Assembly (NCBI GenBank): GCA_025361585.1
Contig: JANYKK010000146.1
Coordinates: forward strand, 1 to 40,722
DNA: 40,722 bases
From: Methylobacter sp.
GTDB taxonomy: Bacteria > Pseudomonadota > Gammaproteobacteria > Methylococcales > Methylomonadaceae
Direction of reading: 5' to 3'
Part shown: piece after piece, positions 1 to 40,722 of the stretch
Position numbering within the stretch: position 1 is the first letter of the stretch
Layout: every line of letters starts with the position of its first letter
The notes under the pieces: model-generated
The model's database searches: none
The model's input: only the letters and a program-made list of their open reading frames with translations
What the model was told of the DNA's origin: nothing
Position numbers and translations under genes: made by a program

Positions 1-141
1 GCTCTTAGTTACTCATCTGCAAGTAATACTTTGCTCACTTGATAAGGCCCATATGGGGAGCAGAATACTTGTCGGTCCGCTTGATAGCACATTCACCGTA
101 GATGGCTACAGGCTTTCCGGCCCCATCCTCGTAACGAATGA
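1..141. repeat. Direct terminal repeat, copy 1 (identical to 40582-40722)
   Basis: gctcttagttactcatctgcaagtaatac...cctcgtaacgaatga is repeated exactly at the end of the window. Confidence 0.97.
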
Positions 142-295
142 TGTAGCCGATGGTGTCATCGTAGGGGGCAAGTTCATAAAGAACCTGGGTCATATTTCCA
201 CAGGTTACTTCTACACGATAGTGCCGATACCAATGGGCACGCTCAGGCGCACGACAGGCGACTAAGACTAACAGTAGCACGAACGCGTATTTCAT
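35..295 (-). CDS. Small putative lipoprotein (MKYAFVLLLVLVACRAPERA...)
   Basis: Internal ATG at 295 preceded by AAGGAGGATCT; hydrophobic N-terminus ending in lipobox-like LVAC. Confidence 0.6.
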   Translation of the reverse strand: MKYAFVLLLVLVACRAPERAHWYRHYRVEVTCGNMTQVLYELAPYDDTIGYIIRYEDGAGKPVAIYGECAIKRTDKYSAPHMGLIK

Positions 296-1194
296 AGATC
301 CTCCTTGGCTCTGAAGCCTTTGAAAGTGGGGAACCTCGGCGCTGCTAGGTTCCCGGTCGGGAAATACTTGTAGGTAATGATCTTGCCACAAAGTTCATGA
401 CGACTATGCCAAAGCGCCCAGCGAGCCGTATCATCAAATCCTGTTCCTACGTCAAAGATTTCTCCAGACGTAAGGTCACGAACGCGGAGTGCGCCGAGCT
501 TTCCCGTGAGTTGCTTATTCGCCTTGTGAGAACTGCGCTTTGTCTGCCCAAGTTCACCGATAGTCGCCTCGTTTGCATTGTGGAGGAGTTCCTGGTAGCC
601 GATAATTTCAGCTTCGCTGTCTGCAAACTGCTTGACCTTAAGAAGCCAGCCTTCATTAACCGTAGAGCGACCTTGCTTGTATGGACCATCAAGTGATCTG
701 AGCATAATCCCTTCATAACCCTTTGCGAGACAAGCCGCCTCAATTTCCAGGAGCTGCTCCAGATTTTCAAGGTGAAGATGGTCCACAAATCTGATGTTGT
801 CACCAAGATGAGCAAACTTGATGTCTCGTATTCGCTTTTGGAGGGCATTGTAGCGAGACGCGTAGCCCATTGATGCAGGAAGGGAAAAGTCGTCAAATAC
901 ATGGTAGGTAACATCGGGCTCTCCGTATTTAGACATGACACCAGACATTGTCTTGCGGTAAGCATTTTCCGCGTAGGCCCGGCCCACGATTAGCTCCCCA
1001 TCAAGACCGTTGAACTCACGGCTCCCAAACAAATTCTGTACGTAACCATTGGGAATGAGCAGAAGTTTCCGACTATAGACATACCCATCGATGATTAGTG
1101 CGCGGATGCCATCTAATTTCGGACTAGCCATTACAGGGAATTTCACAGTGTTGATATTGGCCTTACCTGCGAGCATCGGCTTCATCGGCTTCAT
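292..1194 (-). CDS. ATP-dependent DNA ligase
   Basis: Nucleotidyltransferase motif I KLDGIRA, later YEGIMLR and LLKVKQF motifs; AGGAG upstream of ATG. Confidence 0.9.
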   Translation of the reverse strand: MKPMKPMLAGKANINTVKFPVMASPKLDGIRALIIDGYVYSRKLLLIPNGYVQNLFGSREFNGLDGELIVGRAYAENAYRKTMSGVMSKYGEPDVTYHVFDDFSLPASMGYASRYNALQKRIRDIKFAHLGDNIRFVDHLHLENLEQLLEIEAACLAKGYEGIMLRSLDGPYKQGRSTVNEGWLLKVKQFADSEAEIIGYQELLHNANEATIGELGQTKRSSHKANKQLTGKLGALRVRDLTSGEIFDVGTGFDDTARWALWHSRHELCGKIITYKYFPTGNLAAPRFPTFKGFRAKEDL

Positions 1195-1388
1195 CGGACT
1201 CTCCTAAAAATAATAATCTTTTCGAAGCCCAAGTGACAGACTACAGAGAGTGGTATTTTCTTGCGCCCAGTGATCATCATGCTTACAAATGGGCCAGTCA
1301 CCCCCAGGCGCTTTCCCATCTCAGCTTGGGAACCAGCTTCAATTGTAGCTTTCTTCAGGGCCTTTCTAACGTCATCAATCGTTGCCAT
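1191..1388 (-). CDS. Small Cro/C1-like helix-turn-helix protein
   Basis: MATIDDVRKALKKATIEAGSQAEMGKRLGVTGPFVSMMITGRKKIPLSVV resembles a Cro-type HTH; GGAG 8 nt upstream of the ATG at 1388. Confidence 0.65.
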   Translation of the reverse strand: MATIDDVRKALKKATIEAGSQAEMGKRLGVTGPFVSMMITGRKKIPLSVVCHLGFEKIIIFRRVR

Positions 1389-1701
1389 GATAGCCTGCTC
1401 CTTTACAAATAGGGCATCGTAGAAATTCACCACCGCGAAAGCCGCGCTGCCGCCACTGAATGCCGAGCCCTTTACAATCAGGACAGCGTGTTTGGGTGAG
1501 GTCTAAAAACTTGATGTAGGCAATCCGATTCTTTTCGTCCTTGAGTGCATTATAGGCATCTACGACAGCCGTGTATTCTTCTATATCGCCATCGCAAAGA
1601 TCTGGGTGCTTTTCGCGACTGATATCACGAAATGCTGCCGCAAGTTGATCTTGTGTTACAGAAGGATTTACTCCGAGGACGACGAAGAGATTTTCGGCCA
1701 C
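1375..1701 (-). CDS. J-domain (DnaJ-like) protein with C-terminal CxxCxGxG zinc-finger motifs
   Basis: NLFVVLGV...REKHPDL...DAYNALKDEKNRIAY J-domain with HPD; CPDCKGLG and CPICKGAG. Confidence 0.8.
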   Translation of the reverse strand: MAENLFVVLGVNPSVTQDQLAAAFRDISREKHPDLCDGDIEEYTAVVDAYNALKDEKNRIAYIKFLDLTQTRCPDCKGLGIQWRQRGFRGGEFLRCPICKGAGYHGND

Positions 1702-3713
1702 ACAAGTCCCCTTTCTTTGGTGTAGAGATGCCCAAGCTGAACTCCTGTCATTATAGAATCATCAAATGGCAGGATCATCCACAACCTCTGCGGCCCCAAT
1801 GGAGTCGGGACGGGCATCCCTTTGTAGACTCGCTCGAATCCAGCTCTCGCTAGCTCTCGCGACAGGCCGTTGACCGTGACCTTGCCCACTTGTCGTGAAT
1901 CGTAGATAGCGTGAAGTTCAGTCGCTGTCCACAAGTTATACTTCAAGAACTTATCGCCTAGCCGAAGAACTGTTTCGGGACTATCGCGCAGCATGGCGAC
2001 CCAAGATCCAATATCGCTGCGCCCACTATCAATCATTTCCTGTTTGCTGTGCGTCATCGGAGCTGGCGCCTGCGGATTAAAGCCAGCGAGATCTAGCGTC
2101 CCTAAATGGTGAAATAGCGCGTGGGCCCCTGAACCATTCATCCACTTACTATAGGATTCGTAGAATGCCGACGGTAATGGTTCAGCCTTCACTTCGTGAA
2201 TAAAGAACCGTCGATCAGTGTCCTCAAGAAAGAACGCATCAGGATGATTGCTGGTAAAGAGATAGTTGATGCAATCTGGCACAGTATAGCTGGGAATATA
2301 CTTCGGATTGAGGCGTAGGAGCTTCTGTGTGATCATACTTTTCATACGATCAGCGCTTGCTCGCTTGTCACCGCCAGTAATCTCATCTCCAAGAATGAAC
2401 TGTTTATTCTCAGCCCATTCATTAAACCCAGCACTCAAATCTTTATCCTGAATTTCTGTGCCGTTTTCCCCGTAGATTTTGAACATCGTGTAGCCTACAG
2501 TGGACTTCCCAGTGCCATGCTTTCGTCCCCACAGAAGCACGCAGGTTGCGAGCTTTACACCTGGATTCTGGATTGGGTGGGCGAGCCATTGTTCAAACCA
2601 CTTTCTGGTTTCGACGTCTGGTATGAGATGTTCCAGAAGCCGCCGCCATGGATCGATCGAACCTTCGGCTGGATGACATCCCCACCCTTTCCAGATATTA
2701 AGTTCACCCATCTCTGTAATGCGCGGAAGTCCTGGCTTGTAGGTGACGCGTTCAACTGTGGAGCGGCTCGGCCACATAAGCCATTCTTTCGCAGCAGAAC
2801 GCTCAACCATCTTGATGCCTTTTTCTGTAGCCACCTCTTCAAAGTATCGACGCGTCGCGAATGCGTGATCAGTGAATGCCCTGGGGGCCATACGTTGAAG
2901 ATTATCCAAGCGCAAGACAATACCAGGATTATTGACATAGACGATCTCCTCGTTTAATGCGTGGAGTTCCATGCCAGCTTTCCAAGGCTTGGCACGATTC
3001 ATGTGTTCAATGAACGCCTCTTGTCCTTCGCTTACAATGTAATCATCTAGCCCAGTCTTCCGAGGTGGGCAGAGGCTAGGCAGGCGAATGATTTGCGGAA
3101 TTGCGCCGAGCAACAGAAGTTCGCGTGCCAGAGCATTTTCAGCCTGAATGACCATGTGATTACTGGAAGCATCACTGTCGTAGCAAATGAAAACTGTGCG
3201 AGCCTTCCACACAATGTCTGCGAACTGGGGCAGTACATGGGCGTGCTGGGCGGTTGACCGAAAGCACCAGACCCCTCCCAGGCCAATCGTGGGTATCCCC
3301 ACAGCGCAGGCGCAGGCGGCTTTAAGCTCGCCCTCAGTAATAACAATCGGCATGGTGGGATCTGCCGCTACACGGATCCAGTCAATGATTGGAGGAATGT
3401 AGAGTTCGTTGATGCTACGCTTCGGCTGCAAATACCGCAATTCTTTCTTATCTGTCAATGCCGCAAAGCCCTCATTCGTGCGCTCTAAGAATCTGAAGCG
3501 CCAAAACTTCGTGGCTCTGCCATTGAGTTCGAAGTATGGTATCAAGAAACCAGCCTTCTTAACTGGGAGACCCAGCTTGGGCGCAACCTCATCAGCCGTG
3601 TATGGTGTGAAGCCTAACTTCTTGGCCAAAGTGCTATCTAATCCTGACTCAGCCACTTTGCTCATCAAAGCTGTTCTGACTTCCTGCGGTGTCTTGAAAA
3701 TGCTTCCCATCAC
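1668..3713 (-). CDS. Primase-helicase: TOPRIM/DUF3854-like N-terminus plus SF3/DUF5906-like helicase
   Basis: IVITEGELKAACA and FICYDSD (TOPRIM-like); Walker A GRKHGTGKST; LGDEITG; NYLFTSNHPDAFFLEDTDRRFF. Confidence 0.85.
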   Translation of the reverse strand: MMGSIFKTPQEVRTALMSKVAESGLDSTLAKKLGFTPYTADEVAPKLGLPVKKAGFLIPYFELNGRATKFWRFRFLERTNEGFAALTDKKELRYLQPKRSINELYIPPIIDWIRVAADPTMPIVITEGELKAACACAVGIPTIGLGGVWCFRSTAQHAHVLPQFADIVWKARTVFICYDSDASSNHMVIQAENALARELLLLGAIPQIIRLPSLCPPRKTGLDDYIVSEGQEAFIEHMNRAKPWKAGMELHALNEEIVYVNNPGIVLRLDNLQRMAPRAFTDHAFATRRYFEEVATEKGIKMVERSAAKEWLMWPSRSTVERVTYKPGLPRITEMGELNIWKGWGCHPAEGSIDPWRRLLEHLIPDVETRKWFEQWLAHPIQNPGVKLATCVLLWGRKHGTGKSTVGYTMFKIYGENGTEIQDKDLSAGFNEWAENKQFILGDEITGGDKRASADRMKSMITQKLLRLNPKYIPSYTVPDCINYLFTSNHPDAFFLEDTDRRFFIHEVKAEPLPSAFYESYSKWMNGSGAHALFHHLGTLDLAGFNPQAPAPMTHSKQEMIDSGRSDIGSWVAMLRDSPETVLRLGDKFLKYNLWTATELHAIYDSRQVGKVTVNGLSRELARAGFERVYKGMPVPTPLGPQRLWMILPFDDSIMTGVQLGHLYTKERGLVWPKISSSSSE

Positions 3714-3901
3714 TTACCCCGTGGTTTGATAGGATGCCGCTTCCAGATTTTCATGTGGCGCTTCTGCTCTTTCTCGCAGAACTTCTGGTGTCTCGCAAGT
3801 GCCTCGGCCTGTAAAGCATAGCGAATCTGTGTCTGCGTGTGCGGCGACGGGTAGATCCACTGCCGAAATCTACTTATAATGCTGTTTAAGAGGGTCCACA
3901 T
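3710..3901 (-). CDS. Small hypothetical protein
   Basis: Internal ATG (MWTLLNSIISRFRQW) with upstream AAGGAA; ends overlapping the primase-helicase start. Confidence 0.45.
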   Translation of the reverse strand: MWTLLNSIISRFRQWIYPSPHTQTQIRYALQAEALARHQKFCEKEQKRHMKIWKRHPIKPRGK

Positions 3902-4130
3902 CTGGGAAATTCCTTTTCTTAAGTTCTTGCTGGATCCAGAGTTCGCGAGCTCGCTGTTCATTATATTTCTTAACAGCTTGCTGCATGAAGATAGTGTGTT
4001 CGCGCTGCTGCTTTTCAAAGTCATGCTTCGCCTGCGCGTAAGCTACGAAACTCTGCACGATGGCAGCAATCGGCACTAAGAATATAAACGCGCAGAAGAT
4101 CGCGACGACAACCTTCACTGTGATTTTCAC
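3870..4130 (-). CDS. Small membrane protein with one N-terminal TM segment and charged helical C-terminus
   Basis: GTG start in a GTGA overlap with the upstream ORF; MKITVKVVVAIFCAFIFLVPIAAIVQSFV hydrophobic segment. Confidence 0.6.
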   Translation of the reverse strand: MKITVKVVVAIFCAFIFLVPIAAIVQSFVAYAQAKHDFEKQQREHTIFMQQAVKKYNEQRARELWIQQELKKRNFPDVDPLKQHYK

Positions 4131-4279
4131 TTGCCACCCTTGGGCAACGACAGCAGAAGCGCCGCGAGATACTTCCTAATGTTGACTTTGGAGCCCTGGA
4201 ACTCGGGCTGCCTGCGGCCATCCTCAATAGCCTGGGCCTTCCGCTCTTCGAACGTTCCGCGACGCTTCGCCTGGCCCAT
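4127..4279 (-). CDS. Small hypothetical protein MGQAKRRGTFEERKAQAIEDGRRQPEFQGSKVNIRKYLAALLLSLPKGGK (below the ORF-track cutoff)
   Basis: Read manually on the minus strand; start/stop overlaps with both neighbours. Confidence 0.65.
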   Translation of the reverse strand: MGQAKRRGTFEERKAQAIEDGRRQPEFQGSKVNIRKYLAALLLSLPKGGK

Positions 4280-4491
4280 TAGAATCTCCCATGGTAGATA
4301 GTTAAGGAAGCGGAATGATTCTCTACCTCGGAATCATGCGCTATGTAACGAGCTCCCGCGTTCCATTCACGCAGCCCATTTGTCTTACTGAGCCACGTTA
4401 AGAATTCTAGATGGCTGGAGAATATATGAAGCATCCGGTGCCCCCTATCCTCTGCGTTCTCCCAGCCTAGGTGAATCATACGCTGTGCCAT
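4279..4491 (-). CDS. Hypothetical protein
   Basis: 70-aa ORF in operon context, GGAG-like RBS (AGGAGCCTATC) upstream. Confidence 0.6.
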   Translation of the reverse strand: MAQRMIHLGWENAEDRGHRMLHIFSSHLEFLTWLSKTNGLREWNAGARYIAHDSEVENHSASLTIYHGRF

Positions 4492-4526
4492 GATAGGCTC
4501 CTAAAAGTGGCGTTGGCCTTACCTTA

Positions 4527-4555
4527 AGGTTACGCTCTTTGCTAGTCAGTGGCAA
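4527..4555 (-). promoter_or_regulatory. Putative sigma70-like early promoter P1 (TTGCCA-N17-TAACCT) overlapping palindrome ACCTTAAGGT (4521-4530)
   Basis: Same architecture and a shared 14-nt TACCTTAAGGTTAC with the site at 7217-7230. Confidence 0.55.
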
Positions 4556-4832
4556 ACATTATTTGCAGGTTCTCTTCAATTACCAAGTTATCTTTAATGA
4601 AGGCTTCCTCGGTATAGTCTGCCATCATCACGATTTCGATGCTCGCTTGGATGATGGCAAATCCTTCCTCGCGTGTGATGAGGTTTTCGATATTGCAACC
4701 AGTGAGGCACATCATCGCAGCCTGCAACGCCATCACACCTTCGGCAATACTGAAATCCTGCGGGTTGTTCCTAACGAAAGTTGCGCTTCGCAACATCGCC
4801 TTGCAAATGTCCAGCTTGGTAAGTTCGTTCAT
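4542..4832 (-). CDS. Hypothetical protein
   Basis: 96-aa ORF with RBS (GGAGGAACC) upstream of ATG. Confidence 0.65.
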   Translation of the reverse strand: MNELTKLDICKAMLRSATFVRNNPQDFSIAEGVMALQAAMMCLTGCNIENLITREEGFAIIQASIEIVMMADYTEEAFIKDNLVIEENLQIMFATD

Positions 4833-4849
4833 GGTTCCTCCAGATGGAT

Positions 4850-5392
4850 TCAGTAGTTCTGAGAATTAAGTCGCTTCGCGATCTCGTGGAAGGTAGCGGT
4901 ATCGGATTCAGTCATATCGAATGGATCCGAATTGCGAAGAACGAATGCCTCTAGTTCCGCGACACGGGCCTCCAGACTTCGCGACACGGGCCTAGTGGCC
5001 GCCTCAATGCCCGCCGGGTAGGGATCTAACGATCCGACAACGCATTTGAAGTCCTCGATTATCCAGCGCACCATTGAGAAGCGCTGCATGGTTCCTCCAG
5101 TGGGCCGGTACGCCTGACGGTCCAGGCGCTCAATTTCAGCGAGGAGAAGAGCGGCGGCCTTGACGAGGTTGCGGCGGTCGTCCTTGGAGGGCTTCCAGTG
5201 CTCCGGCTCCCAAGGCCAGATTTCAGGAGGTTCATCCTCGGGGTGAGGCTCCCCCACAGCGGCGTAGCATGCGGCAGCGAGGGCAAGATCTCCTGATGAG
5301 TGCCTATCATCGTGCTCGGCGGTCCAGCCCTCGGCTTTGATTTGGCGCTGGCGCTCGGTCAGAACGTCCTGTGCGGCTTTGGTGAGATCCAT
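4850..5392 (-). CDS. Conserved phage hypothetical protein (TERQRQIKAEGWTAEHDDRHSSGDLALAAACYA family)
   Basis: Characteristic conserved N-terminal phage motif; ATG at 5392 with GGAGAGCAC upstream. Confidence 0.75.
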   Translation of the reverse strand: MDLTKAAQDVLTERQRQIKAEGWTAEHDDRHSSGDLALAAACYAAVGEPHPEDEPPEIWPWEPEHWKPSKDDRRNLVKAAALLLAEIERLDRQAYRPTGGTMQRFSMVRWIIEDFKCVVGSLDPYPAGIEAATRPVSRSLEARVAELEAFVLRNSDPFDMTESDTATFHEIAKRLNSQNY

Positions 5393-5427
5393 GTGCTCTC
5401 CTGGGCGGTGGGGTGTGGTTTTGGGCA

Positions 5428-5685
5428 TCAGCGTTTTGGGACGGTGGACGATCCGCCGCACTGTCCCATGGCGGATTCAAAGGCGATGATTGCGTCTTCC
5501 GGGGTGCTTCCGAATCCAGCGACACCCGAGGCAAGGTCATCACCCCAGAGCAGGCACCACTGGTTCCCATCGCGCTTTGGCTTCAATCCCAGCACAACAG
5601 CCCAGTGATCGCGCTTTTCGGCGGCAGCATGATCTAAGCAGGCTGTGGCATACATTTCCTGCTGAACATGGAACGGGACTTCCAT
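5428..5685 (-). CDS. Hypothetical protein
   Basis: 85-aa ORF in operon context. Confidence 0.55.
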   Translation of the reverse strand: MEVPFHVQQEMYATACLDHAAAEKRDHWAVVLGLKPKRDGNQWCLLWGDDLASGVAGFGSTPEDAIIAFESAMGQCGGSSTVPKR

Positions 5686-5716
5686 CGCGGACTCCTTGGT
5701 TCTTGGTTTTGGACAT

Positions 5717-5905
5717 TCACGGTTCTTGGTAGGTGGTTTCCACGGACTCGATGTTGACTATCAAGCCGCAGGCATCGCAGGATAGGTAGTTCGCGCCGTT
5801 GCCGCCGACCTCATCGAAGGCGTGACAGTTCTTCCGGCAGAAGATCCACTTCCAGAGGGGCAGGAGCCACATCGGAACCGGATGGGTCAATCCGTGGTAT
5901 GCCAT
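5717..5905 (-). CDS. Small hypothetical protein with CxxC motif
   Basis: 62-aa ORF, FCRKNC and SCDACG cysteines. Confidence 0.5.
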   Translation of the reverse strand: MAYHGLTHPVPMWLLPLWKWIFCRKNCHAFDEVGGNGANYLSCDACGLIVNIESVETTYQEP

Positions 5906-5929
5906 GCGTCCTCCAGTGGGTTAGCGTAT

Positions 5930-6178
5930 TCACCAGCCGCTTCCGTAGCGCCCTTCTTCCGACCAAAACTCTTCGTCGATCTGACATCTACGAAACTCTT
6001 CGCTTTCTTCTCTGGCTGTCTTGCGCCGCTTTAGTTCGCCCTCGACTAGATCAACGAAGCCTATAAGGCGGTCGTGGCGGTGTATCATCATGCATAGCGC
6101 GGCTTTCGCGTGCCCCTCGGACATCTCGCTTACCAGTAAACGCCGCCCATCTTTCGTGATCCAAGTTTCGTCTTTCAC
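5930..6178 (-). CDS. Hypothetical protein
   Basis: 82-aa ORF; overlaps the start/stop of the upstream gene. Confidence 0.55.
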   Translation of the reverse strand: MKDETWITKDGRRLLVSEMSEGHAKAALCMMIHRHDRLIGFVDLVEGELKRRKTAREESEEFRRCQIDEEFWSEEGRYGSGW

Positions 6179-6750
6179 GGCGCCTCCTGTGGGTAGTTGA
6201 CCTCAGGGCACTCGGGAAAATACTTGCGGATGATGTCGGATTGAGCGGCTCTGTCGGCGGCCCTGGCGGAACCCCAGGCGGCACTAGCGTCGCCCAAGGC
6301 GCCCAAGGCGGCACTGGCAGAACCCCAGGCGGCACTAGCGGCCCAGGCGACCAAGGCGGCCCTGGCGGAACCCCAGGCGGAACCCCAGGCGGCACTAGCG
6401 TCGGCCAAGGCGTTCTTGGCGGCGACCCAGGCGGCCCTGGCGTCCCTGGCGCCCCTGTCCAGTTCTTCTTCGCTAACTTCGCCAGCGGCGAAACGCCGGG
6501 CGGTTTCGATGGTCTTGCGGGGACGGTCTTCGCCTTCGGGCACTAGGTGGAGCACGGCCTCTGCAAAGTCACAGGCCATGAGTCGTAGACGCGGATCGTT
6601 CTTGTCCACCGATGTCTTGGCCAGCAGCCACAGCATCCAGTCGCCGCGCCTGCAGGCTTTCCAGGCTGTCTGGAGGTCGGGCTGGGTTTCAGCCCATTCC
6701 ACCGCCTCTTCGCAGGCGTTCAGGGTATCGAGTAGAGTGGCGTGGTTCAT
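6175..6750 (-). CDS. Imm5-like putative immunity-family protein with Ala/Trp repeat C-terminus
   Basis: N-terminal CEEAVEWAE...TAWKACRRGDWMLWLLAK and repeated ASAAWGSA units. Confidence 0.65.
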   Translation of the reverse strand: MNHATLLDTLNACEEAVEWAETQPDLQTAWKACRRGDWMLWLLAKTSVDKNDPRLRLMACDFAEAVLHLVPEGEDRPRKTIETARRFAAGEVSEEELDRGARDARAAWVAAKNALADASAAWGSAWGSARAALVAWAASAAWGSASAALGALGDASAAWGSARAADRAAQSDIIRKYFPECPEVNYPQEAP

Positions 6751-7076
6751 GCTGGCAGCCCTTCGCTCAGCCCCAACTCGTGCCGCGCTTCGTCATCCCA
6801 CTCTGTCGCTCCGCCTTCACATTTGTAGGCGAAAGTTACCGAATCCTCGAGTTCATCATCAAAATAGCATACAACTTCATAGTAGCTGCCAAGGTAATGC
6901 GGGAAACTTTTGATTTTGAGTTCAGCACCCACAGGTTCTGGGCCAAACTCCCGCCTCAACTGGTCGATGTAGGCCCTGCATTCTTTTCTCGAGAGTTCGT
7001 TGTAGGCTTCGCTTCCGACTTGAGCGCAGGATTCAGCGGCTGGCGTGGCGCCGATGCTAAGGTAGTCGCGCATCAA
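6747..7076 (-). CDS. Hypothetical protein
   Basis: 109-aa ORF, ATGA overlaps with both neighbours. Confidence 0.6.
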   Translation of the reverse strand: MMRDYLSIGATPAAESCAQVGSEAYNELSRKECRAYIDQLRREFGPEPVGAELKIKSFPHYLGSYYEVVCYFDDELEDSVTFAYKCEGGATEWDDEARHELGLSEGLPA

Positions 7077-7186
7077 GGCCTCTCCCAGTTATGGGTAGCG
7101 AAGATCTTTGTGATAGCCTGCTGGGTGATGGGCGAAGCGGCAGACGCGGATCGCTGCCAGCGGTAAATTTTACAGATTCTAGCCAT
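7073..7186 (-). CDS. 37-aa hypothetical protein MARICKIYRWQRSASAASPITQQAITKIFATHNWERP
   Basis: Manual read; strong RBS GGAGGGGCCTCTA before ATG; TGATG coupling to the next gene; first gene after promoter P2. Confidence 0.55.
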   Translation of the reverse strand: MARICKIYRWQRSASAASPITQQAITKIFATHNWERP

Positions 7187-7223
7187 TAGAGGCCCCTCCA
7201 GTAGGCACAATGCCTATACCTTA

Positions 7224-7252
7224 AGGTTACAATCTAACCACGTTCGGTGCAA
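7224..7252 (-). promoter_or_regulatory. Putative sigma70-like early promoter P2 (TTGCAC-N17-TAACCT) overlapping palindrome ACCTTAAGGT (7218-7227)
   Basis: Directly upstream of the leftward operon starting at 7186; matches P1 and P3 architecture. Confidence 0.6.
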
Positions 7253-7449
7253 GTAATTATTTACAGCTGATGGCACCAGGTGGTTCCTCGTAGCTAAGTT
7301 CTTCGCGACTGTGGGCCAGGGGCTCCTTTCATTAAAGGGGCCTTAGATCCACGCGTCTAGGATCCATTTTTCAAAACGGCAACGGATTTTAGAATCCTGG
7401 GCACGCGGCTCAAGCCTCATACATGAACTCTGCGCTGGGTAGGGGCATG

Positions 7450-7475
7450 AAAAGGCCCTGCTCATGGCAGGGCCC
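7450..7475 (-). terminator. Rho-independent terminator (minus strand GGGCCCTGCCATGAGCAGGGCCTTTT)
   Basis: 8-bp GC-rich stem 7454-7461/7467-7474 followed by TTTT on the minus strand, downstream of the 7492-7755 gene. Confidence 0.85.
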
Positions 7476-7491
7476 TTCGGTGGCGTTTCGG

Positions 7492-7755
7492 CTAGTTCAA
7501 GGCAATAAACCCGTGCTTCGCGTCCCAGGTCAGGGCGGCACCAAATCCACCCAGCGCCACAAACTCATGGGTCGTCATGCCGCTTCGGTAGAGCTCGAAG
7601 GTCCGGTGGGCAAGCGTACCCGGTCGCTTGGGGTTCTGTGCCGCCAGCACTGTGATGGTCGCCAGTGCGACCTTCGGGGTCTTCGGGGTCTGCACAGCAA
7701 CAATCGCCTCGGCGGTGCTGGCAGTGGTAGGATTCTTGCTGTTCTTGGTGGCCAT
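7492..7755 (-). CDS. Small Lys/Pro/Ala-rich phage protein, paralog of 33185-33481
   Basis: ATG at 7755 with AGGAG upstream; NPKRPGTLAHRTFELYRSGMTTHEFVALGGFGAALTWDAKHGFIALN aligns with the right-arm protein. Confidence 0.75.
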   Translation of the reverse strand: MATKNSKNPTTASTAEAIVAVQTPKTPKVALATITVLAAQNPKRPGTLAHRTFELYRSGMTTHEFVALGGFGAALTWDAKHGFIALN

Positions 7756-7812
7756 GTCGGCTCCTGGTATGCGGCAACGACCGCAACCTACTAGTTGCAT
7801 TGGGCGTGCCAA

Positions 7813-8270
7813 ACTGTAAATACTGCAAATAGGTGTCTTGCGCGGTTAACCATACGGTAATAACGTCGCAAATTGCAACGCGCCAGTTTATAAGTGCTGC
7901 AATTAAAGCATTTACAGTAGAATTGGCGGAATGCAACGCGATGTAAACTGCAACGCAGTGCTTACGTAACCGCTGGTGCATATAAAAAGGACCGCGCGCG
8001 CGCGCTGCAAACTACATGCCAATTTTACTGTAATGTTCTAAGTGCTGCAAACAATAGGCGGTTTACACAATTACGGTTTTACAGTGTTTGCAACCCTATA
8101 TATATACATATACCTAAATTTATTATTATTTACTTATACTTTATAATAAAGTGTAAAGTGTAAAACTGTAAAGCTCAGCACTTAAGTGCCTTAATTGCAG
8201 CAGTTCCGTTAGCGTCCCCCATATTACAGGCTTTGGGTTCCGTCAGTGCCTCTAGTCTAAATGCTGTAAT
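7813..8270. repeat. Iteron-like cluster of CTG[C/T]AA(A) motifs on both strands; candidate replication origin/regulatory region
   Basis: About 18 copies by eye, e.g. 7814, 7823, 7897, 7911(rc), 7948, 8005, 8028, 8045, 8077(rc), 8086(rc), 8166, 8195(rc), 8224(rc), 8264. Confidence 0.6.
8095..8150. other. AT-rich segment, candidate DNA-unwinding element
   Basis: ctatatatatacatatacctaaatttattattatttacttatactttataataaa embedded in the iteron cluster. Confidence 0.55.
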
Positions 8271-8373
8271 TAGGCATCTTAGCTTCGGCACGGCTCACTT
8301 GTCCGGCGTTATTTGCCCGCTCCTCCGCCGTTCGGCAGGTTTCGCCCAGCATTATCTGCTCATCCCAGGCTCG

Positions 8374-8457
8374 TGCCGTGTTACGTCACTCGGCAGTCAC
8401 TGCCTATGTCGTGCTACGTCATGTGTCGTGTCACGTCATGTGTCGTGTCGCGTCACG
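8374..8457. repeat. 17-bp direct repeats: three tandem copies (8407-8457) plus one displaced copy (8374-8390)
   Basis: tgtcgtgctacgtcatg / tgtcgtgtcacgtcatg / tgtcgtgtcgcgtcacg; displaced tgccgtgttacgtcact. Confidence 0.85.
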
Positions 8458-8618
8458 CTGCAAATTCTGCTCTGCTGGGGCGCTAGGCATTCTTTGTCCT
8501 GCAAAATCTGCCCTCGGGGGCCCCCTTAGCGGTCGGCGGCTCGGCGTCGCCTCCCTAACTTTCAGAGGGCGACGATTTGTATCACTTTGTTACCATGAAG
8601 TTACAACCCAAAGAAGCC

Positions 8619-8647
8619 TTGTCACAAGATTCAAAGAGTATTATACT
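8619..8647 (+). promoter_or_regulatory. Late-operon sigma70-like promoter TTGTCA-N17-TATACT
   Basis: 5/6 matches at both -35 and -10, exact 17-bp spacing, 25 nt upstream of the first late ORF. Confidence 0.75.
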
Positions 8648-8671
8648 GGCTCATGCGCGTAGGAGCGAGAA

Positions 8672-9028
8672 ATGGCTGATTTGAGTGCCCGAACAGGACT
8701 GGGGATGCGCGGTAAATCGCAGTCTGCTCGCTGGGCAGAGGAATCACGTAAGCGAGCACGCGAATCTGGTGATCTGCCGCATGAATTTCTGCTCAGTATT
8801 TGCCGAGGAGAACCGATCGAAGTAACTGAAATGGACGAAGAGGGTGTGATCGTGCAGAAAACTTACTACCCCACTTTCACAGACCGAGTCGAAGCGGCGC
8901 AGGCGTGCGCGAATTTCTTTGCCCCGAAGTTGACTGCGCAGCAGACGGAAACCATGGATCCTGTCTCTGAATTGAGTGATGAAGATATCGATCGTCAACT
9001 TGCTCAGTTGGAAGGGAAGGTCGAGTAG
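8672..9028 (+). CDS. Terminase small subunit (putative)
   Basis: Position immediately upstream of the large terminase; size; TDRVEAAQACANFFAPKL. Confidence 0.65.
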   Translation: MADLSARTGLGMRGKSQSARWAEESRKRARESGDLPHEFLLSICRGEPIEVTEMDEEGVIVQKTYYPTFTDRVEAAQACANFFAPKLTAQQTETMDPVSELSDEDIDRQLAQLEGKVE

Positions 9029-10650
9029 TGGCGAAATCAACCCCATCCACGGCCCCCAAGCCAAAGCGACGTCGACAGCCGAAGCCGACTGATACGAGTT
9101 TTGTGGATGAAGTGGTGTTTCTTAGTGACAACCCGGCGGTAAGGAATGCCCTCCCCACTGAGGAAGCGAAGATTGAGTTAAGTAAGGAGGAGAAACTCCA
9201 GCGTCTGGCGTTACTGCAGGAGCAGACGAATCGTCGGAAGCGCAGGAAACTCTGGTCTTACTACCCCGATACGGGACCTCTGCGACGGGAACTTTATGTC
9301 AAGCACATGAAGTTCTTTGCTGCGGGGGCGAAGTATCGTCAGAGACTCATGCTAGCTGCTAATCGCATTGGGAAGACAGAAGGGGTCGGCCTATATGAGC
9401 TGGTTCTTCATCTCACGGGGCTGTATCCTGGTTGGTGGGTGGGTCGGCGATTTCTTCGGCCAATCAAGGCGTGGGCCTGTGCGGTCAGTCAACAGAAGGT
9501 GCGCGAAATTCTACAGGATAAGATACTTGGGCCTGTCGGTCACTGGGGAGAAGGAATACTTCCACACGATACGATCGTCAAAGTCACTGCGGCGGGTGGC
9601 GTGGCGGATTCTGTGTCGATTATCTACGTGGCGAATAAGTATGGCGGAGTGTCCCAACTGGAATTCAAGTCCTACGAACAGGGACGAAAAGCGTTTGAGG
9701 GAACAGAGCAAGATGTTATCCTTGAAGACGAAGAGCCGCCGCTCTCCATCCACACCGAATGTCTCATTCGAACCATGACAAACAATGGAATCCTACTTCT
9801 GACCTTCACGCCCCTCCAGGGCATGTCAGAAGTGGTGATGGATTTTCTCCCAGGTGGGCGGCTTAAGGATGATGCCGGAGTCGATGACCCAAGTGCGCCG
9901 AATGGGAGTAAGTATGTCGTCATGGCAACGTGGGACGATGCGCCTCACCTAGATGATGCGACGAAAGCGGAGCTTTGGGAGTCCATTCCGCCATTTCAAC
10001 GTGATGCGCGTTCCAAGGGTATCCCGCAACTGGGCTCGGGTGCGATCTACCCAGTGCTCGAAAGTGAAATTACGGTGCGTGATTTCGCGATTCCGGACCA
10101 CTGGCCGCGGGCATTTTCGCTCGATGTGGGCTGGAACCGGACTGCCGCGATTTGGGGTGCGTGGGATCTTGAAACTGGCACACTCTATCTCTACTCGGAA
10201 TATTACCGATCGCAGGCTGAGCCGATTATCCATGTTCAGGGTATCAAGTCTCGCGGAAGCTGGATTCATGGTGTTATCGACCCTGCTTCACGAGGTCGAA
10301 GCCAGGCAGATGGAACGCAGCTTCTTTCTCTGTATGAAGATTTGGGGCTTGTGCTTCAGCCAGCCGATAACGGTGTAGAATCTGGGATTTACAAGGTCTG
10401 GCAAGGCCTCAGCACTGGGAAAATCAAGGTTTTCTCGTCTTTGCAGAATTGGTTCGCTGAATTTCGCATGTATCGACGTGATGAGAAGGGTAAAGTTGTT
10501 AAAGATTTTGACCACTTGATGGATACCACTCGGTATCTAGTGACGAGTGGACGCGAAGTGGCTCGGGCAGGTCTACTGGCAAGGAAAGTAGATGCTCCGC
10601 CTCAATATGTAATGTTTTCTTCTTCCTCACAGGGGTGGATGAATGGCTGA
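9028..10650 (+). CDS. Terminase large subunit
   Basis: Walker A-like AANRIGKTEG, VILEDEEP (Walker B), FSLDVGWNRTAA nuclease motif; GTG start overlapping upstream stop. Confidence 0.92.
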   Translation: MAKSTPSTAPKPKRRRQPKPTDTSFVDEVVFLSDNPAVRNALPTEEAKIELSKEEKLQRLALLQEQTNRRKRRKLWSYYPDTGPLRRELYVKHMKFFAAGAKYRQRLMLAANRIGKTEGVGLYELVLHLTGLYPGWWVGRRFLRPIKAWACAVSQQKVREILQDKILGPVGHWGEGILPHDTIVKVTAAGGVADSVSIIYVANKYGGVSQLEFKSYEQGRKAFEGTEQDVILEDEEPPLSIHTECLIRTMTNNGILLLTFTPLQGMSEVVMDFLPGGRLKDDAGVDDPSAPNGSKYVVMATWDDAPHLDDATKAELWESIPPFQRDARSKGIPQLGSGAIYPVLESEITVRDFAIPDHWPRAFSLDVGWNRTAAIWGAWDLETGTLYLYSEYYRSQAEPIIHVQGIKSRGSWIHGVIDPASRGRSQADGTQLLSLYEDLGLVLQPADNGVESGIYKVWQGLSTGKIKVFSSLQNWFAEFRMYRRDEKGKVVKDFDHLMDTTRYLVTSGREVARAGLLARKVDAPPQYVMFSSSSQGWMNG

Positions 10651-12853
10651 GAAACGAGATGACGCGAAATTCATTGGCGAAGCACGTGAGCGCTGGCATC
10701 TAGCTTCCGAAGAAGAGAACGAGAATCGGAAACTGGCTCTAGAAGATCTCCAGTTTCGAGCCGGCGATCAGTGGGATCCGAACATCAAGTCTGATCGTGA
10801 CAATGATAAACGGCCCTGCCTCACTATCAATCAGCTTCCCCAGTTCATCCGCCAGGTGACGAATGAGCAGCGGCAGAATCGTGCCGCTATCCAGGTCAAT
10901 CCTACGGGGGATGGCGCTACGGTGGAGACTGCCCAGGTCTTCCAAGGTATGATTCGCCACATTGAGTTCGATTCTAGTGGTGATGTCGCCTACGATACGG
11001 CTGGGCAGAGTGCGGTCACTTCAGGACTTGGGTATTTCCGCATCATTACTGAATATGTAGACGATAAGTCATTCGATCAGGAGATCAAGTTCAAGCGTGT
11101 GAGGAACCCATTCACTGTTTACATGGATCCTTCGTCACAGGAGCCTGATGGTAGTGATATGGATTGGTGCTTCATTGCTACAGACTACTTTAAGGATTCC
11201 TACAAGCGAGCATTTCCAGCATCGAAACTTGCGGGAATGGAGGATTGGGAATCCATTGGCGATCAACTGCCTGACTGGACCTCTAAGGATGGCTGTCGTG
11301 TTGTAGAGTATTTCTATAAAGACTACACGAAGAAAACCCTGTTCATTACTAAGGATGGGCAGATTGGATATCTTGAAGATCTACCTGAAGATCATGGGCT
11401 TACCGATGATCACATTAAGATGAAGCGTGCGGTCAGTATTCCCCAGGTGAAGTGGTGCAAGATGAATGGCCTGGAGATTTTGGATGAGACTGACTGGCTG
11501 GGCAAGTGGATTCCTATTATACCAGTGCTAGGTGATGAACTTGACATCAATGGAAAGCGCGTCTTGGAGGGCATCGTTCGCCATGCCAAGGATCCTGCGC
11601 GAATGTATAACTACTGGGTGAGCGCTGAGACGGAAATGATTGCGCTGGCACCGAAAGCGCCTTTCATCGGTGCTGCTGGGCAGTTCGAGGGCTTTGAAGA
11701 TAAGTGGCAGCAGGCGAACAAGCGGAATATGGCCTTCTTGGAATACAATCCCAAGAGTGTGGCCGGAAATCTCCTCCCTCCGCCACAGCGAAATCAGTAT
11801 GAACCGCCCATCCAGGCCATTAATCATGCTCGTATGGCAAGTCGAGATGACCTCAAGGCCACTACGGGAATTTACGCGTCAGGGTTGGGCGAGCAGGGCA
11901 ATGAACAGACCGGCCGAGCTATTCTGGCGCGTCAGCACCAGGGTCAGGTGAGCAACTTCCACTACATCGACAATATGACACGTGCGATTCGCCATGCTGG
12001 GCGCATTCTCGTAGATCTGATTCCTAAAGTCTACGATACTGAGCGCGTCGTACGCATCATCGCGCCTGATGGTGATCAGAAGTTAATTAAGATCAATGGA
12101 GCGCCTCCGCCGATGCAAGGTCCTGGTGGACAGCCGGGAGCGCCCCCGCCTCCGTCGCCCCCGCCGACTTCCAACCCCACTGATCCGAAGACTCGCGTCG
12201 AACGGATCTATGCCTTGGGTGTCGGGAAGTACGATGTGACAGTTTCCAGCGGTCCGTCTTACCAGACGAAGCGCCAGGAAGCTCTGGCTTCACTCCTCCA
12301 GTTGACGCAGAACTACCCTAAACTGATGGATGTCGCTGGCGATATCGTGGTGGGGAATATGGATTGGGAGGGGGCGCTTGAAATCTCCAAGCGCCTGCAG
12401 AAGACGTTACCTCCTGGCATGGCAAATGATGATAGTGGTGCTGAGGAAATGACGCCTGCCGCCATCGCTAAGATTCAGGGTATGCAGCAGATGATTGAGG
12501 GATTGACCAAGTCACTTCAACACGCAAATGATGAGAATGTTCAGAAAGAGGAGGATCGCGACAGTAGGGAGAAAATTGAATACGCCAAACTCCGGAACAA
12601 TTTGCTCATCGCGACTATGCAGGTGGACCAGAAGGATGCCCACGCTTTGGCGCAGAATGAACTTAAATGGATTGACATGCAGCTTTCGGCGCGTAGCGAT
12701 GACAAGGATCGCGAGTCGCAGGCCAGTCAAAATGCTGTCGAAACAAATCAAAGTAGTTCGCCTGATACATCTGGGGTTGCATCCGCGGCTCCAGCACCCT
12801 ACACTGATGCAAGTGCTCCTACTGGGCCTTCGGCTGGTGGACCGCAGCAGTAA
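10643..12853 (+). CDS. Portal protein (P22 gp1-like)
   Basis: N-terminus ASEEENENRKLALEDLQFRAGDQWD and QLPQFIRQVTNEQRQNR typical of P22-type portals. Confidence 0.92.
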   Translation: MAEKRDDAKFIGEARERWHLASEEENENRKLALEDLQFRAGDQWDPNIKSDRDNDKRPCLTINQLPQFIRQVTNEQRQNRAAIQVNPTGDGATVETAQVFQGMIRHIEFDSSGDVAYDTAGQSAVTSGLGYFRIITEYVDDKSFDQEIKFKRVRNPFTVYMDPSSQEPDGSDMDWCFIATDYFKDSYKRAFPASKLAGMEDWESIGDQLPDWTSKDGCRVVEYFYKDYTKKTLFITKDGQIGYLEDLPEDHGLTDDHIKMKRAVSIPQVKWCKMNGLEILDETDWLGKWIPIIPVLGDELDINGKRVLEGIVRHAKDPARMYNYWVSAETEMIALAPKAPFIGAAGQFEGFEDKWQQANKRNMAFLEYNPKSVAGNLLPPPQRNQYEPPIQAINHARMASRDDLKATTGIYASGLGEQGNEQTGRAILARQHQGQVSNFHYIDNMTRAIRHAGRILVDLIPKVYDTERVVRIIAPDGDQKLIKINGAPPPMQGPGGQPGAPPPPSPPPTSNPTDPKTRVERIYALGVGKYDVTVSSGPSYQTKRQEALASLLQLTQNYPKLMDVAGDIVVGNMDWEGALEISKRLQKTLPPGMANDDSGAEEMTPAAIAKIQGMQQMIEGLTKSLQHANDENVQKEEDRDSREKIEYAKLRNNLLIATMQVDQKDAHALAQNELKWIDMQLSARSDDKDRESQASQNAVETNQSSSPDTSGVASAAPAPYTDASAPTGPSAGGPQQ

Positions 12854-12893
12854 CTTACCGGCGAGTTCACCGGGATAATTCGTGGAGATATCC

Positions 12894-13736
12894 ATGTCGG
12901 ACTACGCGGTAACCTCAACGACTGATACTGAAGAACAGGTGCTTGCTGCGAGTGGTGGCGCCAAACTTGAAGAAAAGCCGCCTGAGAAAGAGAAAGCCCA
13001 GATTGTTTCTGGCGACGAAGACCTTGAAAACGAGGGTGAAGGCGGCGATGAAACCGCCGCTGCGCCTAAGAAAAAGGGTGGGTTCCAGAAGCGAATCGAC
13101 AAATTGACTCGTGAAAAAGCTGAGCTTGAAGCACGAGTTGCCAAGCTGGAGACCTCTACTAAAGAGGAGCTGAAAGCTGCGGTAAAGGACGACGGACCTC
13201 CTGACCAGCTACTCTTCGACACCCAGGCGGAATACATCGCTGCTTTGGTGAAGTATGAGACAGCCAAGGCCAAGAAAGAGTTGAGGACAGAACTTAAGGC
13301 CACTGAAGAAGAGAAGGTGGTGAAGGCCCAGGAAAATACTTGGCGGGAACGAGTGAAGGCGGCGCATGAAGCACACCCAGATCTCGAAGAACTGCTGGAA
13401 CAGGACCTTCCCGTTAGCCCTGCTGTGAATGCTGTGCTCCTTGACTCTGAAGTTGGCGGCGAACTTCTGTATCACCTTGCTGCCAATCCTGAAGAACTTG
13501 CCAAGATCTCAAAGCTAAGCCCGATCGCTGCGGCTAAGGCTCTTGGGCTTCTAGAAGACAAGTTGATCAAGGCCGGAGAAAAGAAACCCTCTGATGAACT
13601 CAAGCCGGAAGTGAAGGTCACCAAGGCTACGAAACCCATTACTCCTGTTTCTGGTGGTAAAGGTTCTGCAGGTCAGAAATCTCCGGATGATATGACCTTG
13701 GCTGAATACCGCCAGTGGCGCGAGTCACAATCCTGA
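12894..13736 (+). CDS. Scaffolding/head assembly protein
   Basis: Acidic coiled-coil-rich protein between portal and coat genes. Confidence 0.75.
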   Translation: MSDYAVTSTTDTEEQVLAASGGAKLEEKPPEKEKAQIVSGDEDLENEGEGGDETAAAPKKKGGFQKRIDKLTREKAELEARVAKLETSTKEELKAAVKDDGPPDQLLFDTQAEYIAALVKYETAKAKKELRTELKATEEEKVVKAQENTWRERVKAAHEAHPDLEELLEQDLPVSPAVNAVLLDSEVGGELLYHLAANPEELAKISKLSPIAAAKALGLLEDKLIKAGEKKPSDELKPEVKVTKATKPITPVSGGKGSAGQKSPDDMTLAEYRQWRESQS

Positions 13737-13747
13737 AGGAGCCTTAA

Positions 13748-14965
13748 ATGGCGAATACTCTTCTCACTATCTCCACCATTACACGCGAAGCTGCGATGGT
13801 GCTGGAGAACCGCCTCGCTTTCGCGAAAGGCGTGAATCGCGACTACGATGACAAATTCGCCATCGAAGGCGCCAAAATCGGTGATACGGTCAACGTTCGC
13901 AAGCCGCCCCGCTACATCGGTCGGACCGGGCCTTCGCTGAACATTGAAAATAGCGTGGAATCCAGCGTGCCTGTGACGCTGACCACCCAGTTCGGCGTAG
14001 ACATCGCGTTCACCAGCAAGGACCTGCTTCTTAACATCGATGACTTCTCCAAGCGGTTCATCAGGCCTGCGATGGCGACCGTGGCGAATAAGATCGATCG
14101 TGACGGCCTGTATCTGTATCAGACTGTCTACAACGCAACTGGCACTCCTGGCACTCCTCCGACTGATCTCAGTTTCTTCCTGGATGGCAACGCCAAACTT
14201 GCTGATGAAGCCTGCCCGATGGACGGTGAAATGTCCGCTGTCATCAACCCCTGGACTCAGTCCAAGATGGTCAATGGACTGAAGGGCCTGTTCCAGAGTT
14301 CTGTTCAGATCAAAGAGCAGTATGAGCAGGGGAATATGGGCCTTGCTGCTGGATTCAAGTTCAGCATGGATCAGAATGTGATCAACCACACGGTTGGTCC
14401 GCTTGGCGGTTCTCCGCTCGTCACGTTGTCCGGTTCTTCGGGTAACACGCTAGTCACTCGCGGCTGGACTGCCGCCGCCGCCAGTCGTTTGAAGAAGGGT
14501 GATGTCTTCACCATCGCCAACGTGTATGCGGTGAACCCGCAGACTCGGCAGACCACTGGTCAGTTGCGCCAGTTCGTCTGCACCGCAGATTTCAGTTCTG
14601 ATGCTTCTGGAAATGGTAGCGTCAGTATCAGTCCTGCGCTGAATGCTGCGGGTGTCGGAGTGCAGTTTGCTACGATCAATGTCATGCCGATCGATGGCGC
14701 TGCGATTACGGTTCTGGGCGCAGCGAACACTGTGTCTCCTGCGAACCTTCTCTACCACAAGAATGCCTTCACGCTGGTCTCTGCCGATCTGCCGCTCCCT
14801 GGCGGCGTCGACATGGCCGCTCGTGTATCCAGCAAGCAACTCGGCCTCTCGGTTCGTATGATTCGCGCCTACGACATCGTGAACGATATCTTCCCCTGCC
14901 GTTTGGATGTCCTCTACGGCTGGGCGGCTATCTACCCTGAACTCGCCTGCCGCCAGCAGGGTTAG
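13748..14965 (+). CDS. Major capsid protein (P22 coat-like)
   Basis: ANTLLTISTITREAAMVLENRLAFAKGVNRDYDDKF...GDTVNVRKPPRY. Confidence 0.93.
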   Translation: MANTLLTISTITREAAMVLENRLAFAKGVNRDYDDKFAIEGAKIGDTVNVRKPPRYIGRTGPSLNIENSVESSVPVTLTTQFGVDIAFTSKDLLLNIDDFSKRFIRPAMATVANKIDRDGLYLYQTVYNATGTPGTPPTDLSFFLDGNAKLADEACPMDGEMSAVINPWTQSKMVNGLKGLFQSSVQIKEQYEQGNMGLAAGFKFSMDQNVINHTVGPLGGSPLVTLSGSSGNTLVTRGWTAAAASRLKKGDVFTIANVYAVNPQTRQTTGQLRQFVCTADFSSDASGNGSVSISPALNAAGVGVQFATINVMPIDGAAITVLGAANTVSPANLLYHKNAFTLVSADLPLPGGVDMAARVSSKQLGLSVRMIRAYDIVNDIFPCRLDVLYGWAAIYPELACRQQG

Positions 14966-14985
14966 TCAACCTTCGCTCATCACCG

Positions 14986-15003
14986 CCCCGGCTTCGGCCG
15001 GGG
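14986..15003 (+). terminator. GC-rich hairpin CCCCGGC-TTCG-GCCGGGG after coat gene (attenuator/RNA processing or stability element)
   Basis: Perfect 7-bp stem with TTCG tetraloop in the intergenic gap; weak U-tract (caattct). Confidence 0.6.
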
Positions 15004-15024
15004 CAATTCTAAAGGATCTTTAGC

Positions 15025-15294
15025 ATGGCTAATCCCAATATCGTCACCGCACCCATCCGTCTCATCGCTGATGACGGTCCGGATGGCTACACGATGGGCG
15101 GTAATACTACCGACCTCATCGCTTTCTATGGTGCGGCTCCCGTTGTTCGCGCTGCTGCGATCACGCTTCCTGCGGCCACCGCTTCCACGAATACCACTCC
15201 CTACGGGTATTCGACGTCAGCACAGGCCGATGCAATCGTGACTGCGTTGCGCGCCTGTCTCACTGCTCTGCAGTTGAACGGCCTGCTCCAGTAG
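15025..15294 (+). CDS. Hypothetical structural protein
   Basis: 89-aa ORF with RBS between coat and tail-factor genes. Confidence 0.65.
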   Translation: MANPNIVTAPIRLIADDGPDGYTMGGNTTDLIAFYGAAPVVRAAAITLPAATASTNTTPYGYSTSAQADAIVTALRACLTALQLNGLLQ

Positions 15295-15331
15295 GTTTCC
15301 CCCGACCACAATATCTTTATAGGAGGCCAGG

Positions 15332-15508
15332 ATGCCTGAAAAGGTTTATCCGCGCTACAAGTATCACCCCGACTACGAACCCATCATTGTGCAGAACGAG
15401 GAAGAGGAGGACGAGTTGGAAGGATGGCATGATTCTCCTGCTGACTATGGTGTATTCACCGCCCCTTCTGCAGATCAACTCAAGTTTTCGCCGAAAAAGT
15501 CCGAGTAG
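15332..15508 (+). CDS. 58-aa acidic hypothetical protein MPEKVYPRYKYHPDYEPIIVQNEEEEDELEGWHDSPADYGVF...
   Basis: Manual read below ORF-track cutoff; AGGAGG RBS upstream. Confidence 0.7.
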   Translation: MPEKVYPRYKYHPDYEPIIVQNEEEEDELEGWHDSPADYGVFTAPSADQLKFSPKKSE

Positions 15509-15517
15509 GGGATCAAC

Positions 15518-16237
15518 ATGACGGCTGTTCGCGACATCATCACCGGGGCTGCGCGACTACTTGGAGCAGTAGCACAGGGAACTCCCCTTTCGGCAGGTGA
15601 TGCCGCGGATGGCCTGACTGCATTGAATTCTATACTTGATGCGTGGAATATCAATGCGCTCATGGTTTTCACGAAGAATTTCGACACTTACAATATCGTT
15701 CCGAACAAACCATCCTACACGATCGGGCCTACTGGAGATATTGCGGTTCCTCCGCAACTTCGCCCAAATGGTATTGATCGCGTGATTTTGCGTATTACTG
15801 CAACTTCGCCCTATATTGATCAGACCCTTGAGTATCTGAACGATGATCAGTGGTCTTCGATCAACTTGAAATCGCTGGCATCTACACTTCCTACGAAATG
15901 CTACTCTACTGGTGATTTCCCCAATCTTACACTGTTCCTCTGGCCTGTGCCCACGCAAGCGAACCAGATGGTGCTGTGGACCTGGAATCAAGTTCTTGGT
16001 GTGGCTGATATCAACCAGCAGTTGAATCTACCCCCAGGATATGAACGCTGTATTCGCTACAATTTGGCTGTGGAACTCGCTGCTGAATATGGCATCGCTC
16101 CTAGCCCTATTGTCATGCAGATTGCGCAGGATTCGCTTGCTGCGATTAAGCGCATCAATTCGCCAATTTACTACCTAGAGTGTGATCCTGCGACGCTTTC
16201 CGCTCCCACAGCGTTCAACTATCTGACAGGGAAGTAG
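15518..16237 (+). CDS. P22 gp4-like tail accessory/head-completion factor
   Basis: VRDIITGAARLLGAVAQGTPLSAGDAADGLTALNSILDAWN and downstream gp10-like gene. Confidence 0.8.
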   Translation: MTAVRDIITGAARLLGAVAQGTPLSAGDAADGLTALNSILDAWNINALMVFTKNFDTYNIVPNKPSYTIGPTGDIAVPPQLRPNGIDRVILRITATSPYIDQTLEYLNDDQWSSINLKSLASTLPTKCYSTGDFPNLTLFLWPVPTQANQMVLWTWNQVLGVADINQQLNLPPGYERCIRYNLAVELAAEYGIAPSPIVMQIAQDSLAAIKRINSPIYYLECDPATLSAPTAFNYLTGK

Positions 16238-17686
16238 ATGCTCCTTCCTGGCTTTATTGGCCCCGGCTACACTCTGCAGTCGATAGTGGCTGACTGTCAG
16301 CGGTGCGTCAATTGGTATCCAGAAATGAACGAACTGAGGACCCAGGCAGACGGTGAACAGACTTCACTGATCCAGGTGCCCGGACTTCGTAAACTTGCTA
16401 CGATTGGGCAAGGTCCTATTCGTGGCGTGCATATGACTTCAGCTGGGAAGCTGGCAGTCGTTTCTGGTTCTGGCGTCTATCGTGTGAATCCCGACTATTC
16501 GTATTCTCTAGCGGGCAATCTACTGACCTTGACTGGCCTCGTCAGTATGGCAGATAATGGTTCGCAGCTTGTCATTGTAGATGGGCCATACGGGTATACG
16601 ATTTCGTTAGTCGACGGAACAATGCTACAGATTGGTGATGATGGATTTGCTGGCGGGACAGCTGTCGTGTTCCAGGATGGCTATTTCATCACCAATGCTC
16701 CCGGCACTGGCCAGTTTAACATTTCAGGTCTTTACAATGGGCAGGCATGGAATGGCCTAGATATGGGGGTCGCAGAAGGTTCCCCAGACAATCTGGTGGT
16801 GGCTGTTTCAAATCAGCGGCAACTCTGGCTTCTTGGTGCGGAAACTACAGAAGTTTGGTGGGATAGCGGTGACGCGAATTTCCCATTTACTCGCATTGAT
16901 GGTGCGTATATTGAATTCGGGTGCGCGGCGGCTCACACAGCAAAGAAGCTCAATAATTCTGTGGTCTGGTTGGGTGGCGGATCCAAGGCCAACGGAATTG
17001 TGTGGATGTCGCAAGGATTCGTCCCCCGGCGTCTCAGTAACCATGCTGTTGAGTATGCTATTTCGCAGGCTGGCGATCTTTCTACTGCATCTGCGTGGAC
17101 TTACCAAGATTCAGGCCACCAGTTCTACTGTTTGAATCTTCCTAGTGCGAGCACCACCTGGGTCTATGATACAGCCACTAATCAGTGGTCTGAGCGTGTT
17201 TACAACGGACGAATCGGGCTAGAACGCCATCGTGCTTCTTGCTATGCGTGGGCATTCAACACTCATGTCGTTGGTGACTACCAGAATGGGAATATCTACG
17301 CCCTTGATCGACAGAAAGCTACTGATGACGGCACGCCACTTATTCGTTTCCGAAGTGCCCCGCATCTTTCCGATGCTATGAATCGCGTGTTCTACAGCGA
17401 ATTTCAGCTTAGTATGTCGGCTGGTATCGGACTTGATGGGCTGGGCGTCGATGGAAATGGTCTGGGTGTTATTCCCCAGATTGGGTTGAGTTGGTCAGAT
17501 GACTATGGTCGCTCATGGTCTCCTGAACGTATGATGCCGGTTGGCGGAATTGGCGCCTTCAAGACTCGTCTTCTTTGGTGGAAGCTAGGCCAGTCACGAA
17601 ATCGTGTATTTCGCGTTAAACTTTCGGATCCTATAGTCGCCACTTTGCTGGCTGCAGATATAAAGATTCTGGCAGGCAAGTCATGA
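16238..17686 (+). CDS. P22 gp10-like packaged-DNA stabilization protein
   Basis: GPGYTLQSIVADCQRCVNWYPE N-terminus; synteny. Confidence 0.8.
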   Translation: MLLPGFIGPGYTLQSIVADCQRCVNWYPEMNELRTQADGEQTSLIQVPGLRKLATIGQGPIRGVHMTSAGKLAVVSGSGVYRVNPDYSYSLAGNLLTLTGLVSMADNGSQLVIVDGPYGYTISLVDGTMLQIGDDGFAGGTAVVFQDGYFITNAPGTGQFNISGLYNGQAWNGLDMGVAEGSPDNLVVAVSNQRQLWLLGAETTEVWWDSGDANFPFTRIDGAYIEFGCAAAHTAKKLNNSVVWLGGGSKANGIVWMSQGFVPRRLSNHAVEYAISQAGDLSTASAWTYQDSGHQFYCLNLPSASTTWVYDTATNQWSERVYNGRIGLERHRASCYAWAFNTHVVGDYQNGNIYALDRQKATDDGTPLIRFRSAPHLSDAMNRVFYSEFQLSMSAGIGLDGLGVDGNGLGVIPQIGLSWSDDYGRSWSPERMMPVGGIGAFKTRLLWWKLGQSRNRVFRVKLSDPIVATLLAADIKILAGKS

Positions 17687-18159
17687 AGCAGATTGTTAAA
17701 GTCGACTCTTCGGGTATCGGTGGCTGGGGCATGGTCCCTACCATTGATGGTGATTTAGCGACTGCTCAATCGCCAAATGCTAAAAATCCTTCTGTTACGC
17801 TACGGCATCAGAGCGATAATTCTAGTGCGCAGCAGACGCGTATCGCAGCTACAATCGGTGTGATTCCTCCCCTTAGTGCCTGCACTGATACTGAAGGCAA
17901 ACTTTCTCAGGGTCTATATCTCTGGCTGAGCAAGCTACCTGGGGTAATTCCTGGAACTGGCGCCGACGCTTTCTACATCTTTGATCAGCATGTTGCATCA
18001 ACTACATGGGTGATTACGCATACCCTGAACAAGTATCCTTCTGTAGCAGTAGTTGATTCATCCGGTAATATTGTCACTGGAAGTATCTCTTATCAAAGTC
18101 TTTCCCAACTCACTGTAGTATTCAACGCATCTTTCACAGGTAAGGCTTACCTGAATTAG
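17683..18159 (+). CDS. Tail/fiber-associated hypothetical protein
   Basis: C-terminal WVITHTLNKYPSVAVVDSSGNIVTGSISYQSLSQLTVVF fiber-like motif. Confidence 0.6.
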   Translation: MKQIVKVDSSGIGGWGMVPTIDGDLATAQSPNAKNPSVTLRHQSDNSSAQQTRIAATIGVIPPLSACTDTEGKLSQGLYLWLSKLPGVIPGTGADAFYIFDQHVASTTWVITHTLNKYPSVAVVDSSGNIVTGSISYQSLSQLTVVFNASFTGKAYLN

Positions 18160-18167
18160 GAGTAGAC

Positions 18168-19907
18168 ATGGCCGCTCAACTTTTCCTTGTTCATATTGAT
18201 CTGAACAAGAACGAAGTTCAGAATGCCGTGTTCCAGAATCTTGGAGCCGCTCCCGGAACGCCTACCAAGGGTCAGTTCTACTTCGATACTGTGGGTAATA
18301 AGCTGAATGTCTACAATGGAGCAACCTGGGATGTAATGGGTTCCGGCAGTGGGGCGGTCTCCAGTGTTCAGATCACGCAACCAGCCCTCGGATTTACTGT
18401 CACTCCTACGGGTGCCCAGGTCGGCGTAGTTGCGTTCACCTTCACTGCGACTACGGAGTTCTCTAATTCATTGGGGATGACGACTGCTGGCATCAAGGTG
18501 CGAACTGGTGGCGGCGCAGGAGCTGGAACTTACGCGACGCGGCAGATGCTAGCTGGCGTCGGCATGGCCGCCTGCACGAATCCAGCAGGCGTGGCCGGTG
18601 ATATCACGATCAATGCAGCGCAGGATATCTCTACTGCTGGATCGCCCACCTTCGTTAATCCGAGTGCTTCTAGTGCCCCGACTGTCGCAGCGCACCTTAC
18701 GCGAAAAGACTATGTAGATGGTCTTTTTCAGGGTATTTCCTGGAAGAATCTGGTGCGTGCTGCGACCACCGTAGCAGGAACTCTAGTCTCTAGTTTCGCC
18801 AATGGCAGCGTGATCGACGGCACCACACTTGCTACGAATGACCGAATTCTAATCAAGAATCAGGCTGCACCTGCTGAAAATGGTATCTACACTGTGAACG
18901 CTGCGGGTGCTCCGACACGGGCACTCGACATGGATGTATGGGCAGAAGTTCCCAATGCCTGCATGTTCGCCGCCATCGGCACCGCGAACATGGATACTTC
19001 GTGGGTCTGCACGAGTGATCCTGGTGGAACTCTTGGCACGACGGCCATCAACTTCGTGCAGTTGACTTCAGCTACTGGTCTCGTCAGTCTTACAAGTGGC
19101 GTTACTGGAATTCTACCGATTGCAAATGGTGGACTTGGAGTATCTAGCTGGTATGCGGTGCCGGGAATGCGGCGTGCGTCTGCCGTGGTCTGCACGGCTA
19201 CCAATGTAACGATCAGTGCTCCAGGTGCAACGCTCGACGGTTTTGCGATGAGCGCAGGACAGCGAGTTCTGCTAGTTTCGCAGACCACTTCCAGCCAGAA
19301 TGGACTCTGGATCTGGAATGGCGCTGCTTCTGCGATGACCCGTCCTGCAGATTATCCCGCTGGTGGAGCAACGCAGGCATACGATGGATTAGAGGTCTTC
19401 GTCAACAATGGAACGCTGCATCGTGGTGAGACTTGGATTGTGCTTGGCCCAGGCGGATCTTCTTACACGATCGATAGTAGCTCTGTTCCATGGACCGCTA
19501 CGAGTGTCAACATTGGAACTAACCGCCCGTTCGGTATTCTTGGATCTGTGTACGGTGGCTCGGGAGCAGACCTTTCCGCTGCCGTGCAGGGCGCGATCCC
19601 TTACTTTTCTGCTACTGGTGTTGAAGGTGCGTCTGCTGCTGGAACTGCTGGGCAGATGTTGCAGAGCGGCGGAACCGGCGCTCCAGTATTCAAAGCGTAT
19701 AAGTTCGCACAGAACAACGCCAATGCCGCGACTACGACAGTCACACACAATCTCGGAACCACGGATATTCAAGTTCAGATGTGGGAACTTGGCGGTTCTA
19801 AGCGAGCTGTGATCACTGAATTCGATATCGTAGACGCTAACAACATCACGGTCAATCACCCCGCTTCTCCGGCGGCTGGCACTTACCGAATCGTAGTCCT
19901 CGGGTAG
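18168..19907 (+). CDS. Tail fiber-like protein
   Basis: Repeated ENGIYTVNAAGAPTRALDMD / QNGLWIWNGAASAMTRPADYP modules. Confidence 0.65.
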   Translation: MAAQLFLVHIDLNKNEVQNAVFQNLGAAPGTPTKGQFYFDTVGNKLNVYNGATWDVMGSGSGAVSSVQITQPALGFTVTPTGAQVGVVAFTFTATTEFSNSLGMTTAGIKVRTGGGAGAGTYATRQMLAGVGMAACTNPAGVAGDITINAAQDISTAGSPTFVNPSASSAPTVAAHLTRKDYVDGLFQGISWKNLVRAATTVAGTLVSSFANGSVIDGTTLATNDRILIKNQAAPAENGIYTVNAAGAPTRALDMDVWAEVPNACMFAAIGTANMDTSWVCTSDPGGTLGTTAINFVQLTSATGLVSLTSGVTGILPIANGGLGVSSWYAVPGMRRASAVVCTATNVTISAPGATLDGFAMSAGQRVLLVSQTTSSQNGLWIWNGAASAMTRPADYPAGGATQAYDGLEVFVNNGTLHRGETWIVLGPGGSSYTIDSSSVPWTATSVNIGTNRPFGILGSVYGGSGADLSAAVQGAIPYFSATGVEGASAAGTAGQMLQSGGTGAPVFKAYKFAQNNANAATTTVTHNLGTTDIQVQMWELGGSKRAVITEFDIVDANNITVNHPASPAAGTYRIVVLG

Positions 19908-19909
19908 CT

Positions 19910-20773
19910 ATGAGTAACCCTTTCGCATCGCTATCTAACATCTATAACTCAGCTACCGCGCCTTCCGTGGCTGGGCTAGGTGATATCTACTACGATACGG
20001 CACTCGGGGCACTTCGAGTTTGCACGAATGCGGTCGGCCCAGTCTTCACCACTCTCGGTGCTTCTGGTGGGAATGCTGGTGGTTCAATCACATATGCGGC
20101 GGGTGCTTCGGGTAACTGGGTCTGCCCCACTGGAATCACGCATGTAACGGTCGTAATATGCGGTGGTGGCGGAGCGGGTTGCAAGAATGCGGTCCATGGG
20201 TGCGGCGGTGGGGCGGCAGGAACTATCGTAGCTGAATTGGCTGTTACGCCTGGAAATTCCTACGCGTATTCAGTCGGAACTGGTGGCGTTGGCGGAGTTG
20301 GTAACGGCCTGAATGGAGTAGTGTCAACATTCGGCATACTCACAGCAAGACAAGGACTTGGCGGCACGAATGCGACTGGAGGTAACGGAGGTAATGGGTC
20401 GGTTACAGGATCACCAACGCTATTGATAGGCGGCGGTGCTGGCGGATCTGCTGCGCAGGGTAACGACGGAATGGTTATTCACTATGGAAGCGCCACGATT
20501 CTTGGGGGCGGCGGCGGATCCTTTGCGAATCAGCTGGGTGGATCCGCTGGTGTCTCGACGGTTACTGCGTCTATTGACGGCTACGGTGTCCAGGGTGGCA
20601 TATCTAATGGAGCTACCGCTGGAAGTGGCGGTGGCTCAGCTCTCGCAAATGGCGCGAATGGTGTCATCGCTGCTGTCCCCGCCACTCCAGGATTCGGTGG
20701 TGGCGGTGGCGGAACGGCGACTGGTGCGACTGCAGGAAATGGCGGTCCTGGGACAATCTCACTTTACTGGTAG
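19910..20773 (+). CDS. Glycine-rich tail fiber/adhesin protein
   Basis: Long Gly-rich C-terminus (VTVVICGGGGAG...GGGGGTATGATAGNGGPG). Confidence 0.65.
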   Translation: MSNPFASLSNIYNSATAPSVAGLGDIYYDTALGALRVCTNAVGPVFTTLGASGGNAGGSITYAAGASGNWVCPTGITHVTVVICGGGGAGCKNAVHGCGGGAAGTIVAELAVTPGNSYAYSVGTGGVGGVGNGLNGVVSTFGILTARQGLGGTNATGGNGGNGSVTGSPTLLIGGGAGGSAAQGNDGMVIHYGSATILGGGGGSFANQLGGSAGVSTVTASIDGYGVQGGISNGATAGSGGGSALANGANGVIAAVPATPGFGGGGGGTATGATAGNGGPGTISLYW

Positions 20774-20778
20774 GATCT

Positions 20779-21636
20779 ATGACCAAAGACTTCAATCGCA
20801 TGCTTGTTGATCTCGGGCTTACCGAGGATCAGGTCTCTTCTGCTGCTGCGATCATTGAGGATCGGGTGCCCATGCCACCTGATGACTACAAATTCATCTA
20901 CACCAATTCACCTATTCATGGAATGGGCGTTTTCGCGTGTGCCGCCTATGCACAGAATGAGGTTGTGGGCGCTTGTCGTCTTGGCCTGAGCCGCACTCCA
21001 CTTGGGTATATGGTGAATCATTCCGATACTCCGAATATTGAGTCTGTGCCGATGGAGGACGGAAGTGGCTATATGCGGACTCTCCGGCCCATTTCTGAAG
21101 GAGAGGAACTTCTGGTTGACTATAGGCACGCTGTATCTCAGGCTGCAAAAGCTGAGTATACGATTGTCGCTAGCCAAGGTGTCCAGGATACCTTTAATTC
21201 GCTTGTAAAGTTGGCGGAGTCCGGTGCATCTAGAGAAGAACTACGTGTTGCGATTGATGGTGTGGAGCAAGAACTTCTTAAGATGCCCCAGGCCGACCAT
21301 GGACTTGACCATATGTTCACTGACGGCCTGTACATCCGCTTGGCGCGAATATTTCCCATGACGTTATTTACCACCCCGATTTACCGGGAAGAGTGTATAC
21401 TTACATTGCTTCGTGGACGCATCATAGTCATCACGGAAGATGGAATCACTGCTGTCGCGGCGCCTGCCTGGACGCTTACGAAACCAGCACTCAAGCGTGT
21501 GATATTTGCGCTAGATGATGTTCTCGCCCACACCGTCCACCCTAACCCTGATAATGAGCATGATATTGAGAAGTTGGAAGCTCGTATCTATGCTGCATCC
21601 TACAAAGATCTAGCAATCGAAGGGAGCCTACTATGA
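20779..21636 (+). CDS. SET-domain protein with C-terminal cupin-like domain
   Basis: SPIHGMGVFA...GYMVNHSDTPNIES...RPISEGEELLVDYR (SET motifs); REECILTLLRGRIIVITEDGITAVAAPAW...HTVHPNPDNEHDIEKLEARIYA (cupin-like). Confidence 0.7.
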   Translation: MTKDFNRMLVDLGLTEDQVSSAAAIIEDRVPMPPDDYKFIYTNSPIHGMGVFACAAYAQNEVVGACRLGLSRTPLGYMVNHSDTPNIESVPMEDGSGYMRTLRPISEGEELLVDYRHAVSQAAKAEYTIVASQGVQDTFNSLVKLAESGASREELRVAIDGVEQELLKMPQADHGLDHMFTDGLYIRLARIFPMTLFTTPIYREECILTLLRGRIIVITEDGITAVAAPAWTLTKPALKRVIFALDDVLAHTVHPNPDNEHDIEKLEARIYAASYKDLAIEGSLL

Positions 21637-22280
21637 GTGGATGGGTAGCTGGATCGGCAGCTCTCTACACTGTGTCATCGTTGGTGAAGGCCAATGCTGC
21701 GAAACAGGCGGCGGCTGGACAGGCGGCGGCTGGCGAAGCTGCGACTAGGCGATCTGATGCCCAGGCTGCGCAGAGTCGTGCAGATCAGATGCCTTGGATG
21801 AAGGCAGGTCAGACAGCAATCGGGCAGTTGAGCGATCTCACTAAGGCAGGCGGTGATCTTAACCGTCACTTCACTCTTGATGACTTTGTTAAGGATCCTG
21901 GATATGACTTCCGTATGTCAGAAGGCTCTAAAGCTATTGAACGATCTGCGGCGGCGCGTGGTGGAGTTCTGGGCGGCGGTACGCTCAAATCTCTGACGCA
22001 GTATAACCAGAACTTCGCCAGCAATGAATATGGAAATTCCTATTCTCGCTGGAACAATGATAACACGAATACTTTCAATCGGCTTGCTTCTATCGCTGGT
22101 GTCGGACAGACTGCCGCCAATGCGAATCAGCAGGGCGGGCAGTTTGCTACCAACCAGATGCAGGGAAATACCTGGGGGTCAGCGAATGCGATTGCGGCCG
22201 GTACTGTCGCTGCTGGACAGCAGTATGGGAACGCGATCAATTCCATCGGTAAGTGGGCGGGTTCTTACAGTAACGGATAG
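21633..22280 (+). CDS. DNA transfer/internal virion protein
   Basis: Ala/Gln-rich; LDDFVKDPGYDFRMSEGSKAIERSAAARGGVLGGGTLKSLTQYNQNFASNEY. Confidence 0.7.
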   Translation: MSGWVAGSAALYTVSSLVKANAAKQAAAGQAAAGEAATRRSDAQAAQSRADQMPWMKAGQTAIGQLSDLTKAGGDLNRHFTLDDFVKDPGYDFRMSEGSKAIERSAAARGGVLGGGTLKSLTQYNQNFASNEYGNSYSRWNNDNTNTFNRLASIAGVGQTAANANQQGGQFATNQMQGNTWGSANAIAAGTVAAGQQYGNAINSIGKWAGSYSNG

Positions 22281-22300
22281 GCGGCTTCTTAGGAGATCAT

Positions 22301-23851
22301 ATGTCGGATCTAGCTGATCTGAGTATGTATGGCCCGATGATTCGGGATACGGCGCATACACAGACTCCAGAAGAAGCACAGATGGAGCAGCTTCAGCTCC
22401 AGCATGTCGCGATGCAGAATAAGGTGCTGAGTTCTCAGGCTGATGATTCTACAGCATTGAAGACTGCTGCACGAACTGTTCAGGCCAAGGCCCTCGCTGA
22501 AGGGCGCACGCCAGATCCATCTGAGTATGAAGATGCGTTTCGTGCTATCGGCACTCCATCTGGATTTAAGGCCGCCCATGAATCTGTGCAGGCCAGGTCT
22601 CAGTCTGCTAAGGCCCAGCGAGACGCTGGTATTGCACAGGTCACACTGGATAAAGCGCATAATGATGAAGCAAGCCGCGTGACTGGGGGCATTCTTGCGC
22701 TCCCTCCTGAACAGCGTGCGGCTGCATGGCCGAATGCTCTGCAGGAATTCGCTAAGATCAGTCCTGAGAAGGCTCAGTCTGTTGGCGAGAAATATCCTCA
22801 GTATCCTGGTGATGACGTTGTTTCTCAGATGCATCAGTTCACTCTGTCAGAACAGAATCGGCTGGCGTTGTCTCAGCAGGCCCAGTTGAAGACTCATCAA
22901 GATGCAGATCTTGCAGAGCGAACTGCCTACCATAAGGAAGATCTGCGTATTAAGGAACTAGCGGCAAGGAAGCCGACGACTTTCCAACTTCAGCAGAGTG
23001 CCCTTAATCTTCCGGCTAACTTCGATCCTTCTGTAGCTTTGTCGAATGCTGCTGCTGAAGCCACAGCTCACCGAATTGGTAGCTGGGAAGCCAACCCTCC
23101 GCCTGAGAATATTCGCACCCCATTGTCTCAGATGGAAGTTGCGCGAGCTCAGTGGTTGGGGCAGAATCAGTATGGGCATCCTGAAGGCCTCCCAGGTGTG
23201 GCTGATATCGCTGATACTGTTAAGAATCGCCCTGCCTATGGGCCGACTGGACAGGTGGGGCAGCAGATCACCGCAGGCGGAACTGCTGTGAAGCACCTGA
23301 ATTCTCTTGAGAAGTTGGGAACCGCGCTTCAGAATGGCGACAATACCGCGATCAATGATATTGGCAATCGCTATGCCAAACTCACTGGCCAACCTGCCCC
23401 CACGAATTTCCAGTCTACTCTGAACTTGGTAGTTCCTGAAGTGCTGCGAGCCGCGAAGGGCGCAGGTGTTCTGAATGAAGCAGAAGAAAAGCGTTTCATG
23501 GACCAGATTAGTTCGTCTAGTAGCCCTGACCAGATTAAGGGCTTTGCGAACGAAATGATCCATCGTATTGGTGAACGTTTCAATTCTCTCCAGCCTGGAT
23601 ATGCTCGCTACAATCGAAATCATAATCTTTCTGAACGTTTGGATCCTGAAGCAATGAAGCTCTTTGACAAAGCGGGGATTAGCTTTGGGGCCAACGGTGC
23701 CGGGGGCGGTTCTGGAGGTCCAGGAGCCTCGCCTGCCTCACCTGGGGCACCTTCCTACAAGGGCGTTACTATGCCCTCGGTAAAGTTTAATTCACTCAGT
23801 GCTGCCGCCCAGAAAGCCTTTAAGGACGGCGGCGGAGAGGTCGCACAATGA
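22301..23851 (+). CDS. Putative ejection/internal virion protein
   Basis: 516-aa Gln/Ala-rich ORF in ejection-protein position. Confidence 0.6.
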   Translation: MSDLADLSMYGPMIRDTAHTQTPEEAQMEQLQLQHVAMQNKVLSSQADDSTALKTAARTVQAKALAEGRTPDPSEYEDAFRAIGTPSGFKAAHESVQARSQSAKAQRDAGIAQVTLDKAHNDEASRVTGGILALPPEQRAAAWPNALQEFAKISPEKAQSVGEKYPQYPGDDVVSQMHQFTLSEQNRLALSQQAQLKTHQDADLAERTAYHKEDLRIKELAARKPTTFQLQQSALNLPANFDPSVALSNAAAEATAHRIGSWEANPPPENIRTPLSQMEVARAQWLGQNQYGHPEGLPGVADIADTVKNRPAYGPTGQVGQQITAGGTAVKHLNSLEKLGTALQNGDNTAINDIGNRYAKLTGQPAPTNFQSTLNLVVPEVLRAAKGAGVLNEAEEKRFMDQISSSSSPDQIKGFANEMIHRIGERFNSLQPGYARYNRNHNLSERLDPEAMKLFDKAGISFGANGAGGGSGGPGASPASPGAPSYKGVTMPSVKFNSLSAAAQKAFKDGGGEVAQ

Positions 23852-26616
23852 GTCCTGTGACGGCAGATCCCCATGCCGAAATCGCAGCCGCCCTGACTCC
23901 CCAGGACGAAATAAAGAATGCTCTTGGGGATGGGGCGCATGACGAAATTGCTTCGATGCTTAAATCTAAGAAGACTTGGCAGGATGAGGTTACGCCTGTC
24001 AAACTTCCTAATGGAATTCAGACTGTAATGCGCCCTGACGGATACGTTTGGTTGGATGACAGCAAGGTTGCTCCTGGCGAAAAGAAACAGATTGATGGCC
24101 CTGGCTGGCATACTCCGAATCTCTGGGGTGGGTGGAAGCGTGGACCTTCGGCGCCTGACCAGTTTACTCCTAGCGATGAAAATGGACAGAAACGCCCACA
24201 GGATATGGGCGATGCTGAGATCGCTACGCGACTTCTTGGTCTGACACCTGAGCAGTATCTCCACATGTCTAACTCGGCGCTTTATCGCCCAGGAGATTTT
24301 AGGAGGATGTTGGCGCTGGACGGCCCCAACGCAAATCCCACCATTCAAGGAATTGAACAACCTGCTAAGAGTCTTTACAATGGGGCTCTCACAGGCGCGA
24401 ATGCTTTCCTTGGACTGGCGCAGAAACCAGGAACTTGGATGGGCGATAGTTCAGCTGAAGATCATTCGATTGCTACGGGTCGGCTGCTCAAACTAATCCA
24501 GAATATGAACCAGGGCCGCAATCCTCAGCAGGGTGGCTTCGATCCTCTCCATATGATCGGCCAGTATGGATCACTTAATCCTGGGACTACTACTGCTAAG
24601 ACAGTAGATCAAGCTCTCGCAAAGGAAGCACCTGAGGCTGTCGCTGGGTTGACTGGTAAGTTGATTCGCGGTGGCGAGGCTGCTCCCGGCGTTGTCCGTG
24701 ATACATTTCTCCGAACGCAGGGCGACGTCAAAGATCGTGCGACTGCTGCCGGAGCTGCCGGAGTGATGACGCCTGCCTTCAGTGCTACTGGTGATTACAT
24801 CGGTACAGGCGTTCAGAAGTTGATTAATCTAGGGAAAGGTATCTGGCACTCCGCCACACAAACTCCGCAGAGTCCACTTCCTGGAGTTGCTGGTGAGGTT
24901 CAGGCATTAGCTGACCAGCATGGTGTCAACGTCCAATCTCACAACTTGGTTAATGATCCTGCTTCTGAGGTTAAATCTCTGGGGGAGCTCACCTCAGCCG
25001 CCCCGATTGGTGGTCTTGGCAAGACTAACACCGCGCAACAGAAGGAAGCTCAGATTGCTGCGAATAACTTTGTCAGCCAACTCAAGGATAAGATGAAGGG
25101 CCTTGGGTATGAGAATATGAACGCACTGAAAGCTGCCGCCGCCGCGAAAGATCCCAGGGCAGTCGCTCTTCTTAAGATGGCTGACGAGGCTGGGAATAAT
25201 CTTCCAGAAGTCATACAGGCCAACGGTAATATCAACCTGTGGGCAAATCAGCGAAAGGTTGACCATGCCTTTGATCGTGCAAGGAGCCTAGATACCGGAG
25301 CCGTAGGGGCGCCAGAAGATGTAGCTCCGATGACGGCAAAGGTGGATGAACTTCTTGCTAGGCAGGAAGCTCTTGGTGAAGCGAACCAGAATAAGCCACT
25401 GGTTGAGTATCTTAAGAAAGTAAAGCGGGATCTCAGTGGCCGCGCTCCGGTTGAAGGCGCGGCGCCTATCCAGGGTGATGGCGTCCAGGCCAACGGCTCT
25501 GGAGATTCTGCGGCATCCGTAGAAGCTATCAATCGCGCGGCCCAAGAGCAGGCTCTTGGGCGAACGCGAGCGCTGGTCAATCTCCGCACCGGGCAGGTCA
25601 CCCGCATAGATTCCAATGTGGATTCAGTGGATATGCTGGCTCCTCCCAACACTGCAATCATGCAGAAAGGTGTGGGCAAAGATCCTAATGCCTGGGTCAT
25701 CTTAGATCATAACTCTAAGATGCCGCAACATGAAGTTGATGCCGCGATGCCTCGCGTTCAGGCTCAGTTGTCTCAGTGGGAGAAGACGCAACCTCCTCCC
25801 CCTACCCCAGAAGCCGCTAGTAAATTCCAGCCGACCTACTCTGCGCTTGCTGATTACCGTAAGGGTATCCAGTCTAAGCGGCAGAATATCGGAAAGCCAG
25901 GAAGTGAACTTACTGGTGATGATGCTACCGGCGCATTGAGAGAATTACAGGGCGCGACTGAAGATTCTATGCGGAGTGTCGGCGAACTCAGTCCTGGTGT
26001 CGCCAAGGCCGATCGGTATGCCCGTGATCTGCATAAAGAACTGGTTGTGCCGTTTAAGAATCGGGCTCTTGTGAAATCAATGACAACGGACACTCCAGAT
26101 GTCATGGCTGCAAAATTCAACAATATGTCTCCTGATCAAATTCAGGAGATTCTACCTGCGCTTGGCGAGAAAGGAAAGGCCGCGGTCCGAGCTTCCATGG
26201 TTGAACGTGGTGTTCAGCAATCAATGGATCGCACTCGTCCTGATGACTACCAATTCCAGCCACTGGTTTTCGCAGCTAAGATGAAAGACCCTAAGTTTGC
26301 TGAATCTCTCGGGCTCACAGTTCCCAAGGGTGGTGAAGATAAGTGGGCGCTCGATGGATTGACCAATCTTATGAGTCATTTGGATGACGCTGGTAAAGTC
26401 GCATCTACCAAAGGTGCGTTCACTTTGACACAGCGTATGCTGGGAGAACCTAGTGTCGCTATGAAGTGGCTCCTCACTACGAAACCGGGTAAGCAATTTC
26501 TTCTGCAAGCATCTGACTTGAAAGCTGGCTCTCCTGAACTGGCAGCGATAGTCGAGAAAATCAATCACGCAATACCGGCTCAGGCTGGTGCCCAGACTAC
26601 GGAGGCAGTGAAATGA
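23848..26616 (+). CDS. Putative large ejection/internal virion protein
   Basis: 922-aa ORF overlapping its neighbour by ATGA; synteny with ejection proteins. Confidence 0.6.
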   Translation: MSPVTADPHAEIAAALTPQDEIKNALGDGAHDEIASMLKSKKTWQDEVTPVKLPNGIQTVMRPDGYVWLDDSKVAPGEKKQIDGPGWHTPNLWGGWKRGPSAPDQFTPSDENGQKRPQDMGDAEIATRLLGLTPEQYLHMSNSALYRPGDFRRMLALDGPNANPTIQGIEQPAKSLYNGALTGANAFLGLAQKPGTWMGDSSAEDHSIATGRLLKLIQNMNQGRNPQQGGFDPLHMIGQYGSLNPGTTTAKTVDQALAKEAPEAVAGLTGKLIRGGEAAPGVVRDTFLRTQGDVKDRATAAGAAGVMTPAFSATGDYIGTGVQKLINLGKGIWHSATQTPQSPLPGVAGEVQALADQHGVNVQSHNLVNDPASEVKSLGELTSAAPIGGLGKTNTAQQKEAQIAANNFVSQLKDKMKGLGYENMNALKAAAAAKDPRAVALLKMADEAGNNLPEVIQANGNINLWANQRKVDHAFDRARSLDTGAVGAPEDVAPMTAKVDELLARQEALGEANQNKPLVEYLKKVKRDLSGRAPVEGAAPIQGDGVQANGSGDSAASVEAINRAAQEQALGRTRALVNLRTGQVTRIDSNVDSVDMLAPPNTAIMQKGVGKDPNAWVILDHNSKMPQHEVDAAMPRVQAQLSQWEKTQPPPPTPEAASKFQPTYSALADYRKGIQSKRQNIGKPGSELTGDDATGALRELQGATEDSMRSVGELSPGVAKADRYARDLHKELVVPFKNRALVKSMTTDTPDVMAAKFNNMSPDQIQEILPALGEKGKAAVRASMVERGVQQSMDRTRPDDYQFQPLVFAAKMKDPKFAESLGLTVPKGGEDKWALDGLTNLMSHLDDAGKVASTKGAFTLTQRMLGEPSVAMKWLLTTKPGKQFLLQASDLKAGSPELAAIVEKINHAIPAQAGAQTTEAVK

Positions 26617-28487
26617 CCGCCCAACTTCCGCCCCAAATGGTATTTCAGCCACTAAAACTCAACGCCAGTGGCGTGATGGTGCCAATTCCCGGAGGCAAGC
26701 TCTACACTTATCAACAGGGAACGCTAGTTCCCCAGGCAGTCTACACAGATGCCACGCTGACAACGCCTTGCACGAATCCACTAGTTCTGGACGCCAACGG
26801 TATCAGCGTCTTCTGGATGGCACCTGGGGGATACCAGTTCTGGCTCAAGGACTCCAGTGATGTCACGATCTACCCCTATCCCATTGATAGGGTGACCAAT
26901 ACCATTGATGGAATTCAGGGCGTGCAGGGTCTGCAAGGAACTCCTGGTTCTGTATGGCGCGATGGCTCAGGTACTCCATCTAGTTTGATGGGCATCGATG
27001 GTGACTACTACCTAGACAATGTTTCTGGCGATGTCTGGTGTCGCGTGACTGGTGTCTACGCTCTTCGTGGAAACATTAAGGGTCCTCCGGCTGCCACCGT
27101 TAATGCGATTGAAAACAGTTCTTTCTATGGCGGCGCAGCTCCCTGGAGTCTGTTCGCAGCGCTCTCTAATGGAATAACTCCGGTTCTACTGGGCGGGCGG
27201 TTCCCCAACTCCAAAGCACCGAGTGTCTTTGCTCAGTCGCTCACTACAAATGTTCTTGCCATTGGCGAAGTCACCCAGGGTTTCGCTATCTGCAATCCAA
27301 TGGGAACTATGCTGATCACCTTCTACATGACAGCGTGGCGAGAGACAGCTACTCCTCCCAATACGGCGTATTCTGCGCAGGTGAAGGCATACATTCACAA
27401 TGCTCAGAATGACACTGAAACCTTAGTGGGGACCTTCCCCATTCTGCAGGGCGCAATCAATACGACCTACGCTACGGCGACTTGGAATCAGCAGTCTATC
27501 GATATCACGGCTTACCTGCCTTCTATCGGCACTTACGGTGTCCGTTTCGAGGTTCAGTCTACCTGCGATAATACTGGTGGAGTTGCTGGTGGAAAGGGCA
27601 TCTACTGCGCCATTGATGATGTAGTCCTGAATGTCACGGGGACTGGTGTCGCAGGCCCAACAGGCCCCGCTGGACCGCAAGGTCCCGTCGGGCCTGCTGG
27701 ATCTGGCTACCAGCAGAAAGTAATCTTCATTTCTAACGGCTCGTGGACTCCCCCAGCCAACGTCAACTTTGCTGATGTCTTGTGCGTCGGTGGCGGAGGC
27801 GGAGGCGGAGGCGGAGCTCAGGCTGCGAATTCTGCTGGCGGAGGCGGGGGCGGAGCTGCTGCTACGATTCTTCGGCGTGTCCCCGTAACCCCGGGCACGC
27901 CCATCACTATCGTCATCGGGACTGCGGGTTCTGGTGGAGCGACTAATGTCGCGGGAACTGCGGGAACCGCGACTACCTTCGGTGCGCTTATTACTGCGAA
28001 TGGTGGGGGTTCGGGTGGCGCAGGGGCGCTCTCTGTTCCTGGCCTTGCAGGAAGCGCAGCATTCGCCTCAGTTACTGGAGTCACTCCCGGTGGTCGGGCC
28101 TATACCTATTCTAACAGCACTGGTACCGGTTCTGCAGTCAATATGATGTTTGGAAATGCTGTCTTGATGGGCGGATCTAATGGTGGCGTTGGTGGGACTG
28201 GCAGTTCTTCTAGCCCCACAGCAGGTGGAAACGGTTATCCTTCTGAGACAGCTAATGGCGGAACTGGCGGATCCGCTGGTTCAGTCTACGGCGGTGGCGG
28301 TGGCGGTGGAGCTTGCCCCTACGGAAATGGCGGTCAGGGTCAGAATGGCGGTTCTGGCGGTGGTGGGCAGACGCCCAGTGCCGGGAATTATGGATCTGCT
28401 GGTGGCGGCGGCGGCGGAGTTTCTGCTGGTGGATCTGCTGGTGGCGGCGGTGCCCCTGGATATGCCGTCGTCTGGTATCAGGGTTAG
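26613..28487 (+). CDS. Tail fiber with collagen-like GPxG segment and Gly-rich adhesin-like C-terminus
   Basis: N-terminus GGKLYTYQQGTLVPQAVYTDATLTTPCTNPLVLDANG; GPTGPAGPQGPVGPAGS; poly-Gly C-terminus. Confidence 0.75.
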   Translation: MTAQLPPQMVFQPLKLNASGVMVPIPGGKLYTYQQGTLVPQAVYTDATLTTPCTNPLVLDANGISVFWMAPGGYQFWLKDSSDVTIYPYPIDRVTNTIDGIQGVQGLQGTPGSVWRDGSGTPSSLMGIDGDYYLDNVSGDVWCRVTGVYALRGNIKGPPAATVNAIENSSFYGGAAPWSLFAALSNGITPVLLGGRFPNSKAPSVFAQSLTTNVLAIGEVTQGFAICNPMGTMLITFYMTAWRETATPPNTAYSAQVKAYIHNAQNDTETLVGTFPILQGAINTTYATATWNQQSIDITAYLPSIGTYGVRFEVQSTCDNTGGVAGGKGIYCAIDDVVLNVTGTGVAGPTGPAGPQGPVGPAGSGYQQKVIFISNGSWTPPANVNFADVLCVGGGGGGGGGAQAANSAGGGGGGAAATILRRVPVTPGTPITIVIGTAGSGGATNVAGTAGTATTFGALITANGGGSGGAGALSVPGLAGSAAFASVTGVTPGGRAYTYSNSTGTGSAVNMMFGNAVLMGGSNGGVGGTGSSSSPTAGGNGYPSETANGGTGGSAGSVYGGGGGGGACPYGNGGQGQNGGSGGGGQTPSAGNYGSAGGGGGGVSAGGSAGGGGAPGYAVVWYQG

Positions 28488-28495
28488 GAGGATGC

Positions 28496-28720
28496 ATGAA
28501 CTCTAACCTGGAAGCCCCTGAACGACGACATAGTTGGCGGCTGTGGTTTCACGCCACTGTGGAAATCTGTAAGATTGCGTTCTTTATCTCAGCCGCACAT
28601 CTAACCATGAAAATGGTTGCCTATTTTCCGATTATCGTGGAAGAGATAAAGAAGCAGAGTATTCTTGTGCAGGAAATTCGTGATGACCTCAGACTCCATC
28701 TAAAGGATCTGCACAAATGA
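28496..28720 (+). CDS. Small membrane protein (holin/lysis-associated candidate)
   Basis: MNSNLEAPERRHSWRLWFHATVEICKIAFFISAAHLTMKMVAYF..., RBS AGGAGG upstream. Confidence 0.55.
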   Translation: MNSNLEAPERRHSWRLWFHATVEICKIAFFISAAHLTMKMVAYFPIIVEEIKKQSILVQEIRDDLRLHLKDLHK

Positions 28721-28932
28721 GTTTTCCAATTATTCCAGATGTATCAACGCTTAATACGCTGATTCTGGCAACCGCGGTCTATTTTCTGCGTGACTTTGCG
28801 CTCACAGTTAAGGAGCTGAAAAAGGCGCTAGAAGAACATAGGCTGGAGGTCGCTAAATTCTACGCCACGCATGTTGATGTGAATGATGCCATCGATCGTC
28901 ACGAGAAGTCCTTACATAGGGAGATGTCATGA
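28717..28932 (+). CDS. Small hypothetical protein with N-terminal hydrophobic segment and charged helix
   Basis: 71-aa ORF, ATGA coupling on both sides. Confidence 0.55.
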   Translation: MSFPIIPDVSTLNTLILATAVYFLRDFALTVKELKKALEEHRLEVAKFYATHVDVNDAIDRHEKSLHREMS

Positions 28933-29123
28933 GCAAGAACTCCAAGCCTGGGCAAGTGCAGGGGATTAAACTCGCAAAGCCGAAGGCTCTGATCACCGCG
29001 CAGCCTAAGATGCCCAAAGCTCTTCCTACTACACTGGCAAAGATGGCCTCCATGCCTGGGCCGACTCCTAGACAGACGCCTCTACCTAAGATGTCAAAGG
29101 TCAAGCCGCCGAAGCTTAAGTGA
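28929..29123 (+). CDS. Small Lys/Pro-rich basic protein
   Basis: 64-aa ORF, coupled start; MSKNSKPGQVQGIKLAKPK...KPPKLK. Confidence 0.5.
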   Translation: MSKNSKPGQVQGIKLAKPKALITAQPKMPKALPTTLAKMASMPGPTPRQTPLPKMSKVKPPKLK

Positions 29124-29219
29124 CAGCCCTGGGGCCTAGCTGGTGGCGCCAAAAAGTTATTCACGAGGCTTTAAGAGGCATCCAGCGCTCACGCAATACC
29201 ATTCAATAGGGGGTTTACA

Positions 29220-29633
29220 GTGGGTTTAGACATCGCAGGCATCGGAGCAGTCGCTGACTTAGCAAAGGACCTTGTCAACAGATTCTTCCCTAGCAAAACT
29301 GAGGAAGAGAAAGCGAATATGTCGTTGATCCTTGCTACTATGCAGAACCAGATGGCCATGAACCAGGGCCAGATGGACATTGATAAGACTGAAGCTGCCA
29401 GCCCCAGTCTCTTTGTCAGTGGATGGAGGCCGATGGTAGGCTGGGTCTGCGGTTCGGCCTGCGCCTGGAATTGGGTGGGCCTGCCCATCGCGAAGTTTGG
29501 CCTTGCGATTTTCGGCAAAGTTCTAGCGGTAGCACCCGCAGACTTGACGCAGATGCTACCGCTTTTACTTGGTCTTCTTGGAATGGGCGCCTTGCGAACT
29601 TATGAAAAGACGCAGGGTGTTGCTAGGACGTGA
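29220..29633 (+). CDS. Holin (3-TM-like family)
   Basis: GTG start; FVSGWRPMVGWVCGSACAWNWVGLPI...LPLLLGLLGMGALRTYEK typical of 3TM phage holins. Confidence 0.75.
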   Translation: MGLDIAGIGAVADLAKDLVNRFFPSKTEEEKANMSLILATMQNQMAMNQGQMDIDKTEAASPSLFVSGWRPMVGWVCGSACAWNWVGLPIAKFGLAIFGKVLAVAPADLTQMLPLLLGLLGMGALRTYEKTQGVART

Positions 29634-30018
29634 TTTCTGCCAAGGACTCCAGTTCTTGCATGTAAACCTGGAGTCGGTCAATATCCATCGTGCCTTCCCA
29701 TGTAGCTGCCACTTTCATGATCCGGGCCTCTAGGGGCCCGAGATCATTTACAAGGCAGAAACGGTCGATGGCGCCGAAGTCCCTAACAATAGGCGGCGGT
29801 GTGATACGATCTGCTTCATAGAACTCACGAATCTTGAGCAGGTAGTGAAGGGCCTTTCTGACATCCTGGAGGCCATTCTTCTTTTTCCAGCGGTAGACGT
29901 ATTTCGTGAGATTCCCCTCCAGGTAGCGCCCATCCAGGCAGTCGTTAACGAAGTCCCAGTGCTGATAGTCAGTCTGGTAATGGCGACCTCCTTCTTGCTC
30001 GTGATTAGCTGATTGCAT
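29623..30018 (-). CDS. DUF3310-family protein
   Basis: HYQTDYQHWDFVNDCLDGRYLEGNLTKYVYRWKKKNGLQDVRKALHYL. Confidence 0.8.
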   Translation of the reverse strand: MQSANHEQEGGRHYQTDYQHWDFVNDCLDGRYLEGNLTKYVYRWKKKNGLQDVRKALHYLLKIREFYEADRITPPPIVRDFGAIDRFCLVNDLGPLEARIMKVAATWEGTMDIDRLQVYMQELESLAEITS

Positions 30019-30538
30019 CGGTGAGTCTCCGCATAATAGCGCGGATGGCGTTAAAGACCATCCGCTCATGTTGATTCGTCCCCATTTCGTCGATATAGGA
30101 GCAGTACCGGTTATAAACATCGCGGATACTGTGGTTCCCTAGTTCGTATTCATTGATGCAGTAGATCATCCCATCCATACAGTCGGCGATTTTAAGGATG
30201 CGTAATTCATCTGGACTAAGATGGATTTCGAAGTCCATATCATGCTCGCCTAGAACTTCGTGTTCCATACGCTGAACCATCTCGGCCAGTTCCGGAAACT
30301 TCCGCTTAGTGGGGGAGCTTATATCTCCCGTGACCTGTTCCGCTAGATCATGGGCCAGCGCCGCCATGATGAGATCTACCGTTGGTTCCTCGGCAAGCAT
30401 CCATACGAACCACGCCACACCGAAACTGTGGTGCGCGATAGTATTGTCTTTGAGTGTATTCTTTGTGTGGTAGCGTTTGACCAGCCCGCCCTGCCGGATG
30501 AAGTTAATCTGTTTGGTCATGAATTCACGTTCTATCAT
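30005..30538 (-). CDS. HD-domain phosphohydrolase (YfbR-like)
   Basis: NTIAHHSFGVAWFVWML...AALAHDLAEQVTGDISSPTKR (H...HD); ATGA overlap with the ThyA-like gene. Confidence 0.8.
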   Translation of the reverse strand: MIEREFMTKQINFIRQGGLVKRYHTKNTLKDNTIAHHSFGVAWFVWMLAEEPTVDLIMAALAHDLAEQVTGDISSPTKRKFPELAEMVQRMEHEVLGEHDMDFEIHLSPDELRILKIADCMDGMIYCINEYELGNHSIRDVYNRYCSYIDEMGTNQHERMVFNAIRAIMRRLTDAIS

Positions 30539-31527
30539 GCGCGCCTCTCAATCCACTGAGTGCAGGCCAGCCGCCAGTCATCGGCTTCGATACGCGCGAC
30601 ATGGCTCATACCGTCACCAGCTTTAGATTTTCGTTCGTGCCATGCAGCGAACATTGGCACAGCCGTATCCTTGAAAAACCTATCCATGAACAGTGTAGCC
30701 TGCAAAGGTTCGTCAAGGAACGCACTCAGATTAGACATCCAACTACGGTGGTCTGAATTAACGATTGGCATGGGGGCGACTGTCAATTCGTTCGCCAAAT
30801 TGTAGTGATCATTGATCACACAATGGCTTGCCATGACTTCGCGCGCTTCCGTGGAGTTGAGCTCTGGCAAACTTGTGTAAAGGTGGAAGTTATTACTGAA
30901 TTGATAGTAATATCCAATACCGATGCCAAGAGCTGCTGCCATGAATTCCAACAGAAAACTCATGTGGACAGCATTCGCCCCGTAAGCTCCCCAGTAGATA
31001 TCATTGCTTCGGTTGCACACCGTCATGTCTAGATGGTCTTCGCGAATACGGAAATAGATATGGGTATTGCAAGGAACATCTTTACTAAAGCTACCCAAAT
31101 CATTGATCCCATCCCACATCGCGATAACCACCCGACGATCAGCAGGATTGGCCTTCAGCATTTCGACAGCACGCCAAATCTGATCAATGCCGAAGTAGTG
31201 CCGCCATCGGTTTCCGTAGGCGCCGTTCACACTTTTGCCATCATCGCTGTATTCCAAGAATCTCTTGTTGAAGTATGCAGGCCAGGCAACATCACTACGA
31301 CCTGCCAGCATCCACATGGCCTCCATGAAGTGGAAGAATGGATTGGCGTCACGCAGGGGATTGAATAGCACACGTTCTTCAGACTTGGCATACATCGTCA
31401 TCACTGGGCATGGGGAAACAAGAACCGGCCCATTTCGGCTTTCTTCGATGGTGCCATGCTCGTTCAAATAACGAAGGCCGTGAGCCAGCGCATGATTGAC
31501 ATTCAGTGCTGGGATAACATACATCAC
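30535..31527 (-). CDS. Thymidylate synthase / deoxypyrimidine hydroxymethylase family protein
   Basis: NGAYGNRWRHYFGIDQI, DRRVVIAMW, VPCNTHIYFRI (catalytic Cys), CNRSNDIYWGAYGANAVHMSFL, NNFHLY. Confidence 0.85.
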   Translation of the reverse strand: MMYVIPALNVNHALAHGLRYLNEHGTIEESRNGPVLVSPCPVMTMYAKSEERVLFNPLRDANPFFHFMEAMWMLAGRSDVAWPAYFNKRFLEYSDDGKSVNGAYGNRWRHYFGIDQIWRAVEMLKANPADRRVVIAMWDGINDLGSFSKDVPCNTHIYFRIREDHLDMTVCNRSNDIYWGAYGANAVHMSFLLEFMAAALGIGIGYYYQFSNNFHLYTSLPELNSTEAREVMASHCVINDHYNLANELTVAPMPIVNSDHRSWMSNLSAFLDEPLQATLFMDRFFKDTAVPMFAAWHERKSKAGDGMSHVARIEADDWRLACTQWIERRA

Positions 31528-32366
31528 AGTCCTCCAGGGTATAGTGAGCGAGGCTTGCCTTCGCCTAGACGAGTTCGCTCATACTTATCGAATTCGCATA
31601 AGCAGTTCTGCAAATCCTGTGCATGGAGTTCAGGCCATCCAACAGAATCTGTAAGAGGATCGATATGCGTCTTGAGTTCCAGCAGTGTTGGGTGCCAAGT
31701 GGCACCGGGCCAAGTGGCATCAACGGGACGGCTGGCGACCCTGTTAAGCCCCCGACGACTACCGGGGCCACTAGCGGCCCAGTCCCACCAATCAGGCGCC
31801 TTAAAGAGCTCGCCAGCGTATTTCGTATCAGCAATCACCTGCCCCGTCATGAAGCTTCCCATACCGTTGAACTTGCTCAAGCGATCGAAGAAGCTCTGGA
31901 GAGTGTCACCCTGGCGTGGGCGCAGCTTATCACAGTTCGCCCACAAGGGATTCAGGACATACTGCACGAGATAGTCGACCTTGTCCATGGAGTGGCCGTT
32001 AGTGGAAACGATGTAGGCACCGCTGAATGCCTTCTTCCCTTCGTCCCGTTGCCGGTGCATGGCCTCGGTGAACCATACGGAATTCCAGGGCACCGGGTAG
32101 CCGATACGGGCCAGTGATTCAGGCCAGTTGACGAGTCGTGCCACCACCATCGCGAACCACAGGTCAGGATCGTCAGCATTCGGCTTGCGCCAATTCTCAG
32201 TGATCCACTGAGTTACTGAATCTAATTCTCGATAGATATTACAGAATCGGTAGCTGCCCAGAATCTTGTCGCGAGTCCAGGGCTTCTGGCCACCAGCGAT
32301 CTTAGCTTGGTAGATTAAGTGACGTTCTTTAATGAATGCCCAAAGTTCAGCGACTCGCAGCGTCAT
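31524..32366 (-). CDS. Putative DNA base hypermodification protein (5-hmdU kinase helical / aGPT-Pplase-like)
   Basis: LWAFIKERHLIYQAKIAGGQKPWTRDKILGSYRFCNIYRELDSVTQWITENWR; HhH-like SKFNGMGSFMTGQVIADTKY; internal ATG with AAGAAGG RBS. Confidence 0.7.
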   Translation of the reverse strand: MTLRVAELWAFIKERHLIYQAKIAGGQKPWTRDKILGSYRFCNIYRELDSVTQWITENWRKPNADDPDLWFAMVVARLVNWPESLARIGYPVPWNSVWFTEAMHRQRDEGKKAFSGAYIVSTNGHSMDKVDYLVQYVLNPLWANCDKLRPRQGDTLQSFFDRLSKFNGMGSFMTGQVIADTKYAGELFKAPDWWDWAASGPGSRRGLNRVASRPVDATWPGATWHPTLLELKTHIDPLTDSVGWPELHAQDLQNCLCEFDKYERTRLGEGKPRSLYPGGL

Positions 32367-33120
32367 TGTATGCCTTCTTCCACTGGACCTGCACATCGAG
32401 GCGAGTGGCGCCTCCCCACGCGACCTTGGTGGTCTTTTCAACGAGTTTCACGTATTTGGGATGGACTTCTGCCAGTTTGCGAGCATCAGCACTTTGCACT
32501 TCAAGAGAACGTGTAATGGAACATCCACCTGGGGCGTTGGAAGAACCTTGATCTTGAACCCAGTGAGCAAGAACACAATTCGCTAGCCCAAGTTCAAGAA
32601 GTTGAAGTGTGGCATCAAAATCACACATGTTTCCGCCACGCTTAAAATCAATCTTGTGTTTCCGGCAAATCGCGACATCGTAAGCCAGGATGCGCATCAT
32701 GCGGGTGCAGAAAGTGAAGGGCTCGGTGACTCGGTTGGCCCCTTCTCTCCCCATTACGCCGACATGGGAGTATCGCAGAAGTTGGAAACTGATCGTAGTG
32801 AACATGTCAATCTTTTCGAGGTCTGATGCCGGCTCGAACTTCGTAAGATCATCCATGCGCCGTTTGTAGAACCGTAGGTCGTCATCTAGCATACAGATCT
32901 GGGGCCCAAATCGTTTGTGATCATGCTTATCGACAATGAACTGGCGCTTGGCTGCGATTCCACGAACTTCCGATGGACAGACTAGTATGGGTTGAGCGCC
33001 AAACTTCGAAGCTTCCTCCTCGTATACGACAAGAACTGCCTTCTTGCGAAGCGGCTCCGGCAGGTTATTCAGGGTGACCTGTTTTCCTACTCTCCCGTAG
33101 GTGGGGATGTAAATGATCAC
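32347..33120 (-). CDS. GT-A fold glycosyltransferase-like protein
   Basis: IIYIPTYGRVGKQVTLNNLPEPLRKKAVLVVYEEE...PSEVRGIAAKRQFIVDK...ICMLDDDLRFYKR (DxD-like); GTG start at 33120 with GGAGGG RBS. Confidence 0.7.
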   Translation of the reverse strand: MIIYIPTYGRVGKQVTLNNLPEPLRKKAVLVVYEEEASKFGAQPILVCPSEVRGIAAKRQFIVDKHDHKRFGPQICMLDDDLRFYKRRMDDLTKFEPASDLEKIDMFTTISFQLLRYSHVGVMGREGANRVTEPFTFCTRMMRILAYDVAICRKHKIDFKRGGNMCDFDATLQLLELGLANCVLAHWVQDQGSSNAPGGCSITRSLEVQSADARKLAEVHPKYVKLVEKTTKVAWGGATRLDVQVQWKKAYNDAASR

Positions 33121-33131
33121 TTGCCTACCCT

Positions 33132-33168
33132 CCAAAGAAAGGGAGTGGCGTCGTCAGCCGCCACTCCC
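33132..33168 (-). terminator. Intrinsic terminator (GGGAGTGGC...GCCACTCCC + TTTCTTT on minus strand)
   Basis: 9-bp perfect stem 33141-33149/33160-33168, followed on the minus strand by TTTCTTTGGAGGG. Confidence 0.75.
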
Positions 33169-33184
33169 TTGTTCTACCTAGGAT

Positions 33185-33481
33185 CTAGTAGAGTTCGATG
33201 AACTCGTGCTCCACATCATAGCGCAGGGCCGCAGTCGTGCCACCATTGGCGAGGAAATCGTCAGTGGTCTTGGAAGTGGCATAGAGCGAAAAGATCTGGA
33301 AGGCGTTGCTGGAAGGACGCTTGGGGTTGTCCTTCACGAGCACGCGGATCTTCTGGTTCTCGACACGCTTTCCACGAGTCTTCGGCTCGGCACCGTCAGC
33401 AACGACAGGAGCCTTGGGGGCCTTGGCGGGCTTCGCTGCATCGGCAGCAGCCTTCGCGGGGGTGGGGACAGGAGAGGCCAT
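33185..33481 (-). CDS. Small Lys/Ala/Pro-rich protein, paralog of 7492-7755 (possible short form of a longer ORF to 33754)
   Basis: Internal ATG (MASPVPTPAKAAAD...) with GGAG RBS; IRVLVKDNPKRPSSNAFQIFSLYATSKTTDDFLANGGTTAALRYDVEHEFIELY. Confidence 0.7.
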   Translation of the reverse strand: MASPVPTPAKAAADAAKPAKAPKAPVVADGAEPKTRGKRVENQKIRVLVKDNPKRPSSNAFQIFSLYATSKTTDDFLANGGTTAALRYDVEHEFIELY

Positions 33482-33754
33482 AAATGGCTCCTTTTCGAAA
33501 AAGGCTAGGATCTTCCTAGCGCGTAGGGTGATGATCACCCCGTAGCCCAGCACTTTCCAGATCGTTTTCGCAAATCCCGCGATGGGATGCTCTGGATATT
33601 GCCAGACGAAGGTTGAATCAAACTGCTGGTTGGGCAGCTTGAGAAGGTCGATGTTCTTCTTGGTTCGGCCAACATAGGTGGTGAATTTCTCTCCAACTTC
33701 GACCCGTAAGATCGTGTGGCTATTCTTATCACTCATCACCATGTAGTCTGGCAC
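33482..33754 (-). CDS. N-terminal coding segment in frame with the 33185-33481 gene (MPDYMVMSDKNSHTILRVEVGEKFTTYVGRTKKN...); separate or fused product unresolved
   Basis: GTG start with GAGG RBS; no stop codon before the downstream ATG at 33481. Confidence 0.55.
33498..33520 (-). terminator. Intrinsic terminator-like hairpin inside the 33185-33754 ORF (GCTAGGA-AGA-TCCTAGC-CTTTTT)
   Basis: Perfect 7-bp stem, 3-nt loop, T5 tract on the minus strand, just upstream of RBS and ATG at 33481. Confidence 0.65.
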
Positions 33755-33836
33755 GCGAACCTCAGTGAACGTCGGTAATTACTAGTGGACTAATAGTATG
33801 GCATCCGTTACATTCACGCGCAAGGGTTTGAGAAAA

Positions 33837-35276
33837 TTATTTTTCTCGGTCCTCAGCATAATTCTTAAGTGCTGTAAGAAGTCGATTTTGAGTCTTGTCC
33901 TTGATATTCCGACCGCGCATCACCAACTCATCAACTGTATTACGGGCGATAATATGATGGCTCGTGACATGCTTCGCTTTGTTGCCCTGGCGAAGAATAC
34001 GTTCCGTGAACTGCTGGTATATTTCTAAATCCCAAATCTGTGAATACCAGCAGACATGCTGTGCATTTGAATACTGAAGGTTCAGCCCATGCCCTACAGA
34101 TTGAGGTTGCGCCACGAGAATAGTGATTTCTCCAGCATTCCATCGGTCTTCGATTTCTGTGAACTTATTAGCGGGGTAATCCTTTGCGTAGACGACATCA
34201 GGTCGGCCCTTAAATGCTTGGCGGATTCTATCAAGATCAGGATTGAACTCGTAGGCAACGAGTAGCTGCTGGCCACCAAGTTCTTCAACGAGATCAAGCA
34301 GGGCCTCATTCTTTTCGTAGTGTAGGTGCTGCCATAGATCACTCTTGACAAGAGGATCATATGTGAGGCCCTTGAAAACTCCACCACTTGCAATCTGCCG
34401 ACACTTAATTGCGGCAACAGAAGATGTAGAGGCCGCGACAAGCTGCCCCGAGCCAAGATTGGCGAATAGGTCGCGCTCCATTGCGTCATAGATTTTCCTT
34501 GCTGGTGGGGGAAGTTCTATATAGATATGATTTTCTAGATATTCTGGGAGTTCAAGGTAATCCCTTGCCGCGAGGCGAAGCACGAGGGGTTGAATGAGAT
34601 CATGAATGCGCTCCTCGCTGCCCTTCTTAAGAATATAGGTGTACCCGCCGAAGCCTACAGAGTCAAAGAATTCCATCCGAAACTTGGTGATATATGGGGT
34701 GAATGAACGGCCGAGATCGAGGATGAATATCTGACCGAACAAATCCATAAGACCGTTGGGGGCCGGAGTTCCAGTAAGAATCCATCGGCGTGAGAACTTA
34801 GGAAGATACGGCTTGAGCAGCTTAAATCTCTTTGTCTGCGTATGCTTGAATTTCGAAGACTCATCGATGACGAGCGTATCAATTTTGAGATTCTTGATGC
34901 GCTTCTCAGCCATGAGCCAGTCGAGGCCCTCAGGATTTATGACAAAGATGTCAGCATCTTCGCATAGGCCCTTCTCCTTGTCTTTCCCATGGAGCACGAC
35001 TGTCTTCAGCCCATGGAAGTCAGACCACTTTCGTGACTCCGCAGGCCAGACACCGTAGCAGACTCGTAATGGCGCGATCACTAGCACCCTTGATAACAAC
35101 TTCTGCGACTTGAGAATTTTCACCGCACCGAGGACAACGGACGTCTTTCCTAAGCCTGGGTCCAAGAAGAGTCCAGCCGCTGCGTGGGAAAGCAAGAACT
35201 TCACCGCATTCTGCTGATACTCGTGTGGTGTCCATTCTAAGTTGGATGGCTGCGATGGCCTGCTCACGATTGTCAT
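33837..35276 (-). CDS. SNF2/DEAD-like (SF2) helicase
   Basis: FLDPGLGKTSVVLGA (Walker A), VIDESSKFK, WILTGTPAPNGLMDLFGQ, AQPQSVGHGLNLQ..ERILRQGN. Confidence 0.92.
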   Translation of the reverse strand: MTIVSRPSQPSNLEWTPHEYQQNAVKFLLSHAAAGLFLDPGLGKTSVVLGAVKILKSQKLLSRVLVIAPLRVCYGVWPAESRKWSDFHGLKTVVLHGKDKEKGLCEDADIFVINPEGLDWLMAEKRIKNLKIDTLVIDESSKFKHTQTKRFKLLKPYLPKFSRRWILTGTPAPNGLMDLFGQIFILDLGRSFTPYITKFRMEFFDSVGFGGYTYILKKGSEERIHDLIQPLVLRLAARDYLELPEYLENHIYIELPPPARKIYDAMERDLFANLGSGQLVAASTSSVAAIKCRQIASGGVFKGLTYDPLVKSDLWQHLHYEKNEALLDLVEELGGQQLLVAYEFNPDLDRIRQAFKGRPDVVYAKDYPANKFTEIEDRWNAGEITILVAQPQSVGHGLNLQYSNAQHVCWYSQIWDLEIYQQFTERILRQGNKAKHVTSHHIIARNTVDELVMRGRNIKDKTQNRLLTALKNYAEDREK

Positions 35277-35502
35277 GTATTTCCACCTCGTATCCCGCAG
35301 CGCGGAGTTGTTCGTGGAGAAGTAGCTGGCCTGGAGTGGCTTCCCCACCAGGACGCTTGAATTCGATGAAGAATGGTGCGCTGCCGGGAATCCAGAAACA
35401 GCGGTCGGGCCAGGAACGACAGCCTATGCCGTTCATCTTACTTACCAGCATCCTCTTTCGTGCCCATGCTACGACAGGGGCTTCAATCTGCTTTTCCAGC
35501 AT
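35020..35502 (-). CDS. VRR-NUC domain nuclease (3' end overlaps the helicase gene)
   Basis: EKQIEAPVVAWARKR...WPDRCFWIPGSAPFFIEFKRPGGEATPGQLLLHEQLRAAGYEVEI. Confidence 0.85.
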   Translation of the reverse strand: MLEKQIEAPVVAWARKRMLVSKMNGIGCRSWPDRCFWIPGSAPFFIEFKRPGGEATPGQLLLHEQLRAAGYEVEIHDNREQAIAAIQLRMDTTRVSAECGEVLAFPRSGWTLLGPRLRKDVRCPRCGENSQVAEVVIKGASDRAITSLLRCLACGVTKVV

Positions 35503-35782
35503 TTGTAATCCCCAAAAGTTCGTAGAGTTTTAGTTCCCATTTTCGCCACTTCGGTATTTCCAAAGGGGCGGGAGCAAACCGGGTAATTTGAGTGTTACGA
35601 CACTCAGTTTTAACTATTTCTGGCCTGATAATAGCGTAGCCATACATCTGCCGAAAATGCTCAGCGTCCTCCTTGCTCGCTAGTTCAACTACAGCAGCAT
35701 TTCTTTTAGATTCTGCTATTGCAGCTTCATTTTCAGGGCTGGTAGGCGAAAACCAGGGATCATTAGAATTTGCAGGGTCCAC
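35483..35782 (-). CDS. Hypothetical protein (GTG start, MDPANSNDPWFSPTSPENE...)
   Basis: AAAGGATAACG RBS before GTG at 35782; trims the overlap with the exonuclease gene. Confidence 0.6.
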   Translation of the reverse strand: MDPANSNDPWFSPTSPENEAAIAESKRNAAVVELASKEDAEHFRQMYGYAIIRPEIVKTECRNTQITRFAPAPLEIPKWRKWELKLYELLGITNAGKAD

Positions 35783-36449
35783 CGTTATCCTTTCTAAAAT
35801 GGCACCATCGGCAAGCGTAGCTCGGCTTTGCGGCGAACATCGTATCATTGAGCATAGGGCGCACGCGCTCGCCCCACTCCATCTTTAGAAACTTGAGATC
35901 TTCACGCGTGAACGAAGTTGAAGTGAAAGTGCCGTGATCAAGATACCAGATCTCACCTTTCAGGACATCTTCATCAGGAAACTTCACGAAGCCGCCCAGC
36001 CCATAGAGTCCAAGCTGAGTCTGGTGCTCTTCGCGCACTTTACCAGTTTTGTGATCTACGATAACTCGTGGTTCGCCCCTTGGCTTGAAAATAAGATCCG
36101 TTTTAATGCGGCACCATGCGTCCTTCGACATCCAGCCAGTGGGCTCCCAATCTACTGTGAAGGCCCACTCTTGTTCTGCGATGGGCTTAGAAATTCGTGC
36201 CAGCTTCAGCTCCGCCTCGAACTCCTTGAGTTCAGGCGGCAGTTGACTCGTGCCACCCTTGCTTAGTGGGAGGGGCTTGGTGTTGACGAAGTCTTCGGCC
36301 ATCTTGTGGATAGCCGTTCCTCGATCCATAGCGGCGGAGCCTGGTTCGGACAGCTTATCCACGAATTTATACTTCGCCTTTGCCGGGCAGTCATCATAGC
36401 ATTTCCAGCGGGAGTAAGACCATTGAGTGATCAAGTTATCTCCTAACAA
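35763..36449 (-). CDS. PD-(D/E)XK (Cas4/RecB-like) exonuclease
   Basis: WSYSRWKCYDDCPAKAKYKFV, RGTAIHKMAEDFV, VIVDHKTGK, YACRWCHFRKDNGGPC. Confidence 0.88.
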   Translation of the reverse strand: MLGDNLITQWSYSRWKCYDDCPAKAKYKFVDKLSEPGSAAMDRGTAIHKMAEDFVNTKPLPLSKGGTSQLPPELKEFEAELKLARISKPIAEQEWAFTVDWEPTGWMSKDAWCRIKTDLIFKPRGEPRVIVDHKTGKVREEHQTQLGLYGLGGFVKFPDEDVLKGEIWYLDHGTFTSTSFTREDLKFLKMEWGERVRPMLNDTMFAAKPSYACRWCHFRKDNGGPCKF

Positions 36450-37044
36450 CTACGATTGTCATGTCATCAGCCGCACCGCCATGTCGCGCCGCCTGCTGAA
36501 GTAGAAGAGTCGGAATATCGCTGAAGTGCTGTGCCTCTCGCTGCGCCTTCTGTAAAGATAGGCGGTCGAATGTCGTCCACGCACCGTCGGTGGCGAAAAT
36601 CAACCAATCTTCTGACTGAAGTCTTGTGTGGATGGGTGCAGCTATGTGAACTCCTGACCCAAGGCGCTTCTTGGTATCAACCCCAACGGAATTCAAGTAA
36701 AAATCGGCGCTATTCACCTTGTAACAGCGAGAGTCGCCTACTTGGATCCCGTAAACTCCCTCACCTATTACTGTGGCGGCGACCAGCGTGGTTTCTTTGC
36801 CACCTTCAAGATAGGCATCCAGTGATGCAGCGTAACATTCCCATGTATGAAATAGTTTTAGATCATTAGCACAAGTATTCCGCACCATCTTTGCTAGATA
36901 GGCGAGTGCCCGTGTAGCAACCCCGAAAGCACGCCCAGAGCCATCAGCAACAGCCACTATGAAGTGTGGATCGCGGATAATAGTGAAGGCATCCTCATTG
37001 CGTTCTCCGCTAGCCATTTTCTTTGTCGCGCCGTAGACTTCCAT
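36436..37044 (-). CDS. PP2C-family protein phosphatase
   Basis: GERNEDAF, VADGSGRAFG, GVYGIQVGDSR, LIFATDGAW, ADDMTIVVV match PP2C motif order. Confidence 0.82.
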   Translation of the reverse strand: MEVYGATKKMASGERNEDAFTIIRDPHFIVAVADGSGRAFGVATRALAYLAKMVRNTCANDLKLFHTWECYAASLDAYLEGGKETTLVAATVIGEGVYGIQVGDSRCYKVNSADFYLNSVGVDTKKRLGSGVHIAAPIHTRLQSEDWLIFATDGAWTTFDRLSLQKAQREAQHFSDIPTLLLQQAARHGGAADDMTIVVVRR

Positions 37045-37046
37045 GG

Positions 37047-38915
37047 CTACTTCTTGTAGGCTTTGAGGACGCCCCAGTTCTTTCCGCTCTTACCATCGGA
37101 CAGTAGGGGGACATCTAGCGGCACAGATTCCATAGCAGCACGAAGGATCTCCATCTCTTCTGCAACGTGCTCCTTGGGGCAACTAATGTTGATTTCATCG
37201 TGGACAGTAATGAGGAATCGCCCGTGTTTCTTCGTTCGATTGTAGTTGATGAGAGCCTGTTTCGTGACATCTGCCGCGCTACCTTGAATTAAGTAGTTCA
37301 GCAGTTTGTATTCGAAGTGGACCATCTTACCACCGATAAGCATGGGCGGCTCGGTGAAGTAAGCTCGTCCACCCCAGGTGCAAATGAAGTCTCCCGTGGA
37401 GCCGACTTGCTTCACCAACCTTTCTAGCGCAGCTAAGCCGGGAATGGCTTTTCGCTGAGCGTTCTTGACCGTCCTGGCCTCTTCCACAGTAGCGTGGATG
37501 CCGATCGCCAGTTTGGCCAGCCCCATACCATAGATCATACCGAAGTTCAGAATCTTAACTGCGCGGCGCTCTAGTTCCAGCCCACAGATACGCTTAATCT
37601 CGGACTGGACGAAAGTATGAACATCAAGCGTCGCGTCCGCATTATAGGCAGCACATAGAGAAGCATCCTCAAAGTGCGCCAGGATTCTAAGTTCTTGCTG
37701 GTTGTAATCACGATGCAGCAGGACCTCACCTTTATCAGGAAGGATATACCGCCGCATATTCGGTAACTCCGGCACACCGAGAAATTCAGGATGCACGTAT
37801 CCGTCATCCTTACCTTCAAATGATTTAGGGATATTCTGGAAATTCGGATTAGAGGACATGCGGCCAGTTCTCGCACCCTTGCTATCCTTGCCGCTACCCA
37901 TCTGGCGAACTTGGTTCCAGTTGGTGAAAATCCGCCCATTGTTCTTCTCCGCCATAGCCAACCAAGGACGAATAAAGGTGGACAAACAAGTTCCAAGTCG
38001 GTTTCGGTAGCCAAGCGCCTGGGCGACAGATTGATCATCAAACATGTCGGGTGTGAGGTTAGTCTTAGAAACACTGTCGCGACCCTTGGGAGTCTGCGCA
38101 AAGTTCTTCACCACACCACTTTCTTTGAGCGCACGAGCGAGTTCTGGATCTGAGTCAATGTTGAGTTCAGAGACTCCGAGTCGTTCGCGTAAGTAAGCAT
38201 CGCATTTAGCACCCGCTTCCTCATATCGCTTGAGATCCAGCCGGAGTTCCTTAAGATCAGCGCAAACGCCTCTTCGTTCGTTCGCCATAAGTAGCGGAAG
38301 TAACTCCCGTTCCCGGTCGTATGCCGGGATCATTTTGCGCTCATCTATTTCCGCCCATAACCTATCGAAGAGCAGACGCGTTCGCACAACATCACCAATG
38401 GCGTATTCGCCCACCAATTTTCCAGGAGCTAGCGAGATCCACGCGCCCCAAGTCTTTTCTGTCAACTTGGTATCGGCAGGGAGCAGGTGCCTATTGGCGA
38501 AAATGTAGTCCTTGACTGCGTCTCGCTCAATAGGCGGCATTCCCAATAGGGCTTCGGCCGCAGGCTTCAACGCTAGGGTGGCGGCGTGGGGATCCCTCAG
38601 AAATAGCAGGAACAGCGTATCGTGAACGCGTTCCCAGGCAATTTCACCACAGCCCATGTGAGTTTGCGCGACATCCACATCAAACTTCGCGTTGTGGAAA
38701 AGTAGTGGAGCCTCGCCCTGCCACGCAGTAAGAAGAATTTCCCGTGCCTCAGCCTCCGTGCAGTTATTACCCTCTGGGTGACCGAAAGCATAGTATCGGG
38801 CCTTCTTTGCAGTTGGGGCCAGAATACTGAAGCCCACAGGTTTTGGAGGATACGCAGGTCTCGCTTCAATGGCCTCTGTTTCAAAGTCAATTGTTATTGG
38901 CTTGGGAATCTTCAC
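37047..38915 (-). CDS. DNA polymerase family A
   Basis: ITIDFET exonuclease motif; HRDYNQQELRILAHFE, RRAVKILNFGMIYGMG, ITVHDEINISCP polymerase motifs A/B/C. Confidence 0.95.
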   Translation of the reverse strand: MKIPKPITIDFETEAIEARPAYPPKPVGFSILAPTAKKARYYAFGHPEGNNCTEAEAREILLTAWQGEAPLLFHNAKFDVDVAQTHMGCGEIAWERVHDTLFLLFLRDPHAATLALKPAAEALLGMPPIERDAVKDYIFANRHLLPADTKLTEKTWGAWISLAPGKLVGEYAIGDVVRTRLLFDRLWAEIDERKMIPAYDRERELLPLLMANERRGVCADLKELRLDLKRYEEAGAKCDAYLRERLGVSELNIDSDPELARALKESGVVKNFAQTPKGRDSVSKTNLTPDMFDDQSVAQALGYRNRLGTCLSTFIRPWLAMAEKNNGRIFTNWNQVRQMGSGKDSKGARTGRMSSNPNFQNIPKSFEGKDDGYVHPEFLGVPELPNMRRYILPDKGEVLLHRDYNQQELRILAHFEDASLCAAYNADATLDVHTFVQSEIKRICGLELERRAVKILNFGMIYGMGLAKLAIGIHATVEEARTVKNAQRKAIPGLAALERLVKQVGSTGDFICTWGGRAYFTEPPMLIGGKMVHFEYKLLNYLIQGSAADVTKQALINYNRTKKHGRFLITVHDEINISCPKEHVAEEMEILRAAMESVPLDVPLLSDGKSGKNWGVLKAYKK

Positions 38916-39112
38916 AGCGCTCCCTTCAAGTATTCTTTGAGTTCGCGATTTTCGCGCAGTTTGTTTGCTCGGCCGAACAAACGCTGAATGAACAAACGCC
39001 GGTGCTGCCCCTTAACCTCAATTTCTAGCAGGCGCCAAAGTTCAGCTTCTGCCAAAGAGAGAATACAGGCATCCAGTGTTCGCCAAGAATGCAGTGCGTC
39101 AGAATTGGGCAT
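38912..39112 (-). CDS. Hypothetical protein
   Basis: 66-aa ORF coupled (ATGA) to DNA polymerase start; GGTGG RBS. Confidence 0.6.
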   Translation of the reverse strand: MPNSDALHSWRTLDACILSLAEAELWRLLEIEVKGQHRRLFIQRLFGRANKLRENRELKEYLKGAL

Positions 39113-39119
39113 TTTACCA

Positions 39120-39169
39120 CCAAAGAAATGACCCTGGCGAGCTCTATACGGTTCCAGAACCCGCCAGGG
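39120..39169 (-). terminator. Terminator/attenuator-like hairpin (CCCTGGCG...CGCCAGGG + TCATTTCTTTGG on the minus strand)
   Basis: 8-bp perfect stem 39132-39139/39162-39169 between two minus-strand genes. Confidence 0.55.
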
Positions 39170-39178
39170 CGTGTTAGC

Positions 39179-39940
39179 CTACCGCTTGCCCTTCACCTTG
39201 CTTGCAGATGCCGTGGGGGCAGGCGCAGAGACCTCTTCCGGTGCCGTGTAGGCATAGGGCACCTGCAGCTCGTCCTGGATCGTTTCCATTCGCCGTTCGA
39301 GAGCCGCAAGCTGTTCCCCATCTTCAATCTTGCTGACGTAGCCAAAGTCAACCTCCACCTGCTTCTTCAGGTGCGCAGCGCAGGTCAGGAAACTAATCAC
39401 AGCCCAAAGAGGGCGATGTATAGAATCTGAAACTCGCTTCGTGTGGGAAGCAAAGTTTACGACGCTGGTGGGAGGAATTTTCGCGAAGGCCAGTTCGGCT
39501 GCGACGACATCATCCAGCTGATCAGCAGGAATTACGGCGATGCGCCGAATATTTCGGCACTTCTTCCCCTTCTTGTTGTCAGCAGACTTATACTGATTCC
39601 ACTTACAGGTCGCGCACTTGTCGTGCTGAGGTTCGGCGCTGTCCGGATGCGGTCGCATGTCCTTACCATCTTCGCTAAAAGCGAAGCAGACAGGGCTGAT
39701 CGGGTTATCCGCATCAAAGGGCTGGTTGTAGTAGCAATTCTCGTGAACATCACCAAGAACCACAATTTCGGTCTTCCCGCCAGGGATGGCGTTGCCCCCA
39801 AAAGACAGGATGCCAGACTTGAAGCTGAAGAAGCTGCCTCCGCTAGTTTCCTTGGCTGAAGCCTGTGTGGCGAACTGCGCCAGCTTCTCGTCCCACTTGT
39901 TGACCGGCTGAGCCGGAGCCTTGCTGATGGTCTTTGCCAT
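39179..39940 (-). CDS. Putative ssDNA-binding-like protein with a Cys cluster
   Basis: MAKTISKAPAQ start with GGAGG; CATCKWNQYKSADNKKGKKCRNIRRIAVIP; replication gene neighbourhood. Confidence 0.55.
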   Translation of the reverse strand: MAKTISKAPAQPVNKWDEKLAQFATQASAKETSGGSFFSFKSGILSFGGNAIPGGKTEIVVLGDVHENCYYNQPFDADNPISPVCFAFSEDGKDMRPHPDSAEPQHDKCATCKWNQYKSADNKKGKKCRNIRRIAVIPADQLDDVVAAELAFAKIPPTSVVNFASHTKRVSDSIHRPLWAVISFLTCAAHLKKQVEVDFGYVSKIEDGEQLAALERRMETIQDELQVPYAYTAPEEVSAPAPTASASKVKGKR

Positions 39941-40130
39941 CGGAACCTCCATGTGAACGCCCAGAATCTGCTGGGTCAGCTAAAGTCTTGGCTCTACGGT
40001 GACTAGCCCCTTATGGGCGATAGAAGCATTACATACGCCCCGCAGATTCCCTGCTTCAGATGTAGCTTGCACGCCAGGAGAGTAGATCAGCAAACCCTAA
40101 ACCCGTCCTAGTGCTACACCGCCAAGATTA

Positions 40131-40538
40131 CTATACCTTCGTGACAGAAATGGTGTAGATTTTCACACGCTTGATACCAGGAATTTCCTTGCCAGCTTCC
40201 CAACGGGCGCGGACAGCAGGAGCAGAAATGCGGCGCTGGAGCAGATCCCATGACTTAGTCTTGGAAATCCACTTATAGGTGGCATCCCAGTCCTCAGCTT
40301 GGGGCTCTTCCTTCTCTACTAGCGATGCGTGGGCTGACCGTCCGGTCGCACCTGTCACGGTGGCGCCTTCAACAGTAAACTCGTCAATGAAAGCCTGCCG
40401 CATGGCAGATTCACGCGATGCCAGTTCGTCTACCTGCTTCTGCAGTTCAAGACGCGCAATTCGCGTGGCCTGGAGTAGATCGGCTCGTGTTCCCAGGTCT
40501 GTCGGAACTTTGAACTCTAACGTATTTGCTTTCGGCAC
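40131..40538 (-). CDS. Conserved phage hypothetical protein, first gene of the right leftward operon
   Basis: 135-aa ORF with GGAGG RBS; downstream of promoter P3. Confidence 0.65.
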   Translation of the reverse strand: MPKANTLEFKVPTDLGTRADLLQATRIARLELQKQVDELASRESAMRQAFIDEFTVEGATVTGATGRSAHASLVEKEEPQAEDWDATYKWISKTKSWDLLQRRISAPAVRARWEAGKEIPGIKRVKIYTISVTKV

Positions 40539-40574
40539 GAAGGCCTCCTTGTTTGGGCGCAGTGCCCGTATTTA

Positions 40575-40603
40575 ATTGTAAGCTCTTAGTTACTCATCTG
40601 CAA
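40575..40603 (-). promoter_or_regulatory. Sigma70-like promoter P3 (TTGCAG-N17-TACAAT)
   Basis: Near-consensus -10, 17-bp spacer, upstream ATTACTTGCA shared with P2; drives gene at 40538. Confidence 0.7.
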
Positions 40604-40722
40604 GTAATACTTTGCTCACTTGATAAGGCCCATATGGGGAGCAGAATACTTGTCGGTCCGCTTGATAGCACATTCACCGTAGATGGCTACAGGCTTTCCG
40701 GCCCCATCCTCGTAACGAATGA
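40582..40722. repeat. Direct terminal repeat, copy 2 (assembly overlap of a circular/circularly permuted genome)
   Basis: Exact 141-nt identity with positions 1-141. Confidence 0.97.

What the first reader, a model, noticed from the sequence alone, without database searches (positions are those of the whole stretch)
20779..21636. SET-domain plus cupin-like fusion inside the late tail/ejection module
The N-terminal half carries SET-like motifs (HGMGVFA, NHSDTPN, GEELLVDY). The C-terminal half looks like a cupin (ECILTLLRGRIIVITEDGITAVAAPAW...VHPNPDNE). A lysine-methyltransferase-type domain co-transcribed with fibers and ejection proteins suggests virion protein methylation or an injected effector on host proteins; this fusion is unfamiliar to me.
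Basis: partly seen in the sequence, partly recalled or inferred. Interest (0 to 1): 0.72.

Follow-up and report, generated by a model that had tools for sequence, protein, structure and literature searches.

The report
Phage lysine-methyltransferase fused to cupin
A short-tailed phage carries, just in front of its DNA-ejection genes, one protein that joins an intact SET-type (protein lysine methyltransferase) domain to a cupin-fold phage module; the pair recurs in hundreds of uncharacterised phages in both domain orders, which suggests that phages methylate a protein, perhaps one of their own, while building virions.

Summary
ORF 20779-21636 (285 aa) has an N-terminal SET domain (PF00856, E 2e-7, above the gathering score) and a C-terminal cupin-fold domain. 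AlphaFold gives pLDDT 91; the SET half matches vSET, EZH2 and MLL, the cupin half small cupins.

The fusion is not unique. Cupin-SET proteins are widespread in environmental phages. The window, L127 and L139 carry the reverse order, SET-cupin. The cupin half is the stand-alone 'short tail fiber protein' (PHROG_12032/24280) of other phages. In a Paraburkholderia prophage the two domains are separate genes overlapping by 4 nt.

In 101 of 124 cases the gene directly precedes a P22 gp7-like ejection gene; in the window the two share ATGA. GNAT acetyltransferase genes occupy the same slots in other phages and sometimes directly precede the cupin.

Best reading: an active minimal methyltransferase, targeted by its cupin, working late in virion assembly. 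The substrate is unknown: 95 neighbouring gp7 proteins share no conserved lysine. Injected-effector and adhesin readings remain open. I found no published description of the family; nothing here was tested at the bench.

The parts
20779..21636 (+). SET-cupin fusion protein, 285 aa
20779..21165 (+). SET domain with its N-terminal helices (aa 1-129). Motif residues S44, G48xG50, R72-T73, G76, N80-H81-S82, P85-N86, E110, D114-Y115
   Evidence: Pfam; conservation; fold
21166..21636 (+). Helical linker and cupin-fold domain (aa 130-285), same family as the stand-alone phage 'short tail fiber protein/adhesin' (PHROG_12032, PHROG_24280). Residues conserved elsewhere (E188, G199, H206, N208, W250) are replaced here
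   Evidence: (E 2e-17, 1e-13)
21633..21636 (+). ATGA overlap: stop codon of the SET-cupin gene and start codon of the gp7-like gene, suggesting translational coupling
21633..22280 (+). gp7-like DNA-ejection protein (P22 gp7 / T7 gp14 position)
   Evidence: PHROG_598 E 9e-37
22301..23851 (+). probable gp20-like ejection protein (by position and size; no family match)
23848..26616 (+). probable gp16-like ejection protein (by position and size; no family match)
16238..17686 (+). P22 gp10-like head-closure protein Hc3
   Evidence: PHROG_578 E 3e-108
18168..19907 (+). virion decoration / fibre-like protein
   Evidence: PHROG_2647 E 3e-47 and tail-fiber families
19910..20773 (+). glycine-rich fibre-like protein directly upstream
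   Evidence: PF21722 E 3e-8

Best explanation
The gene encodes a minimal, probably active protein lysine methyltransferase (SET) joined to a cupin-fold targeting module that other phages encode on its own. It is made late, translationally coupled to the gp7-like ejection protein. I propose that the cupin binds a protein of the tail, portal or ejection assembly and places the SET domain on it, so that one or more lysines are methylated during virion morphogenesis. SHOWN: both folds (predicted), intact catalytic motif, conserved slot before the ejection operon, recurrent cupin/SET pairing as separate genes and as fusions in both orders, and GNAT acetyltransferases in the same slots. INFERRED: catalysis, a virion substrate, the targeting role of the cupin, and the effect on ejection.
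For: SET fold and motif; 124/124 invariance of catalytic-motif residues in sequences often under 45% identical, hard to explain without catalysis. Functional link of the two domains: cupin-SET fusions in 121 of 124 unique full-length proteins, SET-cupin in 3, two adjacent genes overlapping by 4 nt in Paraburkholderia ferrariae (L311). The cupin tree has a well-supported split (SH-aLRT 96) setting all 3 SET-cupins and 3 cupin-SETs with the 13 stand-alone cupins, apart from the main cupin-SET clade, so the pair probably joined more than once. Slot: gp7-like gene directly downstream in 101/124, also for L127; stand-alone cupins sit before the gp7 or T7-gp14-type gene in Vibrio, Thalassomonas, Sphaerotilus and Variovorax phages. 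GNATs of PHROG_1249 occupy the same slots and directly precede the cupin in BPP-1, Acinetobacter MD-2021a and L039. Published parallel: cobavirus GNAT pc40 beside the internal virion proteins was equated with T7 gp13, a suggested morphogenesis factor (PMC6775973). P22 gp7 and T7 gp14 are listed as equivalent ejection proteins (PMC8954989).
Against: No substrate identified; 95 gp7 proteins next to SET genes have no column with over 40% lysine and low lysine content overall (2.1%). Some loci lie outside the slot: before a J-type tail fibre gene in siphophages (L106, L151), before the portal (L039), and in L311 beside a replicative helicase, with an integrase-like ORF 2.5 kb downstream, where a virion role is not evident. 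GNAT adjacency was seen in only about four loci, and several stand-alone cupin phages have none. No proteomics and no enzymology. Interdomain packing in the window model is uncertain (pTM 0.63).
Confidence: 0.42

Rival explanations
1. Host-directed methyltransferase: the protein, made late or carried in the virion and injected, methylates host proteins (for example ribosomal, envelope or defence proteins). The cupin recognises the host target.
For: SET domains normally act on defined cellular proteins. In the P. ferrariae prophage the cupin and SET genes lie beside replication genes, not in the ejection operon. Cyanophages and a Pelagibacter phage carry SET-only proteins, in P-SSM7 among nucleotide-metabolism genes. 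No conserved lysine in the neighbouring gp7.
Against: Conserved position before ejection genes in 101/124 and its parallel with GNAT and cupin genes; no evidence of packaging or secretion.
Confidence: 0.22
2. Virion adhesin: the cupin domain is a receptor-binding or short tail-fibre part, as PHROG names suggest, and the SET fold serves as a structural or binding part of it.
For: PHROG_12032/24280 labels 'short tail fiber protein' and 'tail fiber adhesin'; the Shewanella phage X14 cupin is annotated 'Unknown function structural gene'; neighbours are fibre-like.
Against: I found no test behind these labels. The domain is a single small cupin in a protein of about 150 aa, without fibre repeats, in a slot also used by enzymes. 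Full conservation of SET catalytic residues is not expected for a structural part.
Confidence: 0.13
3. Assembly chaperone: the cupin and the SET fold are used as non-catalytic binding modules for the ejection proteins.
For: Slot and translational coupling with gp7. In the window's cupin several otherwise conserved positions are replaced, which argues for binding rather than metal chemistry there.
Against: SET catalytic and SAM-site residues are invariant in 124/124; pseudo-enzymes usually lose them.
Confidence: 0.15
4. Two-enzyme protein: the cupin is itself a metal enzyme acting with the SET domain on the same small molecule or residue.
For: Conserved G-H, H and N residues in the cupin of the main cupin-SET clade could hold a metal.
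Against: In the window E188 is Leu, G199 Thr, H206 Cys, N208 Leu and W250 Ala, so a metal site is unlikely here; no Pfam cupin model passes its cut-off.
Confidence: 0.06

Closest known systems
vSET (A612L) of chlorella virus PBCV-1, H3K27 methyltransferase (PDB 3kma, 1n3j)
   Same: Minimal SET domain; NHSxxPN and GEExxxxY motifs; best Foldseek hit
   Different: vSET is a lone 119-aa protein of a eukaryotic virus acting on host histone (from its PDB name); here a cupin is fused and the carrier is a bacteriophage
PHROG_34170 / unannotated cupin-SET proteins (Rhodoferax phage P26218 gp30, Pseudoalteromonas phage PH1, ct1fd225 UOF81456)
   Same: Same two domains, same slot before the gp7-like gene, same invariant residues
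   Different: Domain order is cupin-SET; the window is SET-cupin with a stand-alone-type cupin
Stand-alone phage cupins PHROG_12032/24280 (BPP-1 Bbp23, VPMS1 MS_018, BA3_0007)
   Same: Homologous to the C-terminal domain and, for the P22- and T7-like phages, the same gene position
   Different: No SET domain; in BPP-1 and MD-2021a a GNAT gene sits next to it instead
GNAT proteins PHROG_1249 and the T7 gp13 / P22 gp14 position
   Same: Acetyltransferase genes in the same two genomic slots (PMC6775973)
   Different: Acyl-CoA chemistry, unrelated fold; homology of T7 gp13 or P22 gp14 to these GNATs was not detected

Membership tests
SET-domain protein lysine methyltransferases (PF00856) | Sequence match above the curated cut-off | tested here: met
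   31.8 bits against 22.4
SET-domain protein lysine methyltransferases (PF00856) | SET fold | tested here: met
   AF2 model pLDDT 91; 3kma E 1.4e-6; EZH2/MLL Z about 11
SET-domain protein lysine methyltransferases (PF00856) | GxG and NHS..PN motifs and catalytic Tyr | tested here: met
   G48, G50, N80, H81, P85, Y115 each 124/124
SET-domain protein lysine methyltransferases (PF00856) | SAM-dependent lysine methylation | not testable with these tools
   needs a purified protein
Cupin superfamily | Small double-stranded beta-helix fold | tested here: met
   Foldseek to 2i45, tm1459, 3d82, E about 1e-5, probability 1.00
Cupin superfamily | Match to a Pfam cupin model above cut-off | tested here: not met
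   none for the window; best relative 12.3 bits against 27.2
Metal-dependent cupin enzymes | Conserved His/Glu metal ligands | tested here: not met
   window has T199, C206 and L208 where relatives have G, H and N; filed as cupin fold only
PHROG_12032/24280 'short tail fiber protein' | Profile match | tested here: met
   E 2e-17 and 1e-13
PHROG_12032/24280 'short tail fiber protein' | Being a tail fibre or adhesin in the virion | not testable with these tools
   no proteomics found for any member in the papers read
P22-like podophage morphogenesis module | terL, portal, scaffold, coat, Ad3, Hc3, gp7 in order | tested here: met
Homologue of T7 gp13 / P22 gp14 | Same gene slot upstream of the gp14/gp7 ejection gene | tested here: met
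   against the window
Homologue of T7 gp13 / P22 gp14 | Sequence homology | tested here: not met
   P22 gp14 is DUF2824 and T7 gp13 PF11090; the window protein matches neither. Only the position is shared

The most novel reading that the evidence does not exclude
Many unrelated short-tailed phages install a lysine modification (methyl by SET, acyl by GNAT) on a protein of their own ejection or portal machinery, using a shared cupin adaptor, as a standard step of virion maturation; the window phage has a rearranged one-protein version of this.
Probability: 0.3. Interest if true: 0.85.

Novelty: new variant of a known kind. Interest (0 to 1): 0.6.

Why it matters
SET methyltransferases are studied mainly as chromatin enzymes; a large, conserved phage family with an intact active site next to the genome-ejection genes has no known substrate, and I found no paper on it in the library searched. 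If the substrate is a virion protein, this would be a widespread, overlooked post-translational step in phage assembly, directly testable by methyl-lysine proteomics of cultured phages (Rhodoferax P26218, Pseudoalteromonas PH1). It also gives a working hypothesis for a small gene slot (T7 gp13 / P22 gp14 position) whose role in making infectious virions is poorly explained.

Tried and rejected
(1) Chance motif match: rejected. (2) Homology of T7 gp13 or P22 gp14 to GNATs: I suspected it from memory; hhalign gave no support, a PDB profile search found nothing and P22 gp14 alone gave only a weak glyoxalase hit. Alignments were shallow, so this is inconclusive; only the slot is claimed. (3) gp7 as the conserved substrate: no conserved lysine in 95 sequences. 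(4) Three independent SET-cupin origins: suggested by the SET tree but a single clade is not rejected (AU p=0.215; cupin tree p=0.588); I claim only that the cupin of these proteins belongs with the stand-alone set. (5) First large structure alignment mixed SET and cupin fragments (A6) and was discarded for A8. (6) Alignments A4 and A5 were too diverse for a collection scan. (7) Paper searches for phage SET proteins gave nothing relevant; one 'SET domain' hit was an Ig-like I-set domain. (8) BPP-1 paper: in the passages read only the two head proteins were identified by mass spectrometry, nothing on Bbp23.

Full report
WHAT IS THERE. ORF 20779-21636 (+) encodes 285 aa. Pfam finds SET at E=2.1e-7, above its gathering score. 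PHROGs places aa 148-278 in PHROG_12032 (E=2e-17) and PHROG_24280 (1e-13), 'short tail fiber protein' and 'tail fiber adhesin', and aa 3-123 in the unnamed PHROG_34170 (E=3e-37). AlphaFold on an alignment of 40 window and viral-contig sequences gave pLDDT 90.9, pTM 0.63. Foldseek matches the N half to vSET of PBCV-1 and the C half to small cupins; VIA-align gives Z about 10-11 to EZH2, MLL and other SET domains. A cupin-SET relative (L001) folds equally well, pLDDT 90.9, pTM 0.86.

SURROUNDINGS. The window is a whole contig of a binned genome (G000:C271) with an exact 141-base terminal overlap, so probably a complete circularly assembled phage. It is P22-like: terminase, portal, scaffold, coat, gp4-like Ad3, gp10-like Hc3, fibre-like proteins, SET-cupin, then the gp7-like DNA-ejection gene (PHROG_598, E=9e-37). 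The SET-cupin stop and gp7 start overlap as ATGA. The other, minus-strand, arms have primase, helicase, DNA polymerase and thymidylate synthase.

THE FAMILY. A first protein search finds 26 phage records. An alignment search of IMG/VR finds 496 relatives; the 80 kept were all matched over nearly the whole protein and carry the NHS/NHA motif. Of 124 unique full-length proteins 121 are cupin-SET and 3 SET-cupin: the window, L127 and L139. Across all 124, S44, G48, G50, R72, T73, G76, N80, H81, P85, E110 and Y115 (window numbering) are invariant. The window's cupin is divergent: E188, G199, H206, N208 and W250, conserved in 115 to 123 of 124 sequences, are replaced by L, T, C, L and A.

ORIGIN OF THE REVERSED ORDER. 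In the cupin tree a branch with SH-aLRT 96 separates 51 cupin-SET cupins from a set holding all 13 stand-alone cupins, all 3 SET-cupins and the cupin-SETs of PH1, L102 and L112. In the SET tree L127 (SET-cupin) groups with L102 and L112 (cupin-SET) at 97, while the window and L139 fall elsewhere. A single SET-cupin clade is not rejected in either tree (AU p 0.215 and 0.588), and the window branch is long, so the number of reversals is open. The simplest reading is that SET domains were joined more than once to cupins of the stand-alone type. In Paraburkholderia ferrariae (L311) cupin and SET are separate genes overlapping by 4 nt. Separate genes, one fusion order and the other order together form a classic sign of joint function.

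THE SLOT. A gp7-like gene lies directly downstream in 83 of 124 with the first profile and 101 of 124 after iteration, the rest including contig ends. L127 has it too (PHROG_598 E=2e-16). Stand-alone cupins take the same position in P22-like phages and precede the T7 gp14-type gene in Sphaerotilus R1 and Variovorax VAC_51. P22 gp7 and T7 gp14 are listed as equivalent ejection proteins (PMC8954989). A second slot lies before the portal: cupin in Alteromonas R8W and BPP-1 (bbp21, annotated head-tail adaptor). GNAT acetyltransferases of PHROG_1249 or its close relatives occupy the first slot in TPWB-05 and Piluca and the second in ACG-C91 and Njord. They directly precede the cupin in BPP-1 and MD-2021a and the cupin-SET in L039. 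In zth2-2 a GNAT-like ORF lies about 280 bases downstream of the cupin-SET. A published genome study noted a GNAT beside internal virion proteins and equated it with T7 gp13 (PMC6775973).

EXCEPTIONS. In siphophage-type contigs L106 and L151 the cupin-SET gene precedes a J-type tail fibre gene; in L039 it precedes the portal region. In L311 the pair follows a replicative helicase, and in L309 a SET-only gene follows a primase-like gene. Short SET-only proteins occur in cyanophages and a Pelagibacter phage.

HOW IT MIGHT WORK. Intact catalytic residues in every relative argue for an enzyme. Recurrent pairing argues that the cupin delivers it to its target or regulates it. The slot argues for late assembly, with ejection, portal or tail proteins as candidate substrates. 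Against the nearest candidate, 95 gp7 proteins next to SET genes share no conserved lysine. The substrate is therefore open and host targets remain possible; I put 0.42 on the assembly reading.

COMPARISON AND NOVELTY. The SET half works like vSET and is a SET family member by every sequence and fold test available. The C half is a member of PHROG_12032/24280 and has a cupin fold, but fails the metal-ligand test and Pfam's cupin models. UniProt already holds auto-named 'SET domain containing protein' phage entries, the best BFVD match aligning over 268 columns. I found no paper describing the family, within an open-access library only. Hence: a new variant of a known kind, with an unusual and testable biological question.

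Noticed in passing
window 1-40722: Exact 141-base overlap between the two contig ends: the contig is probably a complete phage genome binned into a bacterial draft genome; 141 is also a common assembler k-mer.
   Followed up: partly
L311:5671-7118 (Paraburkholderia ferrariae NBRC 106233): Cupin and SET encoded as two genes overlapping by 4 nt, downstream of a replicative helicase, with an integrase-like ORF 2.5 kb further on.
   Followed up: partly
L039:2398-3782; L174:6480-7399; L181:2394-3342: A GNAT acetyltransferase gene directly upstream of, and overlapping, the cupin or cupin-SET gene in three unrelated phages.
   Followed up: yes
L106, L151: Cupin-SET genes in siphophage-type contigs, directly before a lambda J-like central tail fibre gene.
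   Followed up: no
L006:4356-5237 (MW202557): The cupin-SET gene is missing from the deposited annotation; a reverse-strand ORF 'contryphan-vn-tryptophan' overlaps or abuts it.
   Followed up: no
L007 (PH1), L003 (ct1fd225), L009 (Amaethon), L010 (VPMS1): Probable gp16-like ejection proteins are annotated as TerL or portal protein, likely misannotation.
   Followed up: no
window 19910-20773 and 26613-28487: Two separate fibre-like genes both carry the same glycine-rich C-terminal domain family (PF21722).
   Followed up: no
L012, L013, L014: Roughly 100-aa SET-only proteins in a marine virus, cyanophage P-SSM7 and Pelagibacter phage Kolga.
   Followed up: no

Follow-up and report, generated by a model that had tools for sequence, protein, structure and literature searches.

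A phage operon predicted to make glycosylated 5-hydroxymethyluracil, and the exchangeable enzyme slot of its relatives

Which modified base, if any, would be made by five overlapping genes of a small phage found in a Methylobacter assembly? The window, that is the whole stretch of DNA analysed (40,722 nt), is one entire contig, which was binned with a 3.28-Mb MAG. It is bounded by a 141-bp direct terminal repeat and is therefore a complete circular phage contig. The original prediction had labelled it a P22-like podovirus, in agreement with which a P22-type coat protein and a TerL 60% identical to that of EBPR podovirus 1 were present. It had also described a DNA base hypermodification operon of five overlapping minus-strand genes. 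All five ORFs were open on the minus strand, in the order glycosyltransferase, HMUDK_hel protein (HEL), ThyA-family enzyme, HD phosphohydrolase and DUF3310 protein, and successive genes overlapped by 20, 4, 4 and 14 bases. Each matched the profile of the family named for it (TAGT, HMUDK_hel, ThyA, YfbR-like HD and DUF3310). The operon probably makes glycosylated 5-hydroxymethyluracil in the phage DNA.

The first gene (32347..33120, minus strand) had been called a GT-A-like glycosyltransferase, and this call held. Its product matched the profile of the TET-associated glycosyltransferases (TAGT), PF20691, with 85.8 bits against a curated cut-off of 27.5 (E 4.9e-24), and phrog_842 with an E-value of 2.6e-41. 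The AlphaFold model (pLDDT 92.9) matched GT-A folds in the PDB (E 6.6e-6), and an acidic DDD motif (D79-D80-D81) was invariant in 20 aligned sequences. The fold search was used in place of a PDB sequence search with the glycosyltransferase profile, which gave nothing meaningful. An alignment-based scan for relatives likewise took over from an IMG/VR scan with the single protein, in which no relative was confirmed. TAGT is predicted to place a sugar on 5-hydroxymethyl-dU in DNA, and the hydroxymethyl group would come from the ThyA protein in place of a TET/JBP oxygenase; a search with PF12851 (TET/JBP oxygenase) gave no match in the assembly and none in the controls either. In T6-like phages TAGT is thought to act on a base that is glucosylated already, to which it attaches a second sugar (PMC13390438), so that a bare hydroxymethyl group is not always the TAGT acceptor.

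The T-even TAGT, or beta-glucosyl-HMC-alpha-glucosyltransferase, shares its family with the window protein (phrog_842, PF20691) at about 26% identity, but its acceptor is glucosylated hydroxymethylcytosine and it is paired with a dCMP hydroxymethylase. A T4-like glycosylated 5-hydroxymethylcytosine, with the ThyA enzyme acting on dCMP and TAGT on hydroxymethylcytosine, was weighed as the product. It is suggested by the work of the T-even TAGT/phrog_842 proteins in glucosyl-hydroxymethylcytosine synthesis, and also by the closest solved structure to the ThyA protein (30535..31527, minus strand; PF00303 1.4e-20, phrog_5131 7e-114), which was a cytosine enzyme, the CMP hydroxymethylase MilA (1.1e-36, against 1e-23 for thymidylate synthase). 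The pyrimidine-reading residue argues against it. The uracil-reading Asn at the position of E. coli N177 was kept in 111 of 111 cassette ThyA enzymes, whereas T4 gp42 and MilA have no Asn at the aligned position; Asn-to-Asp changes there switched specificity to dCMP (PMC8670742). A T4-type dCMP enzyme with Asp at this position was thus rejected, and the Asn points to uracil, not cytosine. With the core, HD and DUF3310 included, also common to the thymidine pathway of Pseudomonas phage M6, a hydroxymethylcytosine product is quite improbable.

The family names and the record annotations as 'thymidylate synthase' would also suit an operon that serves the nucleotide pool only. The ThyA protein would then be a thymidylate synthase, HD and DUF3310 would tune the pools, and the glycosyltransferase, from a fold class with many acceptors, would act elsewhere, on the host surface or on a protein. 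The window enzyme has C153, N185 and a PCN motif, and the catalytic Cys was present in 111/111 cassette enzymes. The C-terminal APVAI is absent from it, however, and the P-V-A-V/I ending of thymidylate synthase was found in none of the 111. Among the solved-structure relatives, hydroxymethylases outranked every thymidylate synthase, and a plain thymidylate synthase identity was rejected. Among 71 non-redundant TAGT loci, moreover, TAGT was accompanied by HEL in 65 and by ThyA in 68, and it strictly alternated with a DNA-base kinase. This makes a pool function highly improbable. The PCN motif is common to the PhiW-14 dUMP hydroxymethylase, where E. coli has PCH, and the window enzyme was 44-46% identical to the M6-type enzymes. 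Judged by sequence, the protein is a predicted dUMP-type hydroxymethylase, consistent with the hydroxymethyl-pyrimidine maker proposed originally, for which the Asn, the proximity of MilA and the lost C-terminal motif all speak.

The HD phosphohydrolase (30005..30538, minus strand) matched PF12917 (2.3e-18) and phrog_7076 dATP triphosphohydrolase (1.9e-17). Its best solved relative was DatZ (9.8e-6), with YfbR at 0.01, and it is predicted to clear competing dTMP or dTTP. PhiW-14 infection was reported to yield hydroxymethyl-dUTP and a dTTPase (PMC5977210), which matches the pairing of ThyA and HD seen here. The DUF3310 protein (29623..30018, minus strand; PF11753 1.2e-7) has a domain that also occurs in the T7 gp1.7 nucleotide kinase (4.5e-23), and it is a candidate helper or enzyme in phosphorylation of the modified nucleotide; in L072 and L150 it is fused to HD. 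A family A DNA polymerase, PolA (37047..38915, minus strand; PF00476 8.9e-56), presumably incorporates the modified dUTP; M6 and many relatives likewise have a homologue close to their cassette.

HEL (31524..32366, minus strand) is a stand-alone protein of 280 aa that matched nearly the entire profile PF18723 (1e-41). Its AlphaFold model (pLDDT 96.1) matched, in BFVD, the HMUDK_hel proteins of PhiW-14, phiRSL1 and SP10, the last of which is a kinase. More distant likeness was seen to amino-acid:DNA transferases (ADDT) and DNA glycosylases, with weak PDB matches (E about 0.2) to the 5-PmdU glycinyltransferase 8z2m and the 8-oxoG glycosylase 3knt. These fold searches replaced a profile-based sequence search of the PDB, in which HEL gave spurious matches only (a pilin, whose single stretches scored E about 4.5). 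Neither this protein nor the glycosyltransferase was placed outside base-modification families by its structural matches. Of the earlier call '5-hmdU-kinase-helical/aGPT-Pplase-like', the HMUDK_hel membership stood, but within the old aGPT-Pplase grouping the protein does not fall in the ADDT branch. The absence of a P-loop kinase domain was confirmed, as a kinase profile built in this work found nothing in the window (E<=1). The 5-hmdU kinase profile PF18748 had no match in the window's assembly, a search without positive control; in whole records the profile matched 9 of 11 kinase-type contigs and none of 33 of the transferase type.

HEL was accordingly rejected as a kinase, since the P-loop is absent, and as an ADDT, since that is a separate gene. 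It is predicted to recognise 5-hmdU DNA or present the base, as partner of the enzyme in the neighbouring slot. It may instead be a transferase independent of the kinase, akin to its ADDT cousins, that supplies a missing catalytic step on 5-hmdU as first product; the glycosyltransferase would then add sugar to the result, which would be a base more complex than glycosyl-hmdU. Twenty-five HEL residues, many of them polar or charged, were at least 90% conserved in both slot classes and none was class-specific. This agrees with a HEL shared between slot enzymes and would also suit catalysis whatever the slot partner, as would the likeness to ADDT and to the solved glycinyltransferase. In kinase-type phages, however, a separate ADDT gene stands beside HEL (gp51 and gp55 in M6), and in SP10 HEL and the kinase are fused, which suggests that HEL assists the modifying enzyme. 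The complete relative MW202897 has TAGT, ThyA, HD and DUF3310 and lacks HEL, as do 3 other loci among 107. The TAGT branch therefore does not strictly need HEL, and a catalytic HEL is unlikely.

The core and its order were as in the thymidine hypermodification cluster of M6 (gp51-gp62), which makes 5-aminoethyl-dU. The M6 counterparts are gp55 for HEL (36%), gp58 for ThyA (about 45%), gp59 for HD, gp61 for DUF3310 and gp62 for PolA. M6 has in addition a kinase (gp54, PF18748), an ADDT (gp51, PF18724) and PLP-type and radical-SAM-type proteins, none of which was detected in the window; PF18724 gave no match in the window's assembly, whereas the M6 control matched at 2.3e-48. Where M6 has the kinase, the window has TAGT.

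This exchange recurred across about 100 related phage loci, which share the core of HEL, ThyA, HD and DUF3310 and a single exchangeable slot. The cassette is not a chance arrangement, because the identical gene set and order recur in dozens of phage contigs. Among 107 non-redundant ThyA loci, TAGT with HEL was found in 66, another putative transferase with HEL in 15, and the M6-type 5-hmdU kinase with HEL in 21. Kinase and transferase occurred together in 0 of 102 loci (Fisher p=5e-21), and TAGT alone upholds the exclusion (66 with TAGT and HEL against 21 with kinase and HEL, none with both). For HEL-seeded loci only, the counts were 33, 19 and 0, the last being kinase plus transferase (p=1.7e-13). 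ADDT was restricted to kinase loci (9/21, against 0/81 transferase loci), and the HEL tree of 99 loci required at least 26 slot exchanges. Two slot families that are neither TAGT nor kinase are tentatively taken as transferases; one, of about 320 aa, matched nothing significantly in Pfam, PHROG or the PDB, and the other had weak glycosyltransferase matches only, below the cut-off. The hypermodification reading of the operon is thus supported, with the refinement that the cassette is no one-off and represents the glycosyl side of a modular system spread among many phages. If that reading holds, HEL would be a shared 5-hmdU-DNA module and not a part of the kinase.

In the proposed pathway, the ThyA-family enzyme would convert dUMP to 5-hydroxymethyl-dUMP, which host kinases, possibly aided by the DUF3310 protein, would bring to the triphosphate, while the HD enzyme would strip competing dTMP and dTTP. 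The phage PolA would insert the modified nucleotide at T positions. HEL would then recognise or present the base in DNA, and TAGT would move a sugar from a nucleotide-sugar to its hydroxymethyl group. Every catalytic step is a prediction, as are the identity of the sugar, the extent of replacement and the exact role of HEL. The scanned ORFs yielded no gene for making sugar-nucleotides, so the donor must come from the host.

The cultured Brevibacterium phage LuckyBarnes (gp38-gp41) resembles the window in that ThyA, TAGT and HEL adjoin, and neither kinase nor ADDT was found in its whole genome. It differs in having two TAGTs and a diverged ThyA (26-27% identical, 517 aa), and no HD or DUF3310 was detected within the 16.8-kb stretch examined. 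The HTVC023P-type pelagiphages are, like the window phage, small podoviruses; in the parts of their description available here, their genes are reported to be auxiliary metabolic genes that act as partners in thymidine hypermodification in general, and those parts contain neither the glycosyl-hmdU proposal nor the slot exchange (PMC9599517). Base J of trypanosomatids, beta-D-glucosyl-hydroxymethyluracil, belongs to the same predicted product class, with a sugar on 5-hmU. Its precursor is thymine already in the DNA, on which JBP1/2 oxygenases and then a different glucosyltransferase act, whereas here the hydroxymethyl group would arise on the nucleotide. No chemical demonstration of a sugar-tagged hydroxymethyl thymine base in a phage was found in the literature searched. 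To our knowledge, no chemistry has been described for any member of the cassette family.

If the proposal is true, glycosyl-5-hmdU would be a common, chemically undescribed phage DNA base, reached by a route unlike that of base J and through new enzymes that add sugars at thymine positions of DNA. The prediction could be tested on dozens of phages known from metagenomes and on at least one in culture. HMUDK_hel, whose name refers to a kinase missing from most cassette relatives here, would gain a function. A broader view is put forward tentatively and may well not hold: that phages contain a large unrecognised glycosyl-5-hmdU branch, the counterpart of base J, in which HMUDK_hel is a universal base-presenting adaptor with repeatedly swapped kinases and glycosyltransferases of different families. 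The sugar-tagged base would act as armour against host nucleases, and its presence would bear on whose host restriction or modification-dependent systems can attack such phages.

ORF checking and profile searches confirmed the five overlapping, head-to-tail minus-strand genes at positions 29623-33120 and the families originally predicted for them. The contig is complete (40.7 kb, with a 141-bp direct repeat at its termini), and the P22 coat bore out its assignment to a P22-like-headed podovirus. The nearest phage by terminase was EBPR podovirus 1 (60%), and the replication genes comprised PolA, a VapE/DUF5906-type primase, an SNF2-type helicase, a PD-(D/E)XK exonuclease and an ATP ligase. A protein adjoining the DNA polymerase (36436-37044) gave weak matches to PP2C/SpoIIE phosphatases. 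About 100 amino acids of a short protein at 4850-5461 matched the C-terminal part of many otherwise dissimilar, uncharacterised phage families (phrog_6628, 9434, 9763 and others). The contig had been binned with a 3.28-Mb metagenome-assembled genome, and the presence of a phage contig with a 141-bp repeat inside a bacterial bin possibly reflects a host link or a binning error.

The ThyA-family protein (30535-31527) was aligned with E. coli ThyA, T4 gp42 and PhiW-14 gp230. It retains the catalytic cysteine (C153) and, in the nucleotide site, Arg-Ser and Asp. The pyrimidine-specificity residue, singled out for inspection in the original prediction, was asparagine (N185). It corresponds to N177 of E. 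coli, at which replacement of Asn by Asp shifts the substrate from dUMP to dCMP (PMC8670742). Cys, Asn and the remaining site residues were invariant in all 111 cassette relatives, none of which ended in the thymidylate-synthase C-terminal motif. Searched against solved structures, the family profile ranked the CMP hydroxymethylase MilA first (1.1e-36; best thymidylate synthase, 1.3e-23). The window protein and the PhiW-14 enzyme have PCN in common, the E. coli counterpart being PCH. Because of this ranking, the retained Cys and Asn, the absent C-terminal motif and PCN, the family is best read from sequence as a dUMP hydroxymethylase.

The glycosyltransferase (32347-33120) matched the TET-associated family (TAGT) at 85.8 bits (cut-off 27.5). 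Its model was of the GT-A type (pLDDT 92.9) with GT-A enzymes as PDB matches, and the DDD motif was invariant in 20 aligned sequences. It is likely a functional enzyme, for which we infer both sugar donor and acceptor. For the HD protein (30005-30538), the nearest solved relative was DatZ (9.8e-6), followed by YfbR (0.01); DatZ removes a competing dNTP in another base-replacing phage. As PhiW-14 infection reportedly abolishes dTTP via a dTTPase (PMC5977210), removal of dTMP/dTTP is a reasonable role for the HD protein. The DUF3310 domain (29623-30018) is also present in T7 gp1.7 (4.5e-23), which bears a nucleotide-kinase annotation; a kinase role here would be a guess. Both proteins fit nucleotide-pool work, and one-frame HD+DUF3310 fusions in two related loci (L072:8187-9425, L150:8972-10210) suggest that they act jointly.

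The protein at 31524-32366 was assigned to HMUDK_hel by Pfam (HEL hereafter) and, as predicted, contained no P-loop. In a structural comparison with viral proteins, its model (pLDDT 96) fell with HMUDK_hel members from phiRSL1 and PhiW-14, with that domain as embedded in the 637-aa 5-hmdU kinase of SP10, and with amino-acid:DNA transferases. A fold search of the PDB gave weak matches only, the best two being 8z2m, a 5-PmdU glycinyltransferase (E 0.2, probability 0.69), and 3knt, a DNA-bound 8-oxoguanine glycosylase (E 0.22, probability 0.95); these two hint at a base-recognising, DNA-glycosylase-like fold. The complete 40.4-kb phage MW202897.1 (loci L001 and L175) carries TAGT-ThyA-HD-DUF3310 without HEL and is a natural control for the role of HEL; because of this relative, HEL would be helpful, not essential, within the glycosyl branch. 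Some HEL relatives had no ThyA gene within 6 kb (L004, L009-L013, L015, L026, L040, L047 and L062, on contigs of up to 463 kb).

From sequence, fold and distribution we infer every step of the cassette chemistry. ThyA would convert dUMP to 5-hm-dUMP, which the host, perhaps with DUF3310, would convert to 5-hm-dUTP for incorporation by PolA, the HD protein meanwhile stripping dTMP/dTTP. In M6-type clusters, the closest characterised system, phosphorylation and then amino-acid transfer would follow, whereas in the window TAGT would glycosylate directly and HEL would recognise the base or present it. If kinase and glycosyltransferase compete for one hydroxyl, their mutual exclusion across the loci described below is as expected.

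IMG/VR loci were collected using HEL, ThyA and a TAGT alignment as seeds, and profiles built in this analysis served to annotate a stretch of about 4-13 kb per locus. The 107 non-redundant ThyA loci comprised 66 with TAGT and HEL (a count favoured by TAGT-seeded loci), 15 with HEL and either of two other families, tentatively transferases, 21 with HEL and an M6-type 5-hmdU kinase, four with TAGT without HEL, and one truncated. Kinase and transferase never occurred together in these 107 loci (Fisher p=5e-21). Because of the TAGT bias, the HEL-seeded subset, where seeding does not favour transferases, was counted apart: 33 loci had a transferase, 19 a kinase and none both (p=1.7e-13). Across whole records, the kinase profile PF18748 was absent from 33/33 of the transferase type and present in 9/11 of the kinase type, the Pfam profile thus missing 2/11 positives. 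The amino-acid:DNA transferase was confined to kinase loci (9/21 vs 0/81), and a SPASM radical-SAM protein to transferase cassettes (19/81 vs 0/21; e.g. L014:4077-5090, L065:5048-5974), hinting at further tailoring of base or sugar. A conserved family of about 320 aa occupied the TAGT position beside HEL (L006:2275-3273, L021:95-1054, L076:4998-5972, L063:4829-5980, L008:7591-8535); no significant Pfam, PHROG or PDB match was found, and it is possibly an undescribed DNA glycosyltransferase family.

In a quick HEL tree of 99 loci with many open forks, the type of enzyme beside HEL changed at least 26 times; of the changes involving the kinase, 10 or more were forced by well-supported branches. 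The 25 most conserved HEL residues were identical across kinase and transferase classes, with no class-specific residues. Given these counts, changes and class-independent conservation, the core has otherwise stayed constant while the activating enzyme was swapped again and again, and HEL, though named after the kinase, is not kinase-specific. Finding such genes together is not entirely without precedent, since HTVC023P-type pelagiphages are reported to combine thymidylate synthase and aG/PT-PPlase1 with a deoxynucleotidase and a putative glucosyltransferase (PMC9599517). In the cultured Brevibacterium phage LuckyBarnes, ThyA, two TAGTs and HEL were present and no kinase was found; the glycosyl-branch question is therefore directly testable.
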